A stretch of 39,577 nucleotides of DNA from IMG/VR virus record IMGVR_UViG_3300046512_000372, positions 1 to 39,577 of that record. One strand, 5' to 3'. The DNA is from a virus. Positions 1 through 39,577 of the stretch are shown here, piece after piece (positions within the stretch are counted from its first letter, which is position 1; every line of letters begins with the position of its first letter). The notes beneath the pieces are model-generated. The model did no database searches. It was not told the DNA's origin and saw only the letters and a list, made by a program, of their open reading frames with translations. Made by a program: the position numbers and the translations under genes.

Positions 1-729
1 ATGGGAAGACTTTCCGGCAAGACCGCCCTGGTCACGGCCGCCGCCCAAGGCATCGGCAAGGCCAGCGCCGAGCTCTACGCCCGCGAAGGCGCGCGGGTGA
101 TCGCCACCGACATCAACGACGCCCTGCTCGCCGAGGTCATCGGCTGCGAGACCCGTCGCCTGGACGTGCTGGATCCCCAGGCCATCCTCGACCTGGCCGC
201 CGAGCTGGGACCGGTCGACGTGCTGTTCAACTGCGCCGGCGTGGTCCACAGCGGCACGATCCTGGACTGCGACGAGACTGCCTGGGCGTTTTCCACCGAC
301 CTGAACGTCACCGCCCAGTACCGGATGATCCGCGCCTTCCTGCCGGCCATGCTGGCCTCGGGCGGCGGCTCGATCGTCAACATGGCCTCGGTTGCCAGCT
401 CGATCAAAGGCGTGCCCGGGCGCTTCGCCTACGGCGCCACCAAGGCCGCGGTGATCGGCCTGACCAAGGCCGTGGCGGCGGACTTCGTCGGCCAGGGCGT
501 GCGCTGCAACGCCATCTGCCCCGGCACCGTGGAGACCCCGTCGCTGAACCAGCGTCTGGCCGACACCGGCGACTACGAAGCCGCCCGAGCGGCCTTCACC
601 GCCCGCCAGCCGATGGGCCGCCTGGGCAAGCCCGAGGAACTGGCGCAACTGGCCCTCTACCTGGCCAGCGACGAGTCGTCCTTCACCACCGGCCAGATCC
701 ACATCATCGACGGCGGCTGGATCAACTGA
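1..729 (+). CDS. Short-chain dehydrogenase/reductase, DHRS6/BDH2-like
   Basis: Cytosolic NAD-dependent oxidoreductase of the classical SDR family, 242 aa, a normal length. The Rossmann dinucleotide motif is TAAAQGIG (residues 12-19). Asp37 ends the second strand (VIATD), which favours NAD over NADP. NCAG is at 77-80, Asn102 and Ser133 fit the catalytic tetrad, and YGATK (Tyr144, Lys148) is the active-site YxxxK. The sequence closely resembles the DHRS6 group (3-hydroxybutyrate or 4-oxo-L-proline reductase) and sugar-acid dehydrogenases, so the substrate cannot be fixed from sequence. The ATG is the first base of the window, so upstream regulation is not visible. It is the only host chromosomal gene here and ends just before the prophage attachment site; it is not part of the phage. 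Confidence 0.9.
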   Translation: MGRLSGKTALVTAAAQGIGKASAELYAREGARVIATDINDALLAEVIGCETRRLDVLDPQAILDLAAELGPVDVLFNCAGVVHSGTILDCDETAWAFSTDLNVTAQYRMIRAFLPAMLASGGGSIVNMASVASSIKGVPGRFAYGATKAAVIGLTKAVAADFVGQGVRCNAICPGTVETPSLNQRLADTGDYEAARAAFTARQPMGRLGKPEELAQLALYLASDESSFTTGQIHIIDGGWIN

Positions 730-765
730 TCCAGGCCGGGCGGAAATCTAGGATTTTGGAGAAGC

Positions 766-813
766 TGGCGCACCCGACACGATTCGAACGTGTGACCTTT
801 GCCTTCGGAGGGC
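766..813 (-). other. attL: 3' fragment of tRNA-Arg(CCG)
   Basis: Read on the minus strand this gives an anticodon loop CTCCGAA (anticodon CCG), a T-arm ACACG-TTCGAAT-CGTGT, an acceptor strand CGGGTGC, a discriminator G and an encoded CCA (766-768). The 5' half is missing: to the right of ~814 the sequence passes straight into the end of the integrase gene, and the 5' side of the anticodon stem no longer pairs. This is the usual left junction of a phage integrated into a tRNA 3' end. An intact tRNA-Arg is expected at attR, beyond the right edge of the window. The exact core length cannot be set without attR. Confidence 0.85.
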
Positions 814-817
814 GAAG

Positions 818-1996
818 TTAGGCCTTCTTACGTGGTTGTTTTGGCGGGGAAAACTCGGCTTCGGGGTTCTCGGCTCCGGGACTATTCCGGGAGTTTATGG
901 CAGCGCGGACGCCCGCTTTCAGGGCGTGGGCATAGACCAGCGTGGACTTGATGTCGGCGTGGCCTAGCAGGTCCTGGGTCGCCGCCAGGTCGCCGGTCCT
1001 GGCCAGGAAGTCGGTCCCGACGTGGTGGCGGATGCTGTGGATGAGGCGGCTGTGATCGACGCCGGCGCCCTCGGCGGCCTTACGCAGGCGGCTCTGCATG
1101 GCGCTGTACGAGACCGTCACCAGGTCGCCCTTCTCGTCGCGCTCAATCCAGATGGTGTCGAGGTCGGCGGCCTGGGCGATGCCGGCGCGGGCCGCGATCT
1201 GGCGGGCGTCGACCAGGCGCAGCGGCATCAGCATGGGCTTGCCGCCCTTGCGCTTGTTGATGGCGACGCTGGGTCCGTCGGGGGTGTCGGGCAGGTAGGC
1301 GGAGGGCTTGAAGAACAGCTCGCCGAAGCGCAGGCCATAGGCCAGCAGCAGCTCCAGGGCGAACCGCTCGGTGGGGCCGCACGCGTCCGCCCAGGCCTGC
1401 TGATAGGGGTCGGAGAAATGGCGGATATCAGTCTCGGCCTCTGGGAGGGCGAGCGTCTTCCAATCGATCTTTTGCAGGCCCTTCACCTGCCACACGTTCT
1501 CGGCTCGGTTCAGGATCGGGCGTATGCGTTTGATGATGTCGCTGTTCACCGTGTCGTTCGACAGGGTGTAGCGCTCGGCCTTTACGACGGCCCCTCGCTT
1601 GGCGATGGCGCCGCATGGCTTGCGCGGAACATCGAAGCCCCGCGTATAGGTCTCGCCCCGGCGTCGCTCGATGGCCCGAGCGATAGTCTTGGTGTCGACC
1701 TCTTCGAGAGGCGTCTGCGGGCCGATCAGGCGCACGGCGATGGCCAGTCGATGGTGCAGGATGCGGGCGGAGGCGCGATGCTGACCGACCTCTTGCCACC
1801 AGCGGCCGGCGGCGACATCCAGGGTTAGGCGGTCGCTCGCGGCGGGGAGCCCGAGCGCGACCCTTTCGCGCTCTTTCCGTTCGAAGGCCTCGGCTTTCCG
1901 GAGGGTTTCCATCCCGGTAGAGCCGTGAAAGCGACGACCTTTGAACTGGAAGTCGTAGGCATAGAAACGGCTTTTCGCGGGCTTGTAGACAGACAT
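818..1996 (-). CDS. int: Tyrosine recombinase, phage integrase
   Basis: Site-specific recombinase of 392 aa that would integrate and excise the phage at tRNA-Arg. An Arm/SAM-like N-terminal region (1-200) precedes the catalytic domain. The catalytic residues are visible: Arg223 in AYGLRFGELF, a lysine-rich beta-hairpin near 249-253, His320 and Arg323 in HSIRHH, His346 in LLGHADIKST and nucleophile Tyr355. The stop codon lies only ~5 bases from the tRNA fragment, the usual int-att arrangement. The chosen ATG (1994-1996) lies inside the overlapping excisionase-like frame and has only a weak, distant purine-rich upstream stretch, so expression may be coupled to the upstream gene. All catalytic residues are present. 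Confidence 0.95.
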   Translation of the reverse strand: MSVYKPAKSRFYAYDFQFKGRRFHGSTGMETLRKAEAFERKERERVALGLPAASDRLTLDVAAGRWWQEVGQHRASARILHHRLAIAVRLIGPQTPLEEVDTKTIARAIERRRGETYTRGFDVPRKPCGAIAKRGAVVKAERYTLSNDTVNSDIIKRIRPILNRAENVWQVKGLQKIDWKTLALPEAETDIRHFSDPYQQAWADACGPTERFALELLLAYGLRFGELFFKPSAYLPDTPDGPSVAINKRKGGKPMLMPLRLVDARQIAARAGIAQAADLDTIWIERDEKGDLVTVSYSAMQSRLRKAAEGAGVDHSRLIHSIRHHVGTDFLARTGDLAATQDLLGHADIKSTLVYAHALKAGVRAAINSRNSPGAENPEAEFSPPKQPRKKA

Positions 1997-2217
1997 TGCC
2001 CCGAGGGTCCTTCGGTCAGGTAGTGGCGGAGGTCGGCTTCGCGATAGCGCCGCGTCGAGCCGACCAGCGCCGCCCGGATGATAAGGGCGTCACTGAGAGA
2101 CCGAAGAGTGCGGACGTCAAGTCCCAGCAATGACGCGGCGTCCGAACTTGTCGCCAGCGCGCCCTTGGCGAAAACCTCGGCGAAGCGGGCCTCGGTGATG
2201 GGGCCAAGGTCAGTCAT
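1825..2217 (-). CDS. Excisionase-like winged-helix protein
   Basis: A 130-aa open frame just upstream of int. The N-terminal ~70 residues look like a MerR/excisionase-type winged helix: SDAASLLGLDVRTLRSLSDA as helix-turn-helix, then STRRYREADLRHYL as wing and helix. This fits a recombination directionality factor or int regulator that binds near attP. The C-terminal part (from ~74) overlaps int out of frame for 172 bases and is Ser/Pro/Lys-rich low-complexity sequence, so only the N-terminal domain is likely folded. There is no in-frame stop before int starts. The long overlap is odd (see findings). Family by motif only; role inferred from position. Confidence 0.6.
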   Translation of the reverse strand: MTDLGPITEARFAEVFAKGALATSSDAASLLGLDVRTLRSLSDALIIRAALVGSTRRYREADLRHYLTEGPSGQCLSTSPRKAVSMPTTSSSKVVAFTALPGWKPSGKPRPSNGKSAKGSRSGSPPRATA

Positions 2218-2281
2218 GGACGCACGTCGTCGGCTTGACCGGGCCTGCCCTCTCCCTCAAGCCTAAGAGGGGGGTGCGAAC

Positions 2282-2884
2282 ATGAACATTTTCGAAGCAA
2301 TCAACGCGACGCTGAAGAACAATGAGCACCTCAGCGGCTGGGCGCAGTTTCTCGGCGCAATGATTGCCCTTGGCGTCACCTACCTGACCGCCAACCTTCC
2401 GATCTGGGCCATGCAGCGCCAAGAACGGGACCGGCTGGCTAACCTTGACGCTTCGGCCAAGCGCCTTCTCGACGCGTCGGCGAAGACGTCGCAGCGCGCT
2501 GCGATCCTTTTGACCATCAGCGGCTACGGCCCAATCAACGCTCAGAGCGTTGCCTACGTACTCGCTGGGTCGGTCGATGCCCTTGAACGATTCCCCGTCC
2601 ATGACCTCGCTGACCAGTCGAGTCCCAATTCTCTCGCCGCGCGCATCGGCTATATGGTTTCTGCCCTGCGGGATGCGATGCACGCGGTTCAGACGCACGC
2701 CTCGGCGGTTCGGGAAACTTGGGGCATGCCAGACGAGGGCAGAACCACGGCGCTGCAACAGCTGATGGATTTCAACGTGACGGTGACTGCCGCCATCGCG
2801 AAGGGTGTCGAGCCGGTGTTTACGGGGCCGAGCGCGGAACATCAGGCCACCGCCCAGACCAAAACCTCGTCACCCGACCGGTAG
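2282..2884 (+). CDS. Membrane-anchored protein of unknown function
   Basis: A 200-aa protein with a good ribosome binding site (AGAGGGGGG before the ATG). One hydrophobic segment lies at about residues 21-43 (WAQFLGAMIALGVTYLTANL), followed by a basic, charged and probably helical stretch (QRQERDRLANLDASAKRLLDASAK). The rest is soluble and mostly helical, with a disordered tail (EHQATAQTKTSSPDR). It is the only plus-strand gene in the left arm. It is divergent from the excisionase-like gene and its 3' end overlaps the convergent HNH gene by 43 bases. Base composition is somewhat less GC-rich than its neighbours. This position, between int and the early operon and on the opposite strand, is typical of cargo expressed in the lysogen. 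I do not recognise the family. Confidence 0.65.
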   Translation: MNIFEAINATLKNNEHLSGWAQFLGAMIALGVTYLTANLPIWAMQRQERDRLANLDASAKRLLDASAKTSQRAAILLTISGYGPINAQSVAYVLAGSVDALERFPVHDLADQSSPNSLAARIGYMVSALRDAMHAVQTHASAVRETWGMPDEGRTTALQQLMDFNVTVTAAIAKGVEPVFTGPSAEHQATAQTKTSSPDR

Positions 2885-3255
2885 TCGGGTTTGACGGGGT
2901 CGGTTTCCTGGATCTCGAACAGGTCAGGCGTCGGCCCAGCCGCCGCCTTGCGGCGCGTCTCGCGCGCTGTCGCGGCATGGTGCGCGGCGTCATAGGTCAG
3001 GTGGCAGCGCTGGCACCAGGCCTTGAGGTTGGGCCGGTCGCCGGGCGCGCCGACGTTCTCCGGAACGTGGTCCAGATGGGCGACGGTCAGCACCACCCGC
3101 GAGAACGTGACGGGGTGTTCCTCGCCGTTCCAGGCTCGGCAGTCCGGATAGGCCGGCGAGCCCTCGCAGCGGCCGCCCGCGCGGGCGCGGACCTCCAGGC
3201 TGATCGCCTTCCAATCGGCCGGATAGCGGGCGCGGTTTTCGGGGCGGATCGGCAT
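2842..3255 (-). CDS. HNH nuclease-like protein
   Basis: A 137-aa protein, last gene of the leftward early operon. The HNH/beta-beta-alpha-metal signature is visible: VLTVAHLDHVPEN supplies the His-x-Asp-His element, NLKAWCQRCHLTYDAAHH gives the Asn and zinc cysteines, and an earlier Cys pair (GRCEG, PDCRAW) could complete a zinc site. It probably cuts or nicks DNA; the target is unknown. The start ATG lies directly after the stop of the upstream gene (one base between). The C-terminal region contains GPTPDLFEIQ, closely matching the C-terminus of the upstream neighbour (APTPDLFG). The tail overlaps the convergent membrane-protein gene. Confidence 0.8.
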   Translation of the reverse strand: MPIRPENRARYPADWKAISLEVRARAGGRCEGSPAYPDCRAWNGEEHPVTFSRVVLTVAHLDHVPENVGAPGDRPNLKAWCQRCHLTYDAAHHAATARETRRKAAAGPTPDLFEIQETDPVKPDYRSGDEVLVWAVA

Positions 3256-3256
3256 G

Positions 3257-3541
3257 TCAGGTGGTCCCGAACAGGTCAGGCGTGGGCGCCTCGCCCGGCT
3301 GCTGGGCGATCCAGGCTTGAGCCTCGCGCGCTGCAGCGACGTACTCTGCGCTGGGGCGACCGGTGATTTCCTGGCCTGGTTGATAGCAGCGCCAGATTCG
3401 GCGTTGGATCGCGGGCGGCAGGCGGAACCAATGCGGCTTGCAGCCCCACATGGCCGGTGGAACCTGGCGGGTGCAGCCGGGCCAATGGCAGTGGTGGTCT
3501 CGGCTCTGCCCCTGGCTGCGCACGTAGTCGGCCTTGGTCAT
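3257..3541 (-). CDS. Small CCCH zinc-binding protein
   Basis: A 94-aa protein beginning MTKADYVRSQGQSRDHHCHW, chosen because this ATG overlaps the stop of the upstream small membrane gene (ATGA). Cys18-x4-Cys23-x10-Cys34-x2-His37 forms a plausible zinc knuckle at the N-terminus, with an aromatic patch (KPHWFRLP). The C-terminal half is helical and ends in APTPDLFGTT, a peptide shared with the downstream HNH protein. Similar small zinc proteins are common in early regions of alphaproteobacterial phages. No specific function can be assigned. Confidence 0.7.
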   Translation of the reverse strand: MTKADYVRSQGQSRDHHCHWPGCTRQVPPAMWGCKPHWFRLPPAIQRRIWRCYQPGQEITGRPSAEYVAAAREAQAWIAQQPGEAPTPDLFGTT

Positions 3542-3630
3542 CCGAACACCTCGCGGCAGGCGCGGATGATCAGCGCCCACAGAGCGAGCGCGACCACGAC
3601 CACCAGCAGTCGGGCGGTTCCCTTGGTCAC
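3538..3630 (-). CDS. 30-aa single-span membrane peptide
   Basis: GTG-started gene encoding MTKGTARLLVVVVALALWALIIRACREVFG. An AGGAGG Shine-Dalgarno sits 7 bases before the GTG and lies inside the end of the upstream gene. The GTG overlaps that gene's TGA (GTGA), and its own TGA overlaps the next ATG (ATGA). One transmembrane helix spans most of the peptide, with a positive N-terminus. Its two translational couplings and good SD argue that it is real despite its size. Its role is unknown; it is one of three such peptides in this operon. Confidence 0.7.
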   Translation of the reverse strand: MTKGTARLLVVVVALALWALIIRACREVFG

Positions 3631-4124
3631 GCCGCGTCCTCCTGGGGAGGGCTGTAGCCGTCCTCGTCGACGCGGGCGGGGATCACGGGCGGCGGCGCCG
3701 TCGGCCAGCCCCGCGCCCAGCAGAACGCGGCATACGCGGCCACGTCGAGCGGATCGCCCTTGGCCACGTGCGCCGACAGCTCGCGGCGGCACTCGTGTTC
3801 CCATTCCCGCGTCTTCCACTCCAGGTTCCAGCCGTACTTGATCTCGGAAGCTCGCAGCTTGCCGGCCAGGGCACGGGCGAAGCTGGCGACCAGTTCCAGG
3901 GTGTCGCGATGCAGGCCCGCCTGGGGGATGTTCATGTGGTGGGCGTACAGCCGCTCTGGCTGGGCGATGGCCAGCACCAAGGGCCAGGCGTGGTCGAAGC
4001 CGAACGGCGGCTGGGGCAGGCCGTAGCGGTCCATGTCTTGGTGCTGAGCGCAGGCTTCGAGCCACGACGCGATGGCCGTCAAGGCGTCCGCTTCCGGCAT
4101 GGTGGACAGGTCGGCGACGGCCAT
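3627..4124 (-). CDS. Conserved-looking early phage protein, unknown
   Basis: A 165-aa soluble protein, MAVADLSTMPEADALTAIAS onward, two bases after the stop of the upstream gene. It is rich in Trp and His (WKTREWEHE, PFGFDHAWPLVLAIAQPERLYAHHMNIP) and predicted mainly helical, with a flexible Pro/Asp-rich tail (ARVDEDGYSPPQEDAA) that holds the Shine-Dalgarno of the next small gene. There is no membrane segment or signal peptide. I do not recognise a family. Its place in the coupled early operon suggests a takeover or replication-support function, which is inference from context only. Confidence 0.7.
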   Translation of the reverse strand: MAVADLSTMPEADALTAIASWLEACAQHQDMDRYGLPQPPFGFDHAWPLVLAIAQPERLYAHHMNIPQAGLHRDTLELVASFARALAGKLRASEIKYGWNLEWKTREWEHECRRELSAHVAKGDPLDVAAYAAFCWARGWPTAPPPVIPARVDEDGYSPPQEDAA

Positions 4125-4126
4125 GG

Positions 4127-4549
4127 TCAGGCCGCCTTGCCGATGACCGGCACGTCGGGGTTGGCGACGTCCAGCGCGCGGCGCAGGGCGTGGACGCCCC
4201 GGCCTTCGAGGAAGGCCCAGCCGAGGAAGCGCGATTGCTCGCCGTCGTCGATGGCGAACAGCGACACGCCCTGGCGGGGTTCGGCCTCGCCGAAGACGTG
4301 GATTTCGGCGTCGAAGGCCTGCAGGCCGCCGCCCTTGCGGTCGCGGTGGATGGTGGCCACGAGGTCGGCGAGGCTGGCCAGCAGCACCGGCTTGTCGTTC
4401 GGGTCGGTGGGCTTACGGGCGAGGGCGAAGCGGGCGATGATTGGCATGCGGGGTCTCCGAAAGTTGGCGAGGGCGTGGGCCACGAAATCGCCGTGGCGGG
4501 CGCGGTCCTGGGCGCTGGGCGCCCAGGGGTTGGGGGCGGTGCGCGGCAT
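4127..4549 (-). CDS. Early phage protein downstream of the ParB-like gene, unknown
   Basis: A 140-aa protein. The ATG overlaps the stop of the ParB-like gene (ATGA), implying translational coupling. The middle part (PIIARFALARKPTDPNDKPV to DAEIHVFGEAEPRQGVSLFA) reads as alternating beta strands, followed by WAFLEGRGVHALRRALDVAN, probably a small alpha/beta fold. There are no catalytic motifs I can name and no transmembrane segment. An internal Met (PRMPII, residue 35) is a possible alternative start, but the overlap favours the upstream one. It may act with the ParB-like protein because the two are coupled; that is inference. Confidence 0.65.
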   Translation of the reverse strand: MPRTAPNPWAPSAQDRARHGDFVAHALANFRRPRMPIIARFALARKPTDPNDKPVLLASLADLVATIHRDRKGGGLQAFDAEIHVFGEAEPRQGVSLFAIDDGEQSRFLGWAFLEGRGVHALRRALDVANPDVPVIGKAA

Positions 4550-6303
4550 CAGGGCTCGTCGTCCTCCGCCTCGTCGGCGTCGTCTTCGTCCTCGTCTTCG
4601 AGGCCTTCGCCGTCGTCCAAGTCGTCGGGCATCGCCTCGACTTGGTCATCGGCGGGCACCGCGAGGTCGGGGCCGGTGAAGAGCGGCGCGCCGAGGGCGT
4701 AGTTGAGGGCGATGGCCTGGACGCGACGCAGGGCTTCGAAGCCGGGGCCTGGCGCCCAGGCCATCAGCCGGCCCTCGCCATCGTGCAGCACGAGGTTGTC
4801 GCGGTCCTGGGCGACCGTGAACGGACCCTTGAAGCCGAAGGGTTCGAGGATCGTCGACAGCTCGGCGCGGAAGTCGAAGACCAGGCTGTCAGCTAGTGCG
4901 ACGTTGGCCCGGAATTCGAAGTTCCGGACTGCCGCCAGGAAGGCCTGGCCCTCGGCAGCGGCGGCTTCGCGCTTGGCCTGGCCGTCGGCGGCCTCGCGTT
5001 CCCTCAGCTCGCGCCGGGCGGCCGCTTGGGCTTCATCGACCGCATCCTGAGCCGCCTTGGCGTCGGCGAACGCCTGACCTTCCGGCGTCAGCTCGAACGG
5101 ACCATTGAGCCACGGGGTGAGATAGCGGCCTTCGGTGTCGGCCTGCTCGGCGAGGTCCGCGCCGACTGCGGCGGCGCGCAAGGCCAGCAGCGCCGAGGCG
5201 TGGGTCGCTGGCTTCATGAGGTCGGGCAGCAGCGCGGTCAGTTGTGCCCAAGCCTCGTGCGAGCCCAGCTTCACGTGGTGGTGGAAGTCCCAGGCGGTCG
5301 GCTTCTTGATCTCCAGCAGGCCGCGCTTGATCAGCTCGCCCGCCAGCGCGTCCTCTTCGGCCGCCGAGCCGCACTCGCGCGACTGCCACCAGCTGATGGG
5401 CAGCCCGCCCTCCCCTTGCGAGCCGATCCAGGCGACGACCTCGCCCAACATCAGGGCCTCCGCAGCCGTCAGCTCCAGGGGCTTCGGACGCGCCGCGATG
5501 CGCTTCAGCGCCTCGTGCACGGTCAGCTGGCCCTGCTCCATCTGGCGCTTCTCGGTGTCGGTCAGCTTGAGCAAGCGCAGGCGTTGCTGGACAAATTCGC
5601 GCGACTTGCGCTTGGCCTTCTCGGCCATCTGGGCGGTGTTCCAGCCCTCGCGCTTCATCAGCTGGGCGAAGGCCTCGGCCTCTTCGAGCGGGGTCAGGTC
5701 CTCGCGCTGCAGGTTCTCCAGCAGGGCCGCGACCATGTGCTCGCTGTCGTCCAAGCTCTCGACCTTGACGAGGATCGGGAAGTCGCGGTCGAGGTCGCCG
5801 CGCTTGATGGCCAGGCCGACCGCGCGCCAGCGGCGCTCGCCCGCGACCAGCTGGTGGACGGGCAGGCCATCGGCGTTGGGTTCGGCGTCGGGGTCGCGGA
5901 CCTCAAGATTGGTCTTCAGGCCGCGCTCGACGATGTCGGCCGACAGCTCATCCAGGCGGACCTCGTCGAAGGCTTTGCGCGGGTTGAAGTCACCGACGCG
6001 TATTTGACGGTGGAACAGGTAGGCGTAGCCCTCGGGCGGACGAACGGCGTTCGCATCGACCGCCGCCTGGGTCACGCCGTTGGCGCGGTCGAGGGCTTCG
6101 AGCGCCGCCAGCCCGGCCGGGGTCATGGCAACCGGGTTGCGGGTGATCAGCCCGTCCTTCTCCAGCGAGGTCAGGTCGCGCGTCATGTTGCCGGGCAGGC
6201 GCGCCGCCTTTCGCGCGAGGTCGCTGTTGTCGGTGAACCCGCCGGCCTGGATGGCGCGCAGCAGGGGTTCGGCGGAGACGGCAAGCGGAGTCAGGGCGTT
6301 CAT
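4549..6303 (-). CDS. ParB/Spo0J-family DNA-binding protein with extra N-terminal winged helix
   Basis: A 584-aa protein; start MNALTPL chosen for an upstream AGGA. Residues 11-75 look like a winged helix (TDNSDLARKAARLPGNMTRDLTSLEKDGLITRNPVAMTPAGLAAL). Residues 100-210 are a ParB N-terminal domain: NPRK (107-110), the CTP-binding-type GERRWRA (155-161) and ENLQREDLTPLEEA (196-209). A central helix-turn-helix follows (219-245). The long C-terminal half is unassigned and ends in a very acidic tail of ~30 residues. Canonical ParB is ~300 aa and works with ParA on parS sites; no ParA is seen here. Family members bind DNA, spread as CTP-gated clamps, or act as nucleases or transcription factors. 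One copy of the dispersed 15-bp palindrome lies in the linker between the winged helix and the ParB domain (residues 84-88). Confidence 0.85.
   Translation of the reverse strand: MNALTPLAVSAEPLLRAIQAGGFTDNSDLARKAARLPGNMTRDLTSLEKDGLITRNPVAMTPAGLAALEALDRANGVTQAAVDANAVRPPEGYAYLFHRQIRVGDFNPRKAFDEVRLDELSADIVERGLKTNLEVRDPDAEPNADGLPVHQLVAGERRWRAVGLAIKRGDLDRDFPILVKVESLDDSEHMVAALLENLQREDLTPLEEAEAFAQLMKREGWNTAQMAEKAKRKSREFVQQRLRLLKLTDTEKRQMEQGQLTVHEALKRIAARPKPLELTAAEALMLGEVVAWIGSQGEGGLPISWWQSRECGSAAEEDALAGELIKRGLLEIKKPTAWDFHHHVKLGSHEAWAQLTALLPDLMKPATHASALLALRAAAVGADLAEQADTEGRYLTPWLNGPFELTPEGQAFADAKAAQDAVDEAQAAARRELREREAADGQAKREAAAAEGQAFLAAVRNFEFRANVALADSLVFDFRAELSTILEPFGFKGPFTVAQDRDNLVLHDGEGRLMAWAPGPGFEALRRVQAIALNYALGAPLFTGPDLAVPADDQVEAMPDDLDDGEGLEDEDEDDADEAEDDEP
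6040..6054. repeat. 15-bp palindrome copy, one mismatch
   Basis: ACGAACGGCGTTCGC; arms GCGAACG/CGTTCGC with one change at the outer base. Lies in the ParB-like gene, in the linker after the winged helix, and is read as ANAVR. Confidence 0.8.
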
Positions 6304-6393
6304 CGACTCGGTATCCTGAATTTGGGGAGGGGTTGCGCCCGGCGGCCCCATGCCAGCCGGGCGCGGCCACCTGGGCCGGGGTAGTGGGTAGGG

Positions 6394-7230
6394 TTAGGCG
6401 CTGAGGCGACCGTAGATGCTGGTCAGCTGGACGGCGGTCGTGATGCGGTCGACGACGGCCTTGAACTCGGCCTGGCGCTCCTGCTCCTTGCGCAGCAGCA
6501 TGATGCCCAGGGTCAGGCCCTCGCTCTGCGACTTCTTCCACCGCAGGCGTGCTTCGAGGTCGCGAGCTTCCTCGCCGAAATAGATCGGGATGTTGATGGT
6601 GAAGAGCGTGGGCAGGGTCAGCTTTTCGCCATTCACCGCGCCAAAGGCTTCAGTCGAGGCCTTGATGTCGAAATCGACGTTCTCGCTGTTGGTGCGAACC
6701 TTGGCGCGGAAGTCGACCGTCTCGATGGCGTGGATGCCGTTGACCAGCTCCAGCAGATTGGCGGGGTCGGGGCGGACGAAGTGGCCCCGGTTCTCTTCGA
6801 TGAACCGGGCGAAATCGAGCTGCGACTGCAGCGCGCCGTCGATCTCGTCCCACAGCTGCCATTCCAGCGAGCGCGGCAGTTTCAGCACCGCCTTGTGGGC
6901 GACGTGATCGGCGTCCGTCTGGCCGTGATAGTCGATGGCGGCGACGATGGTGTCGCTGTCGATGTCGGCGAACAGAACCGTGTTGCTGGTCTTGAAGCGG
7001 CCGACGTAGTCGATCAGCGATTCAGCGGTCTGCAGGACAACCGATTGCCGGATGACGTCGGGCTTGACCGTCTTGATCGTGTTCGGCGGCGTCACGTCCT
7101 TGAGTTGGACGTCGATCGGGGCGGCGATGAAGGTCGCGCCCGACGGGGTGGTGATGACCGCCGGGACCTGCGCGCAGGCAAGGGCGAGTTTGGCGATCTG
7201 GCCGGCTTCGGTGTCTTGGTTGATGTTCAT
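6394..7230 (-). CDS. DUF2303 (YfdQ-like) phage protein
   Basis: A 278-aa protein that I recognise as DUF2303, the family of E. coli prophage YfdQ, by its overall pattern: ADIDSDTIVAAIDYH, RSLEWQLWDEIDG, QLDFARFIEENRGHF, then a beta-rich C-terminus with TLPTLFTINIPIYFGE and RLRWKKSQSEGLTLGI. No signal peptide or membrane span; probably cytosolic. The biochemical role of the family is not established. It is commonly found in early phage operons beside recombination, ParB-like or DNA-metabolism genes, as here, directly upstream of the ParB-like gene. An internal duplication or paralogy with capsid-like folds has not been tested. Confidence 0.8.
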   Translation of the reverse strand: MNINQDTEAGQIAKLALACAQVPAVITTPSGATFIAAPIDVQLKDVTPPNTIKTVKPDVIRQSVVLQTAESLIDYVGRFKTSNTVLFADIDSDTIVAAIDYHGQTDADHVAHKAVLKLPRSLEWQLWDEIDGALQSQLDFARFIEENRGHFVRPDPANLLELVNGIHAIETVDFRAKVRTNSENVDFDIKASTEAFGAVNGEKLTLPTLFTINIPIYFGEEARDLEARLRWKKSQSEGLTLGIMLLRKEQERQAEFKAVVDRITTAVQLTSIYGRLSA

Positions 7231-7277
7231 GGTCAGGGCTCTCTTGGGGGTGAAGGGGGGGGGGATGTCGCGGGCAG

Positions 7278-7628
7278 CTAGCCAGCGACTTCACGCGGCG
7301 GCGTGTAGGGGCGGCTCTCGGAGGCGCTGACGTCGGTGAACTGCATTTCCCGCTGGTCGGGGTCGGCGCGCAGCAGGTCGTAGTTGTCGGACATCCAGAA
7401 GACGCCCTTGGGCAGCTTGGGGCGGGGCGTCTTGGTGGTGACGTCGAATTCCAGGGTGGTCTGGCGACCGCCCGTGGAGTCGGGGATCACCTTGACCTTC
7501 AGAGTCAGCTCGCCCGGCTTGCGGGCCGCGATGGCGGCGGCGTTCACCTCGGCCAAGGCTTCGGTGATGGCGTCGACGATCTTGCCGTTATTGGTCAGGC
7601 GAAGAACGTCGGTGAAGGGTACGGACAT
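7278..7628 (-). CDS. Early phage protein paired with DUF2303, unknown
   Basis: A 116-aa soluble protein, MSVPFTDVLRLTNNGKIVDA onward, with AGGA about 10 bases upstream of its ATG. An N-terminal helix pair (GKIVDAITEALAEVNAAAIA) is followed by strands (ELTLKVKVIPDS, QTTLEFDVTTKTP) and a tail with WMSDNYDLLRADPDQREMQF. The pattern matches small proteins frequently found just upstream of DUF2303 genes in phages. No catalytic residues are evident. The 47-base gap to the DUF2303 gene contains a run of ten G (7255-7264 on the plus strand). Confidence 0.7.
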   Translation of the reverse strand: MSVPFTDVLRLTNNGKIVDAITEALAEVNAAAIAARKPGELTLKVKVIPDSTGGRQTTLEFDVTTKTPRPKLPKGVFWMSDNYDLLRADPDQREMQFTDVSASESRPYTPPREVAG

Positions 7629-7643
7629 CGACGGGTGGTCCTT

Positions 7644-7763
7644 TCAGTGGGTGAAGACGCGAAGGGCGAGGGTCAGGGTCACAGCCCAGGCCCCCAGGAG
7701 GATCACGGCGGACTGGCCGCGTTCGGTGAGCAGGCGGCCGTAGCGGCGCGGGCGGCGGCTCAC
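7644..7763 (-). CDS. 39-aa single-span membrane peptide
   Basis: GTG-started small gene encoding MSRRPRRYGRLLTERGQSAV then a hydrophobic helix (ILLGAWAVTLTLALRVF). The start codon overlaps the upstream stop as GTGA. The strongly basic N-terminus (RRPRRYGR) followed by one helix predicts an N-in inner-membrane peptide. It is evolutionarily plausible because two similar peptides occupy the same operon. Function unknown. Confidence 0.6.
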   Translation of the reverse strand: MSRRPRRYGRLLTERGQSAVILLGAWAVTLTLALRVFTH

Positions 7764-8140
7764 AGCCCGCGCTCGCGCAGGGTGGCCAGGGCCTTGCGGG
7801 CCTCGTCGAGGGTCAGACCTTCGAGGAGCGCCAACAGGTGCAGAGGGCCATCGCCCGCCGCCTTGGGCGTCAGGCGGATTTCGATGTCGTCGGGGTTGGC
7901 GCCCTGGACGGCCTGCAGGGTCGAGGCGTTGCGGCCGATGCGCGGCAGGAAGGCGTCAAGCGCGTCGAGCGGGCGGGTGTTGCAGCGCAGGACGCTGCCC
8001 AGCTGGGCGGCGTAGGGCGGCACCAGCACCAGGAACACGTCGCGCCTGCGGGCCAGGTCGTCGGCCGTGGCGTGCGGCGGCGCGAGCGGCTTGCGGTCGC
8101 GCGCCGACGGGTGGGCGAAGAGGGAGGCTTGGCGGGCCAT
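7760..8140 (-). CDS. Early phage protein, unknown
   Basis: A 126-aa soluble protein starting MARQASLFAHPSARDRKPLA; the ATG overlaps the previous stop (ATGA). The open frame continues upstream, but the coupling and the upstream neighbour's coding sequence favour this start. The C-terminal half (GANPDDIEIRLTPKAAGDGP, then LLALLEGLTLDEARKALATLRERGL) reads as two strands and two helices. Its family is not recognised. It sits in a chain of four genes with one- to four-base stop/start overlaps, so equimolar coupled expression is likely. Confidence 0.65.
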   Translation of the reverse strand: MARQASLFAHPSARDRKPLAPPHATADDLARRRDVFLVLVPPYAAQLGSVLRCNTRPLDALDAFLPRIGRNASTLQAVQGANPDDIEIRLTPKAAGDGPLHLLALLEGLTLDEARKALATLRERGL

Positions 8141-8361
8141 CAGCGGGCCAACTCGGCTTCGATGGCGAGGGCGGCGTTGACCAGGACGCCGGTCGGCAGG
8201 TCGATGACGGCCTGAAGACCGACCGCGATGTAAGTCTGGCCGGCGGCCCGATATCGGTCGCGCGTGGCGACGAGGGCGTCGGTCAAGCGTCCGGCCTTGA
8301 TCGCGTCTTCCCGCGACCACTCTTGGCGGACGGGACCAATCGGATATTGCCGGGCGCTCAC
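8140..8361 (-). CDS. Small early phage protein, unknown
   Basis: A 73-aa protein with a GTG start overlapping the stop of the first operon gene (GTGA). Its sequence runs MSARQYPIGPVRQEWSREDA, then helical GRLTDALVATRDRYRAAGQTYIAVGLQAVIDL. It looks like an all-helical soluble protein of a type often annotated as hypothetical in alphaproteobacterial prophages. There are no motifs for a specific function. Its stop overlaps the next ATG. Confidence 0.65.
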   Translation of the reverse strand: MSARQYPIGPVRQEWSREDAIKAGRLTDALVATRDRYRAAGQTYIAVGLQAVIDLPTGVLVNAALAIEAELAR

Positions 8362-8486
8362 AGGCCGAAGACCCGTTGAGCGACTGTCACCACGGCGAGG
8401 CCGACCACCACCAACACCCAACCGGCGTCGAGATGGGGGACGCGAACGCCGTTCGCCTTGGGGGGATGCTTAGGGTGGGGGCGCAT
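8358..8486 (-). CDS. 42-aa membrane peptide, first gene of the leftward operon
   Basis: The sequence begins MRPHPKHPPKANGVRVPHLD and then AGWVLVVVGLAVVTVAQRVFGL. A GGAG lies 6 bases before the ATG, within a ~20-base leader from the predicted leftward promoter. One transmembrane helix occupies residues 22-38. A perfect copy of the 15-bp palindrome (8442-8456) encodes the KANGVRV stretch just before the helix. As the first product from a repressor-controlled promoter it would be made immediately on induction. Function unknown. Confidence 0.6.
   Translation of the reverse strand: MRPHPKHPPKANGVRVPHLDAGWVLVVVGLAVVTVAQRVFGL
8442..8456. repeat. 15-bp palindrome copy, perfect
   Basis: GCGAACGCCGTTCGC, perfect. 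Inside the first leftward gene (42-aa membrane peptide), read as ANGVR, near the leftward promoter. Confidence 0.85.
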
Positions 8487-8513
8487 GGCTGGCTCCGTCG
8501 TGGTGACGAAGCG

Positions 8514-8542
8514 AACCTAAGTCGGAGATTTCCGACCGTCAA
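8514..8542 (-). promoter_or_regulatory. Leftward early promoter (PL-like)
   Basis: On the minus strand TTGACG (8542-8537) is followed by a 17-base spacer and TAGGTT (8519-8514). Operator GTCGGAAATCTCCGAC fills the spacer. Start of transcription would be about 20 bases before the first gene of the leftward operon. The assignment rests on sequence only. Confidence 0.65.
8521..8536. promoter_or_regulatory. Repressor operator OL1
   Basis: A 16-bp dyad: arms GTCGGA and TCCGAC around four bases. Its minus-strand reading, GTCGGAAATCTCCGAC, is identical base for base to the operator at the rightward promoter (9887-9902). It lies between the -35 and -10 boxes, so bound repressor would block polymerase. 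Confidence 0.75.
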
Positions 8543-8549
8543 GACAGGT

Positions 8550-8578
8550 TGCGGAATTTTCCGACTAAATTTTCCGAC
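8550..8578. promoter_or_regulatory. Secondary repressor sites OL2 and OL3
   Basis: An imperfect operator at 8550-8565 (CGGA, four bases, TCCGAC) is followed by a half-site TCCGAC at 8573-8578. This full-plus-half arrangement resembles the one at the rightward promoter and suggests cooperative binding. Confidence 0.5.
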
Positions 8579-8603
8579 TATCGATTCGGTAGCTCGCAGA
8601 GCT

Positions 8604-8993
8604 TCAGGGAGTCAGGATGCCCTGAGCGGCCTCGGTCGCAGCCCGCATGCATAGGACCGGGGTCTGATCGCCGTCGACAGACTTGCACCAGGTGCTGAGC
8701 GCTTCGATGCCGTGACGATCACCGAATTGAACATAGGCGCTGTCGAGAAGCATCGGCGCTGGAATTGACCGCTCAGGCGGTCTCGACCAGCTGAGCGTGA
8801 TCGAGGTCGCGGCGGCCCCCTTCACCTTGCCGTAGATCGCCGTGGGCTTTCGGCCCGTCCGTGCAAGCAGCTGCGCCCGTGCCCCCATCGCCTTCACCAG
8901 GCGATCAGACGGGGCGCTCACATGGGTGAAGGGTGCTGGCCCGCATCCTGCCAAGGCGACCAAGAGGGTGAGCGCAATGACAGGACGTTTCAT
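8604..8993 (-). CDS. Lipoprotein co-transcribed with the repressor
   Basis: A 129-aa protein starting MKRPVIALTLLVALAGC, with lipobox LAGC and lipidated Cys17; residue 18 is Gly, so outer-membrane sorting is likely. The mature part has no recognised domain; two later cysteines (TWCKSV, PVLCMRA) could form a disulfide. Its ATG follows the repressor stop by one base (TGAcATG), so it is made from the repressor mRNA and should be expressed in the lysogen. The position equals that of rexAB behind cI in lambda. Likely roles are surface modification or exclusion of other phages, which is inference. Confidence 0.75.
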   Translation of the reverse strand: MKRPVIALTLLVALAGCGPAPFTHVSAPSDRLVKAMGARAQLLARTGRKPTAIYGKVKGAAATSITLSWSRPPERSIPAPMLLDSAYVQFGDRHGIEALSTWCKSVDGDQTPVLCMRAATEAAQGILTP

Positions 8994-8994
8994 G

Positions 8995-9828
8995 TCAGTT
9001 TCCCGGAGGGGTGTACGTGATGGTTGGTCGGTCGCGCCGTCCATAGTCTGCGACTACGACGCCGATGATTGTCAGGCCGTCTTGGTCCGCCTCGTCCTGG
9101 GCCTTGAGGTAGAACGGGGTTTGAAAGTCGGGGTGATCGCTGCGCGGCCAGAGGGCGATGCGGCCGTCGGACTCCTGCACGAATTCCTTGAGCGTGACCT
9201 CCGTCATGCTGCCGCGACGGCGCTCGACAACGACGTGGTCGCCGCTGCGCAGGCCAGCTTGTGAGGGGTGGGCAACCACGACGAAGCGGCCGTGGGTGTA
9301 AACCTGATTCATAGACGGGCCGCTGACCTTGTAGGCCTTCAGCTCGGCTTGCTCGTAGCCCTGAACGTCGAGCGCCAGATAGTCGTCAATGTCATGCGCG
9401 TCTCTCGCCACCGTTTCCCGCCAAACCCCCGCTTCGACGTCACCCACAACGGGGATGCGCCGCGCGACATCTCGCATCGTGGGTACGACAGCGGCGGACA
9501 TAGGGGGTTGGGCTGGCGATGAGCCGAGGCGAACGACGTTCGCCTCTCTCAGCGCGGCGAGCGAGGCGGCGGCGGCGTTCGGAGCGCTCTCGCGGGCGCC
9601 GCGCTTGAAGTGATCTGCGCTAGCGAATCCGAGCTGCTGGGCCAATTCACCCAGGAAGTCAGCGTCCAGCTTCTTTTTCCGGCCGTTCAGAAAGTCGGTG
9701 AGAAAGTCGCGGCCTTTGCCTAGGCGGGTCGCTACCGGAACGGGGTCCAGGCCGGCCCGCGCCAATTCGACGCGGATGCGATCACGCAACTCATCGGTCG
9801 CATCGGGTCGGGGCTTGGTGTCGGCCAT
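8995..9828 (-). CDS. CI/LexA-type self-cleaving phage repressor
   Basis: A 277-aa DNA-binding repressor that would hold the prophage silent. The N-terminal helix-turn-helix is at about 29-70 (VATRLGKGRDFLTDFLNGR). A linker (75-120) leads to an S24/LexA peptidase domain with cleavage site Ala133-Gly134 (DVEAGVW), nucleophile Ser172 (SGPSMN) and base Lys214 (TLKEF), so SOS-induced autocleavage is expected. The start ATG (9826-9828) is preceded directly by an operator, with no leader (see promoter). A perfect 15-bp palindrome lies in the linker (EANVVRL, residues 95-101). Divergent from the Cro-position gene. Confidence 0.9.
   Translation of the reverse strand: MADTKPRPDATDELRDRIRVELARAGLDPVPVATRLGKGRDFLTDFLNGRKKKLDADFLGELAQQLGFASADHFKRGARESAPNAAAASLAALREANVVRLGSSPAQPPMSAAVVPTMRDVARRIPVVGDVEAGVWRETVARDAHDIDDYLALDVQGYEQAELKAYKVSGPSMNQVYTHGRFVVVAHPSQAGLRSGDHVVVERRRGSMTEVTLKEFVQESDGRIALWPRSDHPDFQTPFYLKAQDEADQDGLTIIGVVVADYGRRDRPTITYTPPGN
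9529..9543. repeat. 15-bp palindrome copy, perfect and extended
   Basis: GCGAACGACGTTCGC, with symmetric flanks giving a 21-bp perfect palindrome (9526... to 9546 around the central base 9536). In the repressor linker, read as ANVVR. Confidence 0.85.
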
Positions 9829-9844
9829 GTCGGAATTATCCGAT
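9829..9844. promoter_or_regulatory. Repressor operator next to the repressor start
   Basis: GTCGGA, four bases, TCCGAT: 11 of 12 arm positions match the operator consensus. It directly abuts the repressor ATG and covers the -10 element of the predicted repressor promoter, so high repressor levels would shut off their own synthesis. Confidence 0.65.
9835..9840 (-). promoter_or_regulatory. -10 element of the repressor promoter (PRM-like)
   Basis: GATAAT on the minus strand ends six bases before the repressor ATG. Transcription would therefore start at or next to the A of the ATG, giving a leaderless mRNA as for lambda cI. No good -35 box is visible 17 bases upstream, as expected of a weak promoter that may need activation. 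Confidence 0.5.
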
Positions 9845-9878
9845 TGAACGTCCGACGGCGCGAGACGGAAATTCCCGA

Positions 9879-9908
9879 TTGACCGGGTCGGAAATCTCCG
9901 ACTATTTT
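9879..9908 (+). promoter_or_regulatory. Rightward early promoter (PR-like)
   Basis: TTGACC (9879-9884), then CTATTT (9902-9907) or TATTTT (9903-9908) at 17 or 18 bases. The operator occupies the spacer. Transcription is predicted to begin at about 9914-9916, at the ATG of the next gene. Confidence 0.65.
9887..9902. promoter_or_regulatory. Repressor operator OR1
   Basis: GTCGGAAATCTCCGAC, with perfect 6-base arms, is identical to the operator at the leftward promoter. A half-site TCCGAC follows at 9908-9913. Weaker relatives lie at 9864-9879 and a half-site at 9851-9856. Confidence 0.75.
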
Positions 9909-9915
9909 CCGACCC

Positions 9916-10176
9916 ATGGAAGCTGACCTCAAGCATCACTTGTTCGCCTGTGCAGCCGCCTTCGGCGCGGCGAGGAACATGAAGGGCGCGACCGTCTCGC
10001 GGCTCGCCGCTGGTGATTGGCGATTCTTCGAACGCATCGAAAGCGGCGCGTCTTTCACCGCCCGGAAGTACGATTCCATCATGGCCTGGTTCTCTGTGAA
10101 CTGGCCCGCCAATGCGCGGTGGCCCGATGGCGTGCCCCGGCCATCTGCACGCATCCATTGCCTTGAGGCGGCCTGA
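9916..10176 (+). CDS. Cro-position regulator
   Basis: An 86-aa protein, first gene of the rightward operon. The pattern GATVSRLAAGDWRFFERIES, then FTARKYDSIMAWFSVNWPAN, is one I recognise from small putative transcriptional regulators of alphaproteobacterial phages and genomic islands. The first part would be a helix-turn-helix-like segment. By position opposite the repressor it is the Cro analogue. No Shine-Dalgarno is present; the ATG (9916) lies 8-9 bases after the -10 box, so leaderless translation is predicted. Its next neighbour starts within its stop codon (TGATG). Confidence 0.7.
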   Translation: MEADLKHHLFACAAAFGAARNMKGATVSRLAAGDWRFFERIESGASFTARKYDSIMAWFSVNWPANARWPDGVPRPSARIHCLEAA

Positions 10177-10391
10177 TGCAGGTCGCCCTTCCCGTTCTCG
10201 AACCTGACGCCGCCGCCGGCCAGCGCCGGCTCGAGCATCATCGCCGCGCCGACCATGTCGTCGGCCGCGCCGTCGTCTCGCAATCGCATCGTCTGTCTCC
10301 CGACCCCGCCAAGGGCGTCGGCAAACTGACCGCCGGCGCCGGAAGCGTCACCCGGAATCCCCAACCCGCAATTCCGGAGGGCCGCCGATGA
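10176..10391 (+). CDS. Small early protein, uncertain
   Basis: A 71-aa frame starting in the stop codon of the previous gene (TGATG) and ending in the start of the next (ATGA). It is basic and histidine-rich (RRLEHHRRADHVVGRAVVSQ), with no recognised fold and low-complexity character. Coupling on both sides is its main support. It could also be untranslated spacer: GGAGG at 10376-10380, a good Shine-Dalgarno, would serve the next gene anyway. Confidence 0.4.
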   Translation: MQVALPVLEPDAAAGQRRLEHHRRADHVVGRAVVSQSHRLSPDPAKGVGKLTAGAGSVTRNPQPAIPEGRR

Positions 10392-10891
10392 CCCGCGCCA
10401 GCATCGGATACAAGCCGCGCCAGCCCGGCTCGCTGGAGGAGGTGCTGTCGACGGCCTTCGCCCAGGCCGGCGGCGTCAAGGCCGTGGCCGACGTGCTGCC
10501 GGGTCGCAAGGCCAAGCGCCTGTACGAGGCGGCCGGGCCAGACGCCGAGCCGAGCCACGAGACGCGGCTGTTTTACGACGAGGCGCGCCTGCTGACCCGC
10601 GCCATGGGCGGGCGGGTCACGGCCATGGCCGAAGACCTGGCCTTGCTGGCGGGCGGCGTGTTCCTGCCCCCGCTCGGCGCGGCCGACGGCTGCGTGGGCG
10701 CCCAGGCGGGCCGGTTCGGCCGTGAGGTCGGCGAGGCCATGGCCAGCGTGTTCGAGGCCCTGGCCGACGGCACGATTACGGCCGCCGAAGCCCGGACCGC
10801 CCTGCCCCAGGTGCGCGAGGCCATCGACGCCGCCGCCGAACTGTACCGCCTGCTCGAAGCGATCATCCAGCCGCCGGCAGGTGGCCAATGA
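10388..10891 (+). CDS. CII-like phage regulatory protein
   Basis: A 167-aa helical protein with GGAGG upstream. EEVLSTAFAQAGGVKAVADVLPGRKAKRLYEAAGPD resembles the DNA-binding part of CII-family (phage CP76-type) regulators: a helix, a helix-turn-helix, and a second domain (TRLFYDEARLLTRAMGG). The C-terminal part (SVFEALADGTITAAEARTAL to LYRLLEAI) looks like an oligomerisation helix bundle. Such proteins favour lysogeny by activating repressor or integrase promoters. Its place behind the Cro-position gene equals cII in lambda. The assignment is tentative because I cannot search the family. Confidence 0.55.
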   Translation: MTRASIGYKPRQPGSLEEVLSTAFAQAGGVKAVADVLPGRKAKRLYEAAGPDAEPSHETRLFYDEARLLTRAMGGRVTAMAEDLALLAGGVFLPPLGAADGCVGAQAGRFGREVGEAMASVFEALADGTITAAEARTALPQVREAIDAAAELYRLLEAIIQPPAGGQ

Positions 10892-11079
10892 TCCGCGCCA
10901 ACGGCATCCCCGCGTTCGAGGCCGGCGGCGTGCCGTTCTCGATGCGCCGCACCGACCAGGACCGCAAGCCGCCGCGCCGGGTGCTGACCGGCCTGCTGCT
11001 GGGCGATCCGCGACCGGATCGGCTGGAGCGCGCCGAGGCGATGCGGCAAGCCCATGTGCGCGGTGGCCGCCGTGATTGA
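10888..11079 (+). CDS. Small early protein, unknown
   Basis: A 63-aa basic protein, MIRANGIPAFEAGGVPFSMR onward, with an ATGA overlap with the CII-like gene. RTDQDRKPPRRVLTGLLLGD and RLERAEAMRQAHVRGGRRD give a strongly positive charge, compatible with nucleic-acid binding, but there is no motif. Its 3' end overlaps the next frame. Support comes from the coupling and the regular gene packing. Confidence 0.5.
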   Translation: MIRANGIPAFEAGGVPFSMRRTDQDRKPPRRVLTGLLLGDPRPDRLERAEAMRQAHVRGGRRD

Positions 11080-11482
11080 TCGGGCGAACCCCTACACCCC
11101 GAGCCGCGCCTGGGGCGCGAGCGCATCGCGCCTGAACGCCGACTGCCGCAACCGCTGGCGCGGCGTGCTGGCGCGCTTCGCCCAGCTGGTCGACCTGGTG
11201 GTGGTGCGCGACGGCGAGCGGTCGCCCGTGCCGCTGGACCTGCGACACGACCTGGCGACCGCCCTCAGCGAGGGTTTTCCGGTTGAGGGCGCGACGGCCC
11301 AGGTGGTGGCCCGCGCCGGGCGTGACCTGTTCGCGGCCCTGATCGACGCCAGCATCCCGCGTCGCCGCGTCGCCATCGCCATCGCGCTCAAGGGCGTGGT
11401 CGAGGCGCTGGAAGCGCTGATCGACGACCAGCAGGCGCAGGACGCCAGCGCCTGGCGCCGACGACCGGGCGGGGACGCCTGA
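11054..11482 (+). CDS. Early phage protein, unknown
   Basis: A 142-aa mostly helical protein. Two starts are possible: ATG 11054 (MCAVAAVIDRAN) and GTG 11072, which overlaps the previous stop by eight bases and would fit the coupling style of this operon; the longer one is given. SRLNADCRNRWRGVLARFAQ and the C-terminal AIALKGVVEALEALIDDQQA are amphipathic helices. No catalytic or membrane features. Family not recognised. Confidence 0.6.
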   Translation: MCAVAAVIDRANPYTPSRAWGASASRLNADCRNRWRGVLARFAQLVDLVVVRDGERSPVPLDLRHDLATALSEGFPVEGATAQVVARAGRDLFAALIDASIPRRRVAIAIALKGVVEALEALIDDQQAQDASAWRRRPGGDA

Positions 11483-11486
11483 CACC

Positions 11487-12227
11487 ATGCGCGGGGGCGT
11501 CCAACATTTCGAAATCAAGACGGCCTGGGACCAGGGGTCCGGCGTCTATCAGCGCGTCCAGATCGCGCGGTGCAGCAAGTGCCCGCACACCTGCGCCATC
11601 CACGACGCCGCGCACCGGCCGACGGCCATCAGCGTCATGGCCCAGAAGTTCCGCCGCAAGGGCTGGACCATAGCTCCGCGGCCGGGCGCCGACCTGTGTC
11701 CGCGCTGCTCGGCGCCCAAGCCCAAGCCCGTTCTGAGCCCTGCCCAGAAGCGGGCCGCCTTCTGCCGGATCGCCGGGGTTCAGCCCGCCGTCGGCTCGCC
11801 CGCCCGTCCCATCGCCACGCCAGCACAAGAGGCCGTCATGCCCGCCACCGCTCCCCGTCCCGCCGCCGCTGTCGTTCCTTTGGCCGCGCCGCCGCGTCAG
11901 CCCACCCGCGAGGATCGCCGGCGCATCATGGAAGCCCTCGACGTCGAGTACCTGTTCGACAAGGCCTGCTACGCCAAGAGCGGCAGCGACAAGGCCTTGG
12001 CCGAACGCCTGGGCGTGCCACGCGCCTGGGTCAGCGAGGAGCGCGACCGGGCCTATGGGCCGGATGCCTGCGAGGCCGACGGCCAGGACCGGGCGTTGCT
12101 GGAGGCCTTGGCCGGTCGCGCCGCGAGGGCCGAAGCGGACGCCATGGCGGCGGCTGAACTGGCCGAGACCTTGGGCCGCGACATCGCGCGCCTGCAGGCC
12201 AAGATCGTGGCGCGGGGCGTGGCGTGA
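11487..12227 (+). CDS. Zinc-ribbon and helix-turn-helix early protein
   Basis: A 246-aa protein in three parts. Residues 29-77 carry four cysteines in two pairs (CSKCPHTC and LCPRCSAP) with intervening His, forming a zinc ribbon. A Pro/Ala-rich linker follows (about 80-140). The C-terminus has REDRRRIMEALDVEYLFDKA and SDKALAERLGVPRAWVSEER, a helix-turn-helix, ending in a coiled-coil-like Ala/Glu helix. A DNA- or RNA-binding regulator, or an accessory to replication, is likely. The ATG is 4 bases after the previous stop with only a weak SD. The following gene starts in its stop codon. Confidence 0.65.
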   Translation: MRGGVQHFEIKTAWDQGSGVYQRVQIARCSKCPHTCAIHDAAHRPTAISVMAQKFRRKGWTIAPRPGADLCPRCSAPKPKPVLSPAQKRAAFCRIAGVQPAVGSPARPIATPAQEAVMPATAPRPAAAVVPLAAPPRQPTREDRRRIMEALDVEYLFDKACYAKSGSDKALAERLGVPRAWVSEERDRAYGPDACEADGQDRALLEALAGRAARAEADAMAAAELAETLGRDIARLQAKIVARGVA

Positions 12228-12622
12228 TGCGTCTGCATTTCGTTCCTGTTGCTGGCGACGTGATCAGCCGCAACGACGGTCAAACCCACTTCATCTCGGC
12301 CGGAAAGCTGGTGCAGCTGTACGGCATGCCTAGGGCTGTCCTGCCGCTGGGATGCCACCGCGCCAACCAGTTGCCGCGTTGGGGCGGCGACGAGGCCATG
12401 AACCGCGCCTTTGCGTGGCTGTCGCCCTGGAGCGTGCCGCTCACCCCCAGGTTCGACGGCGACTATTCGCTGATCAAGGCCGTCATGCGCTGGGCGCCGT
12501 TCGCCCTGACCGCGTTCAGGGAGCGGCTTGTGCGCGCCGAGGCGAAGCTGGCGAACAGCCTGCAGCATTGCGCCGACCTGGGCGCGCGCCTGGACGCCTT
12601 TGAGGGTCGCCGCCGGCCATGA
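12224..12622 (+). CDS. Early phage protein, unknown
   Basis: A 132-aa protein. GTG 12224 overlaps the previous stop (GTGA) and ATG 12227 follows directly, so either may serve. The N-terminal half is beta-like (RLHFVPVAGDVISRNDGQTH) with conserved-looking LPLGCHRANQLPRWGG; the C-terminus is a long helix (RERLVRAEAKLANSLQHCAD). I do not recognise the family. Its tail overlaps the methyltransferase start (ATGA). Confidence 0.6.
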   Translation: MMRLHFVPVAGDVISRNDGQTHFISAGKLVQLYGMPRAVLPLGCHRANQLPRWGGDEAMNRAFAWLSPWSVPLTPRFDGDYSLIKAVMRWAPFALTAFRERLVRAEAKLANSLQHCADLGARLDAFEGRRRP

Positions 12623-13314
12623 TCCCGACGAGTACCCCGAGTGCGACCTATGCGCAGCGTGCCCCGCGTGACGTGTACGACGACGACCCCGTCAAGGCGC
12701 TGTTCCGCCGACTGGAGTACTACCCGACGCCCCCTTGGGCGGCGCGGGCCATCGGTCATCGCCTGATCGAACTAGATCCCGCCGCGCATACCTGCTGGGA
12801 GCCGGCCTGTGGCGAGGGCCACATGGCGCACGGCCTGCGCGACGCCTTCACCAGCGTTTGGGCCAGCGACATTCATCCGCACGGCTATGGCGACGTCGTC
12901 GACTTCCTGGGTGGCGGCGCCATGCCTGGGCCGCACGATTGGATCGTCACCAATCCGCCCTTTGACGGCGAGTTCGGCACGGCGGAGGCCTTCGTTCGGG
13001 TGGCGTTGGAGCGCGCCCAGCGCGGCGTGGCCATGCTTTGCCGTTCGGCGTTTGAAGAGAGCATCGGCCGCCACGGTCTGTTCCACGGTTTGCGCCCGGC
13101 GACCATGAAAGTCGTCTTCGCCGAGCGTGTGCCGATGGTGCTGGGCGAGTACCGCCCGAAGGCCAGCACGGCGATGTCGTATTCGCTGTTCGTCTGGTGC
13201 CAACCGCCCCTGGCCGACCAGTTCCCCAACGCCCCCCTGTGGCGGTCCTTTCCGCCGGGTACACGGGCCAGATTCGAGCGTCCCGCCGACGTGACCTGGG
13301 CGAGGGCGGCATGA
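12619..13314 (+). CDS. DNA adenine methyltransferase-like protein
   Basis: A 231-aa class I SAM-dependent methyltransferase. YYPTPPWAARAI (34-45) precedes motif I EPACGEGHMA (61-70), an acidic strand end ASDIHPHG, and motif IV IVTNPPF (109-115), the NPPF form typical of N6-adenine or N4-cytosine enzymes. No restriction endonuclease lies beside it, so it is probably an orphan methylase. Phage copies may protect DNA from host restriction or alter methylation-dependent regulation; in Caulobacterales GANTC methylation drives the cell cycle, but the target here cannot be read from sequence. Coupled by ATGA overlaps to both neighbours, directly before the replication gene. Confidence 0.8.
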   Translation: MIPTSTPSATYAQRAPRDVYDDDPVKALFRRLEYYPTPPWAARAIGHRLIELDPAAHTCWEPACGEGHMAHGLRDAFTSVWASDIHPHGYGDVVDFLGGGAMPGPHDWIVTNPPFDGEFGTAEAFVRVALERAQRGVAMLCRSAFEESIGRHGLFHGLRPATMKVVFAERVPMVLGEYRPKASTAMSYSLFVWCQPPLADQFPNAPLWRSFPPGTRARFERPADVTWARAA

Positions 13315-14258
13315 GCAACAAGGCAATGACCTGGGCCTGGGAACAGTCCGACGTGCCCAGCGGCGCGAAGTTCGTGCTGGTGGCGCTGGGCGACCACGCC
13401 AGCGACCACGCGGGCGAGGATTGGGCCTGTTATCCGTCCGTCGAGCGGATCATGTCGTTCACCAATCAGAGCCGGTCGACCGTCGAGCGCGGGCTGGCGA
13501 TCCTGGTCGATATCGGCTGCATCAGCCGGGTTCGTCGCAAGCTGCCGGGCGGTCGCCTGGGCATCTATGACTACGTCCTGCACCGTGATCGAAAGCCGTC
13601 CGATCCTGTGGAGAAGTCGCCCGACCACACGTCAAATTGCAGCATGGTCCATGCGTCAAATTGCGGGTCCGCCATGCGTCAAATTGACGGCCAGCCACAC
13701 GTCAATTTGACGCATGAAGTAACCCCCATAGAACCCTCAGTAGAACCCTCACATTGCGCGGGCGCGAGCGAGGCTGCGCCGGATTGGGCGCAAGAGGTGT
13801 GGACGGTTTGGCCGGTTGATGGCCAGCGATCCTCGTCGCCCCGCATGCTCGCCCTGGCCATCGCCGCTGAGATCGCCGCTGGTGCTGACCCCGCCGCTCT
13901 GCTGGCCGCCGCGACCGCCTATGGCCAGGACAGGACGGCCTGGGGATCGTCAGGCCGTCCTGTCGCCGCGCATCGGTTCTTCGCCGAGGGTCGCTGGGAG
14001 AACTTCACCGCCGTAACGCCGGGTGGCCCCGGCGGGCTGTTCGAACAGGCGCGAACGGCGTTCGCCTGCGCCGAGGTCCGCGTCGCCGTGGTGGCCGCCA
14101 GAGGCCCGGCGTGGGCCGCTAGCTGGTTGGACCCCTGCGAGTGGGACGAGGCCAGGCGGGTGATTGATCCCCGATCCAAGACGCGCGGCGACCGCCTGCG
14201 CAGCGAGGTCGGCGGCGTGTTGAAAAGTTTGGGTGTGCGAGTGGAAGGGCAAGGCTGA
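13311..14258 (+). CDS. Replication initiator-like helix-turn-helix protein
   Basis: A 315-aa protein starting MSNKAMTWAWEQSDVPSGAK, ATGA-coupled to the methylase. The N-terminal ~100 residues form a winged helix of the HTH_36 type (YPSVERIMSFTNQSRSTVERGLAILVDIG), as in phage replication-organiser proteins. A linker (105-145) is encoded by an iteron array, and the C-terminal domain (from PDWAQEVWTVWP) may contact host helicase. The arrangement, initiator with origin repeats inside its own gene, copies lambda O/ori. A perfect 15-bp palindrome copy lies in the C-terminal part (14051-14065). Role inferred from domain and repeats. Confidence 0.7.
   Translation: MSNKAMTWAWEQSDVPSGAKFVLVALGDHASDHAGEDWACYPSVERIMSFTNQSRSTVERGLAILVDIGCISRVRRKLPGGRLGIYDYVLHRDRKPSDPVEKSPDHTSNCSMVHASNCGSAMRQIDGQPHVNLTHEVTPIEPSVEPSHCAGASEAAPDWAQEVWTVWPVDGQRSSSPRMLALAIAAEIAAGADPAALLAAATAYGQDRTAWGSSGRPVAAHRFFAEGRWENFTAVTPGGPGGLFEQARTAFACAEVRVAVVAARGPAWAASWLDPCEWDEARRVIDPRSKTRGDRLRSEVGGVLKSLGVRVEGQG
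13627..13716. repeat. Iteron array, candidate replication origin
   Basis: Four copies of GTCAAATTG: direct at 13631-13639, 13655-13663 and 13678-13686 (spacing 24 and 23 bases, about two helical turns), and inverted at 13703-13711. Copies 2, 3 and the inverted fourth share ATGCGTCAAATTG. Copies 3 and 4 are complete 11-bp palindromes, GTCAAWTTGAC. Confidence 0.65.
13729..13752. repeat. Tandem 12-bp repeat beside the iterons
   Basis: TAGAACCCTCAG at 13729-13740 is followed directly by TAGAACCCTCAC at 13741-13752 (11 of 12 identical). It is less GC-rich than its surroundings and may be the unwinding side of the origin. Confidence 0.5.
14051..14065. repeat. 15-bp palindrome copy, perfect
   Basis: GCGAACGGCGTTCGC, perfect. 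In the C-terminal part of the replication initiator gene, read in a different frame (ARTAFA). Confidence 0.85.
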
Positions 14259-14833
14259 TGGGCGCGATGTTGAAGGCGGAAGTGGTGGTGGCGAGCGCCC
14301 AGGAAGTGGCGGTCGAGACCGCGCCGGTGCGGCGCTGGCGAGTGGTGCAGGCCAAGTCTCACTGCGAGCGAGAGGCTAAGCGGAACCTGACGCAGCAGGG
14401 CTTCGAGGTCTATCTGCCGATGGCCTTGAGCGAGGACCCCGCCACGCCGCGCCGGCCCAAGCGCCGGATCATCCGGGCATTCCTCCCCGGCATCCTGTTC
14501 GTGCGGTTCGAGCCTGACCTCGACCAGTGGCGGTCGATCTGCTCCACGGTCGGCGTCCGGGCGGTGATGATGGTGGGCGACAAGCCTGTGTCGGTCCCTG
14601 ACCGCCAGGTGCAAACGATCGCTGATCGTGAGGAAGCGGGCCTCATCCGCATCGCCAGCCGGGCCTCGGTGAAGACCAGCTGGAAGCAAGGCCAGGCCCT
14701 ACGCCTGGTCGGCACGTCGTGCGACATCGATGTGGTGTTCGAGGAATTGCTTGACGAGAATCGGGCCGTGATATTCGTAGAGCTTCTGGGCCGCTGGTCC
14801 CGACAAGTCGTCACTCCGCTCCTCTTGAAGTGA
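14258..14833 (+). CDS. NusG/RfaH-like transcription antiterminator
   Basis: A 191-aa protein with the NusG architecture. The NGN domain spans about 25-125: RWRVVQAKSHCEREAKRNLTQ, FEVYLPM, RRIIRAFLPGILFVRF, DLDQWRSICSTVGVRAVMMV. A KOW-type C-terminal domain follows (WKQGQALRLV to ENRAVIFVELLG). Length is close to bacterial NusG, but divergence indicates a specialised paralogue like RfaH. Such proteins bind RNA polymerase and suppress pausing or termination. It is the last gene before the late operon, and a strong hairpin lies just downstream, so it plays the part of lambda Q by position. Start overlaps the initiator stop (TGATG). Confidence 0.85.
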   Translation: MGAMLKAEVVVASAQEVAVETAPVRRWRVVQAKSHCEREAKRNLTQQGFEVYLPMALSEDPATPRRPKRRIIRAFLPGILFVRFEPDLDQWRSICSTVGVRAVMMVGDKPVSVPDRQVQTIADREEAGLIRIASRASVKTSWKQGQALRLVGTSCDIDVVFEELLDENRAVIFVELLGRWSRQVVTPLLLK

Positions 14834-14882
14834 GCAGGAGTGCGGTAGCCGTTCTAGGCTCCTCCACAATCTGACATCGCTG

Positions 14883-14909
14883 AGCCCGCCGCGTCCGACG
14901 TGGCGGGCT
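14883..14909 (+). terminator. Hairpin between early and late genes
   Basis: Stem AGCCCGCC (14883-14890) and GGCGGGCT (14902-14909) around an 11-base loop, between the NusG-like gene and the first late gene. The T-tract is poor (TTCGC), so it may be a conditional terminator or pause site on which the antiterminator acts. The intergenic stretch 14834-14928 holds nothing else I can name. Confidence 0.55.
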
Positions 14910-14928
14910 TCGCACATCGGAGCGGTCC

Positions 14929-15387
14929 ATGCCCGACATGCCGCCCAACTATCGGCCGCCGTCCGCGCCGACGCGGCGCGAGACCAACAAGGCGGCTGAC
15001 CTGCGGCGCGGTTCGGCCCGCCAGCGTGGATACACCACGGCCTGGGACAAGGCGTCCGCCGGCCATATCCGCAACGATCCGTGCTGCCGCTACTGCGACC
15101 TCGCGGGCGACACAGTCCCCGCCACGCTGACCGACCACCTCTATCCGCACCAAGGGCAGCAATGGCTGTTCTGGCTCAAGCTCTTCTGGGTCAGCAGCTG
15201 CAAGCCCTGCCACGACCAGTGGAAACAGCGTCTCGAACGCCAAGGCCTGATGGCCCTGGATGACCTGGCCCAGCGCCTAGGCCTTCCCACCCTCGCCGCA
15301 CACCTCGCCGACCTCGTCCGCCAAGGCCGCGACCCTCGACCCGACACCCCCCAGGGGGAGGGGTCGAAAGTCAAACCTTCGGCTTAA
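14929..15387 (+). CDS. HNH endonuclease of the packaging module
   Basis: A 152-aa HNH nuclease with a GGAG 6 bases before the ATG. Zinc cysteines flank the active site (CCRYCDLAG and SSCKPCHDQW), with DHLYPH supplying the catalytic histidines. Proteins of this kind sit directly beside terminase in HK97-like and cos-type phages (HK97 gp74 is the model), where they stimulate the terminase's cutting of concatemeric DNA. It is the first gene of the late operon. The C-terminal tail is Pro-rich and probably disordered. Confidence 0.85.
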   Translation: MPDMPPNYRPPSAPTRRETNKAADLRRGSARQRGYTTAWDKASAGHIRNDPCCRYCDLAGDTVPATLTDHLYPHQGQQWLFWLKLFWVSSCKPCHDQWKQRLERQGLMALDDLAQRLGLPTLAAHLADLVRQGRDPRPDTPQGEGSKVKPSA

Positions 15388-15452
15388 GGACCGGCGGGGG
15401 AGTACAAAACAAGTGTGCGCGAGTTTCCGGGATCTTTTTTTTGGAGACCGCC

Positions 15453-16013
15453 ATGACGCGAGGGCCGAAGCCCAAGCCTGCCGGTGTGCGGTCTCAGATC
15501 GACACCGTTCGCAGCAAGCGCACCAGGAAACCTGCCGCTGCCGTGGCGGTCGAGGTCGTCACCGTCGGCGGTGTTCGCCCGCCGGCCTGGCTGAAGGGCG
15601 AGGCGCTGATCGAGTGGAACGCTCGCGCTGGCGCACTGGTCGCCGCCAAGCTGCTGAGCGTCGCGGACATCACCCCGTTCGCGCGCTACTGCCGGAACCT
15701 GGCGCTCTGGCTGAAGCTGCGCGACGAGATCGACAAGGCGGGTGTGCGTTACGAGACTGAAACGCCGCACGGCCGTATGCGTCGCCTCGACCCCGGCTTC
15801 ATGGCTGCCGACCGCCTCGAACGCCAGCTGCTGGCCATCGAAGACCGGTTCGCCATGAACCCGGCCGAGCGCCAGCGGATCATCGCGGCCAGGATCAACA
15901 GCGGCACCGGCGACCTGTTCGGCGGGGTCGAGGCCAAGCGCGAAGGCGACCCGGCGAGCAAGGCGACCGAGGCCGCCAAGCCCATCGAGTCGCCCATCGG
16001 CATGCTGCAGTAG
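15453..16013 (+). CDS. terS: Terminase small subunit, P27 family
   Basis: A 186-aa DNA-recognition subunit of the packaging motor. The ATG at 15453 is chosen for GGAG 6 bases upstream; an in-frame TTG lies 12 bases earlier. Typical P27 features are a basic Pro/Lys-rich N-terminus (MTRGPKPKPAGVRSQ), the PPAWLKGEALIEWNARAGAL helix, LSVADITPFARYCRNLALWL, and MRRLDPGFMAADRLERQLLA before a disordered tail. Upstream, 15388-15452 contains an eight-base T run (15435-15442) but no convincing hairpin; no gene is seen there. Confidence 0.9.
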   Translation: MTRGPKPKPAGVRSQIDTVRSKRTRKPAAAVAVEVVTVGGVRPPAWLKGEALIEWNARAGALVAAKLLSVADITPFARYCRNLALWLKLRDEIDKAGVRYETETPHGRMRRLDPGFMAADRLERQLLAIEDRFAMNPAERQRIIAARINSGTGDLFGGVEAKREGDPASKATEAAKPIESPIGMLQ

Positions 16014-16017
16014 CGCC

Positions 16018-17739
16018 ATGGCGGCGAAGTGCGCGGCGCCGAAGCGTCCGCTAGCGCTGACCCGCTTCCCGAACGCGACCTGGGATGCGGCCGACAGCGT
16101 CTGGCGTGACGGCGAGTACTGGTACGACGAGGCCACCGCCGACAAGGCGGTGCGGTTCTTCCACAATCACGTCTGCCTGACCGAGGGCGAGTGGGCCGGT
16201 AAGCCCTTCATCCTGGAGCCCTGGCAGGAACACGACATCGTTCGCCCGACCTTCGGCTGGAAACAGGTGGACGGCCGCCGCCGGTTCCAGCGGGTGTTCA
16301 TCTGGGTCGCCCGGAAGAACGGCAAGACCGAGTTGGCCGCCGGCCTCGCGCTGCTGATGCTGCTGGGCGACGGCGAGCCTGCCGGTCAGGTCTTCTCCAT
16401 CGCCTCGGACCAGCCCCAAGCCACGCTGGTGTTCAAGAAGGCCGCCGCGATGGTGGCCTATTCGGAGACCCTGAGTGCCGCCATCGACTGCATGCAGAAG
16501 GCTATCTACTGCTCGCAGTTGAACGCCTCCTTCCGCCCGCTGTCGGGTCGCCCGCAAGGCAAACACGGCCTGAGCATGTCGGGTCTGGTGGGTGACGAAA
16601 TCCACGAATGGCGCGACGGCGACCTCTACACCTTCGTTCACGACAGCGCGGCGGCTCGTCGCCAGCCTCTCGAAGTCCTGATCTCCACGGCCGGCGTCAA
16701 AGGCACGCACGGCGAGGAGGTCTGGGAGGAATGCCAGCAAATCCTGTCGGGCGAGATCGACGCGCCCGACACCCTGGTCATCGTCTACGCCGCCGACCCC
16801 GACGACGATTGGACCGACCCCGCCACCTGGCTCAAGGCCAATCCGAACCTCGACGTGTCCGTCAAGCGCGACGCCCTGGCCCTGGCCTGTCGCCGGGCGC
16901 AGCAGCTGCCGCGCCTTGAGAACGACTTCAAACGCTACAGGCTGAACATGTGGACCGAACAGGCCGTGCGCTGGCTGCCCATCGACAGCCTGGACGACGA
17001 GGGCACCAAGTTCGGCTGGGACCACTGCGTCGGCGACACCGATTGGCGCGCCCTCGAAGAGCGCCTGCGCTTCAAACGGTGCTTCGGCGGCCTCGACCTT
17101 TCCGCCGTGCAAGACCTTTCGGCCTTGGTCTGGTGGTTCCCGGTGCAGGAAGGCCTCGACCGGCCCGCCCTGCTGGCCCGGTTCTGGAAGCCGGCGGGCC
17201 TGATCAAGGAACACACCAAGCGCGACAAGGTCCCGTACGACCGCCTCATCAGCGAGGGCGCGTTGCTCACCACGCCGGGCAACGTGATCGACCACGAGGC
17301 CATCCGCGCTCGCGTCCTGGCCGACGCCGAGCTGTTCCGCGTCGCCTTCCGCGACGAGAAGCGCGAGGCCCACCAGGGCGGCATCGCCATCGACCGTTTC
17401 GACGCCACCGAAACCCTCGTCAAACTGACGGGCGAGGGCATGCCGGTCGCCAAATTCGGACAGGGCTTCGTGTCCATGAACGCCCCGGCCAAGGCGCTGG
17501 AGCGCCTGGTGCTTAGCAACGGCTTCGACCACGGCGGACAACCCTTGCTCCGCCGTCACGCCCAGGCGGCGGCCGTCGAAACCGACGCCGCCGGCAACAT
17601 CAAGCCGTCCAAGGAGAAATCGACCATGCGTATCGACGGCATCGCCGCGCTTTGCATGGCGCTGGGCATCTCGGCGAGTGACCAGGGCGCCGCCCCGCCG
17701 TCGCCGTGGGAAGATCCAGAATTCAGCGTGGCCGCCTGA
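16018..17739 (+). CDS. terL: Terminase large subunit
   Basis: A 573-aa ATPase and nuclease that drives DNA into the prohead. The N-terminal ATPase has Walker A ARKNGKTE (98-105) after FIWV, and Walker B LVGDEIHEW (190-198). The C-terminal RNase H-like nuclease starts near FGGLDLSAVQDLSALVWW (first acidic residue) and continues to GGIAIDRFDATETLV. Family resemblance is to HK97-type/Terminase_1 large subunits. It starts 4 bases after terS and overlaps the portal gene (TGATG). Full length, nothing missing. Confidence 0.95.
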   Translation: MAAKCAAPKRPLALTRFPNATWDAADSVWRDGEYWYDEATADKAVRFFHNHVCLTEGEWAGKPFILEPWQEHDIVRPTFGWKQVDGRRRFQRVFIWVARKNGKTELAAGLALLMLLGDGEPAGQVFSIASDQPQATLVFKKAAAMVAYSETLSAAIDCMQKAIYCSQLNASFRPLSGRPQGKHGLSMSGLVGDEIHEWRDGDLYTFVHDSAAARRQPLEVLISTAGVKGTHGEEVWEECQQILSGEIDAPDTLVIVYAADPDDDWTDPATWLKANPNLDVSVKRDALALACRRAQQLPRLENDFKRYRLNMWTEQAVRWLPIDSLDDEGTKFGWDHCVGDTDWRALEERLRFKRCFGGLDLSAVQDLSALVWWFPVQEGLDRPALLARFWKPAGLIKEHTKRDKVPYDRLISEGALLTTPGNVIDHEAIRARVLADAELFRVAFRDEKREAHQGGIAIDRFDATETLVKLTGEGMPVAKFGQGFVSMNAPAKALERLVLSNGFDHGGQPLLRRHAQAAAVETDAAGNIKPSKEKSTMRIDGIAALCMALGISASDQGAAPPSPWEDPEFSVAA

Positions 17740-19031
17740 TGTTCGCTCGCTTGTTCAATCGTGGCGAACGCCGTTCGTCTTCCCTGGAAAACCCGGCCGT
17801 GCCGCTCAGCTCGGCCGCCGCCGCCGAACTGTTCGGCGCGTGGCGGTCGGCGTCGGGCACCATCGTCACGCACGACAATGCCGACCGTGTCCCGGCGTTC
17901 TGGTGCGGCGTCAACTTCATCGCCGCTTCGATGGCAAGCCTGCCGGTGGGCGTGTTCGAAGGGCCGCGTGAAGCGCGGGTGCCTGTCGTCGGGGACCCCG
18001 ATGATCCTCTGGACCTCGGCAACATGCTGGACCTCGTCATCAACGAGGAGCTGACGACGTCGTTCAGCTGGCGACAGATGATGATGTGTTCGGTCCTGTC
18101 GCGGGGGCGGCACTACACCTTCATCGAGCGAAACCGCCGGGGCGAGGTCATCAACCTGTGGCCCCTGCAGTACGACAACATGACGGTCGAGCGCGTCGGC
18201 GGCCGCAAACGCTATCGGTACAGCGACGCCGGCCGAACGGTCATCTATGAGCCGGCCGAAATCATCGACATCGTCTGGAAGCTGAAAGACGACGGCATCT
18301 GCCACGTCGATCCGGTCGCCAAACTCGCCGACACCCTGGGCCTCGCGCTCGATGGGCAGACCTATTCGTCGCGGTTCTTCGTCAATGGCGGGGTTCCGCC
18401 GCTGGCCCTGGAAGGTACGGCGGCGTCGCCGGGCGCAATCAGCCGCGCCCAAGCCGACATGGCGTCCGCCGTGAAGTCGGCCCACAAGAAGGGCGAGCAT
18501 GTCCTGTACATGCCGACCGGGCACAAGCTGGTGCCCATCGGGTTCGACCCCGAGAAGGCCCAGCTGCTCGGTTCGCGCCAGTACGCCGTCATCGAGATCG
18601 CCCGCGTCCTGGGCCTGCCGCCCATCTTCCTGATGGACCTGACCAACGGCACGCTCGCCAACACCGCCCAGGCTGACCTGTTCGTCGGCAAGCACTGCAT
18701 CGCCCACTGGGCCGACCGGGCCGAAGCGGAGATCAGCGTCAAGATCGGCGGGCGGCGCCCGAAGCGGTTCGTCGAGTTCGATCTGGACGGCGTCTACCGT
18801 GGCGATCTGCGGACCCGCATGGAGGCGCTCGCCCGCGCGATCCAGACCGGTCAGTTGAAGCCGAACGAAGCGCGCCGGCTGGAGAACCGCCCGCCCGCCG
18901 AGGGTGGCGACCAGCTGTTCATCCAGGGCGCGACCGTGCCGATCACCATGGCCGGCAAGGTCCAGGTGCAGCCCCAACCCCCAACCGAACACGAACCCAA
19001 AGGGGAGCCCGATGGCCCTGCCGAAGATTGA
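17739..19031 (+). CDS. Portal protein, HK97 family
   Basis: A 430-aa protein forming the dodecameric DNA entry ring of the capsid. The start is ATG 17739, overlapping the terminase stop. Recognisable features are DNADRVPAFWCGVNFIAASM near the N-terminus, SVLSRGRHYTFIERN, the conserved stem and wing region (PIGFDPEKAQLLGSRQYAVI, then EIARVLGLPPIFLMD) and a Pro/Gln-rich tail. This is standard length for HK97 gp3-like portals. A one-mismatch palindrome copy (17764-17778) encodes RGERRSS at the N-terminus. The 3' end overlaps the protease gene by 20 bases. Confidence 0.95.
   Translation: MFARLFNRGERRSSSLENPAVPLSSAAAAELFGAWRSASGTIVTHDNADRVPAFWCGVNFIAASMASLPVGVFEGPREARVPVVGDPDDPLDLGNMLDLVINEELTTSFSWRQMMMCSVLSRGRHYTFIERNRRGEVINLWPLQYDNMTVERVGGRKRYRYSDAGRTVIYEPAEIIDIVWKLKDDGICHVDPVAKLADTLGLALDGQTYSSRFFVNGGVPPLALEGTAASPGAISRAQADMASAVKSAHKKGEHVLYMPTGHKLVPIGFDPEKAQLLGSRQYAVIEIARVLGLPPIFLMDLTNGTLANTAQADLFVGKHCIAHWADRAEAEISVKIGGRRPKRFVEFDLDGVYRGDLRTRMEALARAIQTGQLKPNEARRLENRPPAEGGDQLFIQGATVPITMAGKVQVQPQPPTEHEPKGEPDGPAED
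17764..17778. repeat. 15-bp palindrome copy, one mismatch
   Basis: GCGAACGCCGTTCGT. In the first codons of the portal gene, read as GERRSS. Confidence 0.8.
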
Positions 19032-19635
19032 GCGCCGCACGGTCGGCGGCGTCATTGAGTTGCGCGCCGAGCCTCAGAGCTCGGCCGAAGGCCGCCTGAT
19101 CGTCGGCTATGCGTCGGTGTTCGACAGCGTCGCCGACATCGGCTGGTTCCGTGAGGTGGTCCAGCCTGGGGCCTTCGCCAAGGCGATCCTGCGCGACGAC
19201 GTCCGCGCCCTGATCAACCACGACCGGGGCCTGGTGCTGGGCCGTAACAAGGCCGGCACGCTGCGCATGACTGAGGACGCGCGCGGCCTGCGCTGCGAGA
19301 TCGACGTCCCCGATACGCAGTACGCCCGCGACCTGATGGTCAGCATGGATCGAGGCGACATCACGCAGATGTCGTTCGGCTTCGAGGCCGTCGTCGAGAC
19401 TTGGGACGACAGCGGCGAGGCGCCGCTCCGCACCCTGGTCGAGGTCGGCCTGTTCGACGTCTCGGTCGTGACTTACCCGGCGTACGAGGACACCGAGGCC
19501 GAGGCCTCGGGCAAGCGCTCGTTCGATCTGTGGCGCGCCGCCAACCCAATCGCCCCGACCGCCCCGTCGGCCGCCGACGCCGCTCGCCTGCGCATGAAAC
19601 GCGCCCAGGCCGAGCGCCTTCCTTCGCGCCTGTAG
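19012..19635 (+). CDS. Prohead maturation protease (HK97 gp4-like, S78)
   Basis: A 207-aa serine protease that cleaves the scaffold (delta) domain of the capsid protein during head maturation. GYASVFDSVADIGWFREVVQ and PGAFAKAIL are the family's N-terminal signature. Catalytic His70 lies in INHDRGLVLGR and Ser121 in ITQMSFGF, with LFDVSVVTYPAYEDTEA following. The ATG at 19012 lies inside the portal gene end with GGGGAG upstream. The C-terminal ~30 residues (APTAPSAADAARLRMKRAQA) are flexible and may be removed. Confidence 0.93.
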   Translation: MALPKIERRTVGGVIELRAEPQSSAEGRLIVGYASVFDSVADIGWFREVVQPGAFAKAILRDDVRALINHDRGLVLGRNKAGTLRMTEDARGLRCEIDVPDTQYARDLMVSMDRGDITQMSFGFEAVVETWDDSGEAPLRTLVEVGLFDVSVVTYPAYEDTEAEASGKRSFDLWRAANPIAPTAPSAADAARLRMKRAQAERLPSRL

Positions 19636-19657
19636 GCATCCCCGCAGAGCGATCCCT

Positions 19658-19676
19658 GGCCGCCGTCGTGGCGGCC
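19658..19676 (+). other. Hairpin before the capsid gene
   Basis: GGCCGCC (19658-19664), loop GTCGT, GGCGGCC (19670-19676). It ends 23 bases before the capsid ATG in a 64-base gap. With no T-tract it is probably an RNA processing or stability element raising capsid expression rather than a terminator. Confidence 0.5.
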
Positions 19677-19699
19677 CTCATGTGCAGCTGGAGAACATC

Positions 19700-20992
19700 A
19701 TGCACGAACTGAAAGAACTGCGGGAAAAGCAGGCCCGCCTGGTGGCTCAAGCCCGTTCGCTGCTGGCCGACATCAAGTCGGACACCCCGGCCGAGCGCGC
19801 CGCCGAACTGGAGACCCAGCACGACGCGGCCATGAAGGAATACGACGCCCTGGAAGCTCGGGCCGTGCGTCTCGAAAAGTTGGTCGACGCCGAGCGTTCG
19901 ATGAACGCGGGCGACGACCGCCGCCCGCGCGGCGAGGACCGCAGCACCGACCAGGATCGCGAGGAGCGCCAGCGCGGCGGTGACGGCCAGACCGCTCAGC
20001 AGATCGCCGAACAGCGCACTCTGTTTTCCCGCATCATGCAGTTCGGCGCCGCCGATCTGTCGCCGGAGGAACAGCGCGCCGCCACGGCCTTGCGCGCCGC
20101 CCTGACCGCTGAAATGCGGGCGCAGGCGGTCGGAACGGGCGGCGCCGGCGGCTATCTGGTGCCGACCGGCTTGATGTCCGAAATCGCCAAGACCATGGCC
20201 CTGTGGGGACCGATGCTCGACGAGAGCGTCGTCCGCCTGCTGCGGACCACCACCGGCAACCCGCTGCTGTGGCCGACGGTCAACGATACCGCCAACACCG
20301 GCGAGGACCACGCCGAGAACACGGCGGCGGCCGATCAGGACGTCGCGTTCGGCCAAAAGAACCTGGGCGCCTTCGTCTTCGACTCCGGTCTCGCCAAGGT
20401 CTCCATCGAGCTGCTGCAGGACTCCGCCTTCGACATCGTGGCCCTGCTCAATGAGCTGTTCGGCGAGCGCCTGGCGCGCCGCGCCAACACCAAACTGACC
20501 ATCGGCGCGGGCGGCGGCGCGACCCCGCAGGGCATCGTCACGGCCTCGACCCTGGGCAAGACGGCCGCGTCGGCGACCGCCATCGCCTCCGACGAACTGA
20601 TCGACTTCTTCCACTCGGTCGACCCGGCTTATCGCGCCTCGCCCAAGGCCCGGTGGCAGTTCAACGACGGCACGCTGGCGGCCATCCGCAAGCTGAAGGA
20701 CGGCCAAGGCAACTACCTGTGGGCCATGGGCGACATCAAGAGCGGCGCGCCCAGTACCTTCCTGGAGAAGCCCTACTCCATCAACCAGGCCATGCCGATC
20801 ATCGCGACCGGCAACAAGCCCATCATCTTCGGCGACCACGGCAAGTACGTCGTGCGTCAGGCGCGGGACTATACGCTGCTCCGCCTGAACGAACGATTCG
20901 CCGAGGCGCTGCAGGTCGGCTTCCTGGCGTACAACCGCCTGGACGGCCTGCTGTCCGACGGCCTGGCCGTCAAGCACTTCAAGATGGCCTAG
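19700..20992 (+). CDS. Major capsid protein, HK97 fold
   Basis: A 430-aa precursor that forms the icosahedral head. ATG 19700 has GGAG 8 bases upstream. Residues 1-105 are a charged coiled-coil delta/scaffold domain (ELKELREKQARLVAQARSLL, then a run of Arg/Asp), expected to be cleaved by the adjacent protease. The mature part begins in the 105-150 region and shows the family landmarks GGYLVPTGLMSEIAK, AFVFDSGLAKVSIELLQDSA, LFGERLARRANTKLTIG, PQGI, ARWQFNDGTLAAIRKLKD and GDHGKYVVRQARDYTLLRL. Phage_capsid family. Confidence 0.95.
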   Translation: MHELKELREKQARLVAQARSLLADIKSDTPAERAAELETQHDAAMKEYDALEARAVRLEKLVDAERSMNAGDDRRPRGEDRSTDQDREERQRGGDGQTAQQIAEQRTLFSRIMQFGAADLSPEEQRAATALRAALTAEMRAQAVGTGGAGGYLVPTGLMSEIAKTMALWGPMLDESVVRLLRTTTGNPLLWPTVNDTANTGEDHAENTAAADQDVAFGQKNLGAFVFDSGLAKVSIELLQDSAFDIVALLNELFGERLARRANTKLTIGAGGGATPQGIVTASTLGKTAASATAIASDELIDFFHSVDPAYRASPKARWQFNDGTLAAIRKLKDGQGNYLWAMGDIKSGAPSTFLEKPYSINQAMPIIATGNKPIIFGDHGKYVVRQARDYTLLRLNERFAEALQVGFLAYNRLDGLLSDGLAVKHFKMA

Positions 20993-21020
20993 CGCCTTCG
21001 CGGCTCACTCAAACAGAGGC

Positions 21021-21043
21021 GGGGCGGCCCTGGCTGCCGCCCC
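21021..21043 (+). terminator. Hairpin after the capsid gene
   Basis: GGGGCGGC (21021-21028), 7-base loop, GCCGCCCC (21036-21043). A strong stem without a T-tract, between capsid and the next gene. It may attenuate readthrough or protect the 3' end of capsid mRNA, giving capsid more protein than downstream genes. Confidence 0.5.
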
Positions 21044-21052
21044 GATACGCCT

Positions 21053-21313
21053 ATGAAGATCAAGATGAACATCGGCATGTCGGGACATCGGTTCGCCGTC
21101 GGTCCAGGCGACGTCGTCAACGCGCCCGACATCGAGGGCCAGCGCCTGGTCGACGCCGAGTACGCGGCGATTGCGCCGAAGAACGCCAAGGTGACGGCGG
21201 TCTGGGGTCATCGCGACACTGATCCGCCCGAGACGACCGAGGCTCCGCCGCCCGCCACGACCTCCACGCCGCCCCCCGAAACCACGGAACAGCCGCCGGG
21301 CGAAACGCGATGA
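21053..21313 (+). CDS. Small head-region protein with Pro/Thr-rich tail
   Basis: An 86-aa protein. The first ~55 residues form a small beta-rich domain (MKIKMNIGMSGHRFAVGPGD, VNAPDIEGQRLVDAEYAAI), like the short proteins found after the capsid gene in many HK97-like phages. The rest is low-complexity (PPPATTSTPPPETTEQPP), probably extended. It might be a minor head or decoration component; position is the only support. Its stop overlaps the connector start (ATGA). Confidence 0.65.
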   Translation: MKIKMNIGMSGHRFAVGPGDVVNAPDIEGQRLVDAEYAAIAPKNAKVTAVWGHRDTDPPETTEAPPPATTSTPPPETTEQPPGETR

Positions 21314-21879
21314 CCTGGACCCGCCTCGTTCTGCACGCCAAACCGACCGTCCTGGCGCTGAGCGAGGCGGACGCCAAGGCGCATCTTCGCATCGACGGCA
21401 GCGATAGCGACGTCGACGTGCGGGCCGCGATCAACGACGCCGCCAGCTACATCGAAGGGCCGAACGGCAAGGGCCTAGCCCTGACCACCCAGACCTGGAA
21501 GCTGCATCTGATGGGCTTCGAGGCCGGCCCCATCGTCCTGCCGATCTGGCCCGTTCAGTCGGTCGAGTCCATCGAGCATCAAGACCAGGACGGGGTCATG
21601 CAGACCCTGGACCCGGCGGCGTACATGGCCGACGTGGTGACCAGCCCAGCCGCCGTCTATCCCGCCCGAGGCGCCTATTGGCCGTCCGGCGTTCACGGTC
21701 CCGGCGCCGTCGTCGTGACGTTCAAGGCCGGCTTCGGCGACGCCGCGTCCGACGTGCCCGGCACGCTGACCCGCGCCATGCGCCTGCTGGTCGGCCATTT
21801 CTTCGAGAACCGCGAGGGCCAGGCCATGCCTGACGCCATCGACAACCTGCTCGCCCGCTACGCGGTCGGGACGATATAG
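21310..21879 (+). CDS. Head-tail connector (HK97 gp6-like adaptor)
   Basis: A 189-aa adaptor that binds below the portal ring. LSEADAKAHLRIDGSDSDVD near the N-terminus is the hallmark of the gp6-like/QLRG family, followed by RAAINDAASYIEGPNGKGLA, LPIWPVQSVESI, and the C-terminal helix TLTRAMRLLVGHFFENREG. Nothing is unusual in length. Its stop codon runs into a 19-bp perfect palindrome (21878-21896). Confidence 0.9.
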   Translation: MTWTRLVLHAKPTVLALSEADAKAHLRIDGSDSDVDVRAAINDAASYIEGPNGKGLALTTQTWKLHLMGFEAGPIVLPIWPVQSVESIEHQDQDGVMQTLDPAAYMADVVTSPAAVYPARGAYWPSGVHGPGAVVVTFKAGFGDAASDVPGTLTRAMRLLVGHFFENREGQAMPDAIDNLLARYAVGTI

Positions 21880-21894
21880 GCGAACGCCGTTCGC
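21880..21894. repeat. 15-bp palindrome copy, perfect and intergenic
   Basis: GCGAACGCCGTTCGC, extended to a 19-bp perfect palindrome at 21878-21896. It lies in the 38-base gap between the connector and head closure genes, so it is not explained by coding need. Confidence 0.85.
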
Positions 21895-21917
21895 CTCCCC
21901 CATCCGGAGGGCGAACG

Positions 21918-22253
21918 ATGAAGGCTGGCGACCTGGACCGCCGCGTCACCCTGCAGGCGCGCACCCTGACCAAGAACGGGTTCAACGAAGAGGTCGAGTC
22001 CTGGCCGGACTTCGCCACCGTCTGGGCCAGCTACAAGCCGGTAAGCGACGCCGAACGGGTCCGCCCCGCCCAGGTCGCGGCGTCGATCACGGCCCGCTTT
22101 CAAATTCGCTGGTCGTCGGTGCTTCACGCCCTCGACCCGACCTGGCGGTTGCGGTTCGACGGGCTGTCGTTCGACGTCGTGGCCGTCAAGGAAATCGGCC
22201 GACGCGAGGGGCTGGAAATCAGCGCCACCGCCAGAGCGGAGCGCCCGGCATGA
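21918..22253 (+). CDS. Head closure protein (head-tail joining)
   Basis: A 111-aa beta-barrel protein with GGAGG before the ATG. MKAGDLDRRVTLQARTLTKNG, then FATVWASYKPVSDAERVRPA and FQIRWSSVLHALDPTWRLRF, are typical of the phage head-tail joining family (SPP1 gp16/HK97 gp7-type), which stops the connector channel after packaging. Overlaps the next start (ATGA). Confidence 0.9.
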   Translation: MKAGDLDRRVTLQARTLTKNGFNEEVESWPDFATVWASYKPVSDAERVRPAQVAASITARFQIRWSSVLHALDPTWRLRFDGLSFDVVAVKEIGRREGLEISATARAERPA

Positions 22254-22729
22254 AGGTCAGCTTCAAGGTCGAGGCTCAGGGCTTCAAAGACCTCGACGAA
22301 GCCCTGGGCGAGCTGCCCAAGGCGACCGGGAAGAACGCCATGCGCCGGGCCGCCCTTGAGGCGTTGAGGCCGATGGCCGAAGCCTACGCCGACCGCCTGG
22401 AGGCGGTCGGTGCGGTGCTGAGCGGGACGCTGCGCGACAGCAGCACCGCCTCCACCAAGCTTTCGCGGCGGCAGGCGTCATTGAACCGCAAGGCTGAAGG
22501 GCGGTCCTACGTCGAGGCCTATATGGGGCCGGGGCCGCTGGCTCAGGCCATCCAGGATGAATTCGGCAACGAGCACCAGGCGCCCCGACCCACGTTGCGC
22601 CAGACCTGGGACGCCGGTTGGCGCGAGCTGCTGGAGCGCGTGCGTGTCGCTCTCGGCGCTCAGATTGAAAACGCCGTCGCCCGCATCGCCCGCAAGGCGG
22701 CGCGCGATGCCGCCAAGCTCAAGAGGTAG
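22250..22729 (+). CDS. HK97 gp10-family tail completion protein
   Basis: A 159-aa protein. VSFKVEAQGFKDLDEALGEL and PKATGKNAMRRAALEALRPM begin the protein as in HK97 gp10, with YMGPGPLAQAIQDEFGNEHQ and RPTLRQTWDAGWRELLERV as later family landmarks. It caps the head end of the tail tube. Standard length; ATGA-coupled to the head closure gene. Confidence 0.88.
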   Translation: MKVSFKVEAQGFKDLDEALGELPKATGKNAMRRAALEALRPMAEAYADRLEAVGAVLSGTLRDSSTASTKLSRRQASLNRKAEGRSYVEAYMGPGPLAQAIQDEFGNEHQAPRPTLRQTWDAGWRELLERVRVALGAQIENAVARIARKAARDAAKLKR

Positions 22730-22732
22730 CCG

Positions 22733-23125
22733 ATGGAAGAGACGGTCATTGCGTGGCTGTTGGCCGCCCCGGCCCTGGCCGCGCTGATCGGGGAGCGGCT
22801 GACGCCGGGTGTGCGGACCCAGGGGGCGCCGCTGCCGGCGCTGGTGTTCAACCTCATCAGCGATCTACCCGACTACTCGAACGATGGCCCGACCGGCCTG
22901 ACCCAGGCTCGCATCCAGCTCGACGCGTATGGCGCGACCTATGCCGAGGCCAAGGCCGTGGCGCGGGCCGCGAATGCGCGGGTCTCGGGCTGGCGCGGAA
23001 CGGTCGGCGGCTGGGCCATCCAGGGGGTGTTTCAGCAGAACGCCCGCGACACCTTCAACCACGATGCGCCGGAGAAGATTCACGGCGTCTCCACCGACTT
23101 CATCGTCTGGGCCAAGGCGGCCTGA
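22733..23125 (+). CDS. DUF3168-family tail terminator
   Basis: A 130-aa protein of the DUF3168 type: N-terminal helix EETVIAWLLAAPALAALIGE, strand ALVFNLISDLPDYSNDGPTG, ARIQLDAYGATYAEAKAVAR and a C-terminal FNHDAPEKIHGVSTDFIVWA. This fold is shared by tail terminator proteins (lambda gpU-like), which stop tube growth at the right length. Located 3 bases after the gp10-like gene. Confidence 0.87.
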   Translation: MEETVIAWLLAAPALAALIGERLTPGVRTQGAPLPALVFNLISDLPDYSNDGPTGLTQARIQLDAYGATYAEAKAVARAANARVSGWRGTVGGWAIQGVFQQNARDTFNHDAPEKIHGVSTDFIVWAKAA

Positions 23126-23150
23126 TCACCCCCTCAATAGGAGAAAGACC

Positions 23151-23846
23151 ATGCCCGATTCCGGGGCCATGATTGGCTATCAGACGCGCTTCGCCGTCGA
23201 CATCGACAACACCGGCGCCTACTTCGACCTGACCGAGGTTTCCAACGTCACGCCCCCGGCGGTCAGCACCGGCGTCGTGGACGTGACCCACATGCAGAGC
23301 CCGAACGGCGACAAGGAATTCATTCCGGCGCTGAACGATCCGGGCGAGGCCAAGGTCACTCAGAACTTCATCCCGGGCTCGGCGGCTGACGCCAAAGTCC
23401 TGGCCGTCCGCGCGGCCCGCAAGCGGGTGGGCTGCCAAATCACCTATCCCAACGGCGTGGCCTGGCGCTGGTCGGGCATCCTGACCGGCTACGCGCCGGC
23501 CGTGCCGAACGAAGACAAGATGACGGCCGAAACCTCGTGGAAGGTGTCGGGCAGCACCGTCGCCGTCCCGGCCGCCGCGCCCACCAACGCGGTTCTGCCG
23601 GCGGTCAGCGGCATCGCCCAGGTTGGCCAGGTTCTCCGCGCTCTGCCCGGCGCCTGGACCAACGCGCCGCTGTTCACCTTCCAATGGAAGAAGGCCGGCG
23701 CGAACATCGCGGGCGCGGTCAACGAGACCTATACGCCCGTCGTCGGCGACCTCGCCGCCGCGATCACCGTGGCCGTCACCGGCACGAACACCACCGGCGC
23801 GGCGACGGCCACCAGCGCCGCCACCGTCAACGTGATCGCGGCATAG
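23151..23846 (+). CDS. Major tail tube protein with C-terminal Ig-like domain
   Basis: A 231-aa protein. Residues 1-138 are a tail-tube domain (IGYQTRFAVDIDNTGAYFDL, STGVVDVTHMQSPNGDKEFI, GEAKVTQNFIPGS, MTAETSWKVSGS). Residues ~145-229 are an immunoglobulin-like module recognisable by VGQVLRALPGAWTNAPLFTF, QWKKAGANIAGAVNETYTPV and VTGTNTTGAATATSAATV, the pattern of bacterial Ig-like repeats. The tube is built from many copies, so each would display one Ig domain outward, as gpV does in lambda. GGAG before the ATG. Confidence 0.88.
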   Translation: MPDSGAMIGYQTRFAVDIDNTGAYFDLTEVSNVTPPAVSTGVVDVTHMQSPNGDKEFIPALNDPGEAKVTQNFIPGSAADAKVLAVRAARKRVGCQITYPNGVAWRWSGILTGYAPAVPNEDKMTAETSWKVSGSTVAVPAAAPTNAVLPAVSGIAQVGQVLRALPGAWTNAPLFTFQWKKAGANIAGAVNETYTPVVGDLAAAITVAVTGTNTTGAATATSAATVNVIAA

Positions 23847-23847
23847 C

Positions 23848-24327
23848 ATGGGCGCGGTCACACGACCGGCCCACGTGAGCACGCCCGGCAACGGCGTGCT
23901 CACGTTCAAGGCCGATGGGCGGACGTGGCGCCTGTGCGCTTCGACCAACGCGTTGTGCGAGTTGGAGTCCCTGGTCACCGACCCCGAGCAAATCGCGCTC
24001 TTGATGTCGGCGGGCGACGCCAACTTCTCGACCGTGCGGTCGGCCTTCTTGGCCTTCCTGGGCGATCACCACCCCGAGCTGACGGACACCGACGCGGGGC
24101 TTTTGCTTGATCATCTTGGCGCCGCCCGCGCCGGCGCCAAGATCGCCCAAGCGCTGATGATCGCCTTTCCGGAGGCCGACCCCGCCCGCCCTCGGAAGGC
24201 GGCGCGGGCTCGGGCCGTGGCTGGGATTGGGACGCCCTCTTCGGCCAATGGGTCGAAGCCGGATTCGAGCCCGACAGCTTTTGGCGACAGACTCCGCGCC
24301 GCCTGGAAATCGCTTTTCGGGCGGTAG
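23848..24327 (+). CDS. Tail assembly chaperone 1 (GTA gp10-like), zero frame
   Basis: A 159-aa protein. FKADGRTWRLCASTNALCEL, then FSTVRSAFLAFLGDHHPELT and DHLGAARAGAKIAQALMIAF, match the GTA-gp10-type small tail protein family. In lambda the equivalent is gpG, which coats the tape measure protein until the tail tube forms. After about residue 123 the frame turns to a low-complexity tail (SSANGSKPDSSPTAF), while the conserved second chaperone is open in the -1 frame. This implies most ribosomes stop here and a minority shift. Confidence 0.85.
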   Translation: MGAVTRPAHVSTPGNGVLTFKADGRTWRLCASTNALCELESLVTDPEQIALLMSAGDANFSTVRSAFLAFLGDHHPELTDTDAGLLLDHLGAARAGAKIAQALMIAFPEADPARPRKAARARAVAGIGTPSSANGSKPDSSPTAFGDRLRAAWKSLFGR

Positions 24328-24527
24328 CGCGTATCCGCGACCGCGAGCACGACGGGCGGGCCTGGCTCGCCTGGCACATCGCGGCGCTGCCCTACGTGAA
24401 GCCCTTTCCGGCGCTCTCTGCATTGATGTCGAGCGCAGGCGCCAAACCGGCGCCACGCGCCCAAACGGTCGATGAGCAACTAGCCGTCGCCTACGCGTGG
24501 ACCGCTGCAACGCAGCGCCAAGCCTAA
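24111..24527 (+). CDS. Tail assembly chaperone 2, -1 frameshift extension
   Basis: The frame opens after TGA at 24108-24110 and runs to TAA at 24525-24527. From 24219 it encodes GWDWDALFGQWVEAGFEPDS, FWRQTPRRLEIAFRAVARI and REHDGRAWLAWHIAALPYVK, a clear phage tail assembly chaperone (TAC, GTA-type) domain. There is no ATG, GTG, TTG or CTG codon in the frame before this domain, so it must be made by -1 frameshifting from the upstream chaperone, like lambda gpGT. The slip site is not certain; a C-CCC run at 24180-24183 allows P-site re-pairing. The mature fusion would be about 230-240 aa. Directly upstream of the tape measure gene, as in other siphoviruses. Confidence 0.8.
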   Translation, partial: SSWRRPRRRQDRPSADDRLSGGRPRPPSEGGAGSGRGWDWDALFGQWVEAGFEPDSFWRQTPRRLEIAFRAVARIRDREHDGRAWLAWHIAALPYVKPFPALSALMSSAGAKPAPRAQTVDEQLAVAYAWTAATQRQA

Positions 24528-24546
24528 CCCTCCGAGGATTGCCACC

Positions 24547-26376
24547 ATGGGAATGAGCGCTGTCATCGGCGCGCTGCGCGTCGTGCTGGGCATGGATACC
24601 GCCCAGTACGAAGCGGGGGCGGACAAGGCCAAGGCCACCACCTCGGCGTTGCACGGCGCGCTGGGCGGGCTCGGCGCAAAGTTCGCGGGTATCGCAACGG
24701 GCGCAGCGGTGGGTACGGCGGCCGTAACGGCGTTCAGCATGGGCATGAAGGCGGCGGCGGAGGCGGCGCAGTACGCCGACGACATCGCCGCCCAGGCCTA
24801 CAAGCTCGGCGTCTCGGCGGAGTATTTGCAGAAATTCAGCTATGCCGCTGAAGCGTCGGACGTGCCGGCCGAGGCGGCGAAGGAGGCCTTGCTTGGCCTG
24901 TCGGGAGCCATTGGCGCCCTGCAGACGCGGGTGGGTGACGGCAAGATCCGAAAGGCCATGGAAGCTCTCGGCATTAGCCAAGAGCAAATCCAGAGTTTCC
25001 GGACGGCGCAGGACGCATTGCCGGTTCTCGCCGACAAAATCAGTGCCCTCGGCACCGTCACGGAACAGCTGCAGTTCGCCAAGAAATTCGGAATCGAGGC
25101 GCTGCTCCCGCTGCTGAAACAAGGCGCGCAGGGCATTGAGGGCTTGATGGGCAACGCCGAACGGCTCGGCCTAGTCCTGGATGAGGGTGTGATCAATCGC
25201 CTTGCCGACATGAACGAACGCCTGCGGGTCACGGATGAGCAGGCGAAGGCGGCGAGCCGGGGTCTCGGTGGAAGCTTTACCCCCGCCCTCGTTGCAATGA
25301 AGGAAGCGGCTATCCAAGGCATCAAATGGCTCGATCAAATGATCGACCGTTTCAACAAGCTTGGAGACCGCTCAGCCGCCACGCTCGAAAAGCAGATCAG
25401 CGAGAAGCGGGAGAAGCTCCGCCAGCAGGTGATCCACGGCGCTGGCGATAGCGGCATGGCCGATTACCTCCGGGCGGAAATCGCCGAGCTCGAAGAGGCG
25501 ATGCGAAACAACAACCGGGCGGCCATGCGGCGCAAGGCTGCAGCGTCAGCTGCGGCGCCCGCGTCGGCCCCGGCGGCGGAGTATGGCGGCGGCTCGGGCT
25601 CGAAGTCGCGACCCTCGGCTGAAGACCTCGCGCGCAGTGACGGGCGATACGCTGGCGGCGGACGCAGCATCGGCGTCGGATACGCTGTCAGCGATGTCGA
25701 CGACCGAACGGTTGTCGATCTGGAGGAAAGTGCCAAGGCGGCCGCCAAGAAGGCCATGGAGCCAATCAAGGCGACATACGAGTCGAGTGTTGGCGACGGC
25801 TCTTTGCAGGGCCACCTCGACGCCATGGCGCGGGCCAAGGGGCAGCTCCAGGACGGATATCGCTACGCCATTGAAGGCGGCCTGTACGCGGCTATCCACG
25901 GCGGCGGCAAGGGTCTGATGCGGTACCTGGCCGACGAGTTTCAACGCGGCTTCGCCGAGAGCCTGGCCGACGGTCTGTCCAAGGTGTTGGCCGACGTGGC
26001 GGGTGGCAGCAAGGGCTCGGGCTGGGCCAGTTTCGCCAAGTCCATCGCCTCCGCGTTCAGCATCGGCCAGAACGCCAACGGCACGACGAACTGGCGCGGC
26101 GGCCTGACCTTGGTCGGCGAGCGCGGCGCGGAACTGGTGAACCTGCCGCGAGGTTCACAGGTCATTCCAAACCACGCCCTCGGCGGGATGGGCGGCGGCG
26201 GCCAGCTGCTCACCGTCCAGGTCGACAAGTCCAAGTACTTCGACGTCCTCGTCCAGCAGGCGACCCAGCCGATGGTCGAGCAATACGGCGTCGCCGCCGC
26301 CGAGGGCGGCGCGGCCCTCGCGGAGAACAACATGGCCACCAAGCGCCGCACCACCCTGGGCTCGGGTCGTCGCTGA
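24547..26376 (+). CDS. Tape measure protein
   Basis: A 609-aa protein that sets tail length and is ejected with the DNA. The N-terminus (IGALRVVLGMDTAQYEAGAD) and helical coiled-coil regions are typical. A hydrophobic Ala/Gly-rich stretch lies at 35-65. The C-terminus has the characteristic GGLTLVGERGAELVNLPRGS-type motif (residues ~518-537), often seen at the end of small tape measure proteins. Length implies a rather short tail of roughly 90 nm on the usual 0.15 nm per residue rule. A middle part (330-400) is Ala/Ser-rich and disordered. TGATG overlap to the next gene. Confidence 0.92.
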   Translation: MGMSAVIGALRVVLGMDTAQYEAGADKAKATTSALHGALGGLGAKFAGIATGAAVGTAAVTAFSMGMKAAAEAAQYADDIAAQAYKLGVSAEYLQKFSYAAEASDVPAEAAKEALLGLSGAIGALQTRVGDGKIRKAMEALGISQEQIQSFRTAQDALPVLADKISALGTVTEQLQFAKKFGIEALLPLLKQGAQGIEGLMGNAERLGLVLDEGVINRLADMNERLRVTDEQAKAASRGLGGSFTPALVAMKEAAIQGIKWLDQMIDRFNKLGDRSAATLEKQISEKREKLRQQVIHGAGDSGMADYLRAEIAELEEAMRNNNRAAMRRKAAASAAAPASAPAAEYGGGSGSKSRPSAEDLARSDGRYAGGGRSIGVGYAVSDVDDRTVVDLEESAKAAAKKAMEPIKATYESSVGDGSLQGHLDAMARAKGQLQDGYRYAIEGGLYAAIHGGGKGLMRYLADEFQRGFAESLADGLSKVLADVAGGSKGSGWASFAKSIASAFSIGQNANGTTNWRGGLTLVGERGAELVNLPRGSQVIPNHALGGMGGGGQLLTVQVDKSKYFDVLVQQATQPMVEQYGVAAAEGGAALAENNMATKRRTTLGSGRR

Positions 26377-26969
26377 TGGCCGTGACCCTACCCTCGAGCC
26401 CGGCGCCCGCGTCGGCGACCGTCACGCCGCTGGACTTCGGCGCGGTGCTGGAGCCGGGCCTGGGCGGCCCGAGTCAATACATCGGCCGCCTCGGCGATCG
26501 TTATGAGGTGGCGGTGCAGATGCCGACCATGGAAGCCGAGGTGGCGCGGGTGTTCATCTCGCGCCTGACCCAGGCCAAGAAGTCGTCACTGGTGATCCCC
26601 TTCCCACAACCCGGCGTCGCGGTCGGGGCGGAGGGCGCGCCCCGTGTCAACGGCGCGGGCCAGGCCGGCACGGCGCTGGCCATCGACGGCTTGCCCGCCG
26701 ACAAGGCCGTCAAGGAAGGGTGGTTCTTCTCGGTCATCGTCGCCGGCCGCCGCTTCATTCACCAGATCGCGGCCGACGACGTGGCGAGCGGCGACGGCGA
26801 GGTCACCCTGTCGATTGAGCCGATGCTGCGCGTGTCGCCCAGCGACAACGCCGTGGTCGAACTGGCCGAACCGATGATCGAAGGCTTCGTCCAAGGCGAC
26901 GGCACGCCCTGGTCCATCGACGTCGCCGCCCACTACGGCCTTTCCTTCACCGTTCGAGAAATCGAGTAG
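26376..26969 (+). CDS. Tail-tip protein A, distal tail-like
   Basis: A 197-aa protein, MAVTLPSSPAPASATVTPLD onward, first gene after the tape measure. It is beta-rich (YIGRLGDRYEVAVQMPTMEA, KKSSLVIPFPQPGVAVG, EGWFFSVIVAGRRFIHQIAA). Order after the tape measure and the fold pattern suit a distal tail or hub-adaptor protein. Comparable proteins occur in alphaproteobacterial siphoviruses. No catalytic motif; exact family not recognised. Confidence 0.7.
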   Translation: MAVTLPSSPAPASATVTPLDFGAVLEPGLGGPSQYIGRLGDRYEVAVQMPTMEAEVARVFISRLTQAKKSSLVIPFPQPGVAVGAEGAPRVNGAGQAGTALAIDGLPADKAVKEGWFFSVIVAGRRFIHQIAADDVASGDGEVTLSIEPMLRVSPSDNAVVELAEPMIEGFVQGDGTPWSIDVAAHYGLSFTVREIE

Positions 26970-26973
26970 CCCG

Positions 26974-27618
26974 ATGCCTCTTTCGGCTCCCTTCGCCGAG
27001 GACCTGCAAAGGCCCTCGCTGGTGATGTTCTGCGCCACCCAGATCGAAGGTCCCGACTGGACCATGCGCAATCTGGACGGCGCGGGCTTCGCCACCTTCG
27101 CGGTCGACGGCACGGCCCAGACCTTCGTCGGCCGCGACTCGACTTTCGGCGTCATCGGCGGCGTCACCGAGATCGTCGACGGCATCGCCATCGAAGCGCC
27201 GACGGTCTCGCTGAACCTGCTGCCCAAGACCAATGTGGCGATGGCCACCCTGGCGGCGCCCGCCGCCCAGGGCTCGCGCATCCGCATCTGGGTCGGCAGC
27301 GTCAACCGGACCACGGGCGCGGTGAACGGCGAGCCTGAGCTTTGGTACGACGGCGTCACCAACGTGCCGACCCAGAGCGTGGGCAAGAATACCCGCATTC
27401 TGCCCCTGACGACCAACTCCGCGCTGATGGAGTTCCTGCGGCCCGACGAGGGCGCGCGGATGAACGACGGCTTCCATCAGCTGGCTTGGCCCGGCGAGCG
27501 CGGATTCCAGTTCATCACCAACATTCTTGAGACCGACGTTTGGGGGTCCGACGCGCCGAAGTCCAACACGACTTACGTGCAGCCGATCTCCGAGCGCCTG
27601 CCGGCGAACCTGCGATGA
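26974..27618 (+). CDS. Tail-tip protein B
   Basis: A 214-aa beta-rich protein. LVMFCATQIEGPDWTMRNLD, APTVSLNLLPKTNVAMATLA and SRIRIWVGSVNRTTGAVNGE suggest a tail-hub component; the position matches GTA gp13-like/lambda gpL-type proteins. A possible iron-sulfur cluster as in gpL is not supported, since only one Cys is present. Its stop overlaps the start of the following peptidase-like gene (ATGA). Confidence 0.7.
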   Translation: MPLSAPFAEDLQRPSLVMFCATQIEGPDWTMRNLDGAGFATFAVDGTAQTFVGRDSTFGVIGGVTEIVDGIAIEAPTVSLNLLPKTNVAMATLAAPAAQGSRIRIWVGSVNRTTGAVNGEPELWYDGVTNVPTQSVGKNTRILPLTTNSALMEFLRPDEGARMNDGFHQLAWPGERGFQFITNILETDVWGSDAPKSNTTYVQPISERLPANLR

Positions 27619-28040
27619 CCGTTCCTCTTCCTGTCCTGCGCGCTCGGGCGACGCAGGCCAGCGTCGACCGCTTCCTGGGTCGGACGCACAAGCTGTCGAC
27701 GGTCGATTGCGGCCGGATGGTCGGCTTTCACCTGCGCAAGTGCGGGCGCAAGGTCGAGATGCCCAAGCCGGGCGACTACTCGACCTATGCCGGCGCGCTG
27801 AAATGGCTGAAGAAGCGCGGGCACGACACGCTGGAATCCTACTTCGACGCTCTTGGCCTGGTGCGCATCGCGCCCGCCCAGGCCCTGATGGGCGACATCC
27901 TGACCCTGGAGAGCGCCGACGCTCTATCGGCCCCGGTCATCTACCTGGGCGACGGCCGATACATGGGTTTCCACGAAGACCACGCCGAGGCGGTGCTTAT
28001 GAAGCCGACCGCCTTCGCCGCCGCCTGGAGGGCCGTCTAG
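27615..28040 (+). CDS. NlpC/P60-like tail peptidase (DUF6950 type)
   Basis: A 141-aa protein of the size and position of the phage tail cell-wall peptidase (lambda gpK, GTA gp14). TVDCGRMVGFHL places Cys32 at the start of a helix, and YLGDGRYMGFHEDHAEAVLM gives His120/His123 in a beta hairpin, consistent with a Cys-His papain-like site. DUF6950 members show this layout. It would cut peptidoglycan locally during DNA entry. GTG start of the next gene overlaps its TAG by one base. Confidence 0.75.
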   Translation: MTVPLPVLRARATQASVDRFLGRTHKLSTVDCGRMVGFHLRKCGRKVEMPKPGDYSTYAGALKWLKKRGHDTLESYFDALGLVRIAPAQALMGDILTLESADALSAPVIYLGDGRYMGFHEDHAEAVLMKPTAFAAAWRAV

Positions 28041-30958
28041 TGTCCAAGGCCGCCAAGATCGTCGCTGCCGTCGTCGTCACGGTGGCGGCCGTGGTCACGC
28101 TGAATCCGCAGCTGATCGCCAGCGCGATCTCGATGGATGCGGCGCTGGTCATTGACGCCGTGATGCCCAAGCCGAAGCTGACCTCGGCGGGCACGGAAAG
28201 CCAGTGGAAGGCCGATCCGCGCGCGGGCATCCCGTACCTCGTCGGCCGCTGCGCCGTCGCGGGCGACAAGGTGTTCGAGCGCTCGGCGCCCGCCCAAACC
28301 GGCAAGTACAAGAACCCGATCACCGTCTACACCGGCGCCGGTCCCATCGACGCCTGGGAAGGCTTCTACGCCAACGACGTGTTCGTGCCGTTCACGGCGG
28401 ACGGCGGCGAGGGTGCGAGCGGCTACTACCTCAACCGCATGTGGCTCCGCTATCAGCTCGGCGGCGTCCACGAGAACTATCTGCACTGGACCGCCACCGG
28501 CTCGAAGGACACGCCCGCCAACCATGGCGGGATGCCCACCGAGTGGACGCCCGCCCACCGGATGTCGGGCTATGCCGCTTCGCTCTGGGGCCTGGAATAC
28601 GACACCGCCAAGTACTCCGGAGGCGTGCCGACGCCCAAGGTCGTGGGCCGCTGGGTCAAGGTCTATGACCCCCGCAAGGACAGCACCTATCCCGGCGGCG
28701 TCGGCCCGCATCGCTATGCTGATCCGTCCAACAAGGCCGCCTACCTGGCCGCCGCGGCCACTTGGGAATGGTCCGCCAACCCCTATCTGCATGGCCTGAT
28801 GTGGTGCCTGGGGCGCTGGACCGGCGATCCGTCCTACCCCGACCTTCCCCTAGTGAAGACCCACGGCCTGGGCGCGCCTATCGGCAAGGTCGACGTGCCC
28901 AGCTTCGTCGAGTGCGCGAACGTCGCGCACGCCAACGACTGGACGCTGGGCGGCAAGGTCTACTCGACCGACGACAAGTGGGAGGTGTTGAAGCTCTTCC
29001 TGGAAGCCGGCGGCGGCGAACCGATCCTGCTGGGCGACAAGATCGCCTGCATGGTCAATGCGCCCAAGGTCAGCCTGGCCACCTTGACCAAGGCCGACGC
29101 CATCGGCGACGTCAGCGTGGCCGGCACGGTGGCCATCGAAGATCGCATCAACACGGTCTGGCCCAGCTACACCGAAGAGACTCTGAATTGGTCGGTCGTG
29201 CCCTTCGACCAGCCGGTGCAGGTCGAGGCCTATCTCGGCCCGGACAAGGGTCCTCGGTCGCTGGAAATGGCCCTGCCGATGGTGCAGAGCCCGGTGCAGA
29301 TGGCGCAGCTGGCGCGGTACCGGATCGAAGACAGCCGCGAGCTGACGCCCATCGTGATCCCGGCCAAGCCCTGGACCATGTGGCTGCGCCCCGGCGATTG
29401 CTTCACCGCCAACGAACCCGAGTGGGGGCTGAACGGGCAAAAGCTGCTGATCCTGCAGCGCAAGCGCGACCCCGCGACCATGCGGATGACGTTCATCTGC
29501 CGCACCGAGACCGACGGCAAACACGCCTTCGCCCTGGGCCAGACGGCGACCCCGCCCGACACCCCGTCCCTGACCGGCCTGGACCGGACCATCGTCCTGG
29601 CCCCGGCGGGCGACGCCTGGACCATCGTCGCGGGCGAGGTGGCCGGTGAAAGCGGTTCGCTTCCCGGCATCGTCATCTCGGGCCAGGTCGACCTGTACGA
29701 CGCGGTCAGCGTCATCGTCGATTACCGTCAGGTGCTGCCGACCCTTCCCGTGACCTATGGCGAATGGAAGTCGGCGAGCTTCCCGGCCTCGTCTCGGACG
29801 CTGGTCGTGCAAGGCCTGGCGCCCGGCGGGCGCTATCAGGTCCACCTACGCTACATCACCGCCAGCGGTGTCGAGAACCCCGCCCTCTACACCGACCTTG
29901 GCGAAATCGTGGTCGGCGGCGTCGACGCCGGTACGGTGGCCGGTCGCCCCGCCGCCGACGTCGTCGCGGCTATCGACCTGAACGCCGAACAGATCGCCGC
30001 CGAAATCCTGAGGGGCGCTCTGTGGCGGGCCTATAGCGACGCCCTGCTGTACCTGGCGGGCGTGCCGGTCGGAACGGTGCTGCTGGAAGAGCGCGAACAG
30101 CGCGTCTCGGCCAACGAAGCCTTCGCGGCCCTGATGGACCTGTTGGGCGCGAAGAACGGCGCCGGCACGGCGTTCATCCTCAACGCCGAGAGCGTGCAGG
30201 TCACGCCGACCCAAAGCCTGGCGACGTTCCTGACGTTCATCAACTCGACCCTCGGCGACGGGTCGGTGTCGATAACCGAGCTTCGCGAGGCCCTGAACGG
30301 CCAAGAGGCGCGGGTTGCCCTGTCGATCAACGCCAACGGCCACCTGACCGGCTATGAGATCACCAGCACCGGCGGCTTCGGCGACTTCACCATCGTCAGC
30401 GACAAGCTGCAGGTGGTTGACCCGGCAGACACGGTCGGCGCCACGGCGGTGACGGTGCTGTCCTATGAGGCCGGCCGCTGGGTGCTTTCAGACGAGGTCT
30501 ATGTCCGCAAACTGGTGGTGGGAAGCCTCTACGCCGAGCACTTCACCCTTGGCGCGGTCGAGACCCCAGCCCTTCAGGACAACTCGGTCAGCAATCGGAT
30601 CCGAGGCGCGAAATCCACCGTCACCGCCGGCACGGGTTTCGACGTCACCGAGTTCACCTACACCTTCGACCTGCCCTATGACGCCGATGTCGAGGTGTTC
30701 GGAAACGCCAACTTCCTGGACGGCGGCGGCAACGGCCCGTCGTACCACGCGTCGGCCATCAAGCTGCTGATCGACGGCGTAGAGGTGGCGGTCAACAGCC
30801 AGCCGGGGGCTAACGCCATGACCCAGCTGACCACCTTCGGCGGCGCCGCCGTGTCGGGCGGGACCGGCGTGACCTGCACCGTTTCCATGACGGTCATGAC
30901 CAAGCCCGACGACGATTATGACCGCCAGAACTTCCTGGTGAGGTGGTTCTTCAAATGA
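28040..30958 (+). CDS. Central tail-tip / host-specificity protein (J-like)
   Basis: A 972-aa protein with a GTG start at the stop codon of the peptidase gene. The open frame extends ~500 bases further upstream but only as out-of-frame sequence of the two preceding genes. N-terminal hydrophobic segment (SKAAKIVAAVVVTVAAVVTL) followed by PNPQLIAS and TESQWKADPRAGIPYLVG, as in J/TipJ-like hub proteins. The central part (VQVEAYLGPDKGPRSLEMAL, MWLRPGDCFTANEPEWGLNG) resembles tail-hub domains. A fibronectin-like module (YRQVLPTLPVTYGEWKSASF to GGRYQVHLRYIT) and a helical then beta-rich C-terminus follow. It likely forms the tip and contacts host receptor. Same order as in GTA gp15. Confidence 0.85.
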   Translation: MSKAAKIVAAVVVTVAAVVTLNPQLIASAISMDAALVIDAVMPKPKLTSAGTESQWKADPRAGIPYLVGRCAVAGDKVFERSAPAQTGKYKNPITVYTGAGPIDAWEGFYANDVFVPFTADGGEGASGYYLNRMWLRYQLGGVHENYLHWTATGSKDTPANHGGMPTEWTPAHRMSGYAASLWGLEYDTAKYSGGVPTPKVVGRWVKVYDPRKDSTYPGGVGPHRYADPSNKAAYLAAAATWEWSANPYLHGLMWCLGRWTGDPSYPDLPLVKTHGLGAPIGKVDVPSFVECANVAHANDWTLGGKVYSTDDKWEVLKLFLEAGGGEPILLGDKIACMVNAPKVSLATLTKADAIGDVSVAGTVAIEDRINTVWPSYTEETLNWSVVPFDQPVQVEAYLGPDKGPRSLEMALPMVQSPVQMAQLARYRIEDSRELTPIVIPAKPWTMWLRPGDCFTANEPEWGLNGQKLLILQRKRDPATMRMTFICRTETDGKHAFALGQTATPPDTPSLTGLDRTIVLAPAGDAWTIVAGEVAGESGSLPGIVISGQVDLYDAVSVIVDYRQVLPTLPVTYGEWKSASFPASSRTLVVQGLAPGGRYQVHLRYITASGVENPALYTDLGEIVVGGVDAGTVAGRPAADVVAAIDLNAEQIAAEILRGALWRAYSDALLYLAGVPVGTVLLEEREQRVSANEAFAALMDLLGAKNGAGTAFILNAESVQVTPTQSLATFLTFINSTLGDGSVSITELREALNGQEARVALSINANGHLTGYEITSTGGFGDFTIVSDKLQVVDPADTVGATAVTVLSYEAGRWVLSDEVYVRKLVVGSLYAEHFTLGAVETPALQDNSVSNRIRGAKSTVTAGTGFDVTEFTYTFDLPYDADVEVFGNANFLDGGGNGPSYHASAIKLLIDGVEVAVNSQPGANAMTQLTTFGGAAVSGGTGVTCTVSMTVMTKPDDDYDRQNFLVRWFFK

Positions 30959-31374
30959 TCGTCGTGTTCTTCACCCCGCGTGACGACGATCCGCTGAGCG
31001 GGCCGATCACTGAATGCGTCGAGGCTCCCGAGGCGGTCATCGGGAGCCTGCGCCGGCCCTATCGCGTGGTCGCCGACAGGCGCGATGATTGGGATTTCAC
31101 TCATGAGGTCGTCGGCGGCGAGGTCGTCGCGCGCGATCCGGCCGTGCTGAACAGCATCGCCGAGGCGAACGCCGTTCGTCGCCTGCGGGCTCGGCGCGAC
31201 AGCCTGTTGCGGGACCTGCTCGATCCCGTGGTTTCGAATCCGCTGCGCTGGTCGGCTCTGTCGTCCGACCAGCAGGCGACCGTCGGCGTGTACCGCCTAG
31301 CCCTGCTCGATTGGCCCGCAACGGAAGTTGACCCGCTGAACCCGACCGAGCCGCCCGTTCCGGAGTTTCTGTGA
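30955..31374 (+). CDS. Tail fibre assembly chaperone-like protein
   Basis: A 139-aa protein between the tip protein and the tailspike. The C-terminal half (RRDSLLRDLLDPVVSNPLRW, LSSDQQATVGVYRLALLDWP) matches the helical motif of tail-fibre assembly proteins (T4 gp38/DUF4376-type: a two-helix unit with D-W and L-A-x-Y-R-x-A-L). It may help the adjacent tailspike trimerise. A one-mismatch palindrome copy encodes EANAVRRL. ATGA start overlap. Confidence 0.7.
   Translation: MIVVFFTPRDDDPLSGPITECVEAPEAVIGSLRRPYRVVADRRDDWDFTHEVVGGEVVARDPAVLNSIAEANAVRRLRARRDSLLRDLLDPVVSNPLRWSALSSDQQATVGVYRLALLDWPATEVDPLNPTEPPVPEFL
31165..31179. repeat. 15-bp palindrome copy, one mismatch
   Basis: GCGAACGCCGTTCGT in the fibre-chaperone gene, read as ANAVR. 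Confidence 0.8.
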
Positions 31375-33965
31375 TGCCCCCGCTGGACCTCTCCGGATCG
31401 CTCTCGGACCTGATCGCCCTTGGCGCGGACCTGGTCGACGACATCAGCGGCGCGGTGACGGGCTACTACGCCTGGTCGGTCGGCACGGCGAACGGCGGCC
31501 CGAACGGCGACGGTCTCTATCCGTTGCCCGTCGCCGGTGGCGGCACGGTGCTGGTCCCGTGTCCCGCCGCCCTGGCGGCCACCGCCGCACGGGGTTCGCT
31601 GGGCTACGTCACGCCCTTGGCGCATGCCGCTGTCGGCGACGGCATGGCGGATGATCGCGCGGCGCTGGCGGCAGCCGATGCGGCGGCGGTGGCGGCTGGC
31701 GCAACCCTGCTGATCACCAAGCCGCACAAGGTCGGGTCCGACCTGACCCTCGCCTCGCCGCTGAAAATCCTGCCCGGCGGCAAGCTGCTGCGCGCGAACC
31801 CCGTTCGCCTGACCATCAGCGGTCAGATCGACGCGGGTCACTATCCAATCTTCGGCGGCTGGGCGGCGGACGGCGCGCCGCGTCTCGCCGTGGCCGACGA
31901 CAAGGTCGCGTTCACGATCTCCAAGGGCCAGGCCCTGCGGCCCGAATGGTTCGGTGCGCTCGGCGACGGGACCTCGAACGACAAGCCGTCGTGGCAGCGC
32001 CTGGCCTATGCGGCTCCGGACGCGGTGAGCATCGTCTGCCGGCGAAAGGCCGTCTATCTGTTCGACAGCGGCGGCATGGCCGACCGCCTCGACCGGCCCT
32101 CGCACGCGATGTTTACCCTGCGCGGCTGGGTCGACCTCGACCTGAACGGCGCGACCCTGCGCCTGGCCGACAACACGCACTATTGCCTGATGTACTTCGC
32201 CGGCACGGACGCCCAGACCACGGTCAACCGGTTCTTCCGCCTGCACGGCGGCGGCATCCTGGACGGCAACCGGGCGGGCAACGAAGCGCAGTACGAGTAT
32301 CAGCGCACCCACGGCGGCTCGTCGGCCAACAAGGGCTATGGCCGCCTGATCGTCGCCCAGGGTTACGAACAGGTGCTGGTCGAGAACATCCTGATCATCG
32401 ACACCATCCACACCGGCGTCGACGCGCGCAACTGCGAAACCACGACCTTCCGCGACGTGCGGGCGCGCGGCGGCTACCCGATGCAATGGGTCACGCACAC
32501 CGACCAGGCGCACTATTTCGCGGCGCGAAACAACTACATGGGGCGTTCGTTCTGGCGGGGCATCGACTGCGAAGGCGGCTCGCACCACATCACCGCCCAC
32601 ACCGACATCAACGACACGGACCCCATCGTCGCCAGCCGAACGGCTTGCTACATCGACGGCTATAACGGGCTGAATTGGGCTGAAGCGGGCATCCACATCG
32701 AGGAGTCCGAAGAGGTCAAAATCACCAACGTCGACATGAAACTCGACAACGCCGCCTTCAGCAGCACCAACGTCGGCGACCTGTTCGTCCGCGCCAATTC
32801 CCGCCGCGCGGCGGGGGCGAAGCATATCTCGGTCGCCATCTCGAACCTGTCGATGGATAACGGCGTGGTCCAGGTAAACGCCGAAATGGGCGACGTCGAG
32901 AACCTGCCGGGGCGGGTGTCGCTGACCAACGTCCACGTCACCAAGTCCCTCAACGGCCTGGCGGTGGAGCCGCAAATCAAGGCTCCGCAGGCCGACATCG
33001 CCAACTGCTCGGTGCGCGGCACGGCGACGACGCCGATCACGGTCGAGGGCATCTTCGTCCGGTCGGCCATCCAGACCATCATCGACTATTCGGTCGGCGC
33101 CCTGGTCTATCACCGGTTCCAGGGCGAGGTGCGGCACGCGTCCGGTTCGGCCGTCAGCACCGGGGGGCTCTACGCGACGGTGGACGCCGTGATCGACGGC
33201 GCTCGCTGGGGGGTTCACCCCTTCTTCTCGGCCGAGGTGCGCGGGACGATCTCCAACACCCAGGAAAACGCCATCGCTTGCAACTACTCGACCGGCAACC
33301 TGCGGGTTCTGGGCGTGCGTATCGAGAATTGGGGTCTGGACACGACCAAGACCTACGGCGAACGCTCGGCGATTGGCGGGGCTGACACCAGCGGCGACGG
33401 CGCCCAGACGCCGGTCATCGAAATCCGCGACGTGACCTTGGTCCGCACCCATGCCGATTGCCACAACCAGCTGGTCCGCGCCGTCCACACCGGCCAGGTC
33501 ACGACCAGCACGGGCGTCATCGCCGCGCCGGGCATGCAGGGTCATTCGGCGCTGATCGGCTCGACCGGATATCTGGAGCCGTTTGTTGGCGAAGAGACCG
33601 TCACCGTCAGTCAGGATGTCATCACGACCGCAAGCGATGTCGTCGGCCGACGCATCGCCTGGCAGGCCTACAAGGTCATGCGCCTGGCGCTGGCGGCCGC
33701 ATACACCCTGACCCACATGCGCTCGTCCACGGTCGGCGCGCCCGAGCGGAAGGGTCTTAGCTTTACGATCCTGATCGACAACAACAACGCCAGTTTCGAT
33801 TTCACCCAGCCCAAGGTCGTTCGGGTGGTCGGATCGTCCACCGAGACCAACTATCCGCTGCGCCACGTCGCCGGCCTGACGACTTGGGCGCCGACCGCTG
33901 GAGCGTGGATGCACGTCCGGTGGACCGGCTCGTCCTGGCTCTGCGAGACCGCAGACGCGGCCTAG
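31374..33965 (+). CDS. Tailspike with right-handed beta-helix
   Basis: An 863-aa receptor-binding protein, largest after the tip. The ATG overlaps the previous stop (TGATG); a GTG lies directly before it. The segment PEWFGALGDGTSNDKPSWQR (~195) is the pectate-lyase-like entry motif of many tailspikes, with VSIVCRRKAVYLFDSGG, NRFFRLHGGGILDGN and successive coils (GLNWAEAGIHIEESEEVKI, VENLPGRVSLTNVHVTKS). The C-terminal ~110 residues (VGAPERKGLSFTILIDNNNA) form a separate beta domain. Such proteins bind and often degrade surface polysaccharide. Catalytic residues cannot be named from sequence. Confidence 0.85.
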   Translation: MPPLDLSGSLSDLIALGADLVDDISGAVTGYYAWSVGTANGGPNGDGLYPLPVAGGGTVLVPCPAALAATAARGSLGYVTPLAHAAVGDGMADDRAALAAADAAAVAAGATLLITKPHKVGSDLTLASPLKILPGGKLLRANPVRLTISGQIDAGHYPIFGGWAADGAPRLAVADDKVAFTISKGQALRPEWFGALGDGTSNDKPSWQRLAYAAPDAVSIVCRRKAVYLFDSGGMADRLDRPSHAMFTLRGWVDLDLNGATLRLADNTHYCLMYFAGTDAQTTVNRFFRLHGGGILDGNRAGNEAQYEYQRTHGGSSANKGYGRLIVAQGYEQVLVENILIIDTIHTGVDARNCETTTFRDVRARGGYPMQWVTHTDQAHYFAARNNYMGRSFWRGIDCEGGSHHITAHTDINDTDPIVASRTACYIDGYNGLNWAEAGIHIEESEEVKITNVDMKLDNAAFSSTNVGDLFVRANSRRAAGAKHISVAISNLSMDNGVVQVNAEMGDVENLPGRVSLTNVHVTKSLNGLAVEPQIKAPQADIANCSVRGTATTPITVEGIFVRSAIQTIIDYSVGALVYHRFQGEVRHASGSAVSTGGLYATVDAVIDGARWGVHPFFSAEVRGTISNTQENAIACNYSTGNLRVLGVRIENWGLDTTKTYGERSAIGGADTSGDGAQTPVIEIRDVTLVRTHADCHNQLVRAVHTGQVTTSTGVIAAPGMQGHSALIGSTGYLEPFVGEETVTVSQDVITTASDVVGRRIAWQAYKVMRLALAAAYTLTHMRSSTVGAPERKGLSFTILIDNNNASFDFTQPKVVRVVGSSTETNYPLRHVAGLTTWAPTAGAWMHVRWTGSSWLCETADAA
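31794..31808. repeat. 15-bp palindrome copy, one mismatch
   Basis: GCGAACCCCGTTCGC in the tailspike gene, read as ANPVR. The change is next to the centre. Confidence 0.7.
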
Positions 33966-33995
33966 GCCGCTCCCTCTTTCACCTGGAGACCTAAG

Positions 33996-34514
33996 ATGAA
34001 GACCCTGCTCAGGCGGGCGGCCGTTGGGCTGTTCGCCATCCTGGCGCTCGCGTTCGCGGCGCCGGCCATGGCCGCCGTGGACTGCACCACGGCGACCGCG
34101 CCGAACACCCAAGGCACGACGGCCAACGCTCAGTTCGAACTGCTGCAGAAGCTGTGCGCCGCCCAGACCGCCCCGAGCTTGGGCGCCAGCGGCGTGACGC
34201 CTGTGACGGGCACGATCTCCGCCGTTGGCAGCACGGCGAGCTTTCCGGCGGCGGCGGGGCGAACGTTCAATATGACGCTCTACGCCACCGGCGCGAAGAC
34301 GCCCGGCGCGAGCCTGGGCGGCAGCGTCGTCTATCTGGAGCGGTCGCTCGATAGCGGCACGACCTGGCTGCCGATCACGGCTTCGGGGTCGACCCTCTAC
34401 AGCTTCACCACCCTCGCCAACGAGACCCTCTATGAGGGGCAAGCCGGGGTTCTGTTCCGCCTGACGTGCTCGACCTGGGGCGGCACGCCCATGCCCTTCG
34501 GGTTCTTCCAATGA
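33996..34514 (+). CDS. Exported small beta-rich protein
   Basis: A 172-aa protein with a clear Sec signal peptide: KTLLRRAAVGLFAILALAFA and cleavage after AMA (~residue 26). The mature part has two Cys near the N-terminus (DCTT, LCAA) and a beta-rich domain (TFNMTLYATGAKTPGASLGG, VVYLERSLDSGTTWLPITAS, YEGQAGVLFRLTCSTWGGTP). GGAG precedes the ATG. It lies directly behind the tailspike and is coupled to the SGNH gene (ATGA). The SSTTW-type sandwich is like small tail-associated proteins, but a signal peptide is unusual for virion parts. Function unknown. Confidence 0.75.
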   Translation: MKTLLRRAAVGLFAILALAFAAPAMAAVDCTTATAPNTQGTTANAQFELLQKLCAAQTAPSLGASGVTPVTGTISAVGSTASFPAAAGRTFNMTLYATGAKTPGASLGGSVVYLERSLDSGTTWLPITASGSTLYSFTTLANETLYEGQAGVLFRLTCSTWGGTPMPFGFFQ

Positions 34515-36052
34515 TGTTCGTGACCCGCATCCGGTCGGCGTTCCTCGCCGCCCTCGGCGTGCTGTTGCTCTGCGCGCAGCCCGCCTTCGCCCAGATCGAC
34601 GGCCCGGCCGCCAAGGCCGCCTTGAGCGGTGTGACCAACGGCAAGGTCGCCGTCTCGAAATACACCCTCGCGGCTCGCCTGCTGGCGGGCGTCGACAAGG
34701 GCTATGACCCGACCGTGACCGTGCCTGTCACCGTCACCGAGACGACCCAGGTCTCGCAGCTGACGGGCCTGGATTACGACCAAGGCAAGTTCCTGAACGA
34801 TCCGCTCTACGCCAACCCGGTAGGCGGCGGCAAAAGCCCGACCCAAACGAACCGCGTTCGCTACAACAACGGCGGCTATGTCTTCTACACCGACGCGCCG
34901 TCGTTCGAGTTCTACGCCAACACCGGCCGTTACGAGATTTACGTCAACGGCCAGCCGGCCAGCGGCAATCCGTACAACACGGTCACGACCGGCGTTCAGA
35001 AGAAAGTCGACCTCGGCTCGGCAAAGCAACGTCGCATCGAGATCCGATTCAACAAGGCCACGACGACCATCACGGGCGTGGCGGTTCGCAAGCCCTATTC
35101 GATGTGGCCCGCGCCGGTCATCGGCCCGCTGGTCCTGTGGCAGGGCGACAGCATCACCGAAGGCCCGCCCTACGGCGACCTGCTGAACCCCGGCGACGGC
35201 TACGCCATGCAGCTGGGCCGCATGAACAACTGGAACGTCGTGGCCATGGGCGTCGGCGGTACGGGCTGGCTGGCCGGCTCCCCCAACGACGCCCTGCCTC
35301 GCGTCGAGAACATCGCGGACTACCCCAACGCGGCCTTGGTCGGGTGGGCGTTCGGGATCAACGACGGGGCGGCGGTCCCGGCCGACGTCACCACGGCGGT
35401 CAAGGCCACGCTGACCCGTGCGCGGGTTCTCCAGCCGAACGCCTTGTTCGTGGTCACGGGTCCCTGGCGCGGTCCTGGCCAAGCCCCGTCGCAGGCGATC
35501 TCCGACGCGATCAAGGCTGGCTTCGACGCGGTCAAGGATGACCGCATGCTGTTCATCGACACCTATGCCGAGAATTGGCAGAACGGCGTTGGGGCCGGCT
35601 ATGGCGGCCTTGTCCGCTCGGGACCCCTGACCTTCACCAGCGCGCCAACGGCGGCCACCAGCGCCACCCTGACGGCTGCATGGGGCGGCGCGACCGGCTC
35701 CTACACCGTCACGTTCCAGACGGCGACGGGCGGGGTCAACAAGACGGCCACCCTGACCAATGGCTCGACCGCTCTGTCCTGGACGGGCGCGGTCACGGCC
35801 ACGGTCGACGCCTGGGCCGTCAACGCCACGGGCGGCAACTCGGACCTCTACTTCGTCAACGATCTGATCCACCCCGGCGTCGTCGGTCACACCTACATGG
35901 CCCGTCGTCTGAGCGACGACATCGTCAAGTGGCTGCGGTCCATCGTGGCGGAACGAGGCGTCGTGGTGGGGGTGAACGACAACTTCGCCCTGCCGGCGTC
36001 CCTGGTTGGCGCGAACGACAACACTCCGGCCGCAATCCGGCTGGCGGCCTAG
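34511..36052 (+). CDS. Exported SGNH/GDSL hydrolase
   Basis: A 513-aa secreted esterase-type hydrolase. Signal peptide 1-27 (AFLAALGVLLLCAQPAFA). Residues 30-200 form an N-terminal beta domain. The SGNH core starts with block I LWQGDSITEG (Ser214), Gly in block II (MGVGGTGWL), block III GINDG (Asn284), and block V DLIHPG (Asp451, His454). Between blocks III/IV and V an inserted beta-sandwich (~372-443: LTAAWGGATGSYTVTFQTAT) interrupts the fold. Family members deacetylate polysaccharide or lipid; O-acetyl groups on surface polysaccharide are a likely substrate given the tailspike next door. That link is inference. Confidence 0.88.
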   Translation: MMFVTRIRSAFLAALGVLLLCAQPAFAQIDGPAAKAALSGVTNGKVAVSKYTLAARLLAGVDKGYDPTVTVPVTVTETTQVSQLTGLDYDQGKFLNDPLYANPVGGGKSPTQTNRVRYNNGGYVFYTDAPSFEFYANTGRYEIYVNGQPASGNPYNTVTTGVQKKVDLGSAKQRRIEIRFNKATTTITGVAVRKPYSMWPAPVIGPLVLWQGDSITEGPPYGDLLNPGDGYAMQLGRMNNWNVVAMGVGGTGWLAGSPNDALPRVENIADYPNAALVGWAFGINDGAAVPADVTTAVKATLTRARVLQPNALFVVTGPWRGPGQAPSQAISDAIKAGFDAVKDDRMLFIDTYAENWQNGVGAGYGGLVRSGPLTFTSAPTAATSATLTAAWGGATGSYTVTFQTATGGVNKTATLTNGSTALSWTGAVTATVDAWAVNATGGNSDLYFVNDLIHPGVVGHTYMARRLSDDIVKWLRSIVAERGVVVGVNDNFALPASLVGANDNTPAAIRLAA

Positions 36053-36079
36053 ACCCCAGCCAAGCCCGCGAGGTGCATC

Positions 36080-36253
36080 ATGAACTTGTCGCTACGCCTC
36101 GCGGGCCTCTGGCTCGCGGCCCTGACCCTGACCGCCTGCGCATCGTCGCCGCCTAGCTCGCGGCCGATGGGGGACGGCCCGCCCGTCATGCCGCCGCTTG
36201 GCTGGCTGGCTTACTGCGCGGCGCATGGCGAGGACCCGTCATGCTCGCCTTGA
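36080..36253 (+). CDS. Small lipoprotein
   Basis: A 57-aa gene, too short for ordinary gene finding. MNLSLRLAGLWLAALTLTAC gives a lipobox LTAC with Cys20, followed by Pro-rich sequence and two further Cys (LAYCAA, SCSP). GAGG lies before the ATG. Its 3' end overlaps the protease-like gene by 13 bases. Probably a small periplasmic-side lipoprotein; possible partner of the next gene. Confidence 0.65.
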   Translation: MNLSLRLAGLWLAALTLTACASSPPSSRPMGDGPPVMPPLGWLAYCAAHGEDPSCSP

Positions 36254-36627
36254 CCCGCGAGCGCTGGCGGCAACTCGAGACTGTCCAGGGCGAGGTCAAC
36301 GCTCGGGTCGGCTACCGCACCGACCTGTCGCTGTACGGCGTCGAGGAACTGTGGACGGTCGCCGACCGCCTGGGCGATTGCGAGGATTTCGCCCTGGCCA
36401 AGCGCCGGGCCTTGCTCGCCCTCGGATGGCCCGTCACTGCCCTGCGCCTGGCCGTCTGCACCTTGCCCACGGGCGAGGGTCACGCGGTGCTGACCGTGGA
36501 CACCGACCGGGGCGTCTACGTCCTGGATAACCGCCGCCCGTTCGTGGAGCCGTGGGCGGCGCTTCCCTACACCTGGAGCAAGCGCCAGGCGGCCGGCGGG
36601 CCGGGCTGGGTCGCCCTCGACGCTTAA
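36241..36627 (+). CDS. Transglutaminase-like cysteine protease (BTLCP, LapG-like)
   Basis: A 128-aa protein matching the BTLCP family (DUF920): RWRQLETVQGEVNARVGYRT, DLSLYGVEELWTVADRLGDC. Catalytic Cys47 in GDCEDFALAKRRALL, His81 in GEGHAVLTVDT and Asp96 in VYVLDNRRP are all present. The family includes LapG, a periplasmic protease that cuts the surface adhesin LapA and releases cells from biofilms. This copy lacks a signal peptide and is shorter than LapG (~200 aa). Such proteins are also found near lysis genes of alphaproteobacterial phages. Substrate unknown. Confidence 0.85.
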   Translation: MLALTRERWRQLETVQGEVNARVGYRTDLSLYGVEELWTVADRLGDCEDFALAKRRALLALGWPVTALRLAVCTLPTGEGHAVLTVDTDRGVYVLDNRRPFVEPWAALPYTWSKRQAAGGPGWVALDA

Positions 36628-36662
36628 CCGGCCGCAGGCCGTTTCCTGAAAGGACAACGAGA

Positions 36663-37001
36663 ATGGATATCGACCTGCGCGCCATCATGGGCGCGCTGGG
36701 TGGGACGGCCTTTTATGGCCTCGTCCAGTTCGGGGCGCGCGTCAAAGGCGGCCACGACGTGACGTGGAAAGAGTGGGCCGACCTGCTCGTCAACATCGCC
36801 TGCGCGGCGGCCTGCGGCGTGCTGCTGACCGTTTTCCTGGCCAAGGTGGCCGCGCCCCTGATCCCCATCGCCGCCATGCGCGACGCCCAGATGATGGGGC
36901 TGTTCTTCGGCGCCTTCGGCTGGGAAGTGCTGCCGCTGGTCTATGCGGCGCTGCTGAACACCCTGAAGCGGAAGGCGACCAATCTGGAGGGCGGCAAATG
37001 A
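36663..37001 (+). CDS. Holin candidate 1
   Basis: A 112-aa membrane protein. A short N-terminal amphipathic segment is followed by hydrophobic stretches LLVNIACAAACGVLLTVFLA, APLIPIAAM and MMGLFFGAFGWEVLPLVYAA, about three spans, and a basic tail (LKRKATNLEGGK). The length and topology suit a phage holin that opens the inner membrane at lysis. AAAGGA before the ATG. A second small multi-span protein follows, so this could be a holin/antiholin pair. Confidence 0.7.
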   Translation: MDIDLRAIMGALGGTAFYGLVQFGARVKGGHDVTWKEWADLLVNIACAAACGVLLTVFLAKVAAPLIPIAAMRDAQMMGLFFGAFGWEVLPLVYAALLNTLKRKATNLEGGK

Positions 37002-37306
37002 CCGGACCTGTTCAGGTGATCATCGCCACGTCGCTGCTCGGCGGCCTGGCGATCTGGCTGCGTGCCGCCATGCTCAAGCCCAGGGCCAGCGCCTGGGTCT
37101 CGGCGCCGGGCATCGTATCGGTGGCGCTCTCCGGGCTCGGCATCCTGCTTGTGGTGCTCGCCATCGCCCTCGGCCGCTCGCGGGGCCGCATGGCCTATGA
37201 GGAACTGTTCGGCTGGCTGAGCGCCCTAGTCATCGCCAACGCCATCGCCGGCTTGGTGCTGCTGGTGAACCTGTGGCTGCAGCACCGCCGCCCGCCGCCG
37301 CTCTAG
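36998..37306 (+). CDS. Holin candidate 2 / antiholin
   Basis: A 102-aa protein with three hydrophobic segments: VIIATSLLGGLAIWLRAAML, VSVALSGLGILLVVLAIAL and LSALVIANAIAGLVLLVNLW, ending RRPPPL. The ATG overlaps the stop of holin candidate 1 (ATGA). Two such proteins in tandem before the wall enzyme resemble holin/antiholin arrangements. Which is the pore former cannot be told from sequence. Confidence 0.7.
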   Translation: MTGPVQVIIATSLLGGLAIWLRAAMLKPRASAWVSAPGIVSVALSGLGILLVVLAIALGRSRGRMAYEELFGWLSALVIANAIAGLVLLVNLWLQHRRPPPL

Positions 37307-37325
37307 GCGGCTTTCCCCCTGGGCG

Positions 37326-37340
37326 ACGAACGGCGTTCGC
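37326..37340. repeat. 15-bp palindrome copy, one mismatch and intergenic
   Basis: ACGAACGGCGTTCGC in the 59-base gap between the second holin candidate and the wall enzyme gene. Confidence 0.8.
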
Positions 37341-37365
37341 CTGATCATCGAAGACGAGGTCTAAT

Positions 37366-37728
37366 ATGTCCTGGAAGTGGGACCAGAGCGCTGGCGTGCT
37401 TTCGCGCGGCGACACGGTCGTCTCGCGCGGCTATTCGGGCTTCGCGCGCGGCAAGAACAACCCGATCATGCAGGCGGCTGTCGGCGTCGGCCCGATCCCG
37501 GCCGGCCGCTGGCGCATCACCGAGCGGTACGACAGCGCCAACGTCGGTCCCTACGCCCTCAAGCTGGAGCCGGTGGGCCACAACGCCCTTGGGCGGTCGG
37601 CCTTCCGCATCCACGGCGACTCCGTCGCCAGCCCGGGCACGGCCTCGCACGGCTGCATCATCCTGCCGCGCACCGTGCGTGTGCTGATCTGGGAGAGCGG
37701 CGACCGCGACCTGGAGGTGGTCCCGTGA
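37366..37728 (+). CDS. DUF2778/Tlde1-like L,D-transpeptidase-fold wall enzyme
   Basis: A 120-aa enzyme with GAGG before the ATG. KNNPIMQAAVGVGPIPAGRW then FRIHGDSVASPGTASHGCII is the L,D-transpeptidase-type active site: His83, His95 and Cys97 in SHGC. DUF2778/Tlde1 proteins, known as type VI secretion effectors, have this layout and act on tetrapeptide stems (carboxypeptidase/exchange). Here it lies between the holins and the spanin, the place of the endolysin, and no lysozyme or amidase is seen in the cassette. No signal peptide, so it would need a holin. GTG of Rz overlaps its stop (GTGA). Confidence 0.8.
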   Translation: MSWKWDQSAGVLSRGDTVVSRGYSGFARGKNNPIMQAAVGVGPIPAGRWRITERYDSANVGPYALKLEPVGHNALGRSAFRIHGDSVASPGTASHGCIILPRTVRVLIWESGDRDLEVVP

Positions 37729-38321
37729 TCGCCGCCGCCGTGGGCGTTATCGCCGAGGGCGGGGCGGTGCTGATTGCGTTCGCCAAGTCCACGCTCGGTC
37801 GTCGCGTCCTGATCGCTCTCGCCGTGCTGGCGGCCGTCCTGCTGGCCCGCACGCACTGGATCGAGGTGGGCGTCGACCGCGAGAGGGCGGCCGACGCTGC
37901 GCGCCTGAATGAAGCCAAGCCCGCCATCGCCAAGGTCGAGGCCGGCGGCAAGGCGATCACCGCCGCGACCGACAGCCAAGTCGCGGCCCGAACGGCCGAA
38001 ATCCGAACCGTCACCCGAATCCTGAAAGAGGAGGTCCCTGTCTATGTCACCATTGAAGCTGATCGCCGCTGCGACGTGTCTGCTGGCTTTGTCAGCCTGC
38101 ACGACCAGGCCGCTGCTGGCGTGCCCCAAGTTCCCCGACCCGCCGGCGTCGTTCTCGACAGCTCTTCCGGCGTTCCGCTCTCTGCCGTCGCCGACACCGT
38201 CGTCGACAACTACGGGACCGCCTTCGAATGGCGCGAAGCCGCGCTAGCCTGCCGCGCTTGGGCGCGCGAGCAGGCCGACCTTTGGCACAAGACCATCAGG
38301 ACGCCGCCAACGTCGCCCTGA
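37725..38321 (+). CDS. Rz: Rz-like inner-membrane spanin
   Basis: A 198-aa protein with a GTG start overlapping the wall-enzyme stop. One N-terminal transmembrane segment (RVLIALAVLAAVLLARTHWI, residues 27-46) and then a periplasmic alpha-helical coiled-coil (ERAADAARLNEAKPAIAKVE to TAEIRTVTRILKEEVP). The C-terminal part (AFEWREAALACRAWAREQAD) is helical. This is the usual Rz plan: it reaches across the periplasm to join Rz1 and fuse the membranes at the end of lysis. Rz1 is wholly inside its coding region in another frame. Confidence 0.85.
   Translation: MIAAAVGVIAEGGAVLIAFAKSTLGRRVLIALAVLAAVLLARTHWIEVGVDRERAADAARLNEAKPAIAKVEAGGKAITAATDSQVAARTAEIRTVTRILKEEVPVYVTIEADRRCDVSAGFVSLHDQAAAGVPQVPRPAGVVLDSSSGVPLSAVADTVVDNYGTAFEWREAALACRAWAREQADLWHKTIRTPPTSP
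38044..38247 (+). CDS. Rz1: Embedded Rz1-like outer-membrane lipoprotein
   Basis: A 67-aa gene entirely inside Rz, in a different frame. MSPLKLIAAATCLLALSAC has a lipobox LSAC and lipidated Cys19. The mature 49 residues contain 12 prolines (PKFPDPPASF, SLPSPTPSS), as in Rz1 proteins. AAAGAGGAGG lies upstream of its ATG. It is the outer-membrane half of the spanin complex. Confidence 0.88.
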   Translation: MSPLKLIAAATCLLALSACTTRPLLACPKFPDPPASFSTALPAFRSLPSPTPSSTTTGPPSNGAKPR

Positions 38322-38354
38322 CCGGCTGCTGGGCATCAGCGCCGCACAACGAAG

Positions 38355-38384
38355 CCCGCCGTCCCTCACGGGGCGGCGGGTTTT
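38355..38384 (+). terminator. Rho-independent terminator of the late operon
   Basis: Stem CCCGCCG (38355-38361) with CGGCGGG (38374-38380), extended inside by CCC/GGG pairing, followed by TTTT (38381-38384). It lies 34 bases after the Rz stop and separates the late genes from the minus-strand genes that follow. Confidence 0.85.
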
Positions 38385-38412
38385 CTGCGTTTTGACGCAC
38401 GCTTTGTCGGGA

Positions 38413-39183
38413 TTAGGTCGCCGGAAACGGCGAGGCGGGGAGCAGAGGCGCGAGCTTGTCGCAGAGAGCGATTGCGTCGGGCGACTCGACAAAAAGCCGG
38501 ATGGCGCAAGAATATTCAAACAGGACCACATCCAGTTCACCTGGCGTGGGCGTGAAATCTGGGCTCAGGCCGTATAGCGCTGAAGAGGAAAGGTTAAGGC
38601 GAAAGTGGCCCTCCGGGGCAACGCTCAGTTTTGCGATGCCTCGGAGCTTCGACATGCTCTCGTCGAGGTCGGTTTTATCTTTGCCCGAATGAACACCGAA
38701 CGCTCGATTGGCGACGTAGTTGATGACGTTCGTGCGGGTGATCCATTTCCCCCTGAAACACAGCACCTTCTGGTTCATCCACGCTTCGAGCGGGATCAGT
38801 GTAGTATCGCCGAGGGAAGCTTCGTCTTCGGGGTCGTGATCGACCCACCCTCCCGGCGTGAGGCCGCGCACTTCACTGTTCAGGAAGCCTCGTCCGCCAC
38901 TAACGAAGAAAGGCACGAACGCGCCGCGCTCAGCCGATCGATAGTAGCTTCGGTTGTCGTGCGCGTTCAAAAATGGCTTTGGCGCATGAAAGTTGCACAG
39001 GGTCTGAAAATCGCGGCCATCCGGAAAGAGGCGACGCATCACTGCGCTCGATCGCCGAATTTCTCCGTGGGAAATCGGGTCGCGATTGATCATCTCGGCC
39101 AGCCAGCGAAAGTCCTCGACGAACGCGAGTTCTGTTTCCGCTGTCGGGCGTGGTGCGGGCGTCTTGGGTCGGGACTCGCTCAT
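38413..39183 (-). CDS. Reverse-strand cargo protein, unknown
   Basis: A 256-aa soluble protein, MSESRPKTPAPRPTAETELA onward. It is mixed alpha/beta, with RRLFPDGRDFQTLCNFHAPK, RGFLNSEVRGLTPGGWVDHD and GELDVVLFEYSCAIRLFVES as notable stretches. No signal peptide, membrane segment or motif I recognise. It lies opposite the late operon, behind its terminator, and its DNA is visibly less GC-rich (AGAATATTC-type runs) than the phage core. This is the usual picture of an acquired lysogenic-conversion or defence gene. Function unknown. Confidence 0.7.
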   Translation of the reverse strand: MSESRPKTPAPRPTAETELAFVEDFRWLAEMINRDPISHGEIRRSSAVMRRLFPDGRDFQTLCNFHAPKPFLNAHDNRSYYRSAERGAFVPFFVSGGRGFLNSEVRGLTPGGWVDHDPEDEASLGDTTLIPLEAWMNQKVLCFRGKWITRTNVINYVANRAFGVHSGKDKTDLDESMSKLRGIAKLSVAPEGHFRLNLSSSALYGLSPDFTPTPGELDVVLFEYSCAIRLFVESPDAIALCDKLAPLLPASPFPAT

Positions 39184-39220
39184 GTCATGAACCCTAGCGG
39201 CGTGTTGCGCCGTCGCCTAG

Positions 39221-39577
39221 CTAGCCGCGCGTCGTAGTGAAGCCATGCCGCGACCGGCTGCCCTGTCGCATCAACTCCGCGCCTTCCTCGCCATAGAGGA
39301 TGACGTTCGCCTCGTGCTTGTGGCGCTCCATGGCGGCGTAATAGTCGTTGGTGCAGCCCCGCACGTCGATCTGCCGATCCCGCCCCCGCGCGCCGCACGC
39401 ATCGCAGCGCAGGCGGCGGCGCAACGCGACGAAGGTCGTGTTCGCGCCGTAGCGGGCTATGGCGTCTTCCGGGCTGAGGTACACCGGCTCTCGCGGGCAC
39501 ATGTAACAACTGATGACCAACCGCTGAGGCACTTCGAGAAGGTGCGACAGGGTGGGGAGGCGAACGGCGTTCGTCAT
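39221..39577 (-). CDS. Zinc-ribbon protein at the window edge
   Basis: A 118-aa protein starting with the ATG at the last three bases of the window (MTNAVRLPTLSHLLEVPQRL); a further upstream start cannot be excluded. Cys24-x2-Cys27 (CYMCPR) and Cys58-x2-Cys61 (CDACGARG) form a zinc-ribbon-like pair, with RRLRCDACGARGRDRQIDVR between. A one-mismatch palindrome copy (39560-39574) encodes TNAVR at its N-terminus. It may bind DNA or be a small regulatory phage protein. No family recognised. Confidence 0.65.
   Translation of the reverse strand: MTNAVRLPTLSHLLEVPQRLVISCYMCPREPVYLSPEDAIARYGANTTFVALRRRLRCDACGARGRDRQIDVRGCTNDYYAAMERHKHEANVILYGEEGAELMRQGSRSRHGFTTTRG
39560..39574. repeat. 15-bp palindrome copy, one mismatch
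   Basis: GCGAACGGCGTTCGT at the 5' end of the zinc-ribbon gene, read as TNAVR on the minus strand. Confidence 0.8.

Follow-up and report, generated by a model that had tools for sequence, protein, structure and literature searches.

Replication origins that lie inside the gene of their own initiator are known from lambda O, the RepA_N plasmids and repC. In lambda, the O gene (Phage_rep_O, PF04492) contains four dyad-symmetric iterons (about 20-24 bp; annotated at O-gene nt 349-433), followed by a distinct melting tract that is A-rich (ACACAAAAGA type), and the adjacent gene P encodes the helicase loader. Lambda-type O proteins bind ssDNA of their own AT-rich region (PMC7466680). In RepA_N plasmids (pSK41 family, PF06970), which mostly belong to Firmicutes, the origin is also located inside the initiator gene and the C-domain is variable and host-specific, while a constant AACC-like element is not described for them in the accessible part of the source (PMC5703833). 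In repABC plasmids oriV lies within the repC coding sequence, where silent changes abolish replication, and repC is reported to have no iterons (PMC3155836), unlike the initiator gene described here. In iteron plasmids such as RK2 (TrfA, oriV 13-mers) the Rep protein binds one specific strand of the DUE repeats (PMC4081077).

The gene analyzed here is located at 13311-14258 (+) in a metagenomic virus record of 39,577 bp, in the following called the window. A previous reading of the sequence alone (the sequence-only reading) had proposed an iteron origin inside this gene, following the lambda O/ori logic with an unrelated initiator. Anatomically the comparison with lambda holds, as four dyad-symmetric iterons are found mid-gene at approximately nt 316-406 and a distinct tract, here of lower GC, follows on the same side. 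In place of the A-rich tract of lambda this tract consists of AACC repeats. The initiator is indeed a different one: its N-domain is HTH_36, PF04492 is matched by lambda O at E 5.7e-36 but not by the window protein, and no homology to Phage_rep_O proteins was detectable by BLASTP or profile. Furthermore, a NusG-like gene follows instead of P, and neither a P-like loader nor any other loader or helicase was recognized among the window proteins scanned.

Compared with the plasmid systems, no match of the window initiator to PF06970 was obtained at E 0.05, and the model of its N-domain aligns to the RepA_N N-domain 4pt7 with Z 8.7 and rmsd 2.8 over 85 aligned residues, tied with many other winged helices. 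A weak RP-C similarity, just below the Pfam cut-off, was seen for one relative (L008). With RK2 the locus shares iterons and short direct repeats in the opening region, with a period of 13 in RK2 and of 11-13 here, whereas the initiator fold differs and here the AACC core is common to a whole family with unrelated iterons. The layout as such is therefore already known; for the family-wide constant AACC element no description was found in the open-access literature, which also gave no prior report of GAACC repeats or of HTH_36 origins.

The initiator gene of the window and its repeats

The initiator has 315 aa and its N-domain matches PF13730 (HTH_36) with 33.5 bits (cut-off 25, E 3.6e-8). Its best PHROG matches are replication initiation families (phrog_270, E 1.4e-22; phrog_391, E 1.6e-13). 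Judged by the N-domain match, the protein can be assigned to the HTH_36-type phage replication initiators (PF13730; phrog_270/391/1032). In the AlphaFold model, built with 17 homologues, a winged helix (residues 1-91) is connected by a disordered linker (approximately 95-155) to a helical C-terminal domain (158-306); the pLDDT is about 90 for each domain and 40-50 for the linker. When the whole model was used for fold searches, all listed matches were winged helices, which cover residues 1-101 and leave the C-terminal domain unassigned, and a profile search of PDB sequences gave no significant match.

Directly 5' of the initiator gene a DNA methyltransferase-like protein is encoded (12619-13314). 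The NusG-like antiterminator gene (14258-14833) overlaps the initiator stop codon, at the place where lambda-like phages have the helicase loader, and is followed by an HNH endonuclease gene. A ParB-like protein of 600 aa is encoded in the leftward early region (4549-6351, minus strand).

Exact copies of the 9-mer GTCAAATTG are found at 13631, 13655 and 13678 (+) and on the minus strand at 13703-13711, with core spacings of 24, 23 and 23 bp when read on the plus strand. Two of them are part of 11-bp palindromes, GTCAAATTGAC at 13678-13688 and GTCAATTTGAC at 13701-13711. The three direct and one inverted repeat and the two palindromes of the sequence-only reading were thus confirmed by exact matches. 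No further exact copy of GTCAAATTG is present in the 39.6-kb window, where the remaining matches with one mismatch are scattered, and GC-rich words excepted it is the only 9-mer family with at least three copies inside 120 bp. The 9-mer is the core of a longer, 14-bp site with the consensus CATGCGTCAAATTG, which occurs exactly at 13650-13663, 13673-13686 and, on the minus strand, 13703-13716. Iteron 1 (13626-13639, +) is the half-dyad CACACGTCAAATTG, kept in the close relatives L002 and L003 and present as a variant in L007. Iteron 2 (13650-13663, +) is a half-dyad and an exact copy of the consensus, iteron 3 (13673-13688, +; CATGCGTCAAATTGAC) contains the first palindrome as its dyad core, and iteron 4 (13696-13716; CACACGTCAATTTGACGCATG) is a near-perfect dyad of 21 bp whose minus strand reads exactly as the consensus. 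At these spacings the copies are read in differing frames and encode TSNC, ASNC, RQI and VNL.

Just 3' of the iterons the AACC-repeat element is located (13720-13751, +), with AACC at 13721, 13732 and 13744. It consists of the 12-bp tandem repeat units AGAACCCTCA (13730-13739) and GTAGAACCCTCA (13740-13751), which encode EPSV EPS, and of a third, degenerate unit TAACCCCCAT (13720-13729). The sequence GAACCCTC was found nowhere else in the window. The sequence-only reading had described a tandem 12-bp repeat of lower GC. The repeat and its composition are real, with 55% G+C across a 44-bp stretch at the AACC repeats compared to 67% in the whole initiator gene, but it is not a mere low-GC tract, as the element is sequence-specific and kept across distant relatives. 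As had been stated before, all repeats lie in the linker-coding part of the gene: both the iterons and the 12-bp repeats are inside the DNA for the segment that is disordered in the model. In the part encoding the C-terminal domain, an inverted repeat with perfectly matching 14-bp arms around an 8-nt loop is present at 13929-13964 (GACAGGACGGCCTG / CAGGCCGTCCTGTC), which was not seen in the aligned close relatives.

Iteron arrays and AACC repeats among HTH_36 initiators

The sequence-only reading had named the presence of the same repeats in related phages as a check. Three metagenomic phages with initiators 55-62% identical to that of the window (L002, L003, L007) retain all four iterons together with the AACC block at the corresponding positions. 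Across nt 316-450 the mean DNA identity is 0.75-0.78 with a protein identity of 0.47-0.69, and downstream of this region the DNA identity is 0.49-0.69. In L002 the spacing between iterons 3 and 4 is off by one base, which shifts the reading frame of the shared DNA while the repeats are kept. Over the repeats it is thus, by sequence comparison, the DNA rather than the peptide that is conserved in the close relatives. A search of viral contigs with the exact AACC-block pattern gave two true relatives and one unrelated gene (L006). A genome scan with the single initiator protein gave no match, and a profile scan returned distant relatives only.

For the family-wide comparison, 187 initiator genes were gathered from plasmids, genomes, phage records and viral contigs and thinned to 95 at <60% identity, including phages of Vibrio, Pseudomonas, Burkholderia, Acinetobacter, Halomonas, Arthrobacter and Pseudanabaena. 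By a crude repeat statistic, which counts how often a 10-mer occurs within 150 bp when one mismatch is allowed, at least four copies of an own repeat are present in 69 of the 95 genes (72.6%). The corresponding shares are 9.1% for synonymous shuffles and 8.6% for flanking segments; the 26 genes below four copies may still have iterons. The arrays of the passing genes mostly occupy the same place, with a median start of nt 287, and copies on the same strand are most often 22, 23 or 24 bp apart (97/183). An origin within the initiator gene, which the sequence-only reading had proposed for the window, would accordingly by these arrays be the rule for the HTH_36 initiator type, a statement that is well supported as a rule and not meant as universal. 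The sequence-only reading had spoken of an alphaproteobacterial phage, a host that is putative for this metagenomic record; the case is not special to such a phage.

The iteron word itself changes from phage to phage. In L008 (36% identity) it is CCACCCGCCAA, two full dyads flank two half-dyads at a spacing of 22-36 bp, and AACCCTCA repeats follow the iterons. Among 9591 gene pairs a shared repeated 8-mer is near certain at ≥80% identity of the N-terminal 95 residues and near absent below 40%, and in pairs with similar N- but dissimilar C-termini the iterons are shared in 87%; as many loci are related and the pairs are not independent, this is taken as a trend and no P-value is given. The trend suggests that the iteron sequence tracks the N-terminal winged helix and not the C-terminal domain. 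In another HTH_36 phage (L014:1501-2508) the iterons CCATCCCTCAAATCGAGGG closely resemble the ATCCCTCAAAACGAGGGA of lambda despite the different initiator families.

When the genes were aligned on the array end, the density of AACC was 42.9 per kb in the first 30-bp bin and 30.3 per kb in the second, compared to about 4 per kb for most of the other bins, whereas GGTT reached 1.5 and 0.5 per kb in the same two bins. AACC is therefore enriched approximately tenfold within 60 bp and on one strand. The distance from AACC to AACC is mainly 11-13 bp and the consensus of the element is roughly AGAACC, two variable bases, CA. Without using the array position, an AACC pair 10-14 bp apart was detected within nt 241-600 in 67 of 95 genes (absent in 28), but only in 2/52 later in the same genes, in 5/186 flanking segments and, for GGTT on the other strand, in 0/95. 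Synonymous shuffles gave such a pair in 25.5%; this null is conservative, as the DNA has in turn shaped the peptide. The first AACC falls into the three reading frames 29, 21 and 17 times and the spacings are even modulo 3. After thinning to <40% N-terminal identity the pairs persist in 17 of 24 genes. The 60 bp after the array have a mean G+C of 51% compared to 60% for the gene, and are lower in 61 of 66 genes. Such (G)AACC repeats just after the iterons are shared by phages whose hosts are Proteobacteria, Actinobacteria or, in one case, a cyanobacterium. At the level of sequence, the presumed docking iterons vary among phages while the neighboring (G)AACC repeat stays constant. In the proteins, a conserved N-terminal segment S-x-x-A-x-x-W-A was noted, with Trp8 in 87 of 95.

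The initiator of L020 combines an HTH_36 N-terminus with a C-terminal part that is homologous to the one in lambda O, and its gene carries AACC repeats. In contrast, lambda, epsilon34, As1 and phiEt88, which have O-type N-termini, show iterons followed by a ACACAAAAGA-type, ACAAAAGA-rich tract and no AACC element. It is therefore the N-terminal module, not the C-terminal domain, that the element accompanies. In L029 and L049, with a DnaT-type C-terminus, AACC words are found at the same place.

Viral contigs yielded only lambda O relatives that hardly differ from lambda, so divergent O genes were drawn from phage records; L325 and L326, which gave no clear array with the starts used, were left out of the count. 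In the lambda-type O genes L053, L322, L323 and L324 the iterons differ and the following tract keeps the ACACAAAAGA-type sequence, which may be a constant element proper to O genes of the lambda type. The O gene of Escherichia phage vB_EcoM-689R6 (L327:1294-2235) contains TCAAAATCTG repeats mostly 15 bp apart, followed by two GATCCGTCAG repeats, which are perhaps a variant of the AACC element.

Supporting evidence comes from three small plasmid records, which are assemblies and of which one is recorded as linear: L052 (8,461 bp, E. coli), L328 (8,600 bp, K. pneumoniae) and L329 (15,643 bp, E. coli). In each an HTH_36/DnaT-type initiator, unannotated in the 15.6-kb record, adjoins replication protein P, and no other recognizable replication genes are present in these three records. 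They appear to be prophage fragments maintained by the HTH_36 initiator together with replication protein P and resemble lambda-dv plasmids. A plasmid match also led to YdaU of the Rac prophage, which was set aside as it is annotated as DUF1376 and not HTH_36. Its gene in E. coli K-12 (L048:5120-5977) contains four AACAGATGTT-like repeats, a candidate location for the Rac origin oriJ.

Candidate origin and alternative explanations

We consider it likely that the region 13626-13751 is the phage replication origin, located in the initiator gene, with the winged helix placed on the iterons and opening at the AACC element. For binding, melting and helicase recruitment we infer the following scheme. 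The four iterons, spaced by two helical turns, would be bound by the N-terminal winged helix, with dimers probable at the dyad copies, and the bound initiators could build a wrapped complex like the lambda O-some. Opening would begin downstream, in the AACC-repeat element, with one strand held sequence-specifically, and the C-terminal domain would recruit the replicative helicase or its loader. The AACC repeats would act as melting or strand-loading element, although a melting role is disfavored by the fact that AACC is not especially A+T-rich. Since the linker is a disordered segment under little constraint at the protein level, its DNA would be free to serve as origin. The gene would then carry two codes in its DNA, the iterons, co-evolving with the winged helix, and a constant (G)AACC that goes with the N-terminal module. 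The GC skew, which the sequence-only reading had suggested as a check, does not locate the origin in the window; its cumulative maximum at approximately 9-15 kb follows the divergent transcription and its sign would if anything mark the terminus.

More tentatively, HTH_36 initiators of different phyla might share a strand-specific (G)AACC opening code, read as ssDNA by the S-x-x-A-x-x-W-A segment after placement by the iterons. Origins would then be modular, with a private iteron address and a universal tag for opening whose sequence depends on the fold of the initiator (AACC for HTH_36, the ACAAAAGA tract for lambda O), an idea that we hold to be possible rather than probable.

The same constancy could also be explained if the iterons are the origin, but a conserved host factor (primase, helicase loader or other) reads AACC, or AACC acts in RNA. 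An invariant partner would be expected to leave AACC unchanged while iterons and C-terminal domains change, and the variable frames of AACC exclude protein coding. However, lambda-type enterobacterial phages have the other tract whereas HTH_36 phages of related hosts have AACC, and to our knowledge there is no host factor of AACC specificity common to Proteobacteria, Actinobacteria and a cyanobacterium. We therefore regard this explanation as unlikely.

It is very improbable that the repeats, instead of being an origin, serve autoregulation as operators or the ParB-like protein as a centromere-like site. Initiators often repress their own genes too, and a ParB-like gene is present in the window, but the arrays lie mid-gene and not at promoters, co-occur with the AACC element, and their iteron sequence tracks the N-terminal domain of the initiator itself. 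That the linker needs EPS- or SNC-like peptide motifs, with the DNA repeats merely following, would fit the 12-bp unit, a multiple of three, but is hardly credible and was rejected by the frame and synonymous-shuffle tests, since iteron spacings of 24, 23 and 23 shift the frame, AACC occurs family-wide in all three frames, synonymous shuffles destroy both signals and the linker is predicted to be disordered.

An origin inside the HTH_36 initiator gene, with iterons and then AACC repeats, provides a sequence rule for the probable origin in poorly annotated temperate phages. It also separates two questions that are usually merged, i.e., how the initiator is addressed and which sequence is opened. 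If the initiator reads AACC, this would be the phage counterpart of the sequence-specific recognition of unwinding elements (DnaA at oriC, TrfA at RK2), found from conservation alone, and swapping one domain together with its linker DNA could change replication specificity.
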